This document shows positions 1-64,000 of a DNA stretch of 64,000 nucleotides, in pieces; the stretch's first letter is position 1; every line of letters starts with the position of its first letter. The DNA lies in assembly GCF_016101585.1 (NCBI RefSeq), contig NZ_JACFQG010000001.1, positions 372,001 through 436,000 on the forward strand. The letters run 5' to 3'. The DNA comes from Bifidobacterium polysaccharolyticum. GTDB lineage: Bacteria > Actinomycetota > Actinomycetes > Actinomycetales > Bifidobacteriaceae. Below the pieces are notes generated by a model. The model was not told the origin of the DNA. It made no database searches and worked only from the letters and a program-made list of their open reading frames with translations. Position numbers and translations under genes: made by a program.

Positions 1-43
1 GGACCCGGCCAGAGTCGGGCTCTGTCGGGACGAAGGAGCGAAT

Positions 44-1645
44 GTGAAGAAGACCGGCTTTGCACGGCATTTGTCCGGCTTGATGACCCTGCTGGCATGC
101 CTGGTCATGGTCGCATCAGCAAGTGCCTGCGGTCCAGCCATAAGCGGGGGGAGACAATCCCCGACCGCCCCGCAGAGCCAGGCGACCTCCACGTCAACTG
201 CCGAAGTACCCGGTCGGGTGGCCATTTTCACTCCCTCTGACGGCATCACCCTCTCCCAGCACACACCCATCAACAAATGGGCCGCCCTGGTTCCAGAGCT
301 CAAGTCGGCACTGACCAAGGAGCATCTTTCCAGCAAGCGCATCGACGCATACACCAGCGGGAATCTGGAGGATCAAAGCAAGGAACTGCAGGATTACGTG
401 GTCAACCGTCTTTCGGAGCGCAAGACCGAAAAGACCTCAGAGCCGACCACATTGGTGGTGGCACCCATGACCTCGCCAGACTCCATTACCCGCCAGTATG
501 GCGACTATATCAGCAAGTCACTCGATGTCGATGCCAAAGACAAGGCGAGTTCACGTCTGGTCTCGTCTCTGCGTCTGGCTGCTGGAGCGGGTATGCACGT
601 GGTGCTGATGGCCAACCAAGTACCGGGCATTCAGCCGGATCTATTCGTACAGTTGTCTGACGCACGGGCCATTGGTCAGATGCAGGCGGAGAAGCTGGCC
701 AGCAAGCTGGAGCTGGACAAGGCCAGCAAGGACAACCCCTGCAGCATCGAGATCCTGCTGCCGAACCGTCCGGCCGATGCATCCTCTGATGCATCCTCTG
801 CTGACACGGGTGCTGAAGCCAACCAGGCTGAACAGGACCAGCAAGAGGATCAGAATTCCTTCCCCGCCCAGGCCTTCGCCGGAATCTGGCAGGTGCTAGG
901 TCCATATTTCAAGGATGGAAGGGCCGACAGTCCCTCGGGACGCCTGCAGGCCGACAGTACCGAACGGGACTGGCAGGCTGTCGCCTTCGATCCAGGCAAG
1001 GATGCCTCGGCTACAGGCAAAGAGCTGGCAACCCGTCTATCCATGAACGACGACGCCAAATCCCATACCGAGGTAGACGGCATTCTGGCCATGAACGACT
1101 TCATCGTTTCCGGAGTGGTCTCTGAGCTCAGGGATTTAGGATATCGAGGTTCGTCGGCGGACGTCAACCCGGAAATTTCCATATCCGGCATCGTGGGATC
1201 CATGGCCGGCCGTCAGGATCTGCACCGTCAGCGCGTGCCCAAACCCGCCCAGAGCCCTGCAAGCCAGAATTCGTCGGGGTCGCAAGCGGATTCTTCGCAG
1301 AACACGGGCAAGACCCAAGAATCCACGTCCTCCGACGACCACACCGCCTGGCCCATCATCAGTGGGTATGGCGCCTATGCGGACAACATCCCCCAAATCG
1401 TGGATGGACAGCAGTGGATGACCGGGCTGGAAGACAGACTGGGGCTTGCGGGTGATATTGCCAAGGCCTGCGTCAACCTCAACAGCCAGGGGAAGGTGCC
1501 AGCCATGGATACGATTCAGACCGTCAATCAGGATGGCAAACAGTTACACCGTCTGTCAAGACCTTTGGTTGCGGTTTCGGCATCCAACCTCAAGGCGACG
1601 CTGATCGACACCGGCTACATCAAACCTGCCGATGCTGGTCTTTGA
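44..1645 (+). CDS. Periplasmic-binding-protein-like lipoprotein (type I, sugar-binding fold)
   Basis: Likely the extracellular solute-binding lipoprotein of a sugar-type ABC uptake system. The N-terminus is a lipoprotein signal: Lys residues, a hydrophobic stretch, then a lipobox-like ASAC near residue 29. The body resembles the XylF/type I binding-protein family, with IEILLPNR, FAGIWQVLGPYF and ILAMNDFIVSGVVSEL-like segments and a C-terminal ISGYGAYADN followed by IVDGQQWMT. Two low-complexity Ser/Asp/Gln linkers (about residues 247-270 and 402-428) interrupt the fold. GTG start with GAAGGAG 5 bases upstream; an overlapping ATG at 42 runs straight into a stop. No permease or ATPase is adjacent, so ligand and partners are unknown. 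Its 3' end overlaps the convergent acyl-CoA ligase gene by 31 bp. Confidence 0.7.
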   Translation: MKKTGFARHLSGLMTLLACLVMVASASACGPAISGGRQSPTAPQSQATSTSTAEVPGRVAIFTPSDGITLSQHTPINKWAALVPELKSALTKEHLSSKRIDAYTSGNLEDQSKELQDYVVNRLSERKTEKTSEPTTLVVAPMTSPDSITRQYGDYISKSLDVDAKDKASSRLVSSLRLAAGAGMHVVLMANQVPGIQPDLFVQLSDARAIGQMQAEKLASKLELDKASKDNPCSIEILLPNRPADASSDASSADTGAEANQAEQDQQEDQNSFPAQAFAGIWQVLGPYFKDGRADSPSGRLQADSTERDWQAVAFDPGKDASATGKELATRLSMNDDAKSHTEVDGILAMNDFIVSGVVSELRDLGYRGSSADVNPEISISGIVGSMAGRQDLHRQRVPKPAQSPASQNSSGSQADSSQNTGKTQESTSSDDHTAWPIISGYGAYADNIPQIVDGQQWMTGLEDRLGLAGDIAKACVNLNSQGKVPAMDTIQTVNQDGKQLHRLSRPLVAVSASNLKATLIDTGYIKPADAGL

Positions 1646-3450
1646 GCATAGATCTCCTGCTCGATCCGATCCTCATACCGCTTGAGAACCTCCTGACGGC
1701 GGGGCTTGTATGATGCGGTGAGCAGACCGTTTTCACGAGTGAAGTCCTGGTCCAGAATCAGATAGCGGCGGATGCCCTCGGCCCGGGATACCTGAGCATT
1801 GGCCGCGTCCACTGCACGGTCGACCTCGGTGCGGATAATGGGGTTCTCCCCAGCCGGAGCGGCCTCTTTCAGGGGCTCAGCGCCCTGGTCCCGCAACCAG
1901 CGGTCAACCTCCTCGGAATTGAGGGTGATCAAGGCCGAGACGAATGGCCTGCGATCTCCGATGACCATACAGTGGCTGATAATGGGCGAACGTTCAACAG
2001 CCGTCTCCAGCAGCGCCGGCGAGATGTTCTTGCCACCAGCAGTAATGATGATTTCCTTGCGCCGGCCAGTCAGCCGAACGAACCCGTCCTCGTCCAGACT
2101 TCCCAGATCGCCGGTCAGCAACCAGCCGTCGCGAATCTGCCTGGTGGTGATTTCTGGATGGTTGTGGTAGCCCATGCAGACATCGGGGCCCTTGACACAG
2201 AGCTGGCCCTCCTGGTCGATGCCCACGGTGATGCCGGGCATGGGCAAGCCGATGGTGCCCAGCCGGTAGCCCTTGGTAGGGTTGACCGTCACCGGACCCA
2301 TGGTCTCGGTCATGCCATAGCCCTCGAGGAGGGGCAGACCTATGCCGTTGAAGAAGTCCGCGATGTCCCTGTCCAGGGGTGCTCCGCCCGAAATGGCATA
2401 CTTGACCCGGCCGCCCAAGGCCTCGAGGATGGGATCGTAGACGGTGCCCGTGTACATGAGGTGCTTGGTCTTCAACGACATGGGAACGCGGGTGCCGTTC
2501 TGTTGGTGACGGGACCACTGCCTGGCCACCCCTGCAGCATCCAGGAAAATCCTGCCCCTAGCGCCTGTGCCGGCCCGCTGGGATGCGGCGTTGTAGATCT
2601 TCTCGAAGATTCGCGGCACAGCCAGGATGAAGGTGGGCTTGAAAGTCTGCGTGTCCTGCAGCAGATTGCGGATGGACCCGGTGAGCCCCAGGGTGAGATC
2701 CGTGGCGATGGCGAAGAACTGCAGGCAACGGGCAAAGGCGTGGGCCAGAGGCAGACAGAGTAGAAGCCGCCTGCCCTCGCCCAAGCAGATGTCAGGAACC
2801 GCCTGAGCACCCGAACGAACGGTGAAGACGATGTTGCTGTGACTGATCTCTATGCCCTTGGGCTTGCCCGTGGAGCCTGAAGTGTAGACGATAGTTGCCA
2901 AGTCGGAGCCTCGCACCGAGTCGGCCCGGGATTGGAAGTCTGCCTGGTCCACCGCCCGTCCGTAGGCGGTCATGGTGGTCAGCGCCCCCCTTGTTATCAC
3001 ATACAGATCATTCAGATAGGCACACTGGGAACGAACCGCGTCCACCCGGGCCCTCATGTCGTCATCCTCCAGAAAGGCCAAGCCCACGTGGGAGTCGTTG
3101 AAGATACGGCGGATCTGATCGGGCGAGTCTGTCTCGTAGACCGGCACCGTAACTGCTCCGATGGACAGGATAGCCATGTCCAGGGCAGTCCACTCCCATC
3201 GGGTGTGCGAGACGATGGCCACCGAATCCCCCCGACCTATCCCTCGTGCCATAAGCCCCTTGGCCAGCCCGACCACACGATCCCGGAACTCACGGGCCGT
3301 GATGGTGTTCCACTCACGTCCGCTTCGGTATTCAATCAAAGGATCGTCCCCCAGGCGCACCACCCTGTCTTCAAGCAGGGAGAAGACGCTGGCATCGGCA
3401 TCTATGGGCTCCTCAAGCGGACGCGTGAATTCTTGCTGAATGTTCTGCAT
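1615..3450 (-). CDS. fadD: Long-chain-fatty-acid--CoA ligase (AMP-forming)
   Basis: ANL-superfamily enzyme that activates fatty acids to acyl-CoA through an acyl-adenylate. The 611-residue length fits the bacterial/plant long-chain acyl-CoA synthetase branch. Visible motifs are the P-loop YTSGSTGKPKG (about residue 190), the GYGMTETMGPV adenine-binding motif, and the C-terminal hinge block TGDLGSLDEDGF followed by GRRKEIIITAGGKNI. I place the start at the ATG at 3450, which has GGGAG 5 bases upstream; an in-frame GTG at 3456 is less well placed. In bifidobacteria, which lack beta-oxidation, such enzymes are usually assigned to lipid recycling or membrane lipid synthesis; that role is inferred. 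Monocistronic by position, with the M23 gene upstream on the same strand. Confidence 0.88.
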   Translation of the reverse strand: MQNIQQEFTRPLEEPIDADASVFSLLEDRVVRLGDDPLIEYRSGREWNTITAREFRDRVVGLAKGLMARGIGRGDSVAIVSHTRWEWTALDMAILSIGAVTVPVYETDSPDQIRRIFNDSHVGLAFLEDDDMRARVDAVRSQCAYLNDLYVITRGALTTMTAYGRAVDQADFQSRADSVRGSDLATIVYTSGSTGKPKGIEISHSNIVFTVRSGAQAVPDICLGEGRRLLLCLPLAHAFARCLQFFAIATDLTLGLTGSIRNLLQDTQTFKPTFILAVPRIFEKIYNAASQRAGTGARGRIFLDAAGVARQWSRHQQNGTRVPMSLKTKHLMYTGTVYDPILEALGGRVKYAISGGAPLDRDIADFFNGIGLPLLEGYGMTETMGPVTVNPTKGYRLGTIGLPMPGITVGIDQEGQLCVKGPDVCMGYHNHPEITTRQIRDGWLLTGDLGSLDEDGFVRLTGRRKEIIITAGGKNISPALLETAVERSPIISHCMVIGDRRPFVSALITLNSEEVDRWLRDQGAEPLKEAAPAGENPIIRTEVDRAVDAANAQVSRAEGIRRYLILDQDFTRENGLLTASYKPRRQEVLKRYEDRIEQEIYAQRPASAGLM

Positions 3451-3560
3451 GACCACTCCCTGCTGAAACGGCGTTATGCTTAACGATTCTAACCGCTCCC
3501 CCGGGCCAGCGATATACCCGGTCTGCAGACGCGCGCGTCATCTGAACGACTGTGGCACTG

Positions 3561-4229
3561 CTATAAGGGTTTGAGACGAATCCTATGATTTCCGACTTTA
3601 GCGCCGGGATTCAAATAGCGGCCTTGACCGTCTTTGAGACCCCAGTGCAGACAATCCTGAGCACAGTGGTCCGAGACCCCCTCTACTTTCCCCCAGACCG
3701 TGCCGGCCCGAAGCCGGGTTCCCGTCGGCAAAGAGCTCTGTGCAGGCTCGTAGGTGGAGACCAGATTACCGTGACGAATGGAGACCACGTCCTTGCCTGC
3801 TACGGAACCTGCAAAGGCGATGACACCGTCTGCCGGAGTCCTGATACGCCTGCCCTGCTGCGCTGCCAGGTCAATCCCACGATGACCGCTCAGCCAAGGA
3901 TGATCCGGCGGATCAAAGGGACGAATAATAACCTGCGATGCGGCATTATCTGCAGTCAGGGGTTCAAGGGGCCACAGCCAGCCCCGGCGGCAGGCTGCAG
4001 TCGATGATGTAACTCGACCGTTCTGCGCCGGAATTGCAGCCGAAGGTAGGGTCGGCGCAGGCTGAGCCATGACAGTTGCCGTGGGTCCTGCGGCCGACAG
4101 GACCAGTGCCAGCATCAGCACCAGCAGAGTCCTGGGGAACCAAGGAGGCCGACAGCCGGAAGGCATAATGGGCATCCGGCCGGTAATCCGTTTGATGCCC
4201 TTGTTCTTATGGTCACGCGCACAGGCCAT
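3561..4229 (-). CDS. Exported M23 (LytM)-like peptidoglycan peptidase or regulator
   Basis: 222-residue secreted protein with a C-terminal M23/LytM domain. A basic N-terminus precedes a hydrophobic helix (about residues 31-55) that acts as signal peptide or anchor. The domain shows SGHRGIDLAA, with His116 and Asp120 as the first two zinc ligands of M23 enzymes. The usual HxH motif appears as CLH (Cys193, His195), so the first histidine is replaced. Cys80, Cys189 and Cys193 could form disulfides. Either the zinc site uses Cys, or the protein is a non-catalytic LytM factor that activates other wall hydrolases. The start has AAGGTG 7 bases upstream. It stands alone between the acyl-CoA ligase and the arabinofuranosidase. 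Confidence 0.75.
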   Translation of the reverse strand: MACARDHKNKGIKRITGRMPIMPSGCRPPWFPRTLLVLMLALVLSAAGPTATVMAQPAPTLPSAAIPAQNGRVTSSTAACRRGWLWPLEPLTADNAASQVIIRPFDPPDHPWLSGHRGIDLAAQQGRRIRTPADGVIAFAGSVAGKDVVSIRHGNLVSTYEPAQSSLPTGTRLRAGTVWGKVEGVSDHCAQDCLHWGLKDGQGRYLNPGAKVGNHRIRLKPL

Positions 4230-4423
4230 AGGTGCACCTTCCCTCCGTCATCGTGGACGCCCGATTGAGCGTCCACCATCAGGATGGATTGGATGCCAAG
4301 GCCGCGTGAACCGGAAAAAGGCATGTGGTCGAATATCCAGTCGTCCACATCCAGATGGACCGTAAAGGCACCATACCCGAAAACCCTGAAAGGGTTCCCA
4401 GCCCAGATGCCTTTATCGGCCTT

Positions 4424-5959
4424 TTAAGCCAAATGAATGACCGTCCAAGAGATGGGAGGCAGCTGAAGATTCAAGGCATCCTCATCCATCTTGAAGTCTT
4501 TCCGGGCATGCATGACGACCCGTTCCTGGTCTTCAAGAGTGTTGCGTGCCGAGGGGTCGTCCTCATGTAGAGTGCTGACTGTGGCTTGTCTGCGTCGATC
4601 CTGTTCAGGCAGGGCGATTCTGAAATCAACAGAACTGTCAGGACTGCGGTTGACCACAAAAACGTTTAGTGAACCATCGGCACCTCTGACGGCCACTGAA
4701 TCGGTCATGGGCACCTGACCATATCGCGAAGTCTCATAGGTGTCGCCGCTTTGCAGACTCTTGAGCACGTTGCCGCCTCGTGCATAACGAGCCGTCAGGG
4801 CGAAGGGGTAGAAAATGGTCTGCCGCCAAGCAGGACCGCCGGGCTCAGTCATGATGGGGGCAATGACGTTGACCAGCTGGGCCAGGCTGGCTGCATGAAC
4901 GACATCGGCATGCCTGAGCAGGGTAATCAGCAAGTCGCCCACCACCACGGCATCTGCTGCCGAATAGACATCCTCCAAAAGCGGCGAGCCTAGAGGCCAA
5001 TTGCCGATGCCTTCAGGCGATCTGCTGGCCTGAGCCTCCTGGTACCATACATTCCACTCGTCAAAGGAGATGAAAACCTGATGATCGCTGCCCAGCCGGG
5101 CACGCGAGGCGGCGATGATGGCCGCCACATCGGTGATGAAACTGTCCATGTCCACGCCGGAAGCCAGAAAGCTGGCCATGTCTCCATCCTTGGGTGCGTA
5201 ATAGGCATGGCATGAGAGGAAGTTCACATTTTCGAAGCAGCGCTCCAGGACCGTACGCTCCCAGAGGCCGAAAGTGGGCATGGTGTGCGAGGAAGACCCG
5301 CATACAACCAGATCCAAGTCCGGGTCGATCATCCTCATGGCCACAGCCGTCCGGTTGGCCAGATCAGCGTATTCCTGTGCACTCTTGTGGCCAATCTGCC
5401 AGTCGCCATCCATCTCGTTGCCCAGACACCACATCTTGATGCCAAAGGGACGATCATGGCCGTTGGCCCGCCGCCGTTCGGACAGCTCGGTGCCCGATGG
5501 CACATTGCAGTATTCGAGCAGGTCCAGGGCTTCCTGCATGCCCCTGGTACCCAGGTTGACGGCCTCCATAAGCTCGTTGCCGCCCAGCTTGCCCAGCCAG
5601 TCGCTCATCTCATGCAGGCCGAATTCGTTGCTTTCGCCGGAGTGCCAGGCCAGATCGAGACGGCGAGGACGGCTTTCGCGCGGTCCCACACCATCCTCCC
5701 AGCGATAGCCCGAAACGAAGTTGCCACCTGGGTATCTGATGGTTGTCACGCCTAATTCCTTCACAAGATCCATGACGTCGCGGCGGAAGCCCTGCTCGTC
5801 TGCTGTCGGATGCCCCGGTTCATAGATACCCGAGTAAATGCCCCGGCCCAGGTGCTCCACGAAAGATCCGAAGAGGCGATCGTCAATGGGTGTAGACTCC
5901 TGCTCCTCATCCACCTTGAACTGTGCACCGCTTCTGTGATTTTGCTGCCCTTGCGTCAC
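4424..5959 (-). CDS. abfA: Alpha-L-arabinofuranosidase, GH51
   Basis: Intracellular GH51 glycosidase that removes terminal alpha-L-arabinofuranosyl groups from arabino-oligosaccharides, as in plant-fibre use by bifidobacteria. The (beta/alpha)8 domain opens with IDDRLFGSFVEHLGRGIY. The acid/base Glu182 lies in CLGNEMDG and the nucleophile Glu301 in ISFDEWNVW; a C-terminal beta domain follows. No signal peptide is seen. I choose the GTG at 5959, preceded by GAAGGAG at 7 bases, rather than an upstream ATG at 6025 without a site; this gives 511 residues, normal for GH51. A LacI-type palindrome lies about 75 bases upstream, implying repression released by an arabinose-derived sugar. No transporter or LacI gene is next to it. 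Confidence 0.93.
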   Translation of the reverse strand: MTQGQQNHRSGAQFKVDEEQESTPIDDRLFGSFVEHLGRGIYSGIYEPGHPTADEQGFRRDVMDLVKELGVTTIRYPGGNFVSGYRWEDGVGPRESRPRRLDLAWHSGESNEFGLHEMSDWLGKLGGNELMEAVNLGTRGMQEALDLLEYCNVPSGTELSERRRANGHDRPFGIKMWCLGNEMDGDWQIGHKSAQEYADLANRTAVAMRMIDPDLDLVVCGSSSHTMPTFGLWERTVLERCFENVNFLSCHAYYAPKDGDMASFLASGVDMDSFITDVAAIIAASRARLGSDHQVFISFDEWNVWYQEAQASRSPEGIGNWPLGSPLLEDVYSAADAVVVGDLLITLLRHADVVHAASLAQLVNVIAPIMTEPGGPAWRQTIFYPFALTARYARGGNVLKSLQSGDTYETSRYGQVPMTDSVAVRGADGSLNVFVVNRSPDSSVDFRIALPEQDRRRQATVSTLHEDDPSARNTLEDQERVVMHARKDFKMDEDALNLQLPPISWTVIHLA

Positions 5960-6030
5960 TGTCTGGCTCCTTCGTTCTGACTTTATCGTCAATGATTCTC
6001 GTCCATCTCCAAAACTATGGATCATCTGAA

Positions 6031-6046
6031 TAGTACAACGTTGCTA
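6031..6046. promoter_or_regulatory. LacI-family operator palindrome upstream of the GH51 gene
   Basis: TAGTACAACGTTGCTA is a near-perfect palindrome with the CAACGTTG core and central CG typical of LacI-family operators. It lies 72-87 bases upstream of the GTG start of the arabinofuranosidase, in a promoter-proximal position. No LacI-type regulator gene is encoded in this window, so the factor must act in trans. Confidence 0.65.
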
Positions 6047-6303
6047 ATTCGGCCAGGCACCTGTCTGTCGCCTCATGCAATACCGAAAAGGTGCCTTCCG
6101 GGTGCCAAACGAAAGGCTACATAATCATTCAGCTGTCATGAAAGAAGCGAATCTCCAAAATAAACTGACATCATCAATTCCTGGATTAGGAGACTCCAAC
6201 AGCAATTCAATAGACTGATCGTCCCGATACTCGTGTTGACAACAACCAAGACCATTGGGGATAACAGGATTGCATGTGTCTGAAAAATCGCACAATATAA
6301 AGA

Positions 6304-6323
6304 AACCGCCGGAAGACCGGCGG
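6304..6323 (-). terminator. Rho-independent terminator of tRNA-Asn
   Basis: Read on the minus strand, an 8-base GC stem (CCGCCGGT with its complement) is followed by TTTCTTT. It begins 8 bases beyond the 3' end of tRNA-Asn. Confidence 0.8.
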
Positions 6324-6330
6324 TTGAGAG

Positions 6331-6403
6331 CTCCCGCAGCTGGGCTTGAACCAGCGACATTTCGATTAACAGTCGAACGCTCTGCCAACTGAGCTATGCG
6401 GGA
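6331..6403 (-). tRNA. tRNA-Asn (GTT)
   Basis: A 73-base cloverleaf on the minus strand. The acceptor stem TCCCGCA pairs with TGCGGGA, followed by discriminator G. The anticodon loop CTGTTAA is flanked by TTCGA/TCGAA and carries anticodon GTT. The T arm contains GGTTCAAGCCC. CCA is not encoded. A promoter with good spacing lies upstream and a hairpin terminator downstream, so it is a single-gene unit. Confidence 0.95.
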
Positions 6404-6439
6404 ATGTCCCGTTCAACTCTCGCTGAACACAATTACCAT

Positions 6440-6468
6440 ACTATAGTCAGGACCTTCGTATCCGACAA
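6440..6468 (-). promoter_or_regulatory. Probable promoter of tRNA-Asn
   Basis: On the minus strand, TTGTCG (6463-6468) and TATAGT (6440-6445) are separated by 17 bases and lie about 36 bases upstream of the mature tRNA 5' end. This is a good sigma-70-type -35/-10 pair. Confidence 0.6.
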
Positions 6469-6481
6469 CTTGGCGTGTCGA

Positions 6482-7525
6482 TTACATGAGGATCTTGTCC
6501 ATTGGCATGGCTGAATCAATAGAGAAGTCAGGAGCAGAGGGAGGCAGGCCGGCCTGAACCAGATTGACGCCCAGCATGGCCACCATGGCACCGTTGTCCG
6601 TGCACAAGTTGATCTTCGGAATACGGACCTTGACGCCCTCCTCGTCGCCGAACTCCTGAAGCCTGCCGCGCAGCTGCGAGTTGGCCGAGAACCCGCCGCC
6701 GACAATCAGGGTATCCGTGTCGAACCGGTGGCAGGCAGCCATGGCCTTGCGAGAGAGGACAGTGGCCACGGAGTCTGCCAGCGAGGCGCAGACATCATCC
6801 ACGGGAATATCGAGCCCGGCCTGCTGTCTGCGCTCGACCCATCGAGCCACTGCGGTCTTGACCCCCGAGAAGCTGAAGTCATAAGGATGCTCGGCTCCAG
6901 CCCGGCCCTTTGTCAGCCCCTGGGGCACGGCGATGGCGTTGGGGTCGCCCAGACGGGCATGACGGTCGATGTGGGGACCGCCCGGATAGGGGAAGCCGAG
7001 CAAACGTGCAATCTTGTCGAAGCACTCCCCCGCCGCATCGTCCAGTGTGGTGCCCACCACCTGGACCGATCGCGCCAGATCATCCACGTGCAGCAGCGAG
7101 GTGTGGCCGCCGGAGACAATCAGAGCCAGGGCATTCTGGGGGAATGGACCGAATTGGAGCTGGGTGACCGCTATATGGCCGATGACGTGGTTGATACCGT
7201 ACAAGGGCTTTTTCGCCGCCCAAGCCAGCGCCTTGGCACCGGAAACGCCTACGGCCAGGCATCCAGCCAGCCCAGGACCGGCCGAGACCGCTATGGCATC
7301 GACCTGGGACAGGTTCATATCCGCATCGTTCAGGGCCTTGGAGACGACCGGCACAAAGGACTCAGCGTGTGCCCGTGAGGCGATCTCGGGTATGACGCCG
7401 CCATAGCGGGCATGCTCGTTCATGGAGGATGCCACCACGTTGGACAACAGCCGGTTGCCCTGAACCAAGGCGGCCGCGGTCTCGTCGCAGGTGGATTCGA
7501 TGCCAAGCACCAGAGGCTCACTCAT
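6482..7525 (-). CDS. tsaD: tRNA N6-adenosine threonylcarbamoyltransferase TsaD
   Basis: Catalytic subunit of the t6A machinery; it transfers threonylcarbamoyl from TC-AMP to A37 of ANN-decoding tRNAs, working with TsaB and TsaE encoded just upstream. The ASKHA-fold start VLGIESTCDETAAALV and the metal-binding HVIGHIAV motif (HxxxH) are visible. The nucleotide-binding SGGHTSLL and IVGGGFSANSQLR segments follow. Start at the ATG at 7525 (347 residues, normal), with AGGA about 10 bases upstream. It overlaps the 3' end of rimI by 8 bases and is the last gene of the comEA-to-tsaD chain. An essential function in most bacteria. Confidence 0.97.
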   Translation of the reverse strand: MSEPLVLGIESTCDETAAALVQGNRLLSNVVASSMNEHARYGGVIPEIASRAHAESFVPVVSKALNDADMNLSQVDAIAVSAGPGLAGCLAVGVSGAKALAWAAKKPLYGINHVIGHIAVTQLQFGPFPQNALALIVSGGHTSLLHVDDLARSVQVVGTTLDDAAGECFDKIARLLGFPYPGGPHIDRHARLGDPNAIAVPQGLTKGRAGAEHPYDFSFSGVKTAVARWVERRQQAGLDIPVDDVCASLADSVATVLSRKAMAACHRFDTDTLIVGGGFSANSQLRGRLQEFGDEEGVKVRIPKINLCTDNGAMVAMLGVNLVQAGLPPSAPDFSIDSAMPMDKILM

Positions 7526-8030
7526 GGTCAATGATCCTTTCCTGTCCTTTCGAAAGCTTGTTGCTGCCAAAGCCCACCGGGCCCGGTCCCACCGAGATTA
7601 AGGGCCTGGTCATAGCCCAGGCATCCACATCTTCAGGCTGATAATAGCCTTTGCACAGACCCATCCGTGAGAAGCCAAAGTCCTCGTAGAGGTCAATGGC
7701 AGCGGAGTTGTCTACACGCACTTTCAGGTTCATGCGCTGCAAACCCTCGCGATCGGCTCCAGCGATCAACCTGGCCAGCAAGAATCCTGCAATGCCTCGA
7801 TTCCGGGCTTCCGGCAGCACCCCGATGGTCATCAGCTCGGCATCCCGTTCACCAGACCAGTAACCTCCGTAGCCCAGGATGGCTCCCTGATCATCCCATA
7901 CCAGGTAGGTGCGTGAGGGCGCAGACAGCTCGAACCGCAGCGCCTGCCGACTCCAGGCTTGATCGCCGAAAACGCTCGCCTCCAGATCGACCAGCTTGTC
8001 CAAATCCCCCGAGGCCACCCCGCGAATCAT
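7518..8030 (-). CDS. rimI: Ribosomal protein S18-alanine N-acetyltransferase RimI (GNAT family)
   Basis: 170-residue GNAT acetyltransferase, expected to acetylate the N-terminus of a ribosomal protein. The acetyl-CoA-binding block IGVLPEARNRGIAGFLL (R/QxxGxG/A motif) and the following NSAAIDLYEDFGF are visible. RimI genes sit inside the tsaB-tsaD cluster in many actinobacteria. The ATG at 8030 overlaps the tsaB stop as ATGA, and the gene overlaps tsaD by 8 bases, so translation of the three is probably coupled. An upstream reading extension to 8141 would run deep into tsaB and is rejected. Confidence 0.9.
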   Translation of the reverse strand: MIRGVASGDLDKLVDLEASVFGDQAWSRQALRFELSAPSRTYLVWDDQGAILGYGGYWSGERDAELMTIGVLPEARNRGIAGFLLARLIAGADREGLQRMNLKVRVDNSAAIDLYEDFGFSRMGLCKGYYQPEDVDAWAMTRPLISVGPGPVGFGSNKLSKGQERIIDHE

Positions 8031-8815
8031 GACTGGACGGCTACGTGTTTGAGCGGATTGGGCACGGAGACATCCGGCCTGCGAAGGTAAAGCGGCTCCA
8101 CAGGATCGATCAGCCCCTGTTGGGCACGTCGGCATGCACAAGCAGCCATCAGGCTTGTCCCGTCAATCCGATCCTCTAGGAAAAATCCCTCGTCCAGCAC
8201 AACCCGTATATCAGATTGCTTGTTCAGACGCTCCCATTGGTCAGCGTAGCGACCGGTTCCGTGGCCGCTGACGACCACGGTGACAGGATCTTGGTCGGGA
8301 GACCTCCGCTCTTCTGCAATGGCCGTGATCTTCTCACAGATAGCTGCTGGATAGTCGATGCTCATCTCGGTCAGCGGCCTGGCCGGGCCCTCCACGTCTC
8401 CAAAGTCGTCAAAAAGACGATAGTAGAGCTGGCGACGCCGAGCGTCATTGACTGCCAGGACCAGGAGCCGGGTATGGTCTTGGTCCTGCTGCTTGAACCG
8501 GCTGTAGGCATAGCGGGCTTGCGGCTCCAGGATGTCCTGGCCAAGCAGACGGGCACCCGTGGCAAAAGCCAGAGCCTTGGCGGTGACGATGCCTGCCCGC
8601 AGACCAGTGAAAGGCGCAGGACCCAGTCCCACTACGATGGTCCTCAGCTCGTCGGCAGATAATCCAGCCTGGTCCATGACCTTGGCGATATTGACTTGAA
8701 GACGTTCCACATGCGAGCGCGAGTCGGTCTCGATGCAGGGCTCCCTCCCGGGCAGCCCCACAGTCGAGCCATATGAGGTATCGATCACTAAAAGGGGCGT
8801 ATCGCTCCCGCTCAT
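8027..8815 (-). CDS. tsaB: t6A biosynthesis protein TsaB
   Basis: Non-catalytic TsaD paralogue that scaffolds the TsaB-TsaD-TsaE complex for t6A formation. It starts with LLVIDTSYGSTVGL, the degenerate ASKHA N-terminus, and contains VVGLGPAPFTGLRAG, the hallmark of TsaB. At 262 residues it is slightly long. It begins at the ATG at 8815, which overlaps the tsaE stop as ATGA; its own stop overlaps the rimI start the same way. Confidence 0.93.
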   Translation of the reverse strand: MSGSDTPLLVIDTSYGSTVGLPGREPCIETDSRSHVERLQVNIAKVMDQAGLSADELRTIVVGLGPAPFTGLRAGIVTAKALAFATGARLLGQDILEPQARYAYSRFKQQDQDHTRLLVLAVNDARRRQLYYRLFDDFGDVEGPARPLTEMSIDYPAAICEKITAIAEERRSPDQDPVTVVVSGHGTGRYADQWERLNKQSDIRVVLDEGFFLEDRIDGTSLMAACACRRAQQGLIDPVEPLYLRRPDVSVPNPLKHVAVQS

Positions 8816-9414
8816 GCCGTCATCGCCTTTCTCAGCTCCTCCAGTCTCGTGGCCCATGAAGGACCCACTCCACACAGACGTACCATACGCTGACCCTGGG
8901 AGCTGGGTGGCGCGTCAGGATCTTCCCGGGCGTCCACGGGTCGGTTGATGGTCACTTCCAAACGTTGATCGGCCAGCGCCGAGGCCATCTGCTCCCCCCA
9001 TTCCATCAGGATGACGGTGCTTTGACCCGGATCTTCCAATTCCTCGTCCAGACCAAGGGACTCCAGCTCGTCCAGAAGCCGATCCACGGCATCTTCGCCA
9101 GGCAGATAATCCTGTCCGCCTAACCTATAGGCATCCACATGAATCAGAGTCACAGGTGAGTCGTCGGACAGATGGCCGTGCAACTCTCTTGCGATGGTGA
9201 ACGTGGGCGAGACTACAGGGCCGTCCACTCCAAGTCCGCTGCCCAGCCCCTGGGCCAGCGTGGTCTTGCCCGCCCCCAAAGGACCGGACAGAAGAATCAC
9301 ATCCCCGCCATGCACACACGAGGCCAGGTTTCTGCCCAGGCGTTGCATGTCCTCGCCCGTAGGCACGGCCAGCTCAAATCCATCCTGCTGACCGGCGCTA
9401 CCCTGCAGGCTCAT
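8812..9414 (-). CDS. tsaE: t6A biosynthesis ATPase TsaE
   Basis: P-loop ATPase that resets the TsaB-TsaD complex during t6A synthesis. The Walker A motif GPLGAGKTT is near residue 45; SPTFTIARE and HVDAYRL follow, and ILMEWGEQ is the typical TsaE Walker B-like strand. The C-terminus of about 40 residues extends beyond the usual 150-160-residue core and has no recognised motif. ATGA overlaps join it to holA upstream and tsaB downstream. Confidence 0.95.
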   Translation of the reverse strand: MSLQGSAGQQDGFELAVPTGEDMQRLGRNLASCVHGGDVILLSGPLGAGKTTLAQGLGSGLGVDGPVVSPTFTIARELHGHLSDDSPVTLIHVDAYRLGGQDYLPGEDAVDRLLDELESLGLDEELEDPGQSTVILMEWGEQMASALADQRLEVTINRPVDAREDPDAPPSSQGQRMVRLCGVGPSWATRLEELRKAMTA

Positions 9415-10388
9415 GCCAATGTCCTTCCCTTGGCGGCAATCAGCTCCACTGCCCGTTCCAGTGCATAGCGAGCATCGCCGCTGCTGGTCTTGCTGACCTC
9501 ATCTGCCTGGGCCAAGGCCTCAATGCAGGCCGCAAGACCGGAGGAGGTCCATCCATGCAGCTGCCGTTTTGCCTCCCGCAACTGCCAGTAGGCGGCCTTG
9601 GCCTCGGCTGTTGTGATGGATCCCGATTCGATGGCCGCCTCCTTGCCGAGCGTCCGCAACTTCAGAGCCAGTACTCCAATTAGAGAAACCGGTTCATTGC
9701 CCTGTTCCAAAGCTGAGCGCAGGGCGACAACGGCTTGGGCCGGTCGCCCAGCAAGGGCCCTGTCCGCCACGGCGAATCCGGATACAGCCGGATTATCAGT
9801 CAAATACCTGTTAACGATCTCCAAGGTCATGGGCTCCTGGTCAAAATCGAAACAGAGCTGGGAGCACATGGCGGCCAGTTCAGGAGTACGTTCGCCCAGG
9901 ACATCCACCAGACGCTGGGCCGCCCTTGGCTGGATGCGGCGCTGATGGGCCTTGAATTGTCCATAGACGAAGTCGATCTTGTCATCGAACTTCTTCAGAT
10001 CCGGCATCCGCTCTATGACTGCTCCGACTCGTTCCATCTGGTCCAGAAGCCTGCGGCCCCGGTTGCCCCCGTCATGACGTGCGATGACAATGCTGGATTC
10101 GGATTCTGCCGGATCCCGGCAAAAATCCACCAGGGCCTGAGTCAAGGCCTCATCGGCCGCCTGCAGATCATCCAGAAGAACCACGGCCGTCTGACTGAGC
10201 AGAGAGGGTCCGACTGCCTCCTGAAAGGCGTAAGCGTCGCAGTCTGACGCGTCCATTTCTATGTATTCGCTGTCCGGATGGGCTGCACATGCCTGTGCAC
10301 ACAGTTCCTTGACGCGTTGCCCGTTGAGGAAGGGATCGCCACCAACCACCAGATGGACGGAAGGGTTCTCCTGCTGAGCTTTGGTCAT
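9411..10388 (-). CDS. holA: DNA polymerase III, delta subunit (clamp loader)
   Basis: 325-residue delta subunit, which opens the beta sliding clamp within the clamp-loader complex. It matches the actinobacterial HolA type: an N-terminal HLVVGGDPFLNGQRVKEL, a LSQTAVVLLDDL strand, a middle helical region with RIQPRAAQRLVDVLG, and a C-terminal collar domain ending near ELIAAKGRTL. Downstream of comEA and comEC, as in many bacteria. Its start is overlapped by the comEC reading frame (see that entry), and its stop overlaps tsaE as ATGA. Confidence 0.93.
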   Translation of the reverse strand: MTKAQQENPSVHLVVGGDPFLNGQRVKELCAQACAAHPDSEYIEMDASDCDAYAFQEAVGPSLLSQTAVVLLDDLQAADEALTQALVDFCRDPAESESSIVIARHDGGNRGRRLLDQMERVGAVIERMPDLKKFDDKIDFVYGQFKAHQRRIQPRAAQRLVDVLGERTPELAAMCSQLCFDFDQEPMTLEIVNRYLTDNPAVSGFAVADRALAGRPAQAVVALRSALEQGNEPVSLIGVLALKLRTLGKEAAIESGSITTAEAKAAYWQLREAKRQLHGWTSSGLAACIEALAQADEVSKTSSGDARYALERAVELIAAKGRTLA

Positions 10389-12609
10389 GCCTCAAATCTC
10401 CCTTCATCACTGGACATTGACGTCGGTTGTTTTTGAAGACTAACTGGGCCAAAAGTCCATAGGTCTGTTGCAGCCAGCCCCTGATTGACGCCCAGGCCGA
10501 CGGCCGAAAGGGCACCCCCGGAGCCACGTTTGTCACAGTTGACCATGAACAGTCCCGCCTCCGGACGCGGATGAGTCGAATCAGCCGGTGATCAGTCACG
10601 GCCATGAGACCCAGACCAAGCAGGCAGGCACTGCCAACTGGCCCCGATGGCCAAGCCGCCGGAGCAATAGCCTCGCCCATCCACTTGGCGGTAAAAGCCA
10701 TAACTCCGGTACCCAGGGAGGTCAGTCGTGCCAGCAAGAGCCCCACTGGAGGCCACAGCCAGGAGGTGAGCAGAGCCAGCAGGCCGGTCACTGTGGCAGC
10801 ATCGACCACAGGAGTGACTAACAGGTTGGCCAGCGGGGCCAGCAGAGGCAGTCCTGGACTCATCAGCATCTGCACGGGCAGCGTCCCGGCCTGGGCACAC
10901 AGGGTCGGGGCCAATGGACGTGCAAGAAGTGCAGGAAGATGGTCTTCAAGAAAGGCCGTCAAACGCCGGTTGCCCAGACCGATGCCCAGCACGGCTGCGC
11001 AGGAGAGCGCGAAGCCGAAACTTGCTGCCATGGAAGGCCGCAGAATTAGTATCAGCAGCACACACCAGGACAGGGTGTTCAATGACTGGGCAGGCCGACA
11101 GGCAGCCAGAGCCAATGCCGAAAGAAGTCCCATGGCCTGAGCTCGCAAGACTGAATCCCCGGGAACCATCAGCATACCCAAACCCATATAGGCTGCAGAC
11201 AAAACCAAGGACATCAGCAAGGGCGGCGAGCGCAGGGCCCGCATGATCGAAACCAGCAGCGAGGCCAGGATCATGAAGTGTCCGCCGGAGACGGCCATCA
11301 GATGCAGGATGCCAGATGCCCGGAAATCCTGGGTTAGACGAGCAGCATATGCAGGCTCCACTGCCGGTCTGCCCAGAGAACCACCCGACCCGGGTAGGGC
11401 TTGGTTACCAAGGATGCCCATGGTCAACCCCGGCACCAGGATTCGCCCCTGGTCATCAAGCTTGCTGGTCTGTTCAAGAAAGGCCTTTTGCATACGAGCT
11501 ATCAATCGTCTACAGGGTCCTGGCGGCCTGACCTGTTGCAAGCCATCCTCCACGTCCAGCCAAGGCATAGGACGGCCGTACGTGGGGGGTTCCAAAAGGC
11601 CTCGCGCACGATACTGTCCGCCCTGCTGCAACAGGCATGACCGGCTGCGGGCGAAGAGCACGATCCGTTCATCGGAAGGCATGCGCACCCCGGTCAAAGT
11701 CACCCATTTCAGTTTTAATTCCGCCTGACAGTCCCAGCCTCGCCGAGAGGATGCGCTCATAGGGCCCACAGCTCGGCCATGCACCTCGGCAAGTGCCTTC
11801 CCCTGCCGAATCTGACGGGCTGCAGGCCCATTACGGACTGATTCATGACCAACTGCAGCGGCAGTTGCTACAGCCAAAGCCACCGCAGTCAGAACGGCGA
11901 GCATTGGTAGCCTCCGAGGACCAAACCAAGCGGACACCAATGTTTGCAAGGCGGAAACAAGCATGGAAGAAGAACGGAATGAGGAAGACTTGCAATCAGA
12001 ATAGCGCCTGAACCCAGGGTATGAGCGTTTGCTTGAGAACCGGCGCAACCACTGAATCCGGATATCCCGATGAGTCGTATTCTTATAAACGGTGTCTTTG
12101 GTGTTCGTGGTATTCACGCAGGGTGCATTCCGATGGTTTTCGTTCCAACGACTTTTGTCCCTATGATTCTTCTGCCCAGGACTCGCACAAACTCGGGACA
12201 GCTGGTTCCGTCTGCGTAAGCGAGGGGACCGCCGACATATCTGACTTCTGCAATTGGGATCCACGGTGGCGGACAAGCAGACGAGTTTGATGGCAAGCAG
12301 GACCATTGCAAGGAGTAATGGAAGCGCTAGGGCAAGCGGCATTATCCAGACCGCCATGCCCATGCTTCCACCGGGTGTACTCCCGCCGGCCATAGCGCCT
12401 CTGGAATCCTCCGCCGTCTTGGCCCAATCACCGCTCTTGCCTGATACTGGCATGACTCCGCCCATGCTCCTGTCCAGAAGCCATGGGACCAGTAGTGCAA
12501 CCGCCCAGGCCAGACAGGCAGCGGGGAGCATTCGAAGATTGCAGCTGCCGTTCTCCTGATCAATTGCATCGTGAACCCCAGCGTGAACTCTTGAATGAAC
12601 GGCCATCAT
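10168..12609 (-). CDS. comEC: DNA-uptake channel protein ComEC/Rec2 (3' end frame uncertain)
   Basis: Inner-membrane channel protein for single-stranded DNA uptake. Two N-terminal hydrophobic helices are followed by an unusual polar, Arg/Asn/Ser-rich stretch (about residues 113-205), then another helix and the OB-like region. The Competence domain contains ILHLMAVSGGHFMILA (about residue 435) and many helices to about 670. No complete C-terminal metallo-beta-lactamase domain is present. The frame continues 221 bases into holA, which is abnormal. Near 10556 the -1 frame is open and continues as EAGLFMVNCDKRGSGGAL, ending at a TGA that overlaps the holA ATG (10385-10388), like the other junctions of this operon. 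A frameshift near residue 684 is therefore likely, and the real 3' end is probably 10385. The start overlaps the comEA stop (ATGA). Confidence 0.8.
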   Translation of the reverse strand: MMAVHSRVHAGVHDAIDQENGSCNLRMLPAACLAWAVALLVPWLLDRSMGGVMPVSGKSGDWAKTAEDSRGAMAGGSTPGGSMGMAVWIMPLALALPLLLAMVLLAIKLVCLSATVDPNCRSQICRRSPRLRRRNQLSRVCASPGQKNHRDKSRWNENHRNAPCVNTTNTKDTVYKNTTHRDIRIQWLRRFSSKRSYPGFRRYSDCKSSSFRSSSMLVSALQTLVSAWFGPRRLPMLAVLTAVALAVATAAAVGHESVRNGPAARQIRQGKALAEVHGRAVGPMSASSRRGWDCQAELKLKWVTLTGVRMPSDERIVLFARSRSCLLQQGGQYRARGLLEPPTYGRPMPWLDVEDGLQQVRPPGPCRRLIARMQKAFLEQTSKLDDQGRILVPGLTMGILGNQALPGSGGSLGRPAVEPAYAARLTQDFRASGILHLMAVSGGHFMILASLLVSIMRALRSPPLLMSLVLSAAYMGLGMLMVPGDSVLRAQAMGLLSALALAACRPAQSLNTLSWCVLLILILRPSMAASFGFALSCAAVLGIGLGNRRLTAFLEDHLPALLARPLAPTLCAQAGTLPVQMLMSPGLPLLAPLANLLVTPVVDAATVTGLLALLTSWLWPPVGLLLARLTSLGTGVMAFTAKWMGEAIAPAAWPSGPVGSACLLGLGLMAVTDHRLIRLIRVRRRDCSWSTVTNVAPGVPFRPSAWASIRGWLQQTYGLLAQLVFKNNRRQCPVMKGDLRHDQSSAGEPFRPSGGWWRSLPQRATRQGTVCTGMCSPSGQRIHRNGRVRLRRLRLSGGSRTLSAQSDGRGSSG

Positions 12610-13271
12610 TGCGCCATCAAATATGGGCGTAAGCGGGCCAAGGTCTTGGCACCGATGCCGGGAACATCCAGGATCTGGTCTACCGAAGTGTACCGACCGC
12701 CGATGGCGCGCCGGTGCTCCAATATTTTTGCAGCCTTGACCGGGCCAATTCCCTTGACATTTTCCAGATCCTGCTGGCTGGCGCTGTTAAGATTCACGCG
12801 TCCCGCCTGGTCTGCTGACTCCGAAGAGGAACTGGGGGCCGGCACAGCATGAGCATTGTCGGTCTTTTCAGTATGTTGGGCGGAGTCTGAGGCCGGATCG
12901 GCCTGCTCGCTTACTACTGCGCTCGAAGTGTCCCGGCTACGTTCGTTACCCGAGGCTTGCTTGCCTCGGTGTGCAGCGCTGTTCACATTACCGTTCGCAG
13001 GAGCCGATGAACTGGTCCCGGATCCGTCAACGGCTGCTCCTGCAGCCAGCGCCCGTCCCTGCTGGGCCAGCAGGGTCAGACTTAGGGCAAGAGCCGACAC
13101 CAGAATAAGGATGGCTGTCAAGGCCTGGAGGGGCGTAAACGACCAGACGGGCCGATCCCGTCGGACCTGGGACTTGGCCTTGCCTTCGGCTGACCCCTCC
13201 GAACGAACCGATTGATTCAGGGCCAAAGCCTGTAGGGGCGGCGCTGGCGGCTGGGTGATGTTGATGCTCAT
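12606..13271 (-). CDS. comEA: Competence DNA-binding protein ComEA
   Basis: Membrane-anchored receptor for double-stranded DNA during uptake. A cytoplasmic N-terminus of about 45 residues is followed by a transmembrane helix (LTAILILVSALALSLTLLA), a long Ser/Ala/Asn-rich linker, and a C-terminal helix-hairpin-helix domain. That domain (about residues 158-221) reads VNLNSASQQDLENVKGIGPV and later VDQILDVPGIGAKTLARL. No SLBB domain is evident between helix and HhH, so this is a short form. It precedes comEC with an ATGA overlap; a hairpin separates it from leuS. Confidence 0.92.
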   Translation of the reverse strand: MSINITQPPAPPLQALALNQSVRSEGSAEGKAKSQVRRDRPVWSFTPLQALTAILILVSALALSLTLLAQQGRALAAGAAVDGSGTSSSAPANGNVNSAAHRGKQASGNERSRDTSSAVVSEQADPASDSAQHTEKTDNAHAVPAPSSSSESADQAGRVNLNSASQQDLENVKGIGPVKAAKILEHRRAIGGRYTSVDQILDVPGIGAKTLARLRPYLMAQ

Positions 13272-13291
13272 GGACCCAGCCTGGCATGAAA

Positions 13292-13318
13292 AGTCCCCCG
13301 ATATGAGGTCGGGGGGCT
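13292..13318 (-). terminator. Terminator-like hairpin between leuS and comEA
   Basis: CCCCCGA (13295-13301) and TCGGGGG (13309-13315) form a GC-rich stem with a 7-base loop. On the minus strand it is followed by ACTTTTC. It lies 53 bases beyond the leuS stop and just upstream of comEA, so it probably ends or attenuates leuS transcription. Confidence 0.65.
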
Positions 13319-13370
13319 ATGTGGTCGAAGGTCGTCATCCGTCCACAGCCTGGCTGCGGACAGTACAGGA

Positions 13371-16358
13371 TCAGGCCGGCACGACCGAAACGATCTTAGG
13401 GGCCTTGACGATGACCTTCCGCGGCTCCTTGCCACCCAGCCGCTCCTGGACGGCGGGCAGTTCCAGGGCCATGGCCTCGAGTTCATCAGGCGCGATGTCG
13501 GGACTGACCTGCAGCTTGCCGCGGACCTTGCCTTTGACCTGGACAACGGCGGTGACTGTGTCCTCGCCAAGATAGCGATCATCCCAGGTCGGCCACTGGG
13601 CGTGCGCCAGGGACTCCTTGTGTCCCAGACGGCTCCAGAGCTCCTCGCAGATGTGGGGGGCGATGGGCGAGAGCATAAGTACCAGGGGCTCAATGGCTGC
13701 CCTGGGCGTCGGATTCAGCCCGGTCAGATGGTTGTTGAGCACGATCATCCTGGCGATGGCCGTGTTGGGCCGCATGGCCTCCATCTCCACCGTCACGTCG
13801 TGGATGGTGGCGTTGAGCAGCTTCAGGGTCTTCTGGTCGAGCTCACCCTCGTCCAGAACCACCTCGCCGGTCCGTTCGTCCATCACGTTGCGCCAGAGCC
13901 GCTGCAGGAAGCGCATGCCGCCCACCACGTTGCGCGTATTCCAGGGCCGGGACTCGTCCAGGGGTCCCATGCTCATCTCGTAGAGGCGGAAGGTGTCGGC
14001 CCCATAGGTGCGGTACATGTCGTCAGGGGTGATGATGTTCTTCAGGCTCTTGCCCATCTTGCCGAACTCGCGGTTGACCGGCTGTCCCTGCCAGGTGTAG
14101 CTGACCTCGCCGCCTTCATCATGCTCCTCCACCTCGGCAGCGGGCACGTATTGACCGCGCTGGTCCGTGAAGGCGTAGGCCTGGATCATTCCTTGGTTGA
14201 AGAGCTTGTGGAAGGGCTCCTTGGACGAAACGTAACCCAGATCATAGAGCACCTTGTGCCAGAAGCGGGCATAGAGCAGATGCAGTACCGCGTGCTCAAC
14301 ACCGCCCACGTAGAGGTCGACACCGCCTGACTCCCCGGCCGTGGCGTTGTGCCTGGGCCCCAGCCAGTAGTCGTATTCCTCCGGATCGACCATGTGCTGG
14401 TCATTCTTGGGATCGATGTAGCGCATGTAATACCAGCAGGAGCCGGCCCAGTTGGGCATGGTGTTGGTGTCCCTGTGGTAGACCTTGGGTCCGTCACCCA
14501 GGTCCAGGGTCACGTTCACCCAATCCTGGTTGCGGCTCAGCGGGGCCTCCGGGCTGGACTGGGCATCCTCGGGATCAAAGGTCTTAGGCGAGTAGTCGGG
14601 CACGTCCGGCAGGGCCACCGGAAGCTGATCGTCGGGCAGCAGGTGGGGCAGGCCCTGATCATCATAGACCACCGGGAAGGGCTCGCCCCAGTAGCGCTGA
14701 CGGGAGAAGAGCCAGTCGCGCAGCCGGTAGGAGACTGTCCCATGGCCCACGCCTGCCGACTCCAGCCAGGCAGTGACTTTCTCGATGGCCTGGTCAACCC
14801 GCAAACCATCCAAGCTGAGCGAGTCGCCAGCGGCCTGGGTTGCCTGAACCGAAGAGTCGACCACAATGCCGTCGTGAGAGACGAAAGGTGCCTTGCCCCG
14901 ATAGTCGTCCAAGGTCTGTCCGGACTCAGCCAGTGGGCTGACCGTGTAGACGACGGGAAGGCCGTACTTGACGGCGAAGTCGTAATCGCGCTGGTCACCG
15001 CCTGGCACAGCCATGATGGCTCCGGTACCGTAGTCCATCAGCACGTAGTCAGCAGTGAAGATGGGCAACTTGGCCCCGGTGATGGGGTTGATCGCGTACA
15101 GCCCGGTAAACAGGCCGGTCTTGGCTCCGCCCTCGTCCACGCGATCCTTGGCGGTCTTGGCCTCGGCGGCCCGTCGGTAGGCTTGCACACCATCAGCAGG
15201 ATTGACATAGCCGCCCTTCCACTGCTCGGGCACATCTTCCGGCCACTCCTGGGGCAAGTGCTGCAGCAGGTCGTGCTCTGGGGAAACCACAGCGAAGGTA
15301 GCACCGAAAAGCGTGTCAGGACGGGTGGTGTAGACCTCCATGGTCTGATCGCCGTCAGGGCTGGGCACGGTGAAGTCCACCGAAGCCCCGTGTGACTCCC
15401 CGATCCAGTTGCGCTGCATGAGCTTGACCTTATCGGGCCAGTCCAGGATATCCAGATCCTCCAGAAGCCGGTGGCCGTAGGCGGTGATGCGCATGGACCA
15501 CTGCTTGAGCTCACGCTGGTAGACCGGGTAGTTACCTCGTTCCGAGCGCCCCTCGGCGGTCACCTCCTCATTGGCCAGGACCGTGCCCAGTCCGGGGCAC
15601 CAGTTGACCGGCGAGCGAGAGATGTAGGCCAAACGGAAGTCGTTGAGCACCTCGGAGCGCTCGGCCTCGTCCAGGTCATCCCAGGAGGCATCGGCATGGC
15701 CGGGGATGGGCCTGCTTCCGGACTTGAAGGCCTCAACCAACTCGCTGATGGGCCTGGCCGAGCCCGTCCCTCCATCTGCACGGCGGTAGTCGGGGTCATA
15801 CCAGGACTCGTAGATGCGCGAGAAGATCCACTGTGTCCAGCGCACGTAGTCGGTATCGATGGTGGCGAAGGAGCGGCGGTCGTCGAAGCTGAGCCCCAGC
15901 CGGTGCAGCTGCCACCGCATGTTGGCGATGTTCTGCTCAGTAGTGACCCGGGGGTGCTGGCCGGTCTGGACCGCATACTGCTCGGCGGGCAGGCCGAAGG
16001 CGTCATAGCCCATGGCATGCAGGACGTTCTCGCCCTTCATCCGGTGATAGCGGCTGACCACATCTGTGGCGATGTAGCCCAAGGGGTGGCCCACATGCAG
16101 GCCCTTGCCCGAAGGATAGGGGAACATGTCGATGACGAAGTAGGGACTGCGGCCCCCAGCATGATCTCCCTGGGCATCCGTCAAGTCGCCCTTGGTGTTG
16201 GCGGCCCAGAAGGTGCCCTCCTTGTCCCAGCGCTGCTGCCAGCGCTCCTCGATGGTCTGAGCCATGGCGGCATCGTAGCGGAATTGAGGCTGTTCGGATT
16301 CCTGGGTCTGCTGATGATCCCTGTCTTCATTCGCGTTCATATCGTGAATTATCGCCAT
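13371..16358 (-). CDS. leuS: Leucyl-tRNA synthetase
   Basis: Class I aminoacyl-tRNA synthetase that charges tRNA-Leu. The HIGH-type signature is seen as PYPSGKGLHVGHPLGY (about residues 95-110). The CP1 editing insertion contains TTRPDTLFGATF and ILMDYGTGAIMAVP-like segments. The KMSKS loop reads KMGKSLKN. At 995 residues it is longer than the E. coli enzyme, mainly from an N-terminal extension and insertions in the CP1 region. Neither the ATG at 16358 nor that at 16340 has a clear ribosome binding site, so the start is uncertain by six codons. No T-box leader is seen upstream. Confidence 0.96.
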   Translation of the reverse strand: MAIIHDMNANEDRDHQQTQESEQPQFRYDAAMAQTIEERWQQRWDKEGTFWAANTKGDLTDAQGDHAGGRSPYFVIDMFPYPSGKGLHVGHPLGYIATDVVSRYHRMKGENVLHAMGYDAFGLPAEQYAVQTGQHPRVTTEQNIANMRWQLHRLGLSFDDRRSFATIDTDYVRWTQWIFSRIYESWYDPDYRRADGGTGSARPISELVEAFKSGSRPIPGHADASWDDLDEAERSEVLNDFRLAYISRSPVNWCPGLGTVLANEEVTAEGRSERGNYPVYQRELKQWSMRITAYGHRLLEDLDILDWPDKVKLMQRNWIGESHGASVDFTVPSPDGDQTMEVYTTRPDTLFGATFAVVSPEHDLLQHLPQEWPEDVPEQWKGGYVNPADGVQAYRRAAEAKTAKDRVDEGGAKTGLFTGLYAINPITGAKLPIFTADYVLMDYGTGAIMAVPGGDQRDYDFAVKYGLPVVYTVSPLAESGQTLDDYRGKAPFVSHDGIVVDSSVQATQAAGDSLSLDGLRVDQAIEKVTAWLESAGVGHGTVSYRLRDWLFSRQRYWGEPFPVVYDDQGLPHLLPDDQLPVALPDVPDYSPKTFDPEDAQSSPEAPLSRNQDWVNVTLDLGDGPKVYHRDTNTMPNWAGSCWYYMRYIDPKNDQHMVDPEEYDYWLGPRHNATAGESGGVDLYVGGVEHAVLHLLYARFWHKVLYDLGYVSSKEPFHKLFNQGMIQAYAFTDQRGQYVPAAEVEEHDEGGEVSYTWQGQPVNREFGKMGKSLKNIITPDDMYRTYGADTFRLYEMSMGPLDESRPWNTRNVVGGMRFLQRLWRNVMDERTGEVVLDEGELDQKTLKLLNATIHDVTVEMEAMRPNTAIARMIVLNNHLTGLNPTPRAAIEPLVLMLSPIAPHICEELWSRLGHKESLAHAQWPTWDDRYLGEDTVTAVVQVKGKVRGKLQVSPDIAPDELEAMALELPAVQERLGGKEPRKVIVKAPKIVSVVPA

Positions 16359-16415
16359 TCACATGGACACAGCCAGGCTTATGTCCAGCATCCGTCATCC
16401 TAACCGGAGCTGTGC

Positions 16416-17246
16416 TCAGTGGTCGCCAGGCTGCAGGGTGCGAGCTGCGGCATTGATGGAGAAGCCGATGGACTTGGAGGCCCGACCCAGTGCGGCCTTG
16501 AAGGATCCGTCCCGCATCATCCTCTTCAAAGCCTGGTCAATGACATCCACCAGCTCCGGATCCCCGTGGGGCACGCCGATACCGTACCGTTCATGGGAGA
16601 AGGGATTGCCGACCAGGCGCAGCTGGCCGCCGCCGCGAACATGAGTCAGGCCGGCCAGGGCAAAGTCGTCCCCGCTGGCGGCATCAGTGTCCCCGCTGAG
16701 CAGGGCCGTGATGCACTCGGGGAACTCCTCCCGCTCCTGTACCTGGGCTTGGGGGGCCAGCGAGCGCACCAGAGCCCCGGAGGTGGACCCAGATGCCACG
16801 CAGACCCGCTTTTGGGCCAGATCCTCCACCCCGGCGATATCGTTCTGAGTGCGGCGAACCAGCAGGTCCTGCCCCGCAGCCAGGTAAGGCCCGGCGAAAT
16901 CCACCAGCTTTTGCCGTTCCTGGGTGATGGAATAGCCAGCCACGACCATGTCTACCTGACCTTGTTCGAGCATGCGCTCGCGGTCCGCAGGCTTCACCTG
17001 GCGGAAAACAATCTGCGACTCGGCGTATCCAAGTTCGTGGACCACGTACCGGGCCACATCCACATCCAGACCCCGGTACTGGCCGGACTGGGCGAATCCA
17101 AGCCCGGGCTGGTCGAAGGAGATGCCCACGCTGATCTTGGGCCCGATGGAACCAGCCCGGTAGCGATCCTCCTGGCGGTCGCACCCGCTCAGGGGCACCG
17201 CCAGAACCAGCGCAACCAGAGCCGCCGCAATCCTGCGTGCAAACAT
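16416..17246 (-). CDS. Amino-acid ABC transporter substrate-binding lipoprotein (SBP family 3)
   Basis: 276-residue lipoprotein; the signal peptide ends in the lipobox LSGC (about residue 22). Family 3 solute-binding motifs are clear: ISVGISFDQPGLGF, GLDVDVARYVVHELGY, VDMVVAGYSITQERQKLVDFAGPY and the ASGDDFALAG lobe, resembling glutamate/glutamine-binding GluB/GlnH proteins. No permease or ATPase is adjacent; leuS and corA flank it. It may be an orphan receptor used by a transporter elsewhere. The start has only a GGGG-type site. Confidence 0.85.
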   Translation of the reverse strand: MFARRIAAALVALVLAVPLSGCDRQEDRYRAGSIGPKISVGISFDQPGLGFAQSGQYRGLDVDVARYVVHELGYAESQIVFRQVKPADRERMLEQGQVDMVVAGYSITQERQKLVDFAGPYLAAGQDLLVRRTQNDIAGVEDLAQKRVCVASGSTSGALVRSLAPQAQVQEREEFPECITALLSGDTDAASGDDFALAGLTHVRGGGQLRLVGNPFSHERYGIGVPHGDPELVDVIDQALKRMMRDGSFKAALGRASKSIGFSINAAARTLQPGDH

Positions 17247-17255
17247 AACCGGCCC

Positions 17256-18212
17256 CTACTTGAACATTCTCGAGCGCGTCAGGAACCAGGTTACCAGGGC
17301 GGTCAGCAGGCCTGACAGAATCACCACGACCGCAAATCCCCAGGGCTTGTCGGTAAAGGGCATGCCGAACATACCCTGGTTGAAGTTCATGCCATACATG
17401 GAGAAAATCAGCGTGGGCACCGACAGGCTGATGGAGATGATAGTGAAGATCCTCATGACGTTGTTGACATTGTTGGAGACAATGGAGGCGAAGGCGTCAG
17501 TCATGTTTGAAAGCACGCTTGAGTAAATGTTGGCCATCTCGATGGCCTGCTTGTTTTCGGTAATCACGTCGCCCAGAAGATCCTCGTCGTCCGGGTAGCG
17601 CTTGATCCGCTCCAGGCCGGTCAGCTTCTCCAGGACGATCTCGTTGGACTTGAGGCTGGTGGCGAAGTAGACCAAGGTCTTGTTGAGCTCCAACAGCATG
17701 AGAATCTCTCTGTTCTGCATGGAGTGGCGCAACTTGAGCTCCAGCCGGTCCGACTCGCGGTCGATGATGCGCAGGTAGCGCAGATAGAGGGTGGCGTTAC
17801 GGTAAAGGATCTGCAGGATGAAGCGGGACTTCATGAAAGTGTTGAAACCCCGAATGGTGCCCTCCATAAAGGGATGGAGCAGAACCGTGTCCTGCATGCA
17901 GACGGTGACGATCAGATCCTCGGTAACGATGATGGACAGAGGAATGGTCTCGTAGTAGTCCCGCCCGTCGCGCTCCTCGGCCCGGGGAATGTCAACGATG
18001 ACCATGGTGTATTCGTCCTCCACGTCCACACGCGAGCGCTCCTCATCGTCCAAGGGGGCGCGCAGGTCAGCCAGGTCGATGCCCGTGGTCTGCGAGACGT
18101 TGGCCAGCTCGACATCGGTGGGCGCCGATAAGCATATCCATGAGCCCTTGGAAGCCTTGCCGATCTGCTCGATCTGCCCGTTCATGGTGCTGAATACTCT
18201 CATCATCGCCAT
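17256..18212 (-). CDS. corA: CorA-family magnesium/cobalt transporter
   Basis: Homopentameric divalent-cation channel in the cytoplasmic membrane. The large N-terminal cytoplasmic domain leads into a long helix and two C-terminal transmembrane helices. The selectivity motif YGMNF sits at the end of the first helix (about residue 273), and the chain ends with the basic TRSRMFK. The short loop after GMN differs from classical CorA (NQGMFGMPF), as in actinobacterial relatives. Start taken as the ATG at 18212, with GAGAGG 5 bases upstream; GTG 18215 and ATG 18206 are alternatives. Confidence 0.92.
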   Translation of the reverse strand: MAMMRVFSTMNGQIEQIGKASKGSWICLSAPTDVELANVSQTTGIDLADLRAPLDDEERSRVDVEDEYTMVIVDIPRAEERDGRDYYETIPLSIIVTEDLIVTVCMQDTVLLHPFMEGTIRGFNTFMKSRFILQILYRNATLYLRYLRIIDRESDRLELKLRHSMQNREILMLLELNKTLVYFATSLKSNEIVLEKLTGLERIKRYPDDEDLLGDVITENKQAIEMANIYSSVLSNMTDAFASIVSNNVNNVMRIFTIISISLSVPTLIFSMYGMNFNQGMFGMPFTDKPWGFAVVVILSGLLTALVTWFLTRSRMFK

Positions 18213-18312
18213 CACCGCCTCTCGTGCTCGAACCCGGCCGACGTGTCTGGCCGAACCGATAGTAGCAGATAACCAGTTGCCGCCGTGTTCAATTTCGCAG
18301 GGTAGTCCCTGG

Positions 18313-19134
18313 TCACCCCCTCCATGGGCGCAGGACGGCGGGTTGGATTTTGGAGGCGTCGAAGCGGAAATGACCGGTGATGGGACGATGACCGGGCGAT
18401 TCCAGGTAGTCGTTCTCCCTGGCGCGCTGGCCCATGTTATGCAGAAGCAAGGGAATACCCCGGCTGTCCCTTTTATCCGAGGCCATGCCGATGCGCCAGG
18501 AGGTATCGAAGATGACGATGTCGCCCTGCTGCCACTGGTCGGTGGCCGCGATGTCGTTGGTCAGACGCTGGGCGTGCCGGGACAGGAATACGCCGAGGAC
18601 GTTGGTGCGTCTGAAGTCGATGTTCGGATCAGGCCTGCTGATGACTCCGGCATAGGCCCCAGGAGACGAGGCGATGTCAGCGTCGACCATGGCTTTCAGA
18701 TCGTAGCCGGCCTGTCGGAAGGCCCTCCAGATCTCATCGGTACAGGCACCCCGGTCATCGGGTGGATAGCCGCCCTGATAGTAGCCGCTGTCATAACGTG
18801 GATGGATGCGTGCCTCCTGATGGGCTCCACGCACCATAGCCGTGTAATCGTCCACACCGTCGTGGTTGTAGTCCACAGGCGAGATCAGAGGCGGGTGGAC
18901 AGCAGTCTGCTCAGGAGAATACCCGAGAGGGCTATGGGAAGCGGTCTTGCGGCCGTTTGCAGAGGAACTTTGATTATCATGGCGAGCAGATCCGACACCC
19001 ATCAGCCTGCCAGCCAAGGCCAAGGAGCCCGCCACAATCAAAGCAAGCGCCAGCAGAACGGCCACCCACCGCAGAACAGTCGTCCGCCCACGACTGTTGC
19101 CGCTACGGCTTTGCTCTGTCGGCACGGCGGTCAC
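18313..19134 (-). CDS. DUF1287-family exported protein
   Basis: 273-residue protein with one N-terminal transmembrane helix (about residues 22-46) and an extracellular DUF1287 domain. The domain reads PDDRGACTDEIWRAFRQAGYDLKAMV, then DWRR-like IDFRRTNVL, GDIVIFD and LLLHNMGQR. The conserved Cys (about residue 131) and His (about 236) fit the NlpC/P60-like fold proposed for this family, but enzymatic function is unproven. GTG start overlapping the stop of the upstream dehydrogenase (GTGA); a second GTG nine bases further on has better-placed GAGG. Co-transcription with the dehydrogenase is likely. Confidence 0.78.
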   Translation of the reverse strand: MTAVPTEQSRSGNSRGRTTVLRWVAVLLALALIVAGSLALAGRLMGVGSARHDNQSSSANGRKTASHSPLGYSPEQTAVHPPLISPVDYNHDGVDDYTAMVRGAHQEARIHPRYDSGYYQGGYPPDDRGACTDEIWRAFRQAGYDLKAMVDADIASSPGAYAGVISRPDPNIDFRRTNVLGVFLSRHAQRLTNDIAATDQWQQGDIVIFDTSWRIGMASDKRDSRGIPLLLHNMGQRARENDYLESPGHRPITGHFRFDASKIQPAVLRPWRG

Positions 19135-20156
19135 CTCATCCGGTTGCGAAGGGGTCTGCCATCCATGAACCGACGAAGATTATCCAGGCAAATTTCCCGA
19201 ACCTTGTCCATGTTGGAGGGGAGATGAGCTCCCCCGGCTACATGCGGAGTGAGCAGGCAGCGTGGTTGCCTCCAGAGTGGGTGGTCTTCAGGCAGAGGTT
19301 CCGGTTCGGTCACATCCAGCCCTGCACCGAAAATGCCATCCTTATCCAGGGCTTGGGCCAGAGCCATGCAATCCACGGCATCTCCCCTGCCCGCGTTGAT
19401 CAGCACGGCGGTGGACTTCATCAATGCAAGACGATGGCCGTCGATGATATGTCTGGTCTGCGGCGTTGAAGGCAGGGCCAGAGCCACTACATCCATCTCA
19501 GGCAGCAGGGCATCCAGATCGTCAAAACCAGCCAGACGGTCGAACCCCTCCACCGGCTGGTCGGGATGCCGCCTGATACCGATGGTCCGAGCGCCTACAG
19601 CCTTGGCCAGACGAGCGAAGGAGGCTCCGATATCCCCCGTGCCCAACACCAGAACCTGGCAACCGCGCGGTGAAAGGACAGCCCCGCGAGGTTCCCAACG
19701 GCCCATGCGTTGATTGTCCCGGTAACCAGGAAGGTCCTTCATCAGGGCCCACATCATGGCGAACATGTGCTCGGAGACCGACTGCCCGTAAACGCCTGAG
19801 GCACTGGTCAACATGGCATCCGGAGGCAGAACCCCCGGTTTCAGGTAGGCATCCACACCCGCGCTGCTGGTCTGCAGCCAGACCAGGTTACGGCAGGCAA
19901 TCACCTGCTCGGCCGGCGGATTACCCAAAATGATCGTGGCCTCCGATCGGAGGGATTGAGGGACATCGATGAGCCAATGCATGCTCTGCCGCATGTCCGT
20001 GTCGACAATGAACTCCTGATGAACGCCTGGAGCCGCCTGAAGGAATTCCTGTCGCTCACCCTTATCCAAGGGCAGGCAGTTGATGATCAGCTGGTCCCCG
20101 GGATGGTCCTTGTTCCGCTTTTCATCCCGCATTTCGGCATCGACTTTGCCTGTCAT
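19131..20156 (-). CDS. D-isomer-specific 2-hydroxyacid dehydrogenase
   Basis: NAD(P)-dependent dehydrogenase of the D-2-hydroxyacid family. The Rossmann motif GTGDIGASFARLAKAVGA is near residue 170. The catalytic triad is seen as Arg in INAGRGDAVD, Glu in DVTEPEPLP and His in TPHVAGG. The family includes lactate, glycerate, glyoxylate and phosphoglycerate dehydrogenases; substrate cannot be assigned, and no ACT domain is present, which argues against SerA. It starts at ATG 20156 with AAAGG 10 bases upstream and is translationally coupled to the DUF1287 gene. Confidence 0.88.
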   Translation of the reverse strand: MTGKVDAEMRDEKRNKDHPGDQLIINCLPLDKGERQEFLQAAPGVHQEFIVDTDMRQSMHWLIDVPQSLRSEATIILGNPPAEQVIACRNLVWLQTSSAGVDAYLKPGVLPPDAMLTSASGVYGQSVSEHMFAMMWALMKDLPGYRDNQRMGRWEPRGAVLSPRGCQVLVLGTGDIGASFARLAKAVGARTIGIRRHPDQPVEGFDRLAGFDDLDALLPEMDVVALALPSTPQTRHIIDGHRLALMKSTAVLINAGRGDAVDCMALAQALDKDGIFGAGLDVTEPEPLPEDHPLWRQPRCLLTPHVAGGAHLPSNMDKVREICLDNLRRFMDGRPLRNRMR

Positions 20157-20307
20157 GGTCCGCCGCCTTTCAGTTGCTGCCGACCCCCTTGGTCGCCCCT
20201 TGCCCTCATGCTAGCGCACTAGCAAGCTCAAAACGACCCAAGACCATTCGAGGATAAAATCCATCAAATAGCTCACAATCCCTGCAATTCCGGGGCAACA
20301 CACTGAG

Positions 20308-20337
20308 TTGCTCCATTCGCCAATCCCGGTGTACTAT
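20308..20337 (+). promoter_or_regulatory. Probable promoter of tRNA-Ala
   Basis: TTGCTC (20308-20313) and TACTAT (20332-20337) are spaced by 18 bases and end 30 bases before the tRNA 5' end. Confidence 0.5.
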
Positions 20338-20367
20338 AAGCAAGGCTTCACCAAGCAAGGTAAGTAC

Positions 20368-20440
20368 GGGGCTATGGCGCAGCTGGTAGCGCGTCTCCAT
20401 GGCATGGAGAAGGTCGGGGGTTCGAATCCCCCTAGCTCCA
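20368..20440 (+). tRNA. tRNA-Ala (GGC)
   Basis: A 73-base cloverleaf. GGGGCTA pairs with TAGCTCC (one G-U pair), discriminator A. The anticodon arm TCTCC-ATGGCAT-GGAGA gives anticodon GGC. The T arm GGGGGTTCGAATCCCCC is perfect. CCA is not encoded. A terminator follows immediately. Confidence 0.95.
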
Positions 20441-20825
20441 CAGATAGAATCCCGAGGTCACCTCGGGATTCTTTTTTATATCCAATGCCCTTGCATATGC
20501 TGGAGCCTGGACCAAGACAGCACTGCCAAACTCCAGTACGGCGTAGACGGACGATCCCGTTCAATGGCCGTCTGCACTATATAGAACACACATCTCGATA
20601 TCTCGATCAAGTCTTTAACCCCAGATTGCCTGCAATGTTTTTATCTCCCACTCCACTGGGTGGAGCTCGTTCAGTTCCCCATTCTTCCGTGCGAATCTTG
20701 CCTGCTGCATCCGTCGTACTGACAATCTTCCAGGGGCCTTACAATGATTCTGATTAAAAATGTCGCAGTCTATCTGCAGACAGATTAATAGGCTCATCGC
20801 AGCGACTCCGGAGGCTTGTACAACA
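20441..20825. other. Intergenic region between tRNA-Ala and the glycohydrolase operon
   Basis: About 385 bases. It starts with the tRNA terminator and ends with the leader of the ADP-ribosylglycohydrolase gene. The remainder is somewhat AT-richer than its surroundings and holds no convincing gene. An alternating TCTCGATATCTCGAT stretch near 20593-20607 is the only striking motif; it could be part of an operator. Confidence 0.4.
20449..20477 (+). terminator. Rho-independent terminator of tRNA-Ala
   Basis: AATCCCGAGG and CCTCGGGATT form a perfect 10-base stem around a TCA loop, followed by CTTTTTT. Confidence 0.9.
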
Positions 20826-21821
20826 ATGACCAGAACTGAAAAGGGCGCACTGGGCGCGCTTACTGGGTTGTCCTTAGGGGACGCGTTGGGCATGCCCACG
20901 CAGAGCATGAGTCCTGCAGCAATACATGAGGCCTACGGCAGGATCCACACCCTTTGCGATGCCATTCCGGATCAGCCCATAGCTCCCGGTATGCCTGCAG
21001 GGTCTGTAACCGATGATACCGAGCAGGCGTTGATCGTGGCGGAACTGACTATCGAGGGTAAGGGACACATCGATCCGAAAGAGTTTGCCAAGCGTCTTCT
21101 GGCCTGGGAGGATGACATGAAGTCGCGTGGATCGCTCGATTTGCTCGGACCATCCACCAAGCTGGCCCTGGAACAGGTTCGCCAGGGCGCGGACATCATG
21201 ACCACAGGAAGGACCGGCACCACCAACGGAGCCGCCATGCGAGTCACTCCGGTAGGCATAGCCAACAGGCCCGAGGACACCAGACGACTGGCCAATCGCA
21301 TCTACGAGTCCTGCCAGGTCACCCACGACACGGTCGCAGGCTTCCAAAGTGCTGCGCTGATCGCTACGACAGTCAGCCTGGGGCTTGAGGGGATGACCGT
21401 TCGCCAGGCACTGAACGAGTCCTTGCGTATGGTGCCCGCCATGGAAACGTCCGGGGCCTGGACTCCGAAGGCATCGGTCCCCGCACGCGCTCGCCAGGCA
21501 ATACGACTATCTGAGGAATTCAGCGATGAGGACGATTTCGAATGTCACCTCATTGAAGACTGCGGGACCTCGGTCGAGGCCAATGAGTCTGTGGCAGCCG
21601 CCTTTTCCCTGGCTTGGAGATTCGCCGACAATCCTCAATCGGCTCTGTTCGCCGCAGTCAACCTTGGTGGCGATACGGACACCATCGCCGCAATGACCGG
21701 CGCAATGACCGGCGCGTGCACAGGTCCCGAGGTCTTCGACCCTGCACTCTGCTCCCATGTAGCTTCGGTATCCCACCTCGACCTGCAGAAAACTGCCCGT
21801 GGCCTGATTGCCCTAAGGTAG
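20826..21821 (+). CDS. ADP-ribosylglycohydrolase-family protein
   Basis: 331-residue member of the ARH/DraG fold family, enzymes that hydrolyse N- or O-glycosidic ribosyl bonds with two magnesium ions. Metal-binding motifs are intact: GDALGMPTQ (Asp19), SVTDDTEQA (residues 61-67) and GGDTDTIAAMTGA (Asp283, Asp285); TGTTNGAAMRVTPVG lies between. The ATG at 20826 has GGAGG 11 bases upstream, while the upstream ATG at 20760 has no site. It is the first gene of an operon with an NCS1 permease and a PfkB kinase. That context, like E. coli yegTUV, argues for a small ribosylated substrate (a nucleoside-type compound) rather than ADP-ribosylated protein; this is inference. Confidence 0.85.
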   Translation: MTRTEKGALGALTGLSLGDALGMPTQSMSPAAIHEAYGRIHTLCDAIPDQPIAPGMPAGSVTDDTEQALIVAELTIEGKGHIDPKEFAKRLLAWEDDMKSRGSLDLLGPSTKLALEQVRQGADIMTTGRTGTTNGAAMRVTPVGIANRPEDTRRLANRIYESCQVTHDTVAGFQSAALIATTVSLGLEGMTVRQALNESLRMVPAMETSGAWTPKASVPARARQAIRLSEEFSDEDDFECHLIEDCGTSVEANESVAAAFSLAWRFADNPQSALFAAVNLGGDTDTIAAMTGAMTGACTGPEVFDPALCSHVASVSHLDLQKTARGLIALR

Positions 21822-21977
21822 CAAAGCGCAAAACGAATACCGTCGAATCCTTCAGGAACACAACAATGTAAAATCCACTCAACCCCAAGACCATGGGGTC
21901 CACCCAGACCACACCACAGGACTGAACAGACAAGTCATCACTACATCCAGTACATCTTGAGTCGAAGGAGACAATCC

Positions 21978-23444
21978 ATGTCAACTGCACCAAAGGAGGG
22001 CACCATCCTCTCCAGAGTCGAGCAAAGGGGCATCGAACCTGTGCCCGAGGACCAGAGGAACGGATCGCCCGGACAACTCTTCTGGGTCTGGTTCGCCGCC
22101 AATATCTCAATTCTGGGAATCCCTCTGGGAGCTACCCTGATTGCCCAGGGTCTCAACCTCTGGCAGGCCGTGCTCGCCACGATCATCGGAGCCTTCGGAT
22201 CCTTCGCCCTCGTCGGCATCATCTCCATAGCCGGCAGAAGAGGCGGCGCGCCCACGCTGACCCTGTCCCGGGCCATTTTCGGCGTCAGAGGCAATGCAGG
22301 CCCCACGCTGGTGGCCCTGCTGTCCAGACTGGGCTGGGAGACGGTGAACACGATGACCGGCGCTTTTGCGCTGCTCTCCCTGATCGCCATCATCTTCGGA
22401 ACCTCAGCCGATGCCAAGCGCTCCCCCCTCCTGACCTTCGTCTGCATTGCCGTCTTCGTGGCCTTGACCGTGGTGGTCTCAGCCGCCGGTCACGCCTTCA
22501 TTCTCACCGTGCAGAAGTGGGCCACCTGGATATTCGGCGCCCTTACACTCCTAGTGGCCATCTATCTGGCCACGACCGTCGACTGGTCCTCCTTCCTCGG
22601 CAATGCCCCCGGCTCAGCCAGTGCTTTCTTGATTGGCGTCGGCACCATAGCTGCGGGGACGGGCATCGGCTGGGTCAACTCCGGTGCAGACATGGCCCGT
22701 TACCAGAAGACCTCGGTAAAATCAGGCCCTCTGATCCTGACCGCGGCGGCAGGCGCCGGAATCCCCCTGGTCGTGGTCATCGGCCTGGGATCGGTCCTGA
22801 CAGCAGGCAACTCCACCATTGCCTCCGCCGCCGATCCTGTCGCCGCGGTTCGAAGCGCTCTGCCTGCATGGGTTTCAATCCCCTATCTGATTGCCGCATT
22901 TGCAGGCCTGCTTATGTCAAACAACCTTTCCGTATATTCGGCCGGCCTGACCACCATCACCCTGGGCATCAGAATCCCCCGCGTCTATGCGGTCGTGGTC
23001 GATGTGGTGGTGACCACCTGCGGAGCCTTGTACTTTACCTTGGGTTCCGACGGATTCTACGGCCCCTTCGTCACCTTCATCTCCCTGCTGGCAGTGCCAC
23101 TGAGCACCTGGGCAGGCATCTTCCTGTCAGATATGATCTTCCGCAAGCGTTACGATTCGGACGGCCTGCTGAATCTTCAAGCAGATTCCCCATACTGGTA
23201 TTGGCACGGAGTCAACCTCCCAGCCATCATCAGCTGGCTGGTGGGGATAGTCGTCGGCTTTCTGTTTGTGACGGCCCAGGTCTCCAAGAACGAAGTCTGG
23301 TTCTCAGGACCGCTGTCCGGCAGCTTCCTGGGCAGGAACGGCCTAGCATGGCTCGTATCCCTCCTCCTGGGAGGAATCCTCTACGCCATTTTGCACCTCC
23401 TCTCCAAGGATTCCGTGGCGGTGGGGAGCAGGAGCCATGACTGA
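21978..23444 (+). CDS. NCS1-family nucleobase/nucleoside-type permease
   Basis: 488-residue membrane protein with about 12 hydrophobic helices, of the NCS1 (cytosine/purine/allantoin/uridine cation symporter) family. Typical segments are RNGSPGQLFWVWFAANISILGIPLG near the N-terminus, RAIFGVRGN, and IGVGTIAAGTGIGWVNSGADMARY in the middle. The ATG at 21978 follows GAAGGAG at 8 bases. It lies 156 bases downstream of the glycohydrolase gene and its stop overlaps the kinase start by 8 bases. Probably imports the compound that the flanking glycohydrolase and kinase process. Substrate unknown. Confidence 0.87.
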   Translation: MSTAPKEGTILSRVEQRGIEPVPEDQRNGSPGQLFWVWFAANISILGIPLGATLIAQGLNLWQAVLATIIGAFGSFALVGIISIAGRRGGAPTLTLSRAIFGVRGNAGPTLVALLSRLGWETVNTMTGAFALLSLIAIIFGTSADAKRSPLLTFVCIAVFVALTVVVSAAGHAFILTVQKWATWIFGALTLLVAIYLATTVDWSSFLGNAPGSASAFLIGVGTIAAGTGIGWVNSGADMARYQKTSVKSGPLILTAAAGAGIPLVVVIGLGSVLTAGNSTIASAADPVAAVRSALPAWVSIPYLIAAFAGLLMSNNLSVYSAGLTTITLGIRIPRVYAVVVDVVVTTCGALYFTLGSDGFYGPFVTFISLLAVPLSTWAGIFLSDMIFRKRYDSDGLLNLQADSPYWYWHGVNLPAIISWLVGIVVGFLFVTAQVSKNEVWFSGPLSGSFLGRNGLAWLVSLLLGGILYAILHLLSKDSVAVGSRSHD

Positions 23445-24405
23445 ACCCAGCATCCTCCATCTGGGTCAGGTGGTGGTTGACCTTAGCATGGACATCGACC
23501 ACCTCCCGGAGCGTGGAGGGGACATTTTCGCCAGACGAAGTGCCATAAAGGTTGGCGGCGGATACAACGTGATTCGCGCAGCCAGGCAGATGGGAGCGCC
23601 CATAGCCTACATGGGAGCGATTGGCACAGGTCCGATGGCGGACATGGTCCGTGTGGCCCTTGCCGCCCTTCAAGTTCCCGCCCAAGGGCCTGTTCTGGAA
23701 GACTGCGATACCGGATACTCGGTAGCCATGATCGAACCCTCCGGCGAACGCACCTTTGTTTCAGCAAGGGGCGCAGAGACCCGCGTACCAGAGGGCACCT
23801 ACGAAAGCATGAATCTGGTTCCTGGCGATGTCATCTATCTGAGCGGATATTCCTTCTGTCACAAGGACAATACCCGAAGCCTGGTCGGTTTTGCTGAGAA
23901 ACACCAGGACGAGGGATTTCCTGTACTCTTCGATGTGGGACCCATGGTGGCCGATATTGAGCTGGATGTGCTTGATGCGGTCAACGGACTGCATCCGATC
24001 TGGTCGCTGAATGAACGCGAGGGACCAATCCTGGCGGAACGTGTGGGATGCCAACTCGAAACTGGCGACGTAACCGAGTTGGAATCCCTCTGCCGCTCGC
24101 TTTCGCTAAGACTGGACAGTCCGGTGGTTCTTAGGGCCGGCGCTCGCGGTGCCTGGTACTGCCAGCCCAAGAATGCGATGCAAATCAAGTACATTCCCAC
24201 CCCACAGGTTCGTACCATAGACACCAACGGTGCCGGCGATGCCCATTCGGGCGTTCTTTGCGCCGGCATATTCCAAGGCCTGCCCATCGAGGAGTCACTG
24301 ATATTGGCAAACTGTGCAGGAGCGCTTTCCACTACTCAGCCCGGTCCAGCCACATGCCCAGATGAGGAAGCCATACGAAAGGCCGCCAGCTCGCTTCAAG
24401 GGTGA
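23437..24405 (+). CDS. PfkB-family sugar/nucleoside kinase
   Basis: 322-residue ribokinase-like kinase. The N-terminal substrate motif VGGGYNVIRAARQMGA (residues 39-54) and the C-terminal PfkB signature DTNGAGDAHSG (262-272, catalytic Asp268) are intact. A TGYSVAMIEPSGERTF lid strand is typical of the family. The gene overlaps the permease stop by 8 bases, with GGGGAG about 8 bases before the ATG, so it is translationally coupled. Within the operon it could phosphorylate ribose or another sugar released by the glycohydrolase, or the imported nucleoside itself. Confidence 0.87.
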   Translation: MTEPSILHLGQVVVDLSMDIDHLPERGGDIFARRSAIKVGGGYNVIRAARQMGAPIAYMGAIGTGPMADMVRVALAALQVPAQGPVLEDCDTGYSVAMIEPSGERTFVSARGAETRVPEGTYESMNLVPGDVIYLSGYSFCHKDNTRSLVGFAEKHQDEGFPVLFDVGPMVADIELDVLDAVNGLHPIWSLNEREGPILAERVGCQLETGDVTELESLCRSLSLRLDSPVVLRAGARGAWYCQPKNAMQIKYIPTPQVRTIDTNGAGDAHSGVLCAGIFQGLPIEESLILANCAGALSTTQPGPATCPDEEAIRKAASSLQG

Positions 24406-24422
24406 CCAATGCAACGTCGGGA

Positions 24423-24464
24423 AAAATAAAAGCGACCGCCGACTCCATGCCGACGGTCGCTTGG
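24423..24464. terminator. Terminator between the kinase and glycerol dehydrogenase genes
   Basis: AAGCGACCG (24430-24438) and CGGTCGCTT (24454-24462) form a stem between two convergent genes. The T-rich side (TTTTATTTTT on the minus strand) suits the dehydrogenase; the hairpin may also stop the plus-strand operon. Confidence 0.7.
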
Positions 24465-24494
24465 CATCTCAAAGAAAGATCAGAGCAAGAGGAC

Positions 24495-25580
24495 TCAGAG
24501 TTGCTTGCCCAGCTGATCGGCTGCGCGCAGGGCGTGAGCCACATCGGTGGGAGTCACCCCGAAGGGCATGTTGCCCATGGTCTCGTCGGGACCGCAGGCA
24601 TGCTCGCCGACCTTGAGCAGATCCTCCTCGCTGGCCTGGCCGATGCCGATCTGCTCCAGGGAGGTGGGCAGACCCACGCTGCGGAAGAAGTCATAGACCC
24701 CGCGGGTCTCCTCCAGAGGCCGATCCTCAAGGACCAACTGGGCCAGGGTGCCGAAGGCCACCTTTTCGCCGTGCAGCATGGAGTGGGTGCCCTCCAGGGC
24801 GGTCATCCCGTCATGAATGGCGTGGGCTGCAGCCAGGCCAGAGCTCTCGAAGCCCAGACCGCTCAGCAGCGTATTGGCCTCGATGATCTTCTCCAGCGCA
24901 GCTGTGCGCACACCGGCCTTGGCAGCGGCCACGGCCTTGACCCCATCTTCCAGCAGGGTATCGCGGCAGAGACGGGCCAAGGCAAAGGCGGCCATGGTGG
25001 CGTGGCCTCCGGTCATGGTCACGGCGTTCGACTGCACGCAGGCGGCGGCCTCGTAGTAAGTAGCGAAGGCATCGCCCAGCCCTGATACCAGGAAGCGCAC
25101 CGGAGCCTTGGCGATGACGTCGGTATCCATCAGGACCACGTTGGGGTTGGCAGGCAGGGGCAGATAACGGTCAAAGACACCCTCAGGCGTATAGAGCACG
25201 GACAGCCTTGAGCAAGGCGCATCCGAGGAGGCTGCCGTGGGCACAATCATGACCGGCAGATGGGCGAAGTGAGCCACAGCCTTGGCGGTATCCAAGGTCT
25301 TGCCGCCGCCGATGCCGATCACCGCGTCACTGCCGCCCAAATGGGCACGATGACGGTCGATCTCCTCCATGGAGCACTCGCCGCCGAATTTCATCAGTTC
25401 GTAGGGGATCCCATCGTGCTCAAAGGAGGCGACAATGTCGTCGTGGTAGAGCCCGTCGATGACCGGATCGACGATCAGATGGGCGCCCTTGGTGCCCAGA
25501 GCCGCATATTCTCCGGCCAGCTTTCCCATGGCGCCCTCCTGCTGAACATAGGAGCCTGGAGAGCACAGAACCTTGCGCAT
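24495..25580 (-). CDS. gldA: Glycerol dehydrogenase-type iron/zinc alcohol dehydrogenase
   Basis: 361-residue NAD-dependent polyol dehydrogenase of the GldA branch. NAD-binding motifs are GIGGGKTLDTAKA (about residue 90) and PTAASSDAPCS. The metal ligands are Asp in SGLGDAFATYYEA and His residues in AAHAIHDG and THSMLHGEKVAFG. It would interconvert glycerol and dihydroxyacetone, or a similar polyol, for redox balance. The ATG at 25580 follows GAAAGG at 7 bases. A 128-base upstream region separates it from the next minus-strand gene. Confidence 0.9.
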   Translation of the reverse strand: MRKVLCSPGSYVQQEGAMGKLAGEYAALGTKGAHLIVDPVIDGLYHDDIVASFEHDGIPYELMKFGGECSMEEIDRHRAHLGGSDAVIGIGGGKTLDTAKAVAHFAHLPVMIVPTAASSDAPCSRLSVLYTPEGVFDRYLPLPANPNVVLMDTDVIAKAPVRFLVSGLGDAFATYYEAAACVQSNAVTMTGGHATMAAFALARLCRDTLLEDGVKAVAAAKAGVRTAALEKIIEANTLLSGLGFESSGLAAAHAIHDGMTALEGTHSMLHGEKVAFGTLAQLVLEDRPLEETRGVYDFFRSVGLPTSLEQIGIGQASEEDLLKVGEHACGPDETMGNMPFGVTPTDVAHALRAADQLGKQL

Positions 25581-25708
25581 ATACACACCTTTCTCATTGC
25601 TGATCCCACCTTCAGGACCGGGACCTTCGAGACGGGCCTCTTGGACCGTCCAAAAGTGACCCTAGTCACATTACATGATGGAATGGGTGTGCCGCGCCGG
25701 GTCGTTCG

Positions 25709-26638
25709 TCAGTTGTGAGGCGAGGGACTGGTCGTTGTCATCGGTGACGACTGTGGTGTTGAAGTCGTGCTTGAGGGACTGGGTGTGGAGCTGGTCGCGT
25801 CGGCAGACGGCGAAGGCGAGCTCGTAGGGTTGCCTCCATGCTGCTGACTTTGCCCGGATCCCTGTTCGTTGCCCTGGTTCTGATTCGTTCCTGAAGGTTG
25901 ATTTTGAGGGGCACTCGGGGTCGACTGATATTCGGGCTCCTCTGTCCGCTGCACCGGTTTGGAGGGGGTCTCTTCATCCTGGTTGGGGGTTACCACCTGG
26001 CTGGTCGGTGGGCTGACCACGTTGCGAACCACCTTGTCGGTGCCTTCGCCCTTGGTCAGAGCATTGATGGCCAGGGCGGACAGCAGTACGGCCACCAGGG
26101 CGCTGACCACAGAGACAATGATGACGTTGCGCCGGCGCTGATCCAGCTTCTTCTTACTGGTTGCTGCAATGGAGGCCGTATGGGTTCGTGGTCCATTGCT
26201 TGACGAAATGGTTCTGCCGGTCTTGGCTGCCGACTCTTCGTCACCGACCGTAGGCATGACCTGGGTGGACCCATCTACCGGGGCCATTACCTGGGTCGAT
26301 CCGTCGGCAATATTGCTTGAATCGTTTGGATGACCCTTTCCCTGGGCCGGCAACGCCGTGGTCTGTCCATCGGCGGCTAAATCGGCACTCGATTCAGTTC
26401 TGGAATCGTCATCATCCTTGTCGGCACTACCGCCCACGGACTCCTGAAGCTTCTGGCCAGAGGCTTCCAAAACATTCTTGTAGATCTGCGAGGCCACAGC
26501 AGAGACGATGGAACCGATGGCTACGCCGATGATGGATCCCGCCACGCCGATCTTGGCGGCCAGCCAGAAGGAGGTCATGGCTGCAAGAGCGCCGGCGATG
26601 ATCTGCGCCCAGGAAATGTCATGAAAGAACTGCTTCAC
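25709..26638 (-). CDS. Membrane protein with Ser/Thr/Pro-rich tail, function unknown
   Basis: 309 residues. A hydrophobic N-terminal hairpin (about residues 9-50, alanine/glycine/isoleucine-rich) precedes a polar acidic region. That region contains a duplicated heptapeptide DGSTQVM (near residues 112-131). A basic patch SKKKLDQRRR is followed by a second transmembrane helix (about 175-195). The last 110 residues are low-complexity Ser, Pro, Thr, Gln and Asn and probably lie outside the cell. Not matched to a known family. The duplicated Thr-Gln peptides could be Ser/Thr-kinase phosphosites, which is speculative. GTG start with AGGGG upstream. Confidence 0.7.
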   Translation of the reverse strand: MKQFFHDISWAQIIAGALAAMTSFWLAAKIGVAGSIIGVAIGSIVSAVASQIYKNVLEASGQKLQESVGGSADKDDDDSRTESSADLAADGQTTALPAQGKGHPNDSSNIADGSTQVMAPVDGSTQVMPTVGDEESAAKTGRTISSSNGPRTHTASIAATSKKKLDQRRRNVIIVSVVSALVAVLLSALAINALTKGEGTDKVVRNVVSPPTSQVVTPNQDEETPSKPVQRTEEPEYQSTPSAPQNQPSGTNQNQGNEQGSGQSQQHGGNPTSSPSPSADATSSTPSPSSTTSTPQSSPMTTTSPSPHN

Positions 26639-26733
26639 TCCGACCCCTTTTGATCCAACGGCTGGTTGCTGCGCTCTTATGGTAGCTGGTGGTCATGGCG
26701 ATAGTGTGATGGTGGGCCGATCGCCCAAAAACC

Positions 26734-27474
26734 TCAGTCGGTCTGGACCAGCCCCCTGGGATTGTCCCAGTCACCCCGCATGGCGATGGCTGGTCCACGA
26801 TTGTAATCAATCATGGACCATCGCAGGCCACCGTCTGGCAGGTCTCGTGGCATCAATCGCGCCCAGTGGGCGTTCCGCATGGTGACCAGGCCCAGGTATT
26901 CGGGATACGCAGTGGCCATGCCCAGCAGAGCCTGAAGGGTCTCGGCAATAAAGGACCCATGGGAGAAGACCATGAGATCCGTGTCCGGACCAGCCCGGTG
27001 AATCCATCGATTCAGGGTTTCCAGGCCTCGTTTGCCCACCTGGGCCTTGGTCTCGGCACCGTGGAGCAGCTCTCCCCCGGCGCCCCGGGACCAGGATTCG
27101 TAATCCTCAGGCCAGCGTTGACGAACCTCCTCAGCACTGGCTCCCTCCCACTCGCCAAAGCTGCGTTCACGCAGCCCGCGATCAAGATGGACCGGCTGAT
27201 CCAATGGATCGGCGAAGGCATGAGCAGTGGCAGCAGCCCGGCCCAGATCAGAGGAAACCACCAGCAGGTGACGGTCTTGGGGTGCGCCGTCCACATATTC
27301 AGCCCGCAACTCCTCGCCGGTCCTCTCCACCTGCCAGCGGCCTACGCTGTTGAGAGGAATGTCAATCTGGCCCTGCATCCTGTGCCCTGCATTGTATGAG
27401 GTCTGCCCATGGCGGACCACAGTCATGGAGCGCACATGCCGGCTATCTTTGGCGGTGGTATCTGTGTCAGTCAT
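26734..27474 (-). CDS. Histidine phosphatase superfamily protein (phosphoglycerate mutase-like)
   Basis: 246-residue 2H phosphatase. The catalytic RHGQTSYN motif (about residues 22-29) and the SFGEWEG segment are present. The second catalytic His lies in LMVFSHGSFI. Bifidobacterial homologues follow rsfS, as here, with an 8-base overlap. In mycobacteria the equivalent place (octT/gpgP region) holds glucosyl-3-phosphoglycerate phosphatase; whether that applies here is unknown. The ATG at 27474 follows CAGGAAAG. Confidence 0.85.
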   Translation of the reverse strand: MTDTDTTAKDSRHVRSMTVVRHGQTSYNAGHRMQGQIDIPLNSVGRWQVERTGEELRAEYVDGAPQDRHLLVVSSDLGRAAATAHAFADPLDQPVHLDRGLRERSFGEWEGASAEEVRQRWPEDYESWSRGAGGELLHGAETKAQVGKRGLETLNRWIHRAGPDTDLMVFSHGSFIAETLQALLGMATAYPEYLGLVTMRNAHWARLMPRDLPDGGLRWSMIDYNRGPAIAMRGDWDNPRGLVQTD

Positions 27475-27943
27475 GGCTTTCCTGAGGATCAGCGAAACGG
27501 CTGCGCAGATCATCCTCATTCAGATCATCCGCCTTGGAGGCCAGCTGGCCGTCCGGGTCATCATCGGCAAGGGTGAAGGGATGCTCCAGCTGCAGGTCCA
27601 CCTGGGGGCAGTCCTTCCAGAGCCGTTCCAGGTCGTAGTAGGCTCGGGCCTGTTTGTGCATGATGTGGATGACGAAGTCACCGTAGTCCAGCAGAACCCA
27701 CTGAGCCTCCTGGACGCCTTCCCGAGAGCGCGGGTCCAGATTCTTTTGCAGATGAAGCTGCTTCTCCACCTCCTCGGCGATGGCCAGAACCTGACGTTCG
27801 TTGCTACCGGTGGCCACCATGAAGATGTCGGTGATGGCAATGGGTTGGGAGACGTCGAAGGCCACGATATCCATGGCCTTGACATCGTTGGCAGCCCGAG
27901 CGGCCACCCGGACCGCGTCGATGGATTCCTGCAATGCTGGCAC
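27467..27943 (-). CDS. rsfS: Ribosomal silencing factor RsfS
   Basis: 158-residue RsfS/Iojap protein, which binds ribosomal protein uL14 and blocks subunit joining when nutrients are scarce. The signature ITDIFMVATGSNERQVLAIA and WVLLDYGDFVIHIMH are plain. The C-terminal 35 residues are acidic and variable. GTG start with AAAGG 8 bases upstream. It follows glmU by 41 bases on the same strand and overlaps the phosphatase gene by 8 bases. Confidence 0.95.
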   Translation of the reverse strand: MPALQESIDAVRVAARAANDVKAMDIVAFDVSQPIAITDIFMVATGSNERQVLAIAEEVEKQLHLQKNLDPRSREGVQEAQWVLLDYGDFVIHIMHKQARAYYDLERLWKDCPQVDLQLEHPFTLADDDPDGQLASKADDLNEDDLRSRFADPQESHD

Positions 27944-27984
27944 TTGTCACGCCTTTCCTCGTTGTGAAGCAGATGCTGTCATGG

Positions 27985-29379
27985 TTACCGTTCCCAGGCG
28001 GGCTTCCAGTCCGGAACCTGATGCTGGTCATTAGTGGAATAAACCATGGCCCCGTCTTCCACCGGATGGCGGATGACCGAACCGGCTCCGGTCGTGACTC
28101 CGTCGCCCACCTGGACCGGAGCTACGAAGAGATTCCCTGCGCCCACGTGCACTTCCGACCCAATCTCGGTCCGGTTCTTATGCACGCCATCGTAGTTGGC
28201 CGTGATGGATCCGCCACCCACGTTGCTGTCGTGGCCTATGTGCGCATCCCCTACATAGGAAAGATGGGGAACCTTGGTCCCGTGGTCAATGGTGGCCTTC
28301 TTCATCTCGACGAAGGCCCCGGCCTTGGTGTCCTCGGCAAGGATGTTGCCAGCCCTTAGATAGGTCCAGGGGCCGATGTTGGCCCGGGCTCCAATCCGGG
28401 TCTCCTGCACGCGGGAGCGCTCAACCTTGGCCTGCGGCTCCACGATCGCATCGATCAGGGTGGTATATGGGCCGATGACGGCATCCGAGGCGATCTCGGT
28501 ATGACCCTGCAGGAAGCAGCCGGGAAGAATGACGGCATCCCGCTGGATGACCACGTCGTCCTCAATCCAGGTGGTGGATGGGTCCAGGATGGTCACCCCC
28601 TGGCGCATGAACTCCTGGCAGACCCGCAGGTTATGGGCCTTAGCCAGATCGGCCAACTGAATCCTGTCGTTGACCCCTTCAACCTTGAGCGGATCAGGAG
28701 CGGCGAAGGCCCCGACCCTGCCCAGGCGACGAGCAGTCTCCAAGGCATCGGTCAGATAGAACTCCCCCTGGGCGTTGCTGTCGTCCAGGCCGCGGACTGC
28801 CTGTCGGAGCAGGTCAGCCTCGAAGACGTAAACAGAGGTGTTGACTTCCTTGACGGCCAGCTCGGTGCCGGTGGCATCCCGCTGTTCGACGATGCGCAGA
28901 ACCCGTCCATCCTGGTCACGAATGATGCGACCGTATCCGGTGGGATCGTCCAGATTTACTGTCAGCACGGTGGCGCCGTCGCCGGAGCTGACATGATAGT
29001 CGAGCAGACGATGCAACGTGTCTGCGTCCAACAGGGGCATGTCGGAGGCGACGATCAGCACCTGACCGTCGTGTCGAAGTTCTCCATCCAGCTGATCCAC
29101 GGCGCACTGGACCGCGCGTCCCGTACCCGGTCGGCTGTCCTGACGCACGATGCGCACCTGCGAATCGTAAGAGCGTGCAGCCTGCGCCACCAGGTCGGCC
29201 TGATGATGAACTACCACAGCCGTCAGCTCGGGATTCAGAGCAGTCACCGAAGTCATGACCCGCTGCAAGAAAGTCTTGCCGGCCAGGGTGTGCAGAACCT
29301 TGGGATGGGCCGAGCGCATACGAGTGCCCTCGCCTGCAGCCAGAATGATGCCAGCGGTCAGCGTCTGCCCGCCGCTCAA
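27985..29379 (-). CDS. glmU: Bifunctional UDP-GlcNAc pyrophosphorylase / GlcN-1-P acetyltransferase
   Basis: Makes UDP-N-acetylglucosamine for peptidoglycan. The N-terminal uridyltransferase has IILAAGEGTRMRS (residues 10-22) and VASDMPLLDADTL. The C-terminal left-handed beta-helix acetyltransferase has KKATIDHGTKVPHLSYVGD and GGGSITANYDG. At 464 residues the length is normal. The start appears to be TTG at 29379, overlapping the stop of the upstream phosphatase as TTGA, with GGAG very close; no better in-frame start exists before the nucleotide-binding loop. Confidence 0.95.
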   Translation of the reverse strand: MSGGQTLTAGIILAAGEGTRMRSAHPKVLHTLAGKTFLQRVMTSVTALNPELTAVVVHHQADLVAQAARSYDSQVRIVRQDSRPGTGRAVQCAVDQLDGELRHDGQVLIVASDMPLLDADTLHRLLDYHVSSGDGATVLTVNLDDPTGYGRIIRDQDGRVLRIVEQRDATGTELAVKEVNTSVYVFEADLLRQAVRGLDDSNAQGEFYLTDALETARRLGRVGAFAAPDPLKVEGVNDRIQLADLAKAHNLRVCQEFMRQGVTILDPSTTWIEDDVVIQRDAVILPGCFLQGHTEIASDAVIGPYTTLIDAIVEPQAKVERSRVQETRIGARANIGPWTYLRAGNILAEDTKAGAFVEMKKATIDHGTKVPHLSYVGDAHIGHDSNVGGGSITANYDGVHKNRTEIGSEVHVGAGNLFVAPVQVGDGVTTGAGSVIRHPVEDGAMVYSTNDQHQVPDWKPAWER

Positions 29380-30173
29380 AACTCCACCACCCCGCTCTCG
29401 GCGATGTCGATCAGATCCTGAATGGAGTCCACCACCTGGTCAGGGCGGTAGGGGAAGGTTTCCACCTCAGATCGTGTAGTGATGCCTGTCAGCACCAGGA
29501 AGGTGTTCAGGCCAGCCTCAACTCCGGCCACCACATCAGTATCCATACGGTCGCCAATCATGGCCGTGGTCTCGGAGTGGCCACCCACCCTGTTTAGAGC
29601 CGTGCGGAACATAATGGGATTGGGCTTGCCCACAAAGTAGGGCTCCCGGTTGGTGGCCTTGGTCACCAGAGCTGCGACGGCTCCCGCCGCAGGCAGGACA
29701 CCGTTCTCGCTGGGGCCTGTGGCGTCCGGGTTGGTGCAGATGAAACGGGCCCCGCCCAGAATCAAGCGGATAGCTGTGGTGATGGACTCAAAGGAGTAGG
29801 TTCGGGTCTCGCCCAGAATCACATAGTCCGGGTTGATATCGGAAAGAATGAACCCGGCCTCGTGCAAGGCTGTGGTCAGCCCGGCCTCACCAATCACATA
29901 GGCCGATCCCCGCGGCATAGTCCGAGACACGAAGTCGGCTGTAGCCAAGGCTGAGGTCCAGATCCGGTCTTCAGGCACATCGATACCCGAACGACCAAGG
30001 CGGGCCGAAAGGTCGCGAGGGGTGTAGATGGGATTGTTGGTCAGCACCAGATACTGGCGGTTATTGCGCTTGAGGGTGTCGATGAATTCGGCAGCGCCGG
30101 GCAGGGCCGTGTTCTCGTGCACCAGCACGCCGTCCATGTCGGTGAGCCAGGTTTCGATCTTCTTGACTGCCAA
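29376..30173 (-). CDS. HAD-IIA phosphatase (NagD/AraL-like)
   Basis: 265-residue HAD hydrolase of subfamily IIA. Motif I is DMDGVLVHE (Asp12, Asp14), motif II LTNNP, motif III the GKPNPIMF lysine, and motif IV MIGDRMDTDVVAG. The C2 cap between motifs II and III identifies the NagD class, general sugar- or nucleotide-phosphate phosphatases. The start is TTG at 30173, with AAAGGA 7 bases upstream. Overlaps glmU by 4 bases; tRNA-Gln lies just upstream. Confidence 0.88.
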   Translation of the reverse strand: MAVKKIETWLTDMDGVLVHENTALPGAAEFIDTLKRNNRQYLVLTNNPIYTPRDLSARLGRSGIDVPEDRIWTSALATADFVSRTMPRGSAYVIGEAGLTTALHEAGFILSDINPDYVILGETRTYSFESITTAIRLILGGARFICTNPDATGPSENGVLPAAGAVAALVTKATNREPYFVGKPNPIMFRTALNRVGGHSETTAMIGDRMDTDVVAGVEAGLNTFLVLTGITTRSEVETFPYRPDQVVDSIQDLIDIAESGVVEF

Positions 30174-30240
30174 GACAGTTCCTTTCGGTTGGTCACCGAC
30201 CCCAAGGAGGCCGTCTCCGACCGGAATCGGCGAGCGTAAG

Positions 30241-30311
30241 CTCCCCCACCTGGATTCGAACCAAGACTAAGGGTTCCAAAGACCCGTGTGCTGCCTTTAC
30301 ACCATGGGGGA
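30241..30311 (-). tRNA. tRNA-Gln (TTG)
   Basis: A 71-base cloverleaf on the minus strand. TCCCCCA pairs with TGGGGGA, discriminator G. The anticodon loop CTTTGGA between GGGT and ACCC gives TTG. The T arm contains GGTTCGAATCC. CCA is not encoded. A CATAAT box at 30343-30348 may be its -10 element. Confidence 0.94.
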
Positions 30312-30393
30312 AAGACGGAGCCCTTCAGGCCCCGCCAGGTTCATTATGCCACAGCCGGACGATTACGCCACGCCATGCCAGGCAGGCAAGGCT

Positions 30394-31410
30394 TTAAGCG
30401 AAGAGGAAGCCCTGACCATGATGAGCTGGATACGTGTCGAAGAGGCGGGCCACCGAGCCGTCCTCGAAGACCGCCTTGATGGCCGAGGCCAGCAGGGGGG
30501 CGATGGACAGAACGGTCAGGCCATCCCAGCGCTTCTCCTGGGGAATGGGAACCGTATCGGTCAGAATGACCTCCTTGGCCTTGCAGGACTTGAGCCGCTC
30601 CACGGCGGGTCCGGACATGACGCCATGGGTGGCCACGATAGTGATGGAGTTGGCCCCAGCCTCATCCAGCACGTTGCAGGCCTCGGCAATGGTGCCACCA
30701 GTGTCGATCAGGTCGTCCACCAGCACGCAGTCCAGGCCGCGCACGTCGCCCACCACCCGGTGAGCCACAGCCTTGTTGGGCTGGGTGATGTCACGGGTCT
30801 TGTGGATGAAGGCCAGGGGCACACCTCCCAGACGCTGGGCCCACTGCTCGGCCACCCGGATGCGGCCCGCATCGGGAGAGACCACGGCCACCTTGGACAG
30901 ATCCATCCGGTCGCGCACATAGTCCACCAACACGGGCATGGCAATCAGGTGATCCACAGGCCCGTCGAAGAAGCCCTGGGACTGGGCGGCGTGCAGGTCC
31001 ACCGACATGATTCGGTCCGCGCCGGCTGCCTTGAGCAGGTCGAACATGAGCCGGCAGGAGATGGGCTCACGGCCCAGATGCTTCTTGTCCTGACGGGAGT
31101 AGCCCAGGAGTGGGCAGACAGCGGTGATGGACCGCGCCGATGCCCTCTTGAGGGCATCGATCATGATCAGCTGCTCCATGATGGACTTGTTGACCGGGTC
31201 GGAGTGGGTCTGCAAAACGAAGACATCGGCTCCACGCACCGACTCCGTATAACGCACATACATCTCACCGTTGGCAAAGTCGTATGCTGTCGTCTCCAGG
31301 ACGTCAATGCCGAGTTGATCGGCCACGTCCGCCGCGAGTCTGGGATGGGTCCGGCCTGTGACAAGTATGAGATTTTTTCCTGGTCTGCCTTTGAGTATCG
31401 CGCTCACCAT
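30394..31410 (-). CDS. prs: Ribose-phosphate pyrophosphokinase (PRPP synthetase)
   Basis: Forms PRPP from ribose 5-phosphate and ATP, feeding nucleotide, histidine, tryptophan and NAD synthesis. The PRPP-binding motif VLVDDLIDTGGTI (about residue 222) and the divalent-cation segment SVDLHAAQSQGFFDGPVDHL are present. The flexible loop reads KKHLGREP. The 338-residue length fits the actinobacterial class, with an extended C-terminus. ATG 31410 has GGAG only two bases upstream; the GTG at the second codon has better spacing. Next upstream is nadD (103 bases). Confidence 0.95.
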   Translation of the reverse strand: MVSAILKGRPGKNLILVTGRTHPRLAADVADQLGIDVLETTAYDFANGEMYVRYTESVRGADVFVLQTHSDPVNKSIMEQLIMIDALKRASARSITAVCPLLGYSRQDKKHLGREPISCRLMFDLLKAAGADRIMSVDLHAAQSQGFFDGPVDHLIAMPVLVDYVRDRMDLSKVAVVSPDAGRIRVAEQWAQRLGGVPLAFIHKTRDITQPNKAVAHRVVGDVRGLDCVLVDDLIDTGGTIAEACNVLDEAGANSITIVATHGVMSGPAVERLKSCKAKEVILTDTVPIPQEKRWDGLTVLSIAPLLASAIKAVFEDGSVARLFDTYPAHHGQGFLFA

Positions 31411-31513
31411 ATCTCCAAACGTTGTTTTCGCTGAAGCGGACAGCCTCCATAATAATGGCGCGCGCTGACACAGCAGGGCAGTTCGTGTTGGCGAGTCCGA
31501 CGGTATACGAAGC

Positions 31514-32203
31514 TCAGGAAGCCGAACGGTAGAGCCCGTGCTTGTTGATATACTGCACCACCCCATCCGGGACCAGGTACCAGACCGGCATACCCCGGGC
31601 CGAGCGACGGCGCACGTCCGTGGACGAGATGGACAGGGCCGGAATCTCCAAGGTATCCACCCGCTGAGCAGGCACCTGAAGGTTGTCCAGGCTGGAGGAG
31701 TAGCCGGGTCGGGAGACGGCCACGAACTTGGCCAGATCCCACATCCGGTTAGCATCCTTCCAACGCATGATCTCGGCCACGGCATCCGCCCCGGTGATGA
31801 AGAAGAGATCGCTGTCGGGGCGCATCCGCTTGATGTCGCGCAGGGTGTCCACAGTATAGGTGATGCCAGGACGCTCAATGTCCACCCTGGAGACCGTGAA
31901 CTTGGGGTTTGAGGCCGTGGCGATCACGGTCATCAGATAGCGGTCCTCGGCATTGGTCACCGTCTTGTTCAGTTTGAAGGCCGGGCGGCCGGTAGGCACA
32001 AAGATGACCTCATCCAGGTCGTAGACCCAGGCCACCTCCGAGGCAGCCACCAAGTGGCCATTATGGATGGGGTCGAAGGTGCCGCCCATGATTCCCACCC
32101 GAGGTCGACGGTTATGGTGGGATGGCCCACAGGCCCGATCAATATCTGATGGCTCCTGCCCAGACTCCCCCTCCTTGGACAGTTCAGACATCATCCGGTT
32201 CAC
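31514..32203 (-). CDS. nadD: Nicotinate-nucleotide adenylyltransferase
   Basis: Adenylates nicotinate mononucleotide in NAD synthesis. The nucleotidyltransferase motif [18 protein letters not shown] (about residues 37-54) and the [13 protein letters not shown] motif near the C-terminus are intact. An N-terminal extension of about 35 polar residues precedes the core; GTG at 32203 overlaps the upstream stop (GTGA), and an internal ATG at 32194 is an alternative. Works in the same pathway as nadE and nadK in this window, though the three genes are apart. Confidence 0.93.
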
Positions 32204-32757
32204 GCCTGCTCGCCCTCCCGTCTGGCTTCCGAGGCGTTCTCCTCGTTTTCGGACTCGGCCTCCTGGCGCATCTGCTCGGCGCTGGGGTTGACCCTGTCGG
32301 GATCAATCCGCTCCATATCGGCATTCCACTCTTCCTGAACCACACGGCGGATCTCGGAATAGGTGGGCAGGGGAAAGCCTGGCTGGTAGGCTCGACGGAC
32401 CTGGGCCACGCATCCAGTGATGGCTACCAATGAATCAGACAGATCGGCGATGCGCCCCTCCTGCTCCTGTTTGCGGAAGACAGGAACCCGCTCCTCCATG
32501 ACGGTGATGTCATGCCTGACCTTGTTGAGCTGGTCCTGGTCCAGGTCATATACATCATCGGCATGTTCGTCGGGCCAGCCAATCAGGACCGCATCGGCGT
32601 ACTCCAGGCAGGAGCGCTGATCTGCATCCGGGATGCCGTCCTCGATTTGGACCAGAAAGACGTACCGCAGCAGGCTCAGCCGCTCTGAAGCCACCCTCAG
32701 CCAGATGCGCGGATTGTCGTGCTCGCGTTGGAAGAGCTCTTCAATCTTCTCGTTCAC
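32200..32757 (-). CDS. Conserved hypothetical protein between proA and nadD
   Basis: 185-residue, strongly acidic, soluble protein with no recognised catalytic motif, signal peptide or membrane helix. Predicted helices dominate (for example [20 protein letters not shown] and [20 protein letters not shown]), and the C-terminal 30 residues are Glu/Ala-rich. The start is a GTG at 32757 whose GTGA overlaps the proA stop, with AGGT 7 bases upstream; its own stop overlaps nadD. The tight coupling suggests co-expression, but no function follows from that. Confidence 0.75.
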
Positions 32758-34058
32758 GGCCGCACCTGCCCCCTGCCGTAGCCAATCCACTTGGTGGTGG
32801 TCAGCTCCTGCAGACCCATGGGTCCTCGAGCATGCAGCTTCTGGGTGGAGATGCCCAGCTCGGCGCCCATGCCGAACATGCCTCCATCGGTGAATCGCGT
32901 TGAGGCGTTGACCATGATCACAGCTGAATCCACGCGACGGGAGAACTCCTCAACAGCCTCATAATCCCGGGCCAGGATGGCCTCGGTATGGCCGGTGGAG
33001 TGACGGTTGATGTGCTCGATTGCCTGGTCAAGGGAGTCCACCACGCGCACCCCCATTTTCAAATCCAGATACTCACGGTCCCAGTCGGCTTCCTCAGCGC
33101 GAACCAGCAGTTCTTCTGGCAGACCATGCCCGGCCAGGATGTCCATGGAGACCGCGTCCAGGTGCAACTCGACCTGGGCCTGGGTCAGCGCTTGCGCAAC
33201 ACGTGGCAGGAACTCAGCGGCCACATCCCTGTGGACGATCAGTTTTTCAGCGGCGTTGCAGACGCCCACCCTCTGGGTCTTGGCGTTGACGATGATGGGA
33301 ATGGCCTGATCCATATCCACCGAGCGATCCACATAAATATGGACATTGCCAGCCCCGGTCTCGATGGTGGGCACGGTGGCCTGCTCTATTACGCTGCGGA
33401 TCAGCCCTCGGCCACCTCTGGGCACTAGCAGATCAATATGACCGCGTGCCTTCATCAGAGCCTGGGCCCCTTCGCGACCGTATCTGTCTACGGAAGCCAC
33501 CAGATCCGGATCCAATCCCTGCTCACGAAGTACCCCGCCTATCAGCTCCACAAGGGCGTGATTGGTGCGTTCAGCCGCGTGACCCCCTCGCAGAAGGGCC
33601 GCATTGCCAGATTTGAGGCAGAGGGCCACCACATCGATGGTGACATTGGGTCGGGCCTCATAAATCATGGCCACCACGCCCAAGGGAACCCGCACCTGAT
33701 TGAGCCGCATGCCGTTGGGCATGTCATGGCCGCGAACCACCTCGCCCAGGGGATCGGTCAGCCCGGCCACCATGCGCACGCCGCTGGCGGCATCCGCGAT
33801 ACGAACCTTGTCCAAGCGCAGACGATCGATCAGACCGGCGCTCATTCCTTCTTCAAAAGCCTGCGTGCAGTCCTGCTCGTTGACTGCTGCAATCTGATCG
33901 GCCTGGTCGATCAGTGCATCGGCCAGGGCCAGCAAGAGAGCGTTCCTGGCCTGGCCGGTCATGCCTGCCAGACCTGCTTGTGCAACAGCCGCTGCATCGG
34001 CCATGGCACAGACCCGATCGAACACACCCTGACGATTGGAGTTCTCGTTTTCACTCAT
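32754..34058 (-). CDS. proA: Glutamate-5-semialdehyde dehydrogenase (gamma-glutamyl phosphate reductase)
   Basis: Second step of proline synthesis, reducing gamma-glutamyl phosphate with NADPH. ALDH-fold enzyme of 434 residues. [19 protein letters not shown] and the catalytic Cys in [13 protein letters not shown] are diagnostic, as is the C-terminal [20 protein letters not shown]. The ATG at 34058 has AGGA 10 bases upstream. proB is not in the window. First gene of a coupled proA-hypothetical-nadD set. Confidence 0.96.
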
Positions 34059-34142
34059 GTTCGTCAGATCCTTTCGCCCTCGCGGGTCAGCCAGACCCAT
34101 ATTCTGTACCGATTGTAACCCTCAGTGAGGGCAATGATGACA

Positions 34143-34177
34143 GGAGGAGGGAGGGCATTGCTGCACCTCCCTCCTCC
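34143..34177 (-). terminator. Strong hairpin downstream of glyA
   Basis: A perfect 12-base inverted repeat, GGAGGAGGGAGG and CCTCCCTCCTCC around an 11-base loop, begins 10 bases after the glyA stop. No T-tract follows, so it may be an intrinsic terminator without a tail or an RNA-stabilising 3' stem. Confidence 0.65.
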
Positions 34178-34186
34178 AAGGGCCAA

Positions 34187-35494
34187 TCAGTGGGTCTGGT
34201 CCAGCTCAGGATAGAGCGGGAAGGCCTCAACCAGCCGGTCCACCCGGGCCTTGAGAGCATCCAGATCCGCCTGGGGACCCTGGGCCAGCGCTGTGCCGAT
34301 CACGTCGGCCACCTCCTCGTACTGAGCCGGGCCGAATCCGCGAGTAGCCAGGGCGGAAGTCCCGATGCGCAGACCGGAGGCCACAGAGGCCGGGCGAGGA
34401 TCGAAAGGTACTGTATTGCGGTTGACAGTGATGCCGATCTTGGCCAGCAGGTCCTCCCCCTGGCGGCCGTCCATCTCGCTGTTGCGCAAATCCACCATGA
34501 CCAGGTGGACATCCGTACCTCCAGTGAGCACGGTGATACCGTTGTCGGCCACATCCTTGGCCATCAGGCGTTCAGCCAGGATCTTCGCACCCTCCAGGGT
34601 GCGCTCCATGCGTTCCTTGAATTCAGGCGTTCCTGCCAGCTTGAAGGCCACAGCCTTGGCAGCGATCACATGCATAAGCGGGCCGCCCTGGTTGCCGGGG
34701 AAGACCGAGGAGTTGAGCTTCTTGGCATATTCCTGACGGGCCAGGATGAAGCCGGACCGAGGTCCGCCCAGGGTCTTGTGGGCCGTGGAGGAGACCACAT
34801 CGGCATAGGGCACCGGGCTGGGGTGCAGGCCGGCTGCCACCATACCCGCAAAGTGGGCCATATCCACCCAGAACTTGGCACCTACCTCGTCGGCAATTTC
34901 CTTCATGGCTGCGAAGTCCTCAATACGCGGATAAGCGCTCCATCCGCCGATAATCAGGGCTGGATGGGTTTCCAAGGCCCGCTGGCGGATGATCTCGGGC
35001 TCGATGCGGAAGGTCTTCGGATCGACCCCGTAGGATTCGGCATGGTAAAAACGTCCGGAGAAGTTGATCTTCATACCGTGGGTCAGATGGCCGCCATGAT
35101 CCAGGGCCAGGCCCAGCACGGTGTCGCCGGGCTTGATCAGGGCCTGATAGACGGCGGCGTTGGCCTGTGCGCCCGAATGAGGCTGGACATTGGCGTACTC
35201 GGCGCCGAACAGAGCCTTGGCGCGGTCCCGGGCAAGGTTCTCGACCTGATCCACCCACTCGCATCCGCCGTAGTAACGTCTGCCTGGATAGCCCTCGGCA
35301 TACTTGTTGGTCAGCACGGATCCCTGGGCTTGCAAGACGGCCTTGGGCACGAAGTTCTCTGAGGCGATCATCTCCAGACCACCGCGTTGGCGCTCCAACT
35401 CTCCATCCAGCAGTGCAGCGATCTCCGGATCCACCTGCGAGATCGAAGAGTTCAGGACATCGTAGGATTGCTGTACCGGGTTCTCTTCGACCAT
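34187..35494 (-). CDS. glyA: Serine hydroxymethyltransferase
   Basis: PLP enzyme that converts serine and tetrahydrofolate to glycine and methylene-tetrahydrofolate. The 435 residues include the substrate region [22 protein letters not shown] (about residue 133) and the PLP-lysine segment [14 protein letters not shown] (Lys near 240). The conserved arginine region VMVDLRN follows. In most homologues the lysine motif reads THKTLRGPRGG; here GGPRSG is a mild variant. The ATG at 35494 has AAAGGAG at 6 bases. Divergent from thrC across about 200 bases. Confidence 0.97.
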
Positions 35495-35696
35495 GGGTCA
35501 CTCCTTTGTCTATAAGGTCCAGCCACGGATACAGGGCTGGTGGGCAATACTGTACGCCATGCCAACCCCTGGCAGGCCGTGGCGTCCATAGACGGTTTCC
35601 TCCGCGAGCCGAGCAAGGCCATGGTTCGGACTCCTGTACGGGGTAGAATGCCTTGGTAATGATCTGTTCGGCGACATGGCGGAGGGGCAGGCAACC

Positions 35697-37178
35697 ATGA
35701 GCACATACCACAGCACCCGAGGCGGCAAGGAGCAACTGCAGTCCAAGCAGGCCATCAGACGAGGCCTGGCTCCTGACGGCGGACTCTATGTCAGCGATGA
35801 ACTGGACGCTGAGACCATCGACACTGCATCGGTCGCCGGTCTGGACTACAAGGGCACAGCCAAACTGGTCCTTTCGAGACTGCTGAGTGATTACTCTTCC
35901 GCTCAGCTGGACTCCTGCCTGGACGCAGCCTATGGAGAACAGTGGTCCGATACGGCAATCACCCCTCTGGTGGACCTGGGCGGTAACGACTTCGTACTGG
36001 AGCTCTTCCGCGGGCCCACTTCGGCCTTCAAGGACGTGGCCCTGCAGCTTTTGCCAAGACTGATGGCGCTGGCCGGAGACGATGATGAGCGAATCATGGT
36101 GCTTACGGCCACTTCCGGAGACACAGGCAAGGCGGCGCTGGCCGGATTCGCAGACGCGCCGGGCACGGGCATCACCGTCTTCTACCCACAGGGCAAGGTC
36201 AGTCAGATCCAGCGCCTGCAGATGGTCACCCAGCAGGGCGGCAACCTACAGGTCTGCGCAGTTCGGGGCAATTTCGACGATGCCCAGTCCGCAGTCAAAT
36301 CCATCTTTGCCGACGCCGACCTGGCTGGTGAACTGGAAGAGAAAGCCTCGACCGTTCTCTCATCGGCCAACTCCATCAATGTGGGCCGCCTGGCACCGCA
36401 GGTCGTCTATTACTTCCGGGCCTATGGCTCCCTGATGGAACGAGGGGTGATCAGACCCGGGGATCCGGTCGAGTTCTGTGTGCCCACCGGGAACTTCGGC
36501 GATGTGCTGGCCGGATACTATGCCAAGATGATGAGCCTTCCGGTGGCCCGTCTGACCGTGGCCTCGGACCGCAACCGGGTCCTCAACGACTTCCTGACCA
36601 CAGGTGTCTATGACCGCAACCGTCCCTTCTACACCACCACCTCCCCCAGCATGGACATCCTGATTTCCTCCAACCTGGAACGGATGCTCTATTACATGGC
36701 CGACGGCGACACCATACTGATTGCCTCGCTTATGGCCGATTTGGAGTCCACGGGACGCTACCAGGTGCCTGAGGCCTTGATGACCAGAATCCGCGGGCTT
36801 TTCTCCTGTGGCTGGGCCGACGAGGACCAGGTGGCCTCAGCCATCAGCGACTGCTGGGAGGACCGGGGATACCTGATCGATCCGCACACGGCCTGCGGCT
36901 ACCAGGTCATGACCGGCCAGACCGACAGGAATCCTGCCGTACCCCGGGTGCTGCTGTCCACAGCAAGCCCCTACAAGTTCCCTAGGGTGGTCTGCCAGTC
37001 CCTGGGCCTGGAGACACCGGAAAGTGACTTCGACTGCATGGACATCCTGGCCGAGGCCACCGACACCAGGCCCCCCAAGGCTCTGCGCGCCCTGGAAAAC
37101 GCACCTGTGCGCTTCCAGGACTGCATCGATCCCGGGGACATGTCCGACTACGTCCGCCGTGCGGTCATGCGGTCCTGA
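35697..37178 (+). CDS. thrC: Threonine synthase
   Basis: PLP-dependent lyase that makes threonine from O-phosphohomoserine. The 493-residue form belongs to the longer bacterial/yeast class. The N-terminal YHSTRGG, the PLP lysine in GPTSAFKDVALQLLP and the phosphate-binding TSGDTGKAAL are clear. NFGDVLAGYYAKMMGLP-like NFGDVLAGYYAKMMSLP follows. The ATG at 35697 follows GGAGGGG. No other threonine genes are adjacent. Confidence 0.96.
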   Translation: MSTYHSTRGGKEQLQSKQAIRRGLAPDGGLYVSDELDAETIDTASVAGLDYKGTAKLVLSRLLSDYSSAQLDSCLDAAYGEQWSDTAITPLVDLGGNDFVLELFRGPTSAFKDVALQLLPRLMALAGDDDERIMVLTATSGDTGKAALAGFADAPGTGITVFYPQGKVSQIQRLQMVTQQGGNLQVCAVRGNFDDAQSAVKSIFADADLAGELEEKASTVLSSANSINVGRLAPQVVYYFRAYGSLMERGVIRPGDPVEFCVPTGNFGDVLAGYYAKMMSLPVARLTVASDRNRVLNDFLTTGVYDRNRPFYTTTSPSMDILISSNLERMLYYMADGDTILIASLMADLESTGRYQVPEALMTRIRGLFSCGWADEDQVASAISDCWEDRGYLIDPHTACGYQVMTGQTDRNPAVPRVLLSTASPYKFPRVVCQSLGLETPESDFDCMDILAEATDTRPPKALRALENAPVRFQDCIDPGDMSDYVRRAVMRS

Positions 37179-37241
37179 AGCCTGACCCAGGACTGCGAGG
37201 ACAAAGGTCACCGTAATCACTGCCAGATTGAAAGTCTGACA

Positions 37242-37376
37242 TCAATCAATCTCCCTGCGTGCGTAGACCCTGCTGGAAACGCCTGCTGAGACCAGGTTCG
37301 CCAACAGGACTATGGCCAGACCAAGGGTTACAGGTTTCCACAGGTCCCCCGTAAGAAAACGCCCCAGCTTGGTCAT
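37242..37376 (-). pseudogene. Detached C-terminal fragment of the ABC-2 permease
   Basis: A 44-codon frame starting at the ATG that overlaps the stop of the permease (ATGA). It encodes one hydrophobic helix (VTLGLAIVLLANLVSAGVSS) followed by RVYARREID, the usual last helix and basic tail of ABC-2 permeases of this class. The frame is open upstream of the ATG as well (LGTLMTKLGRF), so one gene was probably split by a frameshift near 37376-37390. It could still be made as a separate peptide by translational coupling. Confidence 0.6.
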
Positions 37377-37963
37377 GAGGGTTCCCAGTCCATTGGTAGC
37401 CACGCCAAGACAATACCGACTAGGGCAATAAGAGCGAAAAGCACCAACAGGGCCCTTAAGGCTTTTACCGGCTCAAGCCAGTAGAAAATTGGGGCAGCCA
37501 AGGCAAAAAGCAGCATTTCCAACACGAAGATAGCCAAGGTAAACAGGGTCGCAGCCTGCCAAGGATCCGAACCCTTCCAAGGCTGACCTCCAGCTATCCG
37601 CAAATAGATCGCGAAACTGCAGCATTGAGCCAGGACCAGTAGCATAACAGCCGAATAGCGTCCCAGCACCTGATGATCACGCGAAATAGGCACAATGCCA
37701 TTCAGACGCGTTGCTGAAGAGGAAAATTCAATGAATAATTGAATTTGCATGGCGGCAGCACCTGCAACGCAGAAACCTGTGACTAATCCACTTACCAAGT
37801 CTATATTTCCGTCCTGGTTGTGGCCGGTTACGACCAGAACGCCCTTCAGGACGACTCCTGCCAGTGGTGCAGCAATGAGGAGCAGCACACCCGGCCAATA
37901 ACCGCCGGTGCCTCCGCTGCAACGTTGCATGTCCAACCTGATCTGCTTTGCTATCGCCCTCAT
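37373..37963 (-). CDS. ABC-2-type permease subunit, C-terminally truncated by a frameshift
   Basis: 196-residue protein with about five hydrophobic helices, cognate permease of the ATPase encoded upstream. It resembles the membrane component of small GntR-regulated ABC exporters (YtrBC-like). The conserved VPISRDHQVLGRYSAVMLL segment lies near residue 93. The reading frame ends at LPMDWEPS, before the expected last helix, which is found in another frame immediately downstream. The start overlaps the ATPase stop as ATGA. A membrane subunit missing its last helix may be non-functional unless the second frame complements it. Confidence 0.75.
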   Translation of the reverse strand: MRAIAKQIRLDMQRCSGGTGGYWPGVLLLIAAPLAGVVLKGVLVVTGHNQDGNIDLVSGLVTGFCVAGAAAMQIQLFIEFSSSATRLNGIVPISRDHQVLGRYSAVMLLVLAQCCSFAIYLRIAGGQPWKGSDPWQAATLFTLAIFVLEMLLFALAAPIFYWLEPVKALRALLVLFALIALVGIVLAWLPMDWEPS

Positions 37964-38934
37964 GACTCCACCTCCTTATTTTTGTCGGCCGCAGCAGGTG
38001 AGCCCGCGGTCAGTCTGATGATGTTGTCAAAGTCGGCCCGCTCCACCAGGTAGCGGCCCTCTGAAAGCTCCACGGCTGCAGGGGAAGCCGATGCCAGAAA
38101 ATCCTTCACGTGTTCAGTGGGCACCAGGGCCTCGAAACCGATGGCGGAACGCTGCAGGCCCATCAGATGCGGCATTTGCGCTCTAGCCAGATCGTCCGGT
38201 CCCCCTCTCACAACCTGAAAAGCCTCCAGCAGTTCATCCTTGGGGCCAGTGTAGAAAATCGATCCCCGATTGATATAGGTAACGAAGTCAGCCACCCGTT
38301 CAAGATCTGCGGTGATGTGAGTGGAGAAAAGCACCGAGTGACGACCGTCACCGATGTAGTCCAGCAGAATATCCATGAGCTCGTCTCTGGACAGGACATC
38401 CAGGCCGCTGGTGGGTTCATCCAGAATCAAGAGCCTTGCATCGTGACTGAGGGCAACGGCCAGCATCAGCTTCATCTGCATGCCACGGGAAAGCTTGCCG
38501 ATTCTGCGGTTTTCTTGTAGACCGAACCGATGCAGATAATCCTGATAACGATCACTGTTCCAGGAGGGATACATGGGTGCCATCACTGGCTCGACGGCCT
38601 TGACCTTCCATGTCTCTAGGAAATAAATGGAATCGAAGACCACACCCAGGTCTGCTTTGACCTCCTCCTCCTGGCTCAAGGGATCACGGCCCAGAATACT
38701 GATTTCTCCGTTGTCTCGGCGGATCATATTCAGCAAGAGCCGGATCAGGGTGGATTTGCCTGCGCCGTTGGGGCCTATCAATCCCATGATGTAGCCCATG
38801 GGCAGGTCCATGGTGACCTGGTGCAGGCGGAAACCCGTGCCGTCAGCCTTGACGTAGCTTTTCCCCAGGTCGCTGACGCGCAGGGCATAGTCGACCTCTT
38901 CACCAGAAGTTGTCATCGGCGGTGATGCACGCAT
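37960..38934 (-). CDS. ABC transporter ATP-binding protein (GntR-linked exporter)
   Basis: 324-residue ATPase. Walker A is GLIGPNGAGKSTL, the signature KLSRGMQMKL, Walker B LLILDEPTSGLD, and the H-loop STHIT. An extra C-terminal domain of about 90 residues follows, as in YtrB-type and antibiotic-response ABC ATPases. The ATG at 38934 lies 4 bases after the GntR stop, with AAAGG upstream. The set GntR-ATPase-permease is typically induced by cell-wall-active compounds; that is family knowledge, not shown here. Confidence 0.92.
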   Translation of the reverse strand: MRASPPMTTSGEEVDYALRVSDLGKSYVKADGTGFRLHQVTMDLPMGYIMGLIGPNGAGKSTLIRLLLNMIRRDNGEISILGRDPLSQEEEVKADLGVVFDSIYFLETWKVKAVEPVMAPMYPSWNSDRYQDYLHRFGLQENRRIGKLSRGMQMKLMLAVALSHDARLLILDEPTSGLDVLSRDELMDILLDYIGDGRHSVLFSTHITADLERVADFVTYINRGSIFYTGPKDELLEAFQVVRGGPDDLARAQMPHLMGLQRSAIGFEALVPTEHVKDFLASASPAAVELSEGRYLVERADFDNIIRLTAGSPAAADKNKEVES

Positions 38935-38938
38935 ACTG

Positions 38939-39346
38939 CTATTCCTTTCCTTGTTCGGACGCGGGTGCAGAAACCCTGTTGCCAAGCAGGCCGTCGAGCA
39001 GGCCGCGAATCCGGTCCGGCTCCATGCCGGCCCGACGAGCCGTGTCGACCGCCTCGCCCAGCAGGGACTGCACACGGTCCTCCAGATGCTGCCGCATGAC
39101 CTTGTCTCCGCTGTCGGTCACGAAGGTCCCCTTGCCTTGGATGTTTTCCACCAAACCCTCTTGAGCGAGTTCGGTATAGGCGCGGGTCACGGTCAGCACG
39201 GACACCCTGAGCTCCTGCGAGAGATGTCGCAGGGAAGGCAGCCCCTCCCCCGCTTGCAGGTCTCCGGTCAGGATGGCCGAACGTATCTGGTCCTCGATCT
39301 GCCGATAAATCGGCTGTCCGGACAGGGATGAGATGATCAGCTTCAT
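38939..39346 (-). CDS. GntR-family regulator, YtrA type
   Basis: 135 residues: an N-terminal winged helix (QPIYRQIEDQIRSAILTGDL, then LPSLRHLSQELRVSVLTVTRAY) and a short helical dimerisation tail with no large ligand-binding domain. This size and shape define the YtrA subfamily. The ATG at 39346 follows AAAGGGG. It is the first gene of the ABC operon and probably represses it, acting at the palindrome upstream. Confidence 0.93.
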   Translation of the reverse strand: MKLIISSLSGQPIYRQIEDQIRSAILTGDLQAGEGLPSLRHLSQELRVSVLTVTRAYTELAQEGLVENIQGKGTFVTDSGDKVMRQHLEDRVQSLLGEAVDTARRAGMEPDRIRGLLDGLLGNRVSAPASEQGKE

Positions 39347-39788
39347 CCAAGCCCCTTTCATTGATAGTCGGCACGACCCTGGCTGAGCTGTGCCGGTGTT
39401 CATGTATACACTATAACAGTTTGGCCATGAAGACAAGCCTGTCGCTGATCTTCTGTCTACGTGATTCAAGATTCGATAGAAACGGTCTGTAGTGCTGATC
39501 TGCTGGCCAATCACGGGTAAAGGCAAACGGCCATCAGAATCGGGTCGCCGCAACATTACTCAAGCCAAGGACGGACACGGTGTACTCAACGAAAAATCCA
39601 ACATGATCGTACCGCACGGCCACCAACAGCCGAATGAGTACAGTCAAAGCATCAAAATGAAAAGCAACGGAATGACGGATGTCGAGCATGCAGTGGCAAG
39701 GCCGCAAAAGGCAGCGATGTCGCCAAGACTTGTCAAAGTCACTAAATTGACGAACGTTGGCACGACAAAGCGTAGACGGCAACCAGAC
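39347..39788. other. Intergenic region between the GntR operon and recN
   Basis: About 440 bases, AT-richer than the flanks. The GntR promoter and operator occupy 39400-39425. Between about 39430 and 39788 I see no gene, only short unrelated frames. No T-tailed terminator was seen after recN. Confidence 0.5.
39401..39420 (-). promoter_or_regulatory. Promoter/operator of the GntR-ABC operon
   Basis: TGTATACA (39403-39410) is a perfect palindrome. On the minus strand it overlaps TTATAGTGTATAC, which offers a -10-like TATAGT. It lies about 57 bases upstream of the gntR ATG, a position fitting autorepression. Confidence 0.5.
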
Positions 39789-41561
39789 CTATCGGGCCTG
39801 GAGCCTGCTGGAGGTCAGAAGCTCCCGAGCGTGCTTCAGGGAGGTCGTAGACTCGCTGCCAGCCAGCATCCGGGCGATCTCCCGCTCTCTGTCTTCGCCC
39901 TCTACCTGGCGGACCAGGGTCTCTACAGCATCGCCACCTTCACGTCCTTTGGCCACGACGAACTGTCGATCGGCCCAGGAAGCCACCTGCGGCAGGTGGG
40001 TGACCACAATCACCTGGGCGGTGACAGCCAATCGGGCCAGACGATGACCCAGCTCCACGGCAGCCCGACCGCCGACACCAGCGTCCACTTCGTCGAAGAT
40101 GAAGGTCATCGTTGGGTCGCCAACCTGGGAATCAAGGCTAGCTTGCCCATGACCAGAACCGTCAGGCCCCGATGAAATCCGGCTTTCGGCGGCCACCAGC
40201 TCCAGGGCCAGCATGAGCCTGCTGAGTTCGCCGCCCGAGGCGCTCTTACCCATGGGCAGAAGGTCCGAACCGGGATATGGCCTGAAGAGAAAGTCGATCT
40301 GGTCCAGACCATGCCCGTCCATGTCCTGGTCCTGGCGTGGCCTGACGCGGATCTCCAGCCCGGCGCCCGACATGGCCAGGGAGTGCAATTCGCCATCGAC
40401 AAGTTCGCTCAGTCTTCGTGCAGCCTTGCCCCGCGACGCTGACAGTTTCCGTGCCGCTTTCAAGGCGCTCCCGCGAAGCTGCTCAACCTGTCCTTGAAGC
40501 TCCTCCAGCTTCTCGGGTGAGGCATCCATGTCTTCAAGCTCAAACGCAGCCTTCTTGCGCCAGGCCAGAACGTCGTCGATATCTGGTCCCCAGCGTCGGG
40601 TCAGCTCATCCAAATCGTGAATCCGGGCGTTGATCTTGTCCAGATCGCCCTCCTGGCCTTCGTCATCCAATTGGCTACTCAGGGTGAAGACCAGATCAGA
40701 CAGATCGGCATTCATCGACCGCAGCCGCTGGGCCGACTCCTGAAAGACCCCCTCCACACCGATGCCTTCCAAAGCGGCAATGGCCCGTTCGACCAGTGCC
40801 GTGGCCGATGGTGCGTCAGCATCAGGGTCGATTTGGCCGGAGTCCAAAGCAGACAGCGCAGACATGACTCCCTGACTGATCTGGGCAGCATGCTCAATCC
40901 GGTCCCGCTGGGCCTTGAGTTCACGATCCTCCCCGGAATGAGGGCCAACGCGGTCAATCCGGGCAATGGATTCACGAAGATAATCAGCTTGGGCCATCGC
41001 GCCGGACTGCTGGTTACGCAGCTCCTCCAGATGGTCCTGAGCCTGTCGGTACTGCCTGAAGGCCTTGGAAAAAGCCTCCAGCTGCGGGCCGTCACCGGCA
41101 TAGGCATCCAGAAATTCGCGCTGCCGGGCCGGACTGGCCATACGCATCTGATCCGCCTGGCCATGAACAGTGACCAGCATCCCAGCCACCTCCTCCAGCA
41201 GGCCACGAGGGGCCGTCCTACCGTTCAGAGCGGCACGGGAACGCCCCTTGACTGGCATGGTTCGGGCCAGGAAGATCTGTCCCTCATCCTCCACGGGCAG
41301 GCCAGCCTCGGTTACGGCAGCGGTCACTGGATTCTCGGCTCCTGCCGCTCCAGCATCAAAAATCCCCTGTACCCAGGACTCGCGTGCTCCGGGAGACACC
41401 AACTGCGGACGGGCAGCGGACCCTGAGATCAGTCTGATGGCGTTGAGCAGCATGGACTTGCCAGCCCCGGTCTCCCCGGTGATGGCCGTCATGCCAGCAG
41501 CAGGGCGTAGCAGGGCATGATGGATGGGACCCAGGTCTCGTACTTCCAGCTCTTCCAACAT
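39789..41561 (-). CDS. recN: DNA repair protein RecN
   Basis: SMC-like ATPase in double-strand-break repair. 590 residues: Walker A GETGAGKSMLL (30-40) at the N-terminus, two long helical coiled-coil segments in the middle, and the C-terminal ATPase half. There the signature SGGELSRLMLALELV is followed by Walker B FIFDEVDAGVGG. The start overlaps the nadK stop by one base (TGATG). nadK-recN adjacency is conserved in actinobacteria. Confidence 0.96.
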   Translation of the reverse strand: MLEELEVRDLGPIHHALLRPAAGMTAITGETGAGKSMLLNAIRLISGSAARPQLVSPGARESWVQGIFDAGAAGAENPVTAAVTEAGLPVEDEGQIFLARTMPVKGRSRAALNGRTAPRGLLEEVAGMLVTVHGQADQMRMASPARQREFLDAYAGDGPQLEAFSKAFRQYRQAQDHLEELRNQQSGAMAQADYLRESIARIDRVGPHSGEDRELKAQRDRIEHAAQISQGVMSALSALDSGQIDPDADAPSATALVERAIAALEGIGVEGVFQESAQRLRSMNADLSDLVFTLSSQLDDEGQEGDLDKINARIHDLDELTRRWGPDIDDVLAWRKKAAFELEDMDASPEKLEELQGQVEQLRGSALKAARKLSASRGKAARRLSELVDGELHSLAMSGAGLEIRVRPRQDQDMDGHGLDQIDFLFRPYPGSDLLPMGKSASGGELSRLMLALELVAAESRISSGPDGSGHGQASLDSQVGDPTMTFIFDEVDAGVGGRAAVELGHRLARLAVTAQVIVVTHLPQVASWADRQFVVAKGREGGDAVETLVRQVEGEDREREIARMLAGSESTTSLKHARELLTSSRLQAR

Positions 41562-42499
41562 CAGTGCTCCTTATTGGACTCCGGCAGCTCCCCCTGATCC
41601 TGCCCGTTCGCAGCCGCCGAAGGGCGATGCTGCTCCCTCCAGCCGACCACAGGCAGGTCGAACTTGGAGACCAGCCGTCTGGTGAAGGGCACCCCGGACA
41701 GCCTGGCCAGCCTCAGGATGTCATGGGACTGTCGCACCACAATACGGGACCGCTTGGGCACTGGCCGCTGACGGCGCCCGTCGTTGCAAATCCAACCGGC
41801 CGACTGGGAATCACTCAGGACATCCAGGGTGAATTGCGACTTTGGACCGATGATCAGGGATCGGGCAAAAAGGGCATGGGCAGCAATGGGCACCATCTGC
41901 AACGACTGCGCATCCGGCCAGACGATGGGCCCGCCTACCGAAAAGGCATAGGCCGTCGATCCGGTTGGGGTGGCCACAATCATGCCGTCGCAGCCGAAGG
42001 AGCTCATCTCCACATCGTCCACTCGGACCGATACCTCGATCATCTTGCCCCGATCATATCGTTCCAGGGTCATGTCGTTGAGGGCCCAGTCGCTCAGTGG
42101 TCGATCGGCCCCAGGTATCCACAGGTCCACATGGGCCACCATGCGTTCGTCGATGGAATAGTCATGATCAGCCACCCGACGAATGGCCTCCCCTATCTGG
42201 AAGCTCTCGAACTCTGCCAGGAATCCCACATGGCCCAGGTTGACCCCCAAAATGGGCACCTGGGTGCCCTTGACCAGCTCTGCAGCCCGCAGAATGGTCC
42301 CATCACCACCCAGAACAATGACAATCTCGGTGTCGTCGGCCACCTTCTGACTGGGGCTGCCGAATTCCGGGGCGGCAATGTTGTCGACGATTGAAACGCG
42401 AAACCCGTCCCGGCGCAACTGCTGCTCGACCTCGTTCACCAGGTGGCCGCTTGCCCGGACCCTGCTGTGCGTGACTACGACAGCGCTACGAGCACCCAT
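41561..42499 (-). CDS. nadK: NAD kinase
   Basis: Phosphorylates NAD to NADP. The GGDGTILRAAELV motif (about residues 65-77), NLGHVGFLAEFE and the substrate-binding NDMTLERY and TPTGSTAYAFSVGGPIV are all intact. 312 residues. The ATG at 42499 has GGGAGG 4 bases upstream. Overlaps recN. tlyA, which often precedes nadK in actinobacteria, is absent; clpX is upstream instead. Confidence 0.97.
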   Translation of the reverse strand: MGARSAVVVTHSRVRASGHLVNEVEQQLRRDGFRVSIVDNIAAPEFGSPSQKVADDTEIVIVLGGDGTILRAAELVKGTQVPILGVNLGHVGFLAEFESFQIGEAIRRVADHDYSIDERMVAHVDLWIPGADRPLSDWALNDMTLERYDRGKMIEVSVRVDDVEMSSFGCDGMIVATPTGSTAYAFSVGGPIVWPDAQSLQMVPIAAHALFARSLIIGPKSQFTLDVLSDSQSAGWICNDGRRQRPVPKRSRIVVRQSHDILRLARLSGVPFTRRLVSKFDLPVVGWREQHRPSAAANGQDQGELPESNKEH

Positions 42500-42569
42500 G
42501 GGGCCTCCCTTCCGGCAACAATGATCATCCTATCGGGCCCGGTCAACAGCGGGGCTCATCGTGGCGGGG

Positions 42570-43883
42570 TCAAGCCAATCGACGACCAGCAGCTGTGGCC
42601 ACGCCCTGCCCGGTCTCATACCGGGGCGATCCCGTCCCGTCCACGGCATCGGCATCCACCACAACACGGGAAACATCCGTCCTGTCTGGCAGCTCGAACA
42701 TGGTCGCCTCAAGGGTGTGCTCAATGATTCCTCGCAAGCCTCGGGCGCCGACCTTGCGCTCCAGGGCGACGGCCGCAACCCGATCTAAGGCGGCATCCGT
42801 GAAGATCAGATCAGCCCCGTCATCCAGGAACATGCGCCGGTACTGATCGACCAAGGCATTGTCCGGTTCGGTCAGCACTCTCCGCAACTCATCGACGCCC
42901 AGGGGCTCCAGGGTGGAGATGACCGGCAACCGCCCCACAAACTCGGGAAGCAAGCCAAACTGTTCCAGATCCTCGGCCCTGACCTGGCTCATGACCCGGT
43001 CGTCGGGCACTCTGTCAGTCCCCTGAGCAGCCGAGAATCCGCTCTCCCGCAGGCCCAGCCGCCGACGAACAATCTCCTCAAGACCGACGAAGGCGCCGCC
43101 GCAGATGAAGAGGATATTGGACGTATCCATGATGACCGTGCGGACATCACCATGCCGCCGCGAACCCTGTACCGGCACGCGGGCCTGGGTGCCCTCGATG
43201 ATCTTGAGAAGGGCCTGCTGGACCCCCTCGCCGGACACGTCCCGGGTGATGGAGGTGTTCTCCCCCGATTTTCTGGCGATCTTGTCGATCTCATCAATGT
43301 AGATAATCCCCCGCTGGGCCAGGTCCATGTTGCCGTCGGCAGCCTGGAGCAGCCCCTGCAGGACGGATTCCACGTCCTCGCCTACATACCCCGCCTCGGT
43401 CAGGCTGGTGGCATCCACAATGACGAAGGGAACGTTCATGATGGTGGCCAGTGTCCGCGCCAGGTAGGTCTTGCCCACGCCGGTGGGGCCCATAAGCAGG
43501 ATGTTGGACTTGTCCACTTGGACGCGTGGGACCGCACCTTTGCGCTCAAACGCAGTGTCTGCAGCACGCCCACGGTCGCCCAGGTCCATGTTAACGCGTT
43601 TGTAGTGGTTGTAGACCGCCACCGACAGCGTGCGCTTGGCGGCCTCCTGACCGATGACATACCGGTTTAGATAGGCGAATATCTTTGAGGGTGCAGGCAG
43701 GGTCACCCGCTGGTCGGCAGCGTCCTTGGCCATGTCCTCCTGAATGATCTGGGCGCATAGACGTATGCATTCGTCGCAGATGGCGCAGGAAGGACCCTTG
43801 ACCAGGCGGCGCACCTGATGCTCATCCTTGCCGCAGAACTCGCAGCGATTCAGTCCGTCATTGTAGCTGACCACACGGCCCAT
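42570..43883 (-). CDS. clpX: ATP-dependent Clp protease ATP-binding subunit ClpX
   Basis: Hexameric AAA+ unfoldase that delivers substrates to ClpP. The N-terminal zinc-binding domain has CEFCGKDE and CAICDECIRLC. Walker A is GPTGVGKTYLA (about residue 133), Walker B IIYIDEIDKIA. The ClpP-binding IGF-type loop is not obvious: the region reads FVGLEEIVRRRLGLRESGF rather than the common IGF signature. The 437-residue protein starts at ATG 43883, with GAAGGGAG 6 bases upstream. Same strand as clpP2, 144 bases apart. Confidence 0.96.
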   Translation of the reverse strand: MGRVVSYNDGLNRCEFCGKDEHQVRRLVKGPSCAICDECIRLCAQIIQEDMAKDAADQRVTLPAPSKIFAYLNRYVIGQEAAKRTLSVAVYNHYKRVNMDLGDRGRAADTAFERKGAVPRVQVDKSNILLMGPTGVGKTYLARTLATIMNVPFVIVDATSLTEAGYVGEDVESVLQGLLQAADGNMDLAQRGIIYIDEIDKIARKSGENTSITRDVSGEGVQQALLKIIEGTQARVPVQGSRRHGDVRTVIMDTSNILFICGGAFVGLEEIVRRRLGLRESGFSAAQGTDRVPDDRVMSQVRAEDLEQFGLLPEFVGRLPVISTLEPLGVDELRRVLTEPDNALVDQYRRMFLDDGADLIFTDAALDRVAAVALERKVGARGLRGIIEHTLEATMFELPDRTDVSRVVVDADAVDGTGSPRYETGQGVATAAGRRLA

Positions 43884-44027
43884 GGCTCTCCCTTCCCGGA
43901 GAATCCGCAAGGATCGGCAAAATCAAATTTGACTGGCATCGTCCATGATGCCAAAAACGTCCGGAGGCCGTGGGTCCCAGGGGCCCGCCGCCATCCGGAC
44001 AATCAATCATACGCGCAGTCACCGGAG

Positions 44028-44696
44028 CTAATTGCGGTGCTCCAGGACCTCGTCCACCATCCCGTAGTCCTTGGCCTGCTGGGCGGTCAGAATGGTGTCC
44101 ACCTCGATGTCCTTGCGGATCTTTTCCACATCCTGACCGGTGTGCTTGGCCAGGGTCTCCTCCAGCCAGGTGCGCATGCGCAGCATCTCCTTGGCCTGGA
44201 TCTCGATCTCGGTGGCCTTGCCGAAGTCCTGCTCCATGGCCGGCTGATGAATCAGCACACGGGCGTTGGGCAGGATCAAGCGCTTGCCCTTGGTGCCTGC
44301 CGCCAGGAGAACTGCAGCGGCCGAAGCAGCCTGGCCCAGGCAGACAGTCTGTACATCGGGCTTGATGTACTGCATTGTGTCATAGATGGCGGTCATGGCC
44401 GTCATGGATCCCCCCGGCGAGTTGATGTAGATGATCACGTCGCGATTGGGATCCTGGCTCTCCAGAACCAGGAGCTGGGCCATAATGTCGTCCGATGAAG
44501 TGTCATCCACCTGGACGCCCATGAAGATGATCCTGTCGTCGAAGAGCCTGGTGTAGGGGTCCTGGCGCTTGTAGCCGTATGGGGTGCGCTCCTCGAACTG
44601 CGGCAGCACATAGCGGTCGGTGGGCACAGCGGCCAGGCCGCGAGGGCCTGCCAGTCGACGGGCCCGAGCTACGAATTGCGCTTCTTCAGATGCCAT
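44028..44696 (-). CDS. clpP2: ATP-dependent Clp protease proteolytic subunit (second ClpP)
   Basis: Serine peptidase subunit of the Clp proteolytic complex. The catalytic Ser is in GQAASAAAVLLAAG and the His in ARVLIHQPA. The acidic residue is probably in KDIEVDTILTA. INSPGGSMTAMTAIYDTM is typical. Actinobacteria usually make a mixed ClpP1P2 tetradecamer, and the gene follows clpP1 by 9 bases. The ATG at 44696 has only a weak ribosome binding site; translation may depend on clpP1. Confidence 0.96.
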   Translation of the reverse strand: MASEEAQFVARARRLAGPRGLAAVPTDRYVLPQFEERTPYGYKRQDPYTRLFDDRIIFMGVQVDDTSSDDIMAQLLVLESQDPNRDVIIYINSPGGSMTAMTAIYDTMQYIKPDVQTVCLGQAASAAAVLLAAGTKGKRLILPNARVLIHQPAMEQDFGKATEIEIQAKEMLRMRTWLEETLAKHTGQDVEKIRKDIEVDTILTAQQAKDYGMVDEVLEHRN

Positions 44697-44705
44697 ATGG
44701 AGTGC

Positions 44706-45323
44706 TCACTTCCCTTGATCCGCGGTCATAGTGCCGTGGGTGGTCACGATCCGGTCGACGAAGCCATACTCCAGGGCCTGCTGGGCCGTGAACCAGTGAT
44801 CGTATTCGTTGTCCCGGTAGATCTCTTCCAGGGTGTGGCCAGTCTGCTCGGCTGTCAACTGGGAGAGTGTACGCTTCATGTCCATGATCAGCTCGGCGTT
44901 GATCCTGACATCAGTGGCCGTGCCTCCGACACCGCCCGAGGGCTGATGCATGAGCACCCGCGCATGGGAGGTGACGAAGCGCTTGCCCTTGGCCCCGCTA
45001 GAAAGCAGGAACTGGCCCATGGAAGCAGCCATGCCGACCGCGACCGTAGCCACGTCGGGCTCGATCAGCTGCATGGTGTCGTAGATGGCCATGCCGGCCG
45101 TAATGGAGCCGCCAGGCGAGTTGATATAGAGCCAGATATCCTTCTTGGGATCCTCGGCCGCCAGCATCAGCATCTGTGCGCAGATGACGTTGGCGTTGGC
45201 GTCCTTGACCTCGTCCCCCAGCCAGATGATCCTGTCCTTGAGCAGTCGGTTGAAGATGGGATCGGTCGGCGTAGGGGCCTCCCCCTCCTCCATCACAGGA
45301 CTGGTTGCCAATGAGTTGTTCAC
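44706..45323 (-). CDS. clpP1: ATP-dependent Clp protease proteolytic subunit (first ClpP)
   Basis: 205-residue ClpP paralogue. The triad Ser is in [15 protein letters not shown] and the His in [31 protein letters not shown] precedes them. The GTG start at 45323 with GAAGGAG 6 bases upstream is preferred; a reading from 45569 would cross the tig terminator. Together with clpP2 it forms an operon downstream of tig. Confidence 0.95.
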
Positions 45324-45414
45324 CCTGTCTCCTTCGATAAACGTATCTGTATTGAGAGTAGCCCCCGCAATCGACGCGTCCACAGTCTTTCTGCTCTTTG
45401 CGCAACCGCTACGA

Positions 45415-45456
45415 CAGGGCCGCACCCAGGCTGTTTCGCCACTGGGTGCGGCCCTG
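45415..45456 (-). terminator. Terminator hairpin of tig
   Basis: CAGGGCCGCACCCAG (45415-45429) and its exact complement (45442-45456) form a 15-base perfect stem with a 12-base loop, beginning 18 bases after the tig stop. No U-tract follows on either side. Confidence 0.75.
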
Positions 45457-45474
45457 TTCGCTGCTTTGAAAAAG

Positions 45475-46851
45475 CTACTCCTGATCCTGGGAGAGCTGGT
45501 CGGCCACTTCAGCCGCAGCAGAGGCAGCCTGGACGCTCTCGTCCTGCTCCTCCTGGGCCTCGGACTCATCCTCGCCCAGGAAGCGGCTCAGGTCCACCTC
45601 CTGGCCATCGGGATCCTTGAAGGTGACGGCCCGCATTCCGGCCAGCATACCCTTGGAGCGGCCGACCTCCTGCACGGCCGAACCCAGCTGGCCGTTACGG
45701 ACGATGCCGTTGATGAAGGCGCTGGGATCCATACCATACTGCTGGGCGATGGAGGCCAGGAAGTTGGTCACGTCAGCCTGGCTGACCGTGATGCCCAGCT
45801 TCTCAGCCAAGGCATCCAGGGTCATCTGGTCGCGCAGCTCCTTCTCCACAGTCTGTTCGGCCTCGGCCTTCTCGTCCTTGCTGGCCTTGTCGGGATCCTT
45901 GCCGGTGTTCTTAAGCTGATCGGTCACCATGGACTGCTTGATGCCCTTGGGCACCGGGATGTCCAGGTCGTCCTGGAGCTTAGCGATGAAGGCATCGCGG
46001 GCGTCAGTGGCCTGCCGACCCTCGGCATCCACCTGGCACTGCTTGCGTACGTCCTCGCGCAGCTCCTTCAGTGTCTCGAACTCCGAGGCCTCCTTGGCGA
46101 ACTCGTCGTCCAGGTCGGGCAGTTCCTCGGCCTTGACCGAGTTGACCTTGACCTTGATTTGGGCCTTCTCGCCCTGGTGCTCGCCGGCCTCCAGGGTACC
46201 CTCGAAGGTGGTCTCTTCCCCGGCGGACAGCCCGTCAAGGGCCTCATCCAGGCCATCCAGCATGGTGTTGGAGCCCAGCTCGTAGCTGACCCCCTGCTGG
46301 GAGTCCACGGACTCACCGTCGATGACGGCATCCAGATCGATGTTGGCGTAGTCACCTTTGGTGGCGGGGCGATCCACGCTGACCAGGGTGCCGAAACGCT
46401 GACGCAGGTTGTCCAGACGCTTGTCCACGTCCTCGTCGGTGACGGCAGGCTTGGGGACCTCAATCTCCATGCCCTCAATGTCGGGAAGCTCGAACTTGGG
46501 ACGAATCTCCACCTCGGCGGTGAACTTAAGCTTGGTGTCGTCCTTGGCCGAGGAAGGAATGTCCTTGACATCGATCTGCGGCTGGGCCATGGCGTGCAGC
46601 TGCTTCTCCTCCAGAGCCTTGGAATAGAGTTCGGGCACGCCCGCGTTGACGGCCTCGCCCGCCACGCTGGCAAAGCCTACGCGCTGATCGATGATGGGTC
46701 CAGGCACATGGCCTTTGCGGAAGCCGGGGATGGTCACCTGCTTGCCGATCTCCTTACGGGCCTGATCCAGGTAGGGGTTCAGCTCATCGGGATCGACGGT
46801 GATGGTGAGCCTGACCTTGGTGGGCTCGAGGTTTCTGACGCTGATTTTCAC
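45475..46851 (-). CDS. tig: Trigger factor (peptidyl-prolyl isomerase, ribosome-bound chaperone)
   Basis: Chaperone that meets nascent chains at the ribosome exit tunnel. The N-terminal ribosome-binding motif is seen as GFRKGHVPG (about residues 37-45). An FKBP-type PPIase domain follows ([14 protein letters not shown]), and the C-terminal helical domain ends in a Glu/Gln/Ser-rich acidic tail. I choose GTG at 46851, preceded by GGAG at 6 bases; this begins [10 protein letters not shown], like bifidobacterial homologues. The ATG at 46872 has no site. Upstream of clpP1P2, as in many bacteria. Confidence 0.96.
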
Positions 46852-46900
46852 GCTGCGCTCCAATTCATCCAAACCGTTTGATCTGCCAGTAAGGCAACCG

Positions 46901-48187
46901 TTACATAATAGCGCGAGTCAGAGACTCTGACAGGAGTGAAACCTGCCAGGGGCGGGCACCCTCCTGATGCAAAAAGTCGGCCACATCGCGCTTTTCCGGT
47001 TCGTCTGTCCAGCAGAGGTTGCGCAGGTAGCGGGGCTTGATCAGAATCTCGTCGGGTGTGTTGGTCCGGCGTCCCACTTCAGTCACCGCCTTGCGCGCTG
47101 CCTCCAGCCTTGCAAACCGGTCCGGATGACGATGCCGCCAGATCTGCATGGACTTGGGAGCATTGGTCTCCTCACACCGCGGCTTGGGAGGCACCGGCAG
47201 CTCTTCGGTAGGCAGACTCAGCGCCTCCAGAATAGCCTGTTTCCAGACTGCGGACCTGACCCGGCGCTGGATGGGCGCATAGCGCTCGAACATGCGGTCC
47301 TGCTCGCCGCCGGTGTGGATCCTGACCCGCTCGTTCAAGGATCGGATGGCTCGGAACTGCGCGTTGTTGTGCGGCTTGAGTCTGCCGGCCTCGATGATGG
47401 CCTTGTCGGGCAGGAGGAGCGTCGGAGCGATGTCGTTGCGTCTGGCCAGCTGATCCCTGACGGTCCACAACGAGCGGGCCACAGCCAGGCCTCGACGGTC
47501 ATTGTGCAAGGCGTTGATATGCGAGATATGTCGCCAGGGCTGCTCAGGCTCCGGCTTGGGGATTTTGCCCTGCTCCAGCAACCAGGCGAATTCCTGCCTG
47601 GCCCATTCATTCTTGCCGTGACTGCGCAGGTCCTCCAGCTCGCGCGTTCGCACCTGATCCAGCAGCTCCACGTCCAAGGCTGCGTAATTGCGCCAATCAC
47701 GCGGCAGTGGGCGGTAGGACCAGTCTGCGGCAGAATGCTCCTTGGCCAGCGTCAGCCCCAGGTAGTGCGCGGTCACTGCAGACAGGCCGTAATGCCCCAG
47801 ATTAAGCATCCTGGCTGCAAGCTCGGTATCGAAGAGAGAGGAGGGCCTCATGCCCAACGCATAGAAGCCAGGCAGATCCTGAGGAGAGTCATGAATGATC
47901 CACTGGGCCCCATCAACAGCCTTATTGAATTCCGACCAGTCACAGCCCGCCTTCATCAGCGCCGGTGGGTCCAGCAGGAATATCCCCGCTCCCCGGCGCT
48001 TGAACTGGACCAGGTAGTCGTCGTGGCCATAGCGGAAGCCAGAGGCCCGTTCAGCATCCGCGGCCAGCGCACCGCTCCCCTTTGACAGCATTCGACAGGC
48101 CCGGCGGTATTCGGCCATATCGTCGATGACCGACGGCACACCCTGGGCGGGCTCTGAAAGCAGCTGCGTCTTAGGTTCCGTGGTCAC
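46901..48187 (-). CDS. rnd: Ribonuclease D-type 3'-5' exonuclease with HRDC domain
   Basis: DEDD-superfamily exonuclease that trims structured RNA 3' ends. The catalytic acids are in DAERAS (Asp44, Glu46), IIHDSPQDL and YAALDVELL (the DEDDy Tyr and Asp). An HRDC-like helical region follows (RRGLAVARSLWTVRDQLARR, residues about 225-310). The C-terminal 100 residues are extra. 428 residues with a GTG start (GAGG 11 bases upstream). Transcribed toward tig, 49 bases away. Confidence 0.9.
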   Translation of the reverse strand: MTTEPKTQLLSEPAQGVPSVIDDMAEYRRACRMLSKGSGALAADAERASGFRYGHDDYLVQFKRRGAGIFLLDPPALMKAGCDWSEFNKAVDGAQWIIHDSPQDLPGFYALGMRPSSLFDTELAARMLNLGHYGLSAVTAHYLGLTLAKEHSAADWSYRPLPRDWRNYAALDVELLDQVRTRELEDLRSHGKNEWARQEFAWLLEQGKIPKPEPEQPWRHISHINALHNDRRGLAVARSLWTVRDQLARRNDIAPTLLLPDKAIIEAGRLKPHNNAQFRAIRSLNERVRIHTGGEQDRMFERYAPIQRRVRSAVWKQAILEALSLPTEELPVPPKPRCEETNAPKSMQIWRHRHPDRFARLEAARKAVTEVGRRTNTPDEILIKPRYLRNLCWTDEPEKRDVADFLHQEGARPWQVSLLSESLTRAIM

Positions 48188-48538
48188 CTGCGCTCAACCT
48201 CTTTTTTAGTTTGTCTTCCATCACGCTACCGGACCGACCGGCCCGGAAAACACACGCCTGAAAGCATAGTCCATGGCCTCAACCCACCGATAAACCCTTG
48301 CTAAGCAGACTTCGTCGACAATTGATCGATTTACGGGGTTGATCATTTACCAAGCCGGTCATTCACCGTGCCCGGCATTTAGTGAATCTGACAGTGAGTG
48401 AGTCTGTCATTCGCTGATTGGCTGGCTGGTCTCCGCTCAAGCAAACAAAACTCCCCACGACATCTGCCGTGGGGAGTCACAAGAAAATTAATTGGCTTTC
48501 TCCTGGGTCCGTCATGGAACCACAAAGGGTTCTGAGGC
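48188..48538. other. Intergenic region between rnd and pflA
   Basis: About 350 bases without a gene. From about 48340 to 48415 short variants of TCATTTACC/TCATTCACC recur, followed by an imperfect inverted repeat with GACAG and CTGTC arms (48384-48412). The pflA terminator lies at 48450-48477. The repeats may be the upstream control region of rnd, though they are 150 or more bases from its start. Confidence 0.45.
48444..48477 (-). terminator. Rho-independent terminator of the pflB-pflA operon
   Basis: ACTCCCCACG (48450-48459) and CGTGGGGAGT (48468-48477) form a perfect 10-base stem. On the minus strand it is followed by TTTGTTTGC. It ends transcription about 60 bases after pflA. Confidence 0.85.
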
Positions 48539-49420
48539 TCAGTAGACCACGAAGCCATGGGCCTCCAGCTGCTTCTTGACCCTATCCTTCAGGGCCGCCG
48601 AGGGGCCTTTGGCATCCTCCAGTGGGTAGGGAATGCGCAGCTCATGCCATTTGGGCCGTCCAAGCTGATGGAAGGGAAGCACATCAATGTGCTCAATGGC
48701 ATCCTTGAACTGTTCGCACACACGAGCGACATTCTCGACGTTCTCCTCCGAGTCGGTCAGCCCAGGCACCAGCACAAAGCGAACCCAGATCTTACTACCA
48801 CGGGCGGCAAGACGCTTGCCAAATTCGATCGTGGGGGCCAGGGTGCCGCCGGTCACCTTCTTGTAGGTGGTCTCGTCGCCAGATTTGACATCCAACAGGC
48901 ACAGGTCGATATCGTCAATCATGGCATCTGTGTAGTTGCGATTGAGGAAGCCTGAGGTGTCCAGGCATGTGTGGACGCCCATCTCCTTGGCGGCCCGAAA
49001 GACGCGTGAGACAAAGGCTGCCTGCATCATGGACTCGCCGCCGCTGAAGGTGATTCCTCCGCCCGTACTTTTGAAGAGGTCCTGGTAGCGGGCCACCTTA
49101 TCGATCATGGCCTGTAGGTATACGGGCTGGCCATCGCGCATCTTCCAGGTGTCAGGATTCTGGCAGTACTGGCAACGCAGGGGGCATCCGCTCATGAAGA
49201 CGGTCATCCTTGTGCCCGGCCCGTCCACTGAGGTATTGATGTCCCAGGAGTGAACAAATCCGATGTCGCCCGTGCGCAGGGCATTCATGCGGTCGTGCCG
49301 GTCCAGTCCAATGGGCGATTCGAACCCCGAAAGGCCGCCCATCAGGGTCTGGCTCTGGTAAACCTTGGATTCCTTGAGCATGTGCGGCTGTGTGGTATGG
49401 AAGGTGGTGGTCTCCGTCAT
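48539..49420 (-). CDS. pflA: Pyruvate formate-lyase activating enzyme (radical SAM)
   Basis: Installs the glycyl radical on pyruvate formate-lyase using S-adenosylmethionine and a [4Fe-4S] cluster. The cluster motif is CPLRCQYC (CxxxCxxC, about residue 80), preceded by SVDGPGTRMTVFMSGC; the SAM-binding ITFSGGESMMQ follows. An N-terminal extension of about 45 residues precedes the usual start. The ATG at 49420 has AGGAGG 5 bases upstream. Downstream of pflB, with a GC-rich hairpin in between. Confidence 0.96.
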   Translation of the reverse strand: MTETTTFHTTQPHMLKESKVYQSQTLMGGLSGFESPIGLDRHDRMNALRTGDIGFVHSWDINTSVDGPGTRMTVFMSGCPLRCQYCQNPDTWKMRDGQPVYLQAMIDKVARYQDLFKSTGGGITFSGGESMMQAAFVSRVFRAAKEMGVHTCLDTSGFLNRNYTDAMIDDIDLCLLDVKSGDETTYKKVTGGTLAPTIEFGKRLAARGSKIWVRFVLVPGLTDSEENVENVARVCEQFKDAIEHIDVLPFHQLGRPKWHELRIPYPLEDAKGPSAALKDRVKKQLEAHGFVVY

Positions 49421-49445
49421 TGGATCCTCCTGAAAAAGACGAAAA

Positions 49446-49475
49446 GGGGGCGGGGCCTTGGTGCGCCCCGCCCCA
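49446..49475 (-). terminator. GC-rich hairpin between pflB and pflA
   Basis: GGGGCGGGG and CCCCGCCCC arms around a 10-base loop lie in the 98-base gap between pflB and pflA. No long T-tract follows, so it may attenuate or stabilise: more pflB than pflA transcript would result. The stem also sits just upstream of the pflA ribosome binding site. Confidence 0.6.
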
Positions 49476-49518
49476 TGATTCACCGTCTCATCAACGGTTG
49501 ACTATCGCACAAGGGCGA

Positions 49519-51900
49519 TCAGTCGGTCACCGCACCCTGGTGGAAGGTGCGGGAGATCACGTCGAGCTGCTGCTCGCGGGTCAGCTTGACGAAGTTGACG
49601 GCGTAGCCCGAGACGCGCACAGTCAGGTGCGGGTACTTCTCGGGGTGTTCGACGGCATCCTCCAGCTGCTCCTTGCGCAGGACGTTGATGTTGGCGTGGT
49701 AGAGCCCGTGGCCGTTGCCAGCGTCCAGGATGCCCACCAGGTTGTTGATGCGCTCATCCTCGTCGCGGCCCAGGCCGTCAGGGGTGATCGTGTTGGTCAG
49801 CGAGATGCCGTCCAGGGCGTCGTCGTAGTCGATCTTGCCCACGGAGAACATGGAGGGCAGCATGCCGTGCGAATCCATGCCATTCTCGGGGTTGGCTCCG
49901 GGAGCGTACGGGGTGCCCTTCTTGTGGCCGGAGGGGAAGGACCCGGTGTTCTTGCCATACTCCACGTTGGAGGTGATGGTCAGGATGGACTGGGTCGGCA
50001 CAGCGCCACGGTAGACAGGCAGACGCTTGATCTGGCCCATAACGGTGGAGACAGTCCACTTGGCCAGGTCGTCGGCGCGATCGTCGTCGTTGCCGTAGAT
50101 CGGGAACTCGCCGACGGTCTTGTAGTTGACGATCAGATCGTCGTCAGCGCCCTCGACATACTCAGGGGTGCCCTTGGCATCCTTGTTGTAGATCGGGTAG
50201 ACCTTGGCGTACTTGATAGCCGACAGGGAGTCAGCGGCGATGGACAGGCCGGACATGCCGCAACCCAGGGTGCGGTAGACCTCCTTGTCGTGCAGGGCCA
50301 TCTCAATGGACTCGTAGTCGTACTTATCGTGCATGTAGTGGATGATGTTCAGAGCCTCGACGTAGGTCTCGCTCAGCCACTCCAGGGCCTTCTCGTAGTT
50401 GTCCTTGACCTCCTGGAAGTCCAGAGAACCGTCTTCCTTGGGGGTGACAGGCTTGATCACGTCCTTGTCGATGACCTGCATGCCGGTCATCTCGTCACGG
50501 CCGCCGTTCATGGCGTACAACAGAGCCTTGGCGGAGTTGACGCGGGCGCCGAAGAACTGCATCTGCTTGCCGACCCTCATGGGGGACACGCAGCAGGCGA
50601 TGGCAGCGTCATCACCCCAGTGGGCGCGAATGTCCTTGTCGGACTCGTACTGGATGGCGGAGGTGTCGATGGAGATACGGGCACAGAAGCGCTTGTAGCC
50701 CTCAGGCAGCTTCGGATCCCAGAAGATGGTGATGTTGGGCTCGGGACCGGGTCCAAGGTGCTCCAAGGTCAGAGTAGCCAGCAGACGGAAGGAGGTCTTG
50801 GTGACCATGGGCCTGCCATCGTCGCCGAAGCCAGCGTCGGACCAAGTGGCCCAGTAGGGGTCGCCCGAGAAGATGTTGTCGTAGTCCTTGGTCCGCAGGA
50901 AGCGCACGATGCGCAGCTTCATCACGATGTTGTCGATGATCTCCTGGGCATCGGTCTCGTCGATCAGGCCAGCGGCCAGATCACGCTCGAAGTAGACGTC
51001 GAAGAAAGCAGACAGGCGGCCGATGGACATAGCGGCACCATCCTGGCTCTTGACCGAAGCCAGGTAAGCCATGTAGGTCCACTGCACAGCTTCCTTGGCG
51101 TTCATGGCAGGACGGCTCAGGTCCAGGCCGTACTCCTTGCCCAGGTTCAGCAACTGCTTCAGAGCCTTGATCTGCTCAGCGTGCTCCTCACGGAAGCGGA
51201 TCCAGTGCTCGATCTCTTCCTCGGTGAAGTCGTTACGGTAAGGAATCGAATCCTTGTCGGCCTTCTTGCGGGCAATCAGCTCATCAATGCCATACAGGGC
51301 CACACGACGGTAGTCGCCAATAATGCGGCCACGGCCGTAAGCATCGGGCAGACCAGTCAGAATCTTGTTGTGGCGGGCCAGCTTGATCCTCTTGGTGTAA
51401 ACATCGAAGACTCCATCGTTGTGGGTCTTGCGATACCGAGTGAAGATCTTCTTGACTTCAGGATCGGGCTCCTTGCCGGCCTCCTTGAGGGCCTGCTCAA
51501 CCATACGCCAGCCGCCATAGGGCATCATCGCACGCTTGCAGGGGACATCGGTCTGAATGCCGACAATCACGTCGTCTTGTGTTTCGCCGGCAGGCTTGCC
51601 ATCGATGTATCCGGCTGGGAAGGCGTCAATGCCCGCCGGAGTGTGGGTGTCCACGTCGTAGACGCGCTGCTTGCGCTCTACGGCAAGGAAATTGTCATCC
51701 AGGTAGTTCCACAGGAACTTGGTCTTCTCTGTAGCCGGCGCGAGGAAGGATTCGTCACCGGTGTACGGAGTGTAGTTCTTTTGAATGAAGTCGCGAACGT
51801 CGATGTCTTTCTTCCAGTCCTCGCCCTTGAAGCCCTTCCAAGCCTTGGCTTGCAGCTCTGCGGGAGAGACGGTATTGGTCTCAACTGCTGTCATAGTCAA
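49519..51900 (-). CDS. pflB: Formate C-acetyltransferase (pyruvate formate-lyase)
   Basis: Glycyl-radical enzyme that splits pyruvate with CoA into acetyl-CoA and formate, the branch beside lactate in bifidobacterial fermentation. 793 residues; the catalytic Cys pair is at 436-437 (IACCVSPM). The radical glycine is in RVSGYAV (about Gly765). Start at ATG 51900 with AAGGAG 7 bases upstream. Followed by pflA on the same strand. A CRP/FNR-type palindrome lies about 90 bases upstream. Confidence 0.98.
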
Positions 51901-51990
51901 CTCCTTGTTGATATGGTCAATGGCGCTTCCTCACACCACTGTCACTTTCAAGTATAGGGGGCGCATTACCACGGGAAACCGAATCACGAC

Positions 51991-52004
51991 GTGAGCTATA
52001 TCAC
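51991..52004. promoter_or_regulatory. CRP/FNR-type palindrome upstream of pflB
   Basis: GTGAGCTATATCAC: GTGA and TCAC arms separated by 6 bases, the form bound by CRP/FNR-superfamily regulators. Located 91-104 bases upstream of the pflB start. No such regulator gene is in the window. Confidence 0.55.
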
Positions 52005-52136
52005 ACTGCGAGCAGACTCGCAATAGGCGCCACGCCCATATCCTGCAAGCTCGCCTGGCACACCGCCTGAGCCCCGATCCATTCTGATTGCTCAGCCAAC
52101 TGGTTGCCAACGCTGGTGTGCGATCCAGCGGAAGCT

Positions 52137-52373
52137 TCATCTGTCAGCTGAGGACTGTTCCTGCCCTGGATCACCCTCCCAGGCCTGCCGCCAACGGCGG
52201 TCCTCTTCATCCCATTCCTTGTTCCGGCGCTTGGCAATCTTCCAGGCATCGAGGGCCTCCTGCCTGCTGTGGTAGGGGCCCATCCGCCTGTCCTGCGGAG
52301 ACAGCTTGCCCTGCTCGGGTCTGCCGGTGACGGTGTTGAAGTACCAGGCCGCTTGCTCCTGTTCGGAACCCAT
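52137..52373 (-). CDS. Small conserved actinobacterial protein, SPOR-like
   Basis: 78 residues, soluble, beginning MGSEQEQAAWYFNTVTG. The pattern WYFNxxTG, then KLSPQDRRMGPYHSRQEA and a highly charged helix (KIAKRRNKEWDEEDRRWRQA), is shared by small actinobacterial proteins often annotated as SPOR-domain-like. Function unknown. It starts 5 bases after the nadE stop at an ATG (52373), so it is probably co-transcribed with nadE. Confidence 0.75.
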   Translation of the reverse strand: MGSEQEQAAWYFNTVTGRPEQGKLSPQDRRMGPYHSRQEALDAWKIAKRRNKEWDEEDRRWRQAWEGDPGQEQSSADR

Positions 52374-52378
52374 GGCGA

Positions 52379-54052
52379 TCACTCCCTGAAAGCGTTGGTG
52401 ACGGGCAGCCGCCGGTCCCGGCCGAAGGCCAGGGAGGTGACCTTGGGCCCCAGCGGGTACTGGCGCCGCTTCCACTCGGCCCGATCCACCAGCCGCATGA
52501 CCGTGTCGACCGTGTCGGGATCGAAGCCGTCGGCCAGAAGGTCGGCCCGACCATGCGCATGCTCGATGTATGCCTCAAGGACCTTGTCGAGCAGGCTGTA
52601 GTCTGGCAGGGAATCAGAGTCTTTTTGCCCTTGGCGCAGCTCGGCCGAGGGAGGCTTGACGATGGAGTTGACCGGGATGGGCTCACGCTCACCCCTTGCC
52701 TGGGCCTCAGCGTTGCGCCAGCGGGCCAGCTGCCAGACCCGGGTTTTGAGCAGATCCTTGATGGGTGCGTAACCGCCGACCGCATCGCCATAAATAGTTG
52801 AATAGCCACAGGCCAGCTCGGACTTGTTTCCGGTGGCCAGGGCCAGAAGCCCCTCGGCATTCGCGTAGGCCATGACAATGACGCCGCGTATCCGAGCCTG
52901 CAGATTCTCTTCCGCTACCCCTTCCAGATGCAACTGCCCTTGGAAGGCATCAAATTCCGGGCCTATGGCTTGGACCACGTAACGCACGCCCAAACGCTGG
53001 GCCAGGTCGGCAGCATCATCCCGGGAACCTTCCGAAGAATAACGGCTGGGCATGGAGATGCCGCGTACATGCTCCCCCCCGCAGGCATCGGCGGCCATGG
53101 TGGCCACCAGGGCCGAGTCGATTCCGCCTGACAGCCCCAGGCAGACGCCCGTAAAGTGGTTCTTGGCCATATAGTCTTTCAGCCCCAACACGCAGGCCCG
53201 ATAGACCTCCTCATCCCCGGGCATCTCTTCGGCCATGCATGACTCACTGGGCAGTGGGCGCTCCCCTGGTGCAGGAAGGGTCCAAGTAGACAGATCCTGG
53301 ACGAATCTAGGCGAGCGCTCCAGCAAGGTGCCATCCTGGTTCACCACGAAACTGCCGCCGTCAAAGACCAGATCGTCCTGCCCGCCCACCTGGTTCAGGT
53401 AGAGCAGAGGCGCACCGACCTGCTTGGCCCGGCGAGCCGCTAACTCGTAGCGGACATGCCCCTTGCCCTCCTCGAAGGGAGAGCCATTGATGGTCACCAG
53501 GAGGTCAATGCCCCTGCCAGCCAGGTCGCTGATGGGATCGCCCTCCTGCCAGATGTCCTCGCAGATGGCCAGCCCTATCCGGTGCCCCTGCACCTCCAGG
53601 ACCACAGTCCTATCCCCCGGGGTAAAAATCCTGTATTCGTCAAAGACCCCGTAGTTGGGCAGGAAGTGCTTGTCGTAGCCGGCCTCGACCCGCCCCTGGT
53701 GCAGGACCACCAGCCGATTGCGAGGCCTGTCCTGATCCGTATCGGTGCCAACGGTCCCCACGATCACATACAGATGGCCCAGACCCTGCTCGTCCAGCTC
53801 CTTGGCCAGACGGTCGGCCCTAGACCAGGCGGCCCTACGAAAGCTGGCACGAAATGCCAGGTCCTCGATTGGGTAACCGGTCAGGCTCATCTCGGGAAAG
53901 ACCACCAGGGTCGCTCCCTGCTCAGCTGCCTTTCGGGAGTAGTCCATAATAATGTCGGCGTTGCCGTCAAGATCGCCCACACAGGTGTCGATCTGAGCCA
54001 GAGCCACCAGCAGATCGCCATCCCGCCGCGGCTGTTCCTCTTGTTTGACCAT
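52379..54052 (-). CDS. nadE: Glutamine-dependent NAD+ synthetase
   Basis: Last step of NAD synthesis, amidating nicotinate adenine dinucleotide. The N-terminal nitrilase-type glutaminase has the Glu in FPEMSLTGYP and the Cys in AICEDIWQEG. The C-terminal synthetase has the PP-loop LGLSGGIDSALVATMA (about residue 297) and ATGNKSELACGYSTIYGD. 557 residues from ATG 54052; no clear ribosome binding site is seen before this start. Same strand as the small protein downstream. Confidence 0.95.
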   Translation of the reverse strand: MVKQEEQPRRDGDLLVALAQIDTCVGDLDGNADIIMDYSRKAAEQGATLVVFPEMSLTGYPIEDLAFRASFRRAAWSRADRLAKELDEQGLGHLYVIVGTVGTDTDQDRPRNRLVVLHQGRVEAGYDKHFLPNYGVFDEYRIFTPGDRTVVLEVQGHRIGLAICEDIWQEGDPISDLAGRGIDLLVTINGSPFEEGKGHVRYELAARRAKQVGAPLLYLNQVGGQDDLVFDGGSFVVNQDGTLLERSPRFVQDLSTWTLPAPGERPLPSESCMAEEMPGDEEVYRACVLGLKDYMAKNHFTGVCLGLSGGIDSALVATMAADACGGEHVRGISMPSRYSSEGSRDDAADLAQRLGVRYVVQAIGPEFDAFQGQLHLEGVAEENLQARIRGVIVMAYANAEGLLALATGNKSELACGYSTIYGDAVGGYAPIKDLLKTRVWQLARWRNAEAQARGEREPIPVNSIVKPPSAELRQGQKDSDSLPDYSLLDKVLEAYIEHAHGRADLLADGFDPDTVDTVMRLVDRAEWKRRQYPLGPKVTSLAFGRDRRLPVTNAFRE

Positions 54053-54136
54053 ACCAATGATTCTAAACCGTGCCTGGGCCTGCTGACCGGCAGACAATCC
54101 CAAAAAACCGAGGCAAAGAAGCAGGGTGCGGATGCC

Positions 54137-55819
54137 TCAGACCTTATCGGCCCCAGCCTTGCGAGCAGCCCGACGCACCAGCACCGAGGCGACCAGTCCC
54201 AGGAGAAGCAACAGAACTGCAAAGCCCATGGCCCACTGAGCGCCTTGAGTGAATCCCTCAGTCAAGGCATTGGTCACTTGAGGACCCAAGGCTCCCAGTC
54301 GGCCCCGGGTGCCTTGAGCTCGCATGCCGACGATGGCATTACCTGCAGAGGACTGAACCGATCTGACCAGGCCATCGGCGATCTGCACTGAAATCCCCTT
54401 GAGGGCCGTCAGATGTCTTGGCAGCACCAGACTCAGAGCCAGGGAAAGGGCGGAACCGGAAACTGCAGCGCCCAGGGCAGTCCCCCACTGACGAATGGTG
54501 GACTGGGTGGCTGAAGCCTGGCCGGACTGGGATACCGGAACACCGGACAGCACCAGACTGGTCAGCTGTGCCGAGGCAAAGCCCAGACCAGCACCGTAGA
54601 TAATCAGAGTCAGGGTCATGGGCCAAACTGGCACCGACCCACGCATGAGCAGAATGGACAGGGCCACGCCGACGATTTCCATCAACAGGCCCGTCTGCAC
54701 CGTGCCTCCAGCTCCCAGTCGGGCTGAGACCACTCGAGCCAGACCCCCCGAAACAACTGACCCCAGGGCCATGACGCCCAGGATGGATCCTGCCCCCAGG
54801 GGACTCAGGCCTCTGGCGTTGATCAGGTAGAGAGGCAGGATGAACATGACCGCGAACTGACCGGCGTTGACGATGGCGGCCGTCAGGTTGCCCCAGCCGA
54901 AGGTGCCAATGGCGAACATGGACACGTCCAGGATGACCATCTTGCCCTTTCGTGCCCTGGCCAGCTCGGTCAGCGCAAAGGCGGCCAACAGGACCAATCC
55001 GAGGATCAGACTGACCGGAACCGGCGACAGGGGCACTGCTGCAGACCAGTGCAGTGAGCCCAGTTCAAATGCGGCACGCGGATGCCACCAGCCGTAGGTC
55101 TGCCCCTCGATCAGCGCAAAGACCACCAGGGCCGACCCTAGAGCAGAAAGAAGTATGCCCTTCCAGTCGGCAAGCATTCCCCACCGGTCACCAGTCTGCC
55201 GGGGAGCGGACTTGGTCTCGGGCACAAAGACTGCGCTGGCCACGAGAACGATCAGTCCCAGAGGCAGATTGACCAGGAAGATCCACCGCCATCCGATGGT
55301 GCTGGTGAAGACCCCGCCCAGGAAGGGACCGACCGCCGCAGCGGATGACATGACGGCCCCCCAGATGCCAAACGCAGTGGCTCGGTGACGACCCCGGAAG
55401 GTGGCGGAAACGGTGGACAAGGTGGAAGGCATGACCAGGGAGCCGCCGATTCCCTGAACAAGCCGGGCTAGAAGCAGCATTGTGCCGGAGGAGGCCGATG
55501 CAGCGAAGATGGAACCCAACACAAAGATGACCGTACCCACCTGCAGGATCCGCTTGCGTCCGATCATGTCCCCCAAACGACCGGAAGGCAGGAGCAGGGC
55601 CGCCAGGACGATGCTGTAGAGAGCGGTCACCCATTGAGCTTGAGCCAAGTTGATGTGGATGGCAGCGATGATGGAAGGAATGGAGACGTTGACAATGGAC
55701 GAATCCAGCACAATCATGGCCAGACCCAGGGCCAACACCCAGAGGGCACGCCAGGGCGGTGTCGTCTCCTGAGAACCCTGGCTACCTTTCTTCACGTCTA
55801 TGCTTGCCGATCCAGTCAT
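54137..55819 (-). CDS. MFS drug-efflux transporter, DHA2 (EmrB/QacA) family
   Basis: 560 residues with about 14 hydrophobic helices, the DHA2 count. The first helix carries LGLAMIVLDSSIVNVSIPSI (motif D1-like), the 2-3 loop GRLGDMIGRKRI (motif A), and helix 5 AVGPFLGGVFTSTIGWRWIF (motif C). Expected to export drugs or other hydrophobic compounds with proton exchange. The ATG at 55819 follows GGGGGAG. Divergent from a TetR regulator over a 209-base region that contains a palindrome. Regulation by that TetR is likely. Confidence 0.92.
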   Translation of the reverse strand: MTGSASIDVKKGSQGSQETTPPWRALWVLALGLAMIVLDSSIVNVSIPSIIAAIHINLAQAQWVTALYSIVLAALLLPSGRLGDMIGRKRILQVGTVIFVLGSIFAASASSGTMLLLARLVQGIGGSLVMPSTLSTVSATFRGRHRATAFGIWGAVMSSAAAVGPFLGGVFTSTIGWRWIFLVNLPLGLIVLVASAVFVPETKSAPRQTGDRWGMLADWKGILLSALGSALVVFALIEGQTYGWWHPRAAFELGSLHWSAAVPLSPVPVSLILGLVLLAAFALTELARARKGKMVILDVSMFAIGTFGWGNLTAAIVNAGQFAVMFILPLYLINARGLSPLGAGSILGVMALGSVVSGGLARVVSARLGAGGTVQTGLLMEIVGVALSILLMRGSVPVWPMTLTLIIYGAGLGFASAQLTSLVLSGVPVSQSGQASATQSTIRQWGTALGAAVSGSALSLALSLVLPRHLTALKGISVQIADGLVRSVQSSAGNAIVGMRAQGTRGRLGALGPQVTNALTEGFTQGAQWAMGFAVLLLLLGLVASVLVRRAARKAGADKV

Positions 55820-55851
55820 CAGATCTCCCCCCTCGCCCTGGTCTGCGAATT

Positions 55852-55875
55852 TTTTGCGACTATACGTCGCGAAAA
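55852..55875. promoter_or_regulatory. TetR-type operator between the efflux pump and its regulator
   Basis: TTTTGCGAC (55852-55860) and GTCGCGAAAA (55866-55875) face each other across a 5-base TATAC spacer, a near-perfect inverted repeat. It lies 33 bases upstream of the pump start, overlapping its expected promoter. The regulator gene is divergent and about 150 bases away. Confidence 0.7.
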
Positions 55876-56028
55876 TCCATCTGGCAAGTTCACTCAGCGC
55901 GGACAAGCCGCACGCTAAAGAGACCCTTACGGCTTGGCTCTGCTGTAAATAGGCCATATCATATGCCCCATGACCGGCTGAGCTTGATTCATCGTCGCTG
56001 CAACCCGGAGGCCGAACCAAGGAGGACC

Positions 56029-56736
56029 ATGCCCAGGATCCACGAATCCACGCTCCAGGAACACCGCGCCAAAACACTAGACCAGATCATTGCCGCCGCC
56101 GAGGCCATCCTGCGCACCGGCGGACGCGACCGGCTGACCATGGCTGAGGTGGCCCGACGCACCAATCTGGCCCGGAACTCCCTATACCGCTATGCCCGGG
56201 ATGCCGACCAGCTCTGCGACATGGTCATGGAACGGCACCTGCCCGACTGGGGTCAGGCCCTGGACCAGGCCTTGGGCAGGACAGACGACCCGCGCCGGAC
56301 AGTCGAGATTTGGACCCGCACCAATCTGGAACAAGCCGGACTGCACGGACATGGTTGGCTGATGAACCTCTATGCCGAGCAACACGACGAGCAGTTACGC
56401 CAGACCCTGATCTACGGCAATCCCTCCAACCCCCAGGAGCCCGTCCCAAGGAGCGATCGACCCACGGACCGGCAGGCCCAAGCCCTTCTGGACTTCCACC
56501 GGCAGGTCAACCAGCCGCTGATCCAGGCATGGGCAGCCCTGCGGCCAACAGATCCTGCCATGGGCGTGGAAGTGACACGTGGCATCGTCCAATCCGGCAT
56601 GCGACTGATCGATGCTCTGGACCAGGATCGTGCGCCCGAACAGCGGCAGGAACGGCTGACCATCATCATTAAAAAAGTGACCGCCTGCGCCAAGGCCGTC
56701 ATCGCCACACTGACGGAAGGACCTACATGCGCCTGA
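56029..56736 (+). CDS. TetR-family transcriptional regulator
   Basis: 235 residues with an N-terminal TetR helix-turn-helix: TLDQIIAAAEAILRTGGRDR, then MAEVARRTNLARNSLYRYA (about residues 37-55). The C-terminal ligand domain is not assignable. AAGGAGG precedes the ATG at 56029 by 3 bases. Faces the MFS pump and probably represses it. The stop overlaps the YccF gene by 10 bases, so the two are translated together. Confidence 0.92.
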   Translation: MPRIHESTLQEHRAKTLDQIIAAAEAILRTGGRDRLTMAEVARRTNLARNSLYRYARDADQLCDMVMERHLPDWGQALDQALGRTDDPRRTVEIWTRTNLEQAGLHGHGWLMNLYAEQHDEQLRQTLIYGNPSNPQEPVPRSDRPTDRQAQALLDFHRQVNQPLIQAWAALRPTDPAMGVEVTRGIVQSGMRLIDALDQDRAPEQRQERLTIIIKKVTACAKAVIATLTEGPTCA

Positions 56737-57098
56737 TCGGCAACATCTGCTGGCTGCTGCTGGGAGGACTGGCCATTGCACTGGCCTGGACCCTGATGGG
56801 CATCGTGCTCTGCCTGACAGTGGTGGGTATCCCCCTGGGGGTCCAGGCCTTCAAGATGGCCAGACTCACCCTGACCCCATTTGGCCGACAGGTCATCTAC
56901 GGAGGCGGGCTGGGATCCTGGCTGGCCAACCTGCTCTGGATCATCCTGGGTGGCTGGTGGCTGGCTCTGGCCTATCTGGCGGCCGGACTGGTCACCATGC
57001 TGACCGTGGTGGGCATACCATTCGGCCTGCAGGCCTTCAAGATGGCCCGCCTGGCCCTGATGCCTTTTGGATCCTCGGTGCGCGTCGCCGTCTTATGA
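56727..57098 (+). CDS. YccF-family inner membrane protein
   Basis: 123 residues made of two repeats of one YccF (DUF307) unit. Each repeat has one or two hydrophobic helices followed by TVVGIP(L/F)G(V/L)QAFKMARL(T/A)LxPFG, at about residues 30-54 and 92-116. Function unknown; E. coli YccF is an inner membrane protein. GAAGGACC precedes the ATG. Overlaps tetR and lies 13 bases before ppiB. Confidence 0.88.
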
Positions 57099-57111
57099 AA
57101 GGATTGGGGAT

Positions 57112-57651
57112 ATGAGCAAAGTCATCATGCATACCTCAGAAGGCGACATTCGCCTGGACCTCTTTGAGGATAAGGCCCCTGAAACCGTAGCCAACTTCCT
57201 GGACCTGGCCGCCGGCCACAAGGACTGGACCGACCCTGAGACGGGCCAGAAGCGTCAGGATCCTTTCTATGACGGGCTGACCTTCCACCGGATCATCAAG
57301 GACTTCATGATCCAGGGCGGCTGCCCGCTGGGCACCGGCACAGGCGGCCCCGGCTACGAATTCGACGATGAGATCGACCCCTCTCTGACCTTTGAGGAAC
57401 CCTACAAGCTGGCCATGGCCAATGCAGGGTTGCGCCGGGACCCCGCCACCGGAAAGACCCATGGCACCAACGGATCACAGTTCTTCATCACCACCGTTCC
57501 CACCCCCTGGCTGAACGGGCACCACACCATCTTCGGCCAGGTTGCCGATGAGGATTCCCGGCAGGTGGTCGACAAGCTAGATGCCGTGGCCACCGACTCG
57601 GGCGACCGTCCCCTTGAGCCGGTCTTCATCAACAGCGTCGAAGTCCTCTGA
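57112..57651 (+). CDS. ppiB: Cyclophilin-type peptidyl-prolyl cis-trans isomerase
   Basis: 179-residue cytoplasmic cyclophilin. The active-site [13 protein letters not shown] (Arg near residue 64), [19 protein letters not shown] and HTIFGQV are diagnostic. No signal peptide. The ATG at 57112 follows AAAGGA at 9 bases. Sits in a run of plus-strand genes from tetR to the oxidoreductase. Confidence 0.96.
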
Positions 57652-57654
57652 GCC

Positions 57655-58155
57655 GTGCCGGGGATGGTTTCGAAAAAGACACCCAGCAGATTCCAGCCCG
57701 GCACACGCAGCTACACCATGTCCCGAATCAGGGGCACAGAAACATCAATAGAACGCCAGGTCCGGTCCTACCTCTTCTCGCGCGGTCTGCGGTTCCGCAA
57801 GAATGACAAGAGGTATCCGGGCCATCCTGATGTGGTTCTGCCCAAGTGGCGGGCCATGGTATTCGTCAATGGCTGTTTCTGGCACATGCATCAGGGCTGT
57901 GCCAAATTCTCCCTTCCCAAATCCAATGTGGAGTTTTGGACCACAAAGCTGACAAGGAACCGTCTGCGGGATCAGGAGCAGGGCGATAAGCTGAAAGCCA
58001 TGGGCTGGCGGGTTTTCACCGTCTGGGAGTGCGAGCTGGATGCACGTCATGCCCAAGAAACCCTGCAGAAATTGTATGAGGCCATCACAGCAGATGGCCA
58101 TTCGAACGAAGGAGTCAAGGATGAGCAGATTGAACGGCAAACGACAAGAGGCTGA
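57655..58155 (+). CDS. vsr: Very short patch repair endonuclease Vsr
   Basis: Nicks DNA 5' to T in T:G mismatches that arise when 5-methylcytosine deaminates. 166 residues. The family pattern is clear: SRIRGTETSIERQVRSYLF, RYPGHPDVVLPKWR with the catalytic Asp near residue 59, and NGCFWHMHQGC (74-82) with zinc and catalytic Cys/His residues. C-terminal WECEL supports the zinc site. The start is GTG 57655 or ATG 57664; neither has a strong site. No dcm-type methylase is in the window. Overlaps the next gene by 35 bases. Confidence 0.92.
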   Translation: MPGMVSKKTPSRFQPGTRSYTMSRIRGTETSIERQVRSYLFSRGLRFRKNDKRYPGHPDVVLPKWRAMVFVNGCFWHMHQGCAKFSLPKSNVEFWTTKLTRNRLRDQEQGDKLKAMGWRVFTVWECELDARHAQETLQKLYEAITADGHSNEGVKDEQIERQTTRG

Positions 58156-59167
58156 GCAGAAGGGAATGCAGGTCAACTTCGCCATTCTCGGCGTTGGAAG
58201 TATAGCCAACGCCCTAGCCAAGACGGTGGTCATGATGGCCCAAGATCCGCAGTACAGCCACCTGGTGGCCCCCTATGCTGTGGCCTCCAGGGACGGGGAT
58301 CGTGCAGCCGACTTCGCCCAAAAATATGGATTCCAGCATTCCTATGGCTCCTACCAGGAACTCCTGGATGATCCCCAGGTGGATCTGGTCTACATCGCCA
58401 CGCCTCACAGCCTCCACGCCGAGCAGGCCATCGCCTGCATGAAGGCCGGGAAGAACGTGCTGGTTGAGAAGTCCTTCACCGCTAACGCCGACCAAGCCAG
58501 GCAGGTCATGGAGACATCCGAGAGCACCGGCTTGCTCTGCACCGAGGCCATCTGGACCAGGTACATGCCCTCGCGCTCCATCATCGACGATGTCATCTCC
58601 TCGGGAGAAATAGGCACCGTCAAAACCGTGACCGCCAACCTGGGATATGTAACCGTGGGCAAGGCCAGAATGACCGACCCCGCCCTGGCCGGTGGCGCCC
58701 TGCTCGACGTGGGTGTCTACCCTCTCAACTTCATCGACATGGTCTTGGGACCCAAGCCCATCGAACGGGTCTGCACGGATTGGGTCCGCAGCCCAGAGGG
58801 CGTGGACAGCCAGAACTCCACAACCATTTTCTACCAGGATGGATCCATGGGAGCAGCAACCAGCTCCATGGTCTCAGTCAGCGACCGGACCGGCCGCATC
58901 TGGGGAGACCAGGGTTACCTGCAGTGTGCCAATATCAACAATGTGGAGTCCATCGACCTGTACGACGAGGACCATAAATTGAGGAAGAGCTACCCCATCC
59001 CCGACCAGCTGACCGGTTATGAGTACGAGGTGGCCAGCGCCGCACAGGCCATCCTGGACGGCAAGACCGAGTGCGCCCAGATGCCCCACAAAGACTCCCT
59101 GCGCATCATGGAGCTCATGGACTCCCTGCGCCGCCAGTGGGGATTGGTCTTCCCCTTCGAATCATGA
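58121..59167 (+). CDS. Gfo/Idh/MocA-family oxidoreductase
   Basis: 348-residue NAD(P)-dependent oxidoreductase acting on a sugar, polyol or related compound. The Rossmann start FAILGVGSIANALAKTV and the VYIATPHSLHAEQA and VLVEKSFTAN segments (catalytic Lys of the EKP motif, here EKS) are visible. The C-terminal domain contains GGALLDVGVYPLNF. ATG 58121 with GAAGGAG 7 bases upstream lies inside the 3' end of vsr; ATG 58166 is a weaker alternative. Substrate unknown. Confidence 0.88.
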   Translation: MSRLNGKRQEAEQKGMQVNFAILGVGSIANALAKTVVMMAQDPQYSHLVAPYAVASRDGDRAADFAQKYGFQHSYGSYQELLDDPQVDLVYIATPHSLHAEQAIACMKAGKNVLVEKSFTANADQARQVMETSESTGLLCTEAIWTRYMPSRSIIDDVISSGEIGTVKTVTANLGYVTVGKARMTDPALAGGALLDVGVYPLNFIDMVLGPKPIERVCTDWVRSPEGVDSQNSTTIFYQDGSMGAATSSMVSVSDRTGRIWGDQGYLQCANINNVESIDLYDEDHKLRKSYPIPDQLTGYEYEVASAAQAILDGKTECAQMPHKDSLRIMELMDSLRRQWGLVFPFES

Positions 59168-59253
59168 ACTAGCACACAGGCCGCTTCAATGATGGAATCA
59201 TCCCTCCAGAAGGAGTCTTTGCCAGTGAGGAGGAGGATGCAGGCAGACTTGGC

Positions 59254-59832
59254 CTATTTGATGCGGCGGACCTTGCCATGCTCGACCAGGTAGGCCCGCC
59301 GGGCAAGATTGATCATGGGCAGGTCGAAGGCCGAATCGGTGTAGAAGGCGTCAATTGCCGCCTCCTGGCCCAGGGTCCGCTGAAAGTGCAGGGGCTTGTC
59401 AGGTCCGAAGTTGAGGTAGCCCACGGTCAGGGACTCCAAATCCAGAGTGGAGCCGATGCAGTGGTTGATGCCCAGTCGTCGGCAGGCCTCCCCGGCCACC
59501 AGATCGAATGAGGCGGTCACCACCACGTCGTCGGCCTGGGGGGTGTACCAATCCATGATTTTGTGCATGTTGGCATCCCAGAACTGGCTGACCAGCCGGT
59601 CCATGTCAAAGCCGGGACGCGAGGTCAACCGTCGCAGGTAGCGCGAGCCCACCCGACGCATGGCCGAATCTAGCTGCTCCAGGGTGACCCGGCCCAAGCG
59701 GTAGCGGACGGCATAGAAGAGGGCAACCGGCAGGTAGTGCAGCACCCGCGGATCCTTGCGGGCAGTGAACAGGTAGAAGTCAAGCAAACTCTCGCCATCG
59801 TAGATGGTGCCGTCGAAGTCCAGTACCCGCAT
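59254..59832 (-). CDS. HAD-superfamily hydrolase, subfamily IB (phosphoserine phosphatase-like)
   Basis: 192 residues. Motif I is DFDGTIYDGES (Asp5, Asp7), motif II VTASFD, a Lys in NFGPDKPLHF may serve motif III, and motif IV is YTDSAFDLPMIN. The helical cap between motifs I and II marks subfamily IB. Substrate not assignable. Start at ATG 59832, with AAAGG upstream. Convergent with the oxidoreductase gene. Confidence 0.85.
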   Translation of the reverse strand: MRVLDFDGTIYDGESLLDFYLFTARKDPRVLHYLPVALFYAVRYRLGRVTLEQLDSAMRRVGSRYLRRLTSRPGFDMDRLVSQFWDANMHKIMDWYTPQADDVVVTASFDLVAGEACRRLGINHCIGSTLDLESLTVGYLNFGPDKPLHFQRTLGQEAAIDAFYTDSAFDLPMINLARRAYLVEHGKVRRIK

Positions 59833-60237
59833 GCCAGCCCTTTCCAGATTAGGTCGCGAAAAGAGAACATTTTAGCATACCGTGGAGCAACGACGGTGAT
59901 AGTCCCCGACCTTGGACGAGCAAAAAGGCAATTCCTTTTAGTTCAGGAGCCTGAGGTAGACAGAAAATTCCTGGATGATCGACTGATATGGACATTGAGT
60001 AGGAGCAGGGCATGAGAAATCATGATGAGCCTGGTCCCTGTTCCGATTGTGGACCATCCCCAAGGTGTCGACAGCATTGATATGATGAAAAATGCGTCGT
60101 CCGTGCTGGGCCGAGGCTAGGGAGTTGCTGAAAATAGGCCTGGAAGGGGAACGGCGCCGAAGGGGTCCATGCGGTTATCGGGTTAACCATGCCTGCAGAA
60201 TTCTTCGATCTTCCTTACCAGCTAGGGGGCAGCAGCG
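59833..60237. other. Intergenic region between the HAD gene and marR
   Basis: About 405 bases with no convincing coding frame. Base composition is mixed. The last 70 bases hold the marR leader, including GGTTATCGGGTTAACC (60175-60190), a possible operator. GGTCGCGAAAA at 59851-59861 resembles one arm of the TetR operator at 55.9 kb but lacks its partner. Confidence 0.4.
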
Positions 60238-60678
60238 ATGTTAAAGAAGAGCCACTACCACAACCTGAGCAGCTGCATAGCCGGAATCTACCGGCATGCA
60301 CGCAACGATGCCAGCCGCTATACAGGCGACTCCACTTTACGGGGTACCCAAGGTGATCTGATTGTATACCTCTATGATCATCCAGGCCTCAGCCAGCGCC
60401 AGATAGCACGGGACCTGTGCGTGGATCCCAGTCTGCTGGCTCGGGATCTCAAGGCTTTGAAAGCCCAGGGCCTGGTCAGCCGTGAACAGAACCCCGCTGA
60501 TCACCGAGTCAATATCATCGCCCTGACCAGGTCAGGCGCAGATATGGCTCGCAAGAGGATCAGGTTGGTCAACAATTGGTGGATTGACCTGTTCAAGCAG
60601 AATCCCGACATCGACCCTGAGACCTTTCAAACCGAGTTACGTTGCGTCTACAACCGGCTGCTGGCTAACCAGCTCTGA
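60238..60678 (+). CDS. MarR-family transcriptional regulator
   Basis: 146 residues with the MarR winged helix: GLSQRQIARDLCVDPSLLARDLKALKAQGLVSREQ, then NPADHRVNIIALT forming the wing. Dimerisation helices lie at both ends. AGGGGG lies 8 bases before the ATG. Convergent with an MFS transporter gene; it may control that gene or a distant target. Confidence 0.92.
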   Translation: MLKKSHYHNLSSCIAGIYRHARNDASRYTGDSTLRGTQGDLIVYLYDHPGLSQRQIARDLCVDPSLLARDLKALKAQGLVSREQNPADHRVNIIALTRSGADMARKRIRLVNNWWIDLFKQNPDIDPETFQTELRCVYNRLLANQL

Positions 60679-60708
60679 TCTCTCTTCCTGAGCAAGGATT
60701 AATAATGA

Positions 60709-60771
60709 GAAAAGGACCTGGCCGATCCCTTGACCGCCCGTCGACGGTACCAGGCTCATGCCAGGCCTTTT
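60709..60771. terminator. Probable bidirectional terminator between marR and the MFS gene
   Basis: AAAAGGACCTGGC (60710-60722) can pair with GCCAGGCCTTTT (60760-60771) across a 37-base loop that holds a smaller GC hairpin. T-runs follow on the plus side. Lies between convergent genes. Confidence 0.5.
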
Positions 60772-60807
60772 ACCTTTTATATCCTTTACGCCCTTGGATC
60801 GGCCCTA

Positions 60808-62205
60808 TCAGCCCACCGAACGGCCGGACGTCTCCCAGCCCATCAGGCCCACAACCAGCATGGAGGCCAAGGCCACCAGGCTGATGGTGACAAATATTGA
60901 AGTGCTCCCCCACCGGCTGAGCATGGCTCCAATGAGCACAGGCATGAGCACATTGCAGAGCTTGGCAACGGCATTGGCAATGCCTACGCAACGGAAGCGG
61001 ACAGTGGTCGGGAAGAGCTCGGGCGCATAGACCGCCACCACCGAAGACATGAGGACATAGAGGCTGGCCATAAGCAGGATGCCCACCAGAATGGCTGTGA
61101 CCTGGCTGGTCTGCGCGGCATAGAGCAGACCGAAGACCGCCGTCAGCAGGAAGGCTGTGACGATGATCCGCTTGCGGCCAATCCGGTCCAGAAGCAGGGA
61201 TCCAATCAGGCAGCCCAGAGGGGCACCCAGCATCATCAGAGTGCTGATCCACAGGGATCCGCTCAGATCAATACCCCGCTTGAGCAGGATGGTGGGCACC
61301 CAGGAGGTGAAAGCGTAGGAGCAGACGTTAGTGGCTGAAACTGCCACAGTTGCCACAATCAGGCCACGGACAACGCTACCCGATGCCTTGGCAGGTACCT
61401 TAATTCCCTCATTTTTTCCGGCGAGGGCGGAGCCGCTGACAGCGCCAGAGTCTGACTCTTTCCGACCGTTATCGGCCTCCAGAAGTTCAACCACCTGGGT
61501 GGCCTCGGCCATCCGCCCATGCAGGGCAAGCCAGCGAGGAGACTCAGGGATGTCACGCCGCAAGTACCAGATCAGCGCAGCTGCCAAGCCGATTCCCACG
61601 AAGAGCGGCCTCCATGACCAGCGGGGAATGATCCAGGCGCACAGGAGCATGGCCAGGGGCACTCCGGTGTTAGCCACGAGGGAGACGATGGCACTCCAAC
61701 GGCCGCGGTGCTTGATGGGAGCGAATTCGTTGACCATGGAGAAGCCGGTGACAATCTCGGCGCCCAGCCCCAGGCCGGCCCCTAAACGACAGACCGAAAG
61801 GACGGCCATGTTCGGTGCCAGAGCGCCCAGCAGGGTAAAGCCTCCGAAGAGCAGCAGGTTGATCTGATAGGCGGTCTTGCGTCCCCGCAGATCTCCGATG
61901 AACCCAGCCAGCAGCGAGCCCACCAAGAGCCCTAAGAAACCAGCCGACAGGAAGAGGGAATTCTGGGCGACCGTGGACCATCCGGTGCTCAAGGCCGAAC
62001 TGGCTACTGCGCTGCCCACATAGACATCGATGCTGTCCATGAGCATTCCCGCGGCCACCAGGGCCACGATCTTGTAAAAAGTAGCCGATTCACGAGCATT
62101 ATCTACTCGCTGGGTAATCTCGCGGACCGCCAGGTCGTCCTCGGCCACACCGAGACCCTTTGATTGTTCGGATATGTCTGCTTTGTCAATGACCGCTGTC
62201 GACAT
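60808..62205 (-). CDS. MFS transporter, sugar/organic-acid porter type
   Basis: 465 residues with 12 hydrophobic helices. The helix 1 LVAAGMLMDSIDVYVGSAVA (acidic residue as in aromatic acid/H+ symporters), the motif A GFIGDLRGRKTAYQ and PESPRWLALHGRM after helix 6 place it near the sugar/aromatic-acid/niacin porters. A polar central loop lies at about 225-270. Substrate unknown. ATG 62205 follows GAGGGTGAC. No enzyme genes are adjacent. Confidence 0.85.
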   Translation of the reverse strand: MSTAVIDKADISEQSKGLGVAEDDLAVREITQRVDNARESATFYKIVALVAAGMLMDSIDVYVGSAVASSALSTGWSTVAQNSLFLSAGFLGLLVGSLLAGFIGDLRGRKTAYQINLLLFGGFTLLGALAPNMAVLSVCRLGAGLGLGAEIVTGFSMVNEFAPIKHRGRWSAIVSLVANTGVPLAMLLCAWIIPRWSWRPLFVGIGLAAALIWYLRRDIPESPRWLALHGRMAEATQVVELLEADNGRKESDSGAVSGSALAGKNEGIKVPAKASGSVVRGLIVATVAVSATNVCSYAFTSWVPTILLKRGIDLSGSLWISTLMMLGAPLGCLIGSLLLDRIGRKRIIVTAFLLTAVFGLLYAAQTSQVTAILVGILLMASLYVLMSSVVAVYAPELFPTTVRFRCVGIANAVAKLCNVLMPVLIGAMLSRWGSTSIFVTISLVALASMLVVGLMGWETSGRSVG

Positions 62206-62390
62206 CGTCACCCTCGCGCCCGTGCATGAGGCAGGCAAACCCCATGCGTCCATGCCAGGCCTGCCGACGACGACAGACTCCTTGTGGGAGCGTGGCGACC
62301 GTCAATATGGAAGGCCTGGACCCTGCGGCGTTTCGGTCATTGTGTGGCTGCTCAACGTCTATTGGGTGTTCAGTATAGGAGTCTCGGCGG

Positions 62391-63785
62391 TCATTGCCTA
62401 GACCCGGCGTTTCCCTCCGGCGCGGCGGCCCTGTCCAGGATGGCCCTGATGGCCTCCAGCCGGGGACCCAGCTGGCGCTCATAGCCCCGATTATTCGGGT
62501 GGTAATAGCGTCGTCCGACCAATTCGTCCGGCATGTACTGCTGGGGTGCCACTGCGTCCGGCGCATCGTGGGCATACTGATAGCCTTCGTGGTTGCCCCA
62601 GGCCTTCATCAGCTTGGTGGGAGCGTTGCGCAGATGAAGGGGAACCTGGCCGATATGCCCGGCGTCCACGTCTTCCAGGGCCTGGTTGATGGCCAGGTAG
62701 GACGCGTTGGACTTGGGTGCGGTAGCCACGGCGATAACTGCCTCGGCCAGGATCAGGCGGGCCTCAGGCATGCCCACCATGGCCACGGCCTGAGCAGCTG
62801 CGACCGTGATCTCCAACACCTCCGGAGAAGCCATGCCTACCTCCTCGGCAGAGGCGATCATGATTCGTCGGGCGATGAAGCGCGGATCTTCGCCAGCCCG
62901 GATCATCCGAGCCAGGTAGTGCAGGGCCGCATCCACGTCAGAACCCCGCATTGACTTGATGAAGGCCGATGCCACGTCGTAGTGATCGTCACCCTTCTTG
63001 TCATAGCGGACAGAGGCCACGTCCATGACCGAGGAGACCACCTTGGCATTGATCAGCGGCCGACGCGCCCCCTTGGCACGAGGCCCGTCCTCGGTGACAG
63101 CTCCCGCTGCAGCCTCCAAAATGGTCAGAGCACGACGGGCATCACCTCCGGAAAAACGCACGATCTGGTCCAAAGCCTCTGGATCCAGTCTTACCTGATC
63201 CTTGAGCCCCCGCTGGTCCTTGACAGCCCTGCGGACCAGCTTGGCCAGGTCCTGATCGTCCAAGGCCTCCAGCTTGACCACCACCGAGCGCGAAAGCAGG
63301 GGCGAGATGACCGAAAAGCTGGGATTCTCCGTGGTGGCTGCGATAAAAGTCACATCCCGATTCTCTACGCTGGGCAGCAGTGCATCCTGCTGCGACTTGG
63401 AAAAACGGTGGACCTCATCGATGAAGAGGACCGTTTCCTGCCCCTGACTGACCAGCCGCTCACGAGCCTGGGCGATAACCTGCCGGACCTCCTTAACCCC
63501 CGAGGTAACAGCCGAAAGCTCCTCGAAATGCCGCCCGGATTGTCGGGCGACGATGTAGGCCAGGGTGGTCTTGCCCACACCGGGAGGACCGAAAAGAATA
63601 ACCGAGCTGGGAGCCGTCAGACGGTTGTTCGGATCCGACCGGGCCAGGCGCTCCAAGGGGGTTCCAGGGGCTGTGACCTTGTCCTGGCCGACCACCTCGT
63701 CCAGGCTTCTGGGCCGCATCCTGACAGCCAAAGGCAGGGTGTGCTCCTCGGGGGGATCAGCCGCCTGGAAGAGATCATCAACCAT
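62391..63785 (-). CDS. rarA: Replication-associated recombination AAA ATPase RarA (MgsA)
   Basis: Clamp-loader-like ATPase that acts at stalled forks. 464 residues: PLAVRMRPRSLDEVVGQDKV at the start, Walker A GPPGVGKTTLA (about residue 68), Walker B ETVLFIDEVHRF, sensor TTENPSFSVISPLLSR, then the C-terminal MgsA tetramerisation region. The ATG at 63785 has GAGG 8 bases upstream; a TTG at 63791 is less likely. Confidence 0.95.
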   Translation of the reverse strand: MVDDLFQAADPPEEHTLPLAVRMRPRSLDEVVGQDKVTAPGTPLERLARSDPNNRLTAPSSVILFGPPGVGKTTLAYIVARQSGRHFEELSAVTSGVKEVRQVIAQARERLVSQGQETVLFIDEVHRFSKSQQDALLPSVENRDVTFIAATTENPSFSVISPLLSRSVVVKLEALDDQDLAKLVRRAVKDQRGLKDQVRLDPEALDQIVRFSGGDARRALTILEAAAGAVTEDGPRAKGARRPLINAKVVSSVMDVASVRYDKKGDDHYDVASAFIKSMRGSDVDAALHYLARMIRAGEDPRFIARRIMIASAEEVGMASPEVLEITVAAAQAVAMVGMPEARLILAEAVIAVATAPKSNASYLAINQALEDVDAGHIGQVPLHLRNAPTKLMKAWGNHEGYQYAHDAPDAVAPQQYMPDELVGRRYYHPNNRGYERQLGPRLEAIRAILDRAAAPEGNAGSRQ

Positions 63786-63945
63786 CTGCAATACCTCATT
63801 CCTCGGGGCCCCTATGGCTCCCCGCCCTCACCAGCATAGGCCTGAGCCTGCCACAAATAGCAAGACGAACGCGCTAGACTGGAAACCTATATGGCCGTAT
63901 CGCCCAGCGCGTAGTTGGGTTCCAGAAATACGGTGTGTGTACAGT

Positions 63946-64000
63946 TTACTGGTCATCAGCCTGGATATCTTCAGGAAAGTCCATGGGCGGCAGCAAGGCC
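63946..64000 (-). CDS. Possible C-terminus of a gene running off the window
   Basis: Minus-strand open frame of 17 codons ending at TAA (63946-63948), ending in MDFPEDIQADDQ. The acidic ending looks like a protein tail, but it is too short to assign. The 160 bases between it and the rarA start hold nothing else I recognise. Confidence 0.3.
   Translation of the reverse strand, partial: ALLPPMDFPEDIQADDQ

Follow-up and report, generated by a model that had tools for sequence, protein, structure and literature searches.

Three adjacent genes in the stretch of DNA analysed here (the window, 64,000 nucleotides), encoding an ARH-fold hydrolase, an NCS1 permease and a PfkB kinase, on balance probably specify a salvage pathway for a nucleoside-like compound in which the permease is followed by a riboside kinase and the kinase by the ARH. 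The NCS1 permease would import an N-riboside or close analogue, presumably one beyond the reach of the cell's four ordinary nucleoside hydrolases; the PfkB kinase would phosphorylate the intact compound, probably at O5'; and the two-metal site of the ARH fold would then cleave the phosphorylated product by hydrolysis at its glycosidic bond, yielding a free base or amine and a sugar phosphate (ribose-5-phosphate, should the sugar be ribose) that could enter central metabolism. Gene content, linkage, co-loss, fusion, a subfamily signature and the exchange of kinase for PTS are seen in the sequences; co-transcription, a single substrate for all three proteins, the order of the enzymes and ribose as the sugar are inferred.

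Layout of the locus

The reading frames agree with the original prediction of three plus-strand genes following a tRNA-Ala, the last two overlapping by 8 bases (exactly 8 nt, 23437-23444). The host is a bee-gut Bifidobacterium of the asteroides group. The tRNA, tRNA-Ala(GGC), ends at 20441; it was considered as an integration site and rejected, since it adjoins the cluster in some relatives only and is distant or absent in others. We place the ARH start at the ATG at 20826, an alternative ATG at 20760 adding an N-terminal extension not found in homologues. The ARH and NCS1 genes are 156 nt apart, and given this gap one transcript spanning all three genes is likely. On the far side the neighbour is indeed on the minus strand, as had been claimed, but "housekeeping block" was too loose a term for what is a GldA-type dehydrogenase; the hairpin in the convergent gap is likely to be a terminator serving both kinase and gldA. 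All three genes of the cluster have dN/dS of about 0.05-0.11 relative to B. asteroides.

Table 1. Features of the cluster and its borders, in window coordinates.
Feature	Position	Strand	Details
Strong terminator-like hairpin	20446..20472	+	12-pair stem, 7 G-C pairs, T-run; closes upstream tRNA-Ala unit
Candidate weak sigma-70-like promoter	20719..20748	+	CTGACA-18-AATGAT, 9/12 consensus match; sequence match alone
ARH-fold hydrolase, kinase-paired (YegU-like) subfamily; proposed 5'-phospho-riboside hydrolase	20826..21821	+	PF03747
NCS1-family permease; proposed riboside importer	21978..23444	+	PF02133
PfkB kinase, D[TS]NGAGDxH (YegV-like) type; proposed riboside 5'-kinase	23437..24405	+	PF00294
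Hairpin with A/T runs either side, in the convergent kinase/gldA gap	24430..24462	-	14-pair stem, 9 G-C pairs
GldA-type glycerol dehydrogenase, facing the operon across the preceding hairpin	24495-25586	-	

Conservation of the three-gene unit

Genome comparison supports the view that ARH, NCS1 and PfkB are a real conserved unit. Of 27 congeners, 16 keep all three genes, 10 have lost them and one has them in decayed form; in congeners G014 and G015 the order has become ARH-PfkB-NCS1 and the gene set is still complete. The window ARH carries a TNGAAM loop, whose Thr is T133, and this loop, together with a same-strand PfkB within 3 kb, places it in the kinase-paired (YegU-like) subfamily, all 106 members of which have Thr in the TNGxxM loop where other ARHs bearing the motif have Gly or Ala. 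A PfkB gene lies within 3 kb of 103 of these 106, as against none of 58 other ARHs, and close by each of the 80 nearest ARHs in the genome collection. On the other side, in a sample of 18 subfamily ARHs from Actinomycetota, picked by ARH alone, PfkB is adjacent in 11, 3.4 kb off in two and missing in four, the last case being a contig end. In three Actinomycetaceae the pair is fused, with both Pfam domains in one ORF (L049, L068, L052).

The original prediction had proposed a search for the same neighbourhood elsewhere, and the set was found directly in Actinomycetota and Pseudomonadota, including Pseudomonas and Burkholderiales, with a GntR-ARH-NCS1-PfkB locus in Paraburkholderia. For Firmicutes the evidence comes from plasmid loci, such as the ARH-NCS1-PfkB locus of Lactiplantibacillus, and from published maps of staphylococcal SCC elements, which carry the same set (PMC3637587, PMC3321955, PMC3900703). 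The module spans three phyla, takes in E. coli yegTUV and Salmonella STM4067, and travels on SCC and other mobile elements.

The kinase and the order of reactions

The kinase belongs to the PfkB family by profile (PF00294, 110 bits, far over the Pfam cut-off), by its GAGD catalytic Asp, intact as had been predicted, and by its GG..N motif. The catalytic Asp and N264 are invariant among relatives, the equivalents of D16, N46 and D255 are conserved, and the model has a pLDDT of 93.0. Both profile scores and fold searches put ribokinases at the top of its matches, and pathways commonly pair a ribokinase with an adjacent nucleoside hydrolase; both points would suit an order in which hydrolysis comes first, free riboside being split by the ARH after import and the resulting ribose phosphorylated by the PfkB kinase. 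We nevertheless consider this order unlikely. The kinase misses the ribokinase (RbsK) cut-off (TIGR02152, 78.8 vs 299.65 bits), and at the positions of N14, K43 and E143, ribose-contact residues of ribokinase in E. coli numbering, it has V, a gap and K, the ribokinase residues being unconserved in its relatives too; yet two other PfkBs of the host genome (L112, L113) keep all the ribose contacts, these three included, and are, on their sequences, true ribokinases. K43 and E143 are likewise missing from two kinases known to act on ribosides, PsuK and AIRs kinase. A simple pairing of nucleoside hydrolase and ribokinase was rejected because the ribose contacts are missing and both activities are already present in the genome, the former in four ordinary (IU-nucleoside) hydrolases.

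The replacement of the kinase bears on the same question. The three subfamily ARHs that have no PfkB within 3 kb all adjoin PTS genes; they come from plasmid records and branch at two separate points of the ARH tree, in both cases next to kinase-paired ARHs. The swap is seen in two lineages only, and the PTS substrates may differ. A PTS phosphorylates its substrate while importing it, so that a PTS in the kinase's place would put phosphorylation on the imported compound itself, the only order in which such an exchange makes sense. The PTS-linked ARH of Klebsiella, which was not found when sought by DNA search in E. coli genomes, shares 56% identity with the Salmonella ARH next to aminoimidazole riboside kinase, an enzyme reported to phosphorylate the intact riboside (PMC3161100; PDB 1tyy). 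Taken together, the missing ribokinase contacts, the presence of two true ribokinases, the PTS swap in two lineages and the riboside-kinase partner in a distantly related Salmonella operon suggest, indirectly, that the kinase acts first and that hydrolysis of the phosphorylated compound follows. Two kinase substrates had originally been offered: released ribose, the one named first, is disfavoured by the lost contacts and the PTS swap, and the intact nucleoside fits better. That the ARH fold holds a separate branch of 5'-phospho-riboside hydrolases acting after a kinase or PTS is a wider proposition, to which we give slightly less than an even chance.

The permease and the nature of the substrate

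The permease scores 214.8 bits against PF02133 (Pfam cut-off 23.5) and misses the cut-off for the core NCS1 subfamily (TIGR00800, 112.9 vs 353.1 bits). By these scores it is an outlying NCS1 branch, and its family name therefore gives no substrate. It is the sole NCS1 gene of the host genome, and among proteins of solved structure the hydantoin permease Mhp1 is nearest to it. Deduction of the substrate from importer type was rejected, since there are at least six such types: NCS1, NHS, MFS_2, Pot-type ABC, Bmp ABC and PTS.

The same scheme of transport, kinase and hydrolase might instead serve a non-nucleoside glycoside, such as a furanoside, a glycosylamine or a ribosylated guanidine (ribosyl-arginine, creatine riboside). 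DraG and ARH1 cleave ribosyl-guanidine bonds, which counts in favour of such a substrate, as does the example of creatine riboside as a free guanidino-riboside (PMC9282934). Some related loci have partners that leave room for a substrate other than a nucleoside: certain Bifidobacterium paralogues of the ARH-kinase pair adjoin GH32 and sugar ABC genes, loci in alphaproteobacteria and Halomonadaceae have polyamine-type (spermidine/putrescine-type) ABC importers, and the Yersinia locus includes an extra SIS-domain gene. We judge this alternative quite improbable all the same, the cluster's own importer being NCS1 and other related loci having nucleoside-type partners: the NHS permease YegT, a Bmp/PnrA nucleoside ABC importer, or adenosine deaminase.

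The ARH hydrolase

The ARH is a member of its superfamily (PF03747, 212 bits against a Pfam cut-off of 26.2), and the prediction that its metal motifs are intact was borne out: GDALGMP, TDDT and GGDTDT are conserved among relatives, as are the metal residues D19, T62-D63-D64, D283, D285 and T286. The best fold matches of its AlphaFold model (pLDDT 95.7) are MJ1187, DraG and ARH3. A fold and metal site common to DraG, ARH3 and Tri1 would be in keeping with an enzyme of protein or nucleic-acid de-ADP-ribosylation, or of immunity, that merely lies beside a transporter and a kinase, but this is very improbable: the protein falls far under the NCBIfam equivalog cut-offs for DraG (TIGR02662, 74.8 vs 337 bits) and Tri1 (NF041672, 67.1 vs 490 bits), its TNG loop is absent from all other ARHs sampled, no ADP-ribosyltransferase was found among the annotated neighbours in the window, and the co-loss, the reordering with the set intact and the fusion to a small-molecule kinase all tell against it. 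Protein de-ADP-ribosylation was rejected on the missed cut-offs and the wrong gene partners. Close relatives of the ARH share an Asp that lines up with D97 of DraG, but the residue is not subfamily-wide; for this reason we dropped a reading of it as part of an ADP-ribose pocket and assign it no catalytic role. A small-molecule metabolic role apart from protein de-ADP-ribosylation, as originally put forward, is most likely.

For E. coli yegTUV, with GgaR/YegW as regulator, a part in controlling glycogen or ADP-glucose pools has been proposed, and a glycogen phenotype and tests of ADP-glucose as GgaR effector speak for it (PMC10819704). Such a role is scarcely credible here, given that the same paper describes yegT, U and V as being of unknown function, that the cluster is without GntR regulator or glycogen gene, and that importer exchange would be left unexplained.

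Implications and comparison with known systems

Our literature searches found no assigned function for YegU, YegV or STM4067, nor a reaction for the module; loss of STM4067 reduces the persistence of Salmonella in the pig gut (PMC3161100). The kinase/PTS exchange offers a concrete and testable order of reactions and narrows the range of assays to phosphorylated ribosides. Were the proposed pathway correct, a family usually annotated as reversing protein ADP-ribosylation would gain a small-molecule function and many annotations would be corrected; the step carried out by PsuG and PpnN would have a third, unrelated solution; and catabolism would be opened for a class of riboside without a known pathway, perhaps alpha-anomers or ribosylated guanidines.

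The likeness to E. coli yegTUV that had been pointed out holds: importer, ARH and PfkB are adjacent in both, and the window ARH and kinase are homologous to YegU and YegV (about 29-30% identity), with which they share the TNG loop and GAGDxH motif. The E. coli cluster differs in having an NHS/MFS importer instead of NCS1 and an adjoining GntR regulator, yegW/ggaR. Salmonella STM4065-4068 (MFS, aminoimidazole riboside kinase, ARH, GntR) also combines an importer, a PfkB kinase and a TNG-subfamily ARH, but its gene order and importer are different, its kinase is of another PfkB branch (22% identity to the window kinase) and its ARH is 25% identical to ours. The ARH-permease-ribokinase genes of staphylococcal SCC J3 (SERP2216-2218), likened through the published maps, are of the same families in the same order, and differ in being borne on SCC elements.

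DraG, ARH1, ARH3 and Tri1 share the fold and two-metal site of the window ARH, but act on ADP-ribosylated proteins and have a GNG loop in place of TNG. The nearest solved structure, MJ1187 (PDB 1t5j; 26% identity, TM-score 0.81/0.89), is without the TNG loop. The pseudouridine operon psuTGK follows a like logic, with an importer, a PfkB riboside kinase and, last, a hydrolytic step that splits the 5'-phosphate into ribose-5-phosphate and base (PMC12322656), although PsuG is an unrelated C-glycosidase and PsuK a superfamily relative only.

A conserved three-gene unit

The three plus-strand genes are arranged as the original prediction described them: their coordinates, the overlap of exactly 8 nt between the NCS1 and PfkB genes, and the upstream tRNA-Ala, which is followed by its terminator, were all confirmed. 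A hairpin lies between the kinase gene and convergent gldA, and purifying selection acts on the genes. In the ARH-NCS1 gap, a short inverted repeat, ACCCC..GGGGT, may be regulatory; a GntR-UTRA regulator, which often adjoins related clusters, is not adjacent in the window.

The host, a Bifidobacterium with a 2.23-Mb genome, has B. asteroides and its kin as nearest named relatives by ARH search. Orthologues of all three genes are present in 16 of 27 congeners and all absent from 10; in the other (G011), both ARH and PfkB are disrupted and NCS1 is missing. Two Bifidobacterium species retain the set as divergent copies in changed order. Outside the genus, all of the 80 best-matching ARHs from the genome collection (80/80) have a same-strand PfkB no more than 3 kb away, and most have NCS1 as well. 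Staphylococcal SCC elements (PMC3637587, PMC3321955, PMC3900703), one Lactiplantibacillus plasmid and Plesiomonas are recorded with the same families in identical order. The set is a functional unit, and the original prediction was right to see a real, conserved grouping. In one congener, G008, the cluster's NCS1 gene is split by a frameshift; G003, G008 and G010 each hold a decayed copy of a similar cluster.

The importer varies: NCS1 in Bifidobacterium, Pseudomonas, Burkholderiales and firmicutes; Pot-type ABC in Rhizobium, Mesorhizobium, Paracoccus and Halomonadaceae; NHS in E. coli and Pantoea; MFS_2 in Salmonella; and Bmp/PnrA nucleoside ABC in one actinobacterium.

Coordinates of the operon and of related loci
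Feature	Source	Position	Strand	Detail
ARH gene	window	20826-21821	+	first
ARH-NCS1 gap	window	21822-21977		156 nt
NCS1 gene	window	21978-23444	+	middle
PfkB gene	window	23437-24405	+	last
Split NCS1	G008:C1	914869-916321		frameshift
Second NCS1	G003:C3	60413-62377		divergent (35-37%), beside PfkB remnant with stop codons
Second NCS1	G008:C4	244253-246228		as G003
Second NCS1	G010:C1	112174-114143		as G003
Fused ARH-PfkB	L049	6881-9064		Pfam
Fused ARH-PfkB	L052	6872-9145		ORF and NCBIfam matches
Fused ARH-PfkB	L068	6878-9082		Pfam
ARH-PfkB remnant	L171	4887-6341		Pseudomonas silvicola plasmid
PTS locus	L127	909-5879		Klebsiella plasmid
ARH-adenosine deaminase	L246	5929-8016		no PfkB
Gene row	L167	5207-11783		Yersinia frederiksenii plasmid
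Hydrolase-ribokinase	G000:C7	472122-478391		host genome

A distinct branch of ARHs

All loci were scored with a profile built from ARHs of the operon's type, at least 250 bits defining the subfamily. PfkB is nearby for 103 of 106 subfamily ARHs and for 0 of 58 other Actinomycetota ARHs (Fisher p about 3e-41, on sequences that are not independent). Thr precedes the NG of the NGxxM loop in all 106; other ARHs with the motif have Gly or Ala there, never Thr. These ARHs form a distinct branch. The window ARH has a confident ARH fold (AlphaFold, pLDDT 95.7), closest to MJ1187, DraG and ARH3. Known ARH structures place this loop at the ADP-ribose site, so its Thr may reshape the phosphate pocket. 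The small-molecule role originally proposed for the ARH and its unit is likely right.

In three Actinomycetaceae (Actinomyces and Schaalia), ARH and PfkB form a single protein of 727-757 aa. L171 retains a remnant, probably of a broken copy, in which the C-terminal end of an ARH continues into the N-terminal end of a PfkB.

Eighteen subfamily members were found in an Actinomycetota sample drawn by ARH alone: PfkB is adjacent in 11, 3.4 kb away in two and absent from four, and one further member lies at a contig end. Among the four, one adjoins a nucleoside ABC importer, two adenosine deaminase, and one is decayed; direct ARH-adenosine deaminase neighbours are seen in L246 and L247, both without PfkB. 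Since Bifidobacterium paralogues lie beside genes for GH32 and sugar ABC proteins, more than one glycoside may be handled across the wider branch. These second PfkB-ARH pairs (L128-L133, in G005, G008, G016, G017, G023 and G024) have LacI-like regulator genes nearby, as well as GH32, sugar ABC, MFS or amino-acid permease genes, and their kinase belongs to another PfkB branch. L167 has, in a row, GntR, ARH, a SIS-domain protein, PfkB, a phytase-like protein and UshA, which suggests an extended pathway.

Proposed order of the reactions

Of the 106 subfamily ARHs, the three without PfkB are all accompanied by PTS genes, of the bgl type in Enterococcus and Listeria and of the man type in Klebsiella. 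Import through a PTS phosphorylates the substrate, so a PTS would render a separate kinase dispensable only where that kinase acts on the intact compound; fructoselysine (kinase) and glucoselysine (PTS) operons follow the same transport logic. The argument covers two lineages: the PTS cases occupy two positions in the ARH tree, both beside kinase-paired ARHs, L124 and L126 next to the Bifidobacterium paralogues and L127 with the Salmonella locus L168 (56% ARH identity), where the neighbouring gene encodes the crystallised aminoimidazole riboside (AIRs) kinase (PMC3161100). Two Amidohydro_2 proteins flank the PTS in L127 and may carry out a further reaction on the aglycone.

The window kinase keeps the equivalents of ribokinase Asp16, Asn46 and Asp255 and lacks N14, K43 and E143; K43 and E143 are also missing from PsuK and AIRs kinase, both of which phosphorylate ribosides. 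Two other PfkBs in the host keep all six contacts and there are four IU-nucleoside hydrolases, so other loci of the genome provide for the ordinary salvage of nucleosides and ribose. A stretch of about 5 kb in G000:C7 encodes both a nucleoside hydrolase and a true ribokinase and is likely its ordinary nucleoside salvage locus.

The best-supported pathway runs opposite to the order named first in the original prediction, hydrolase before kinase: a riboside would be imported, phosphorylated intact by the kinase, and only then cleaved by the ARH. As far as the literature searched shows, this proposed ARH reaction is new; the kind of cluster is already known from yegTUV and STM4065-67.
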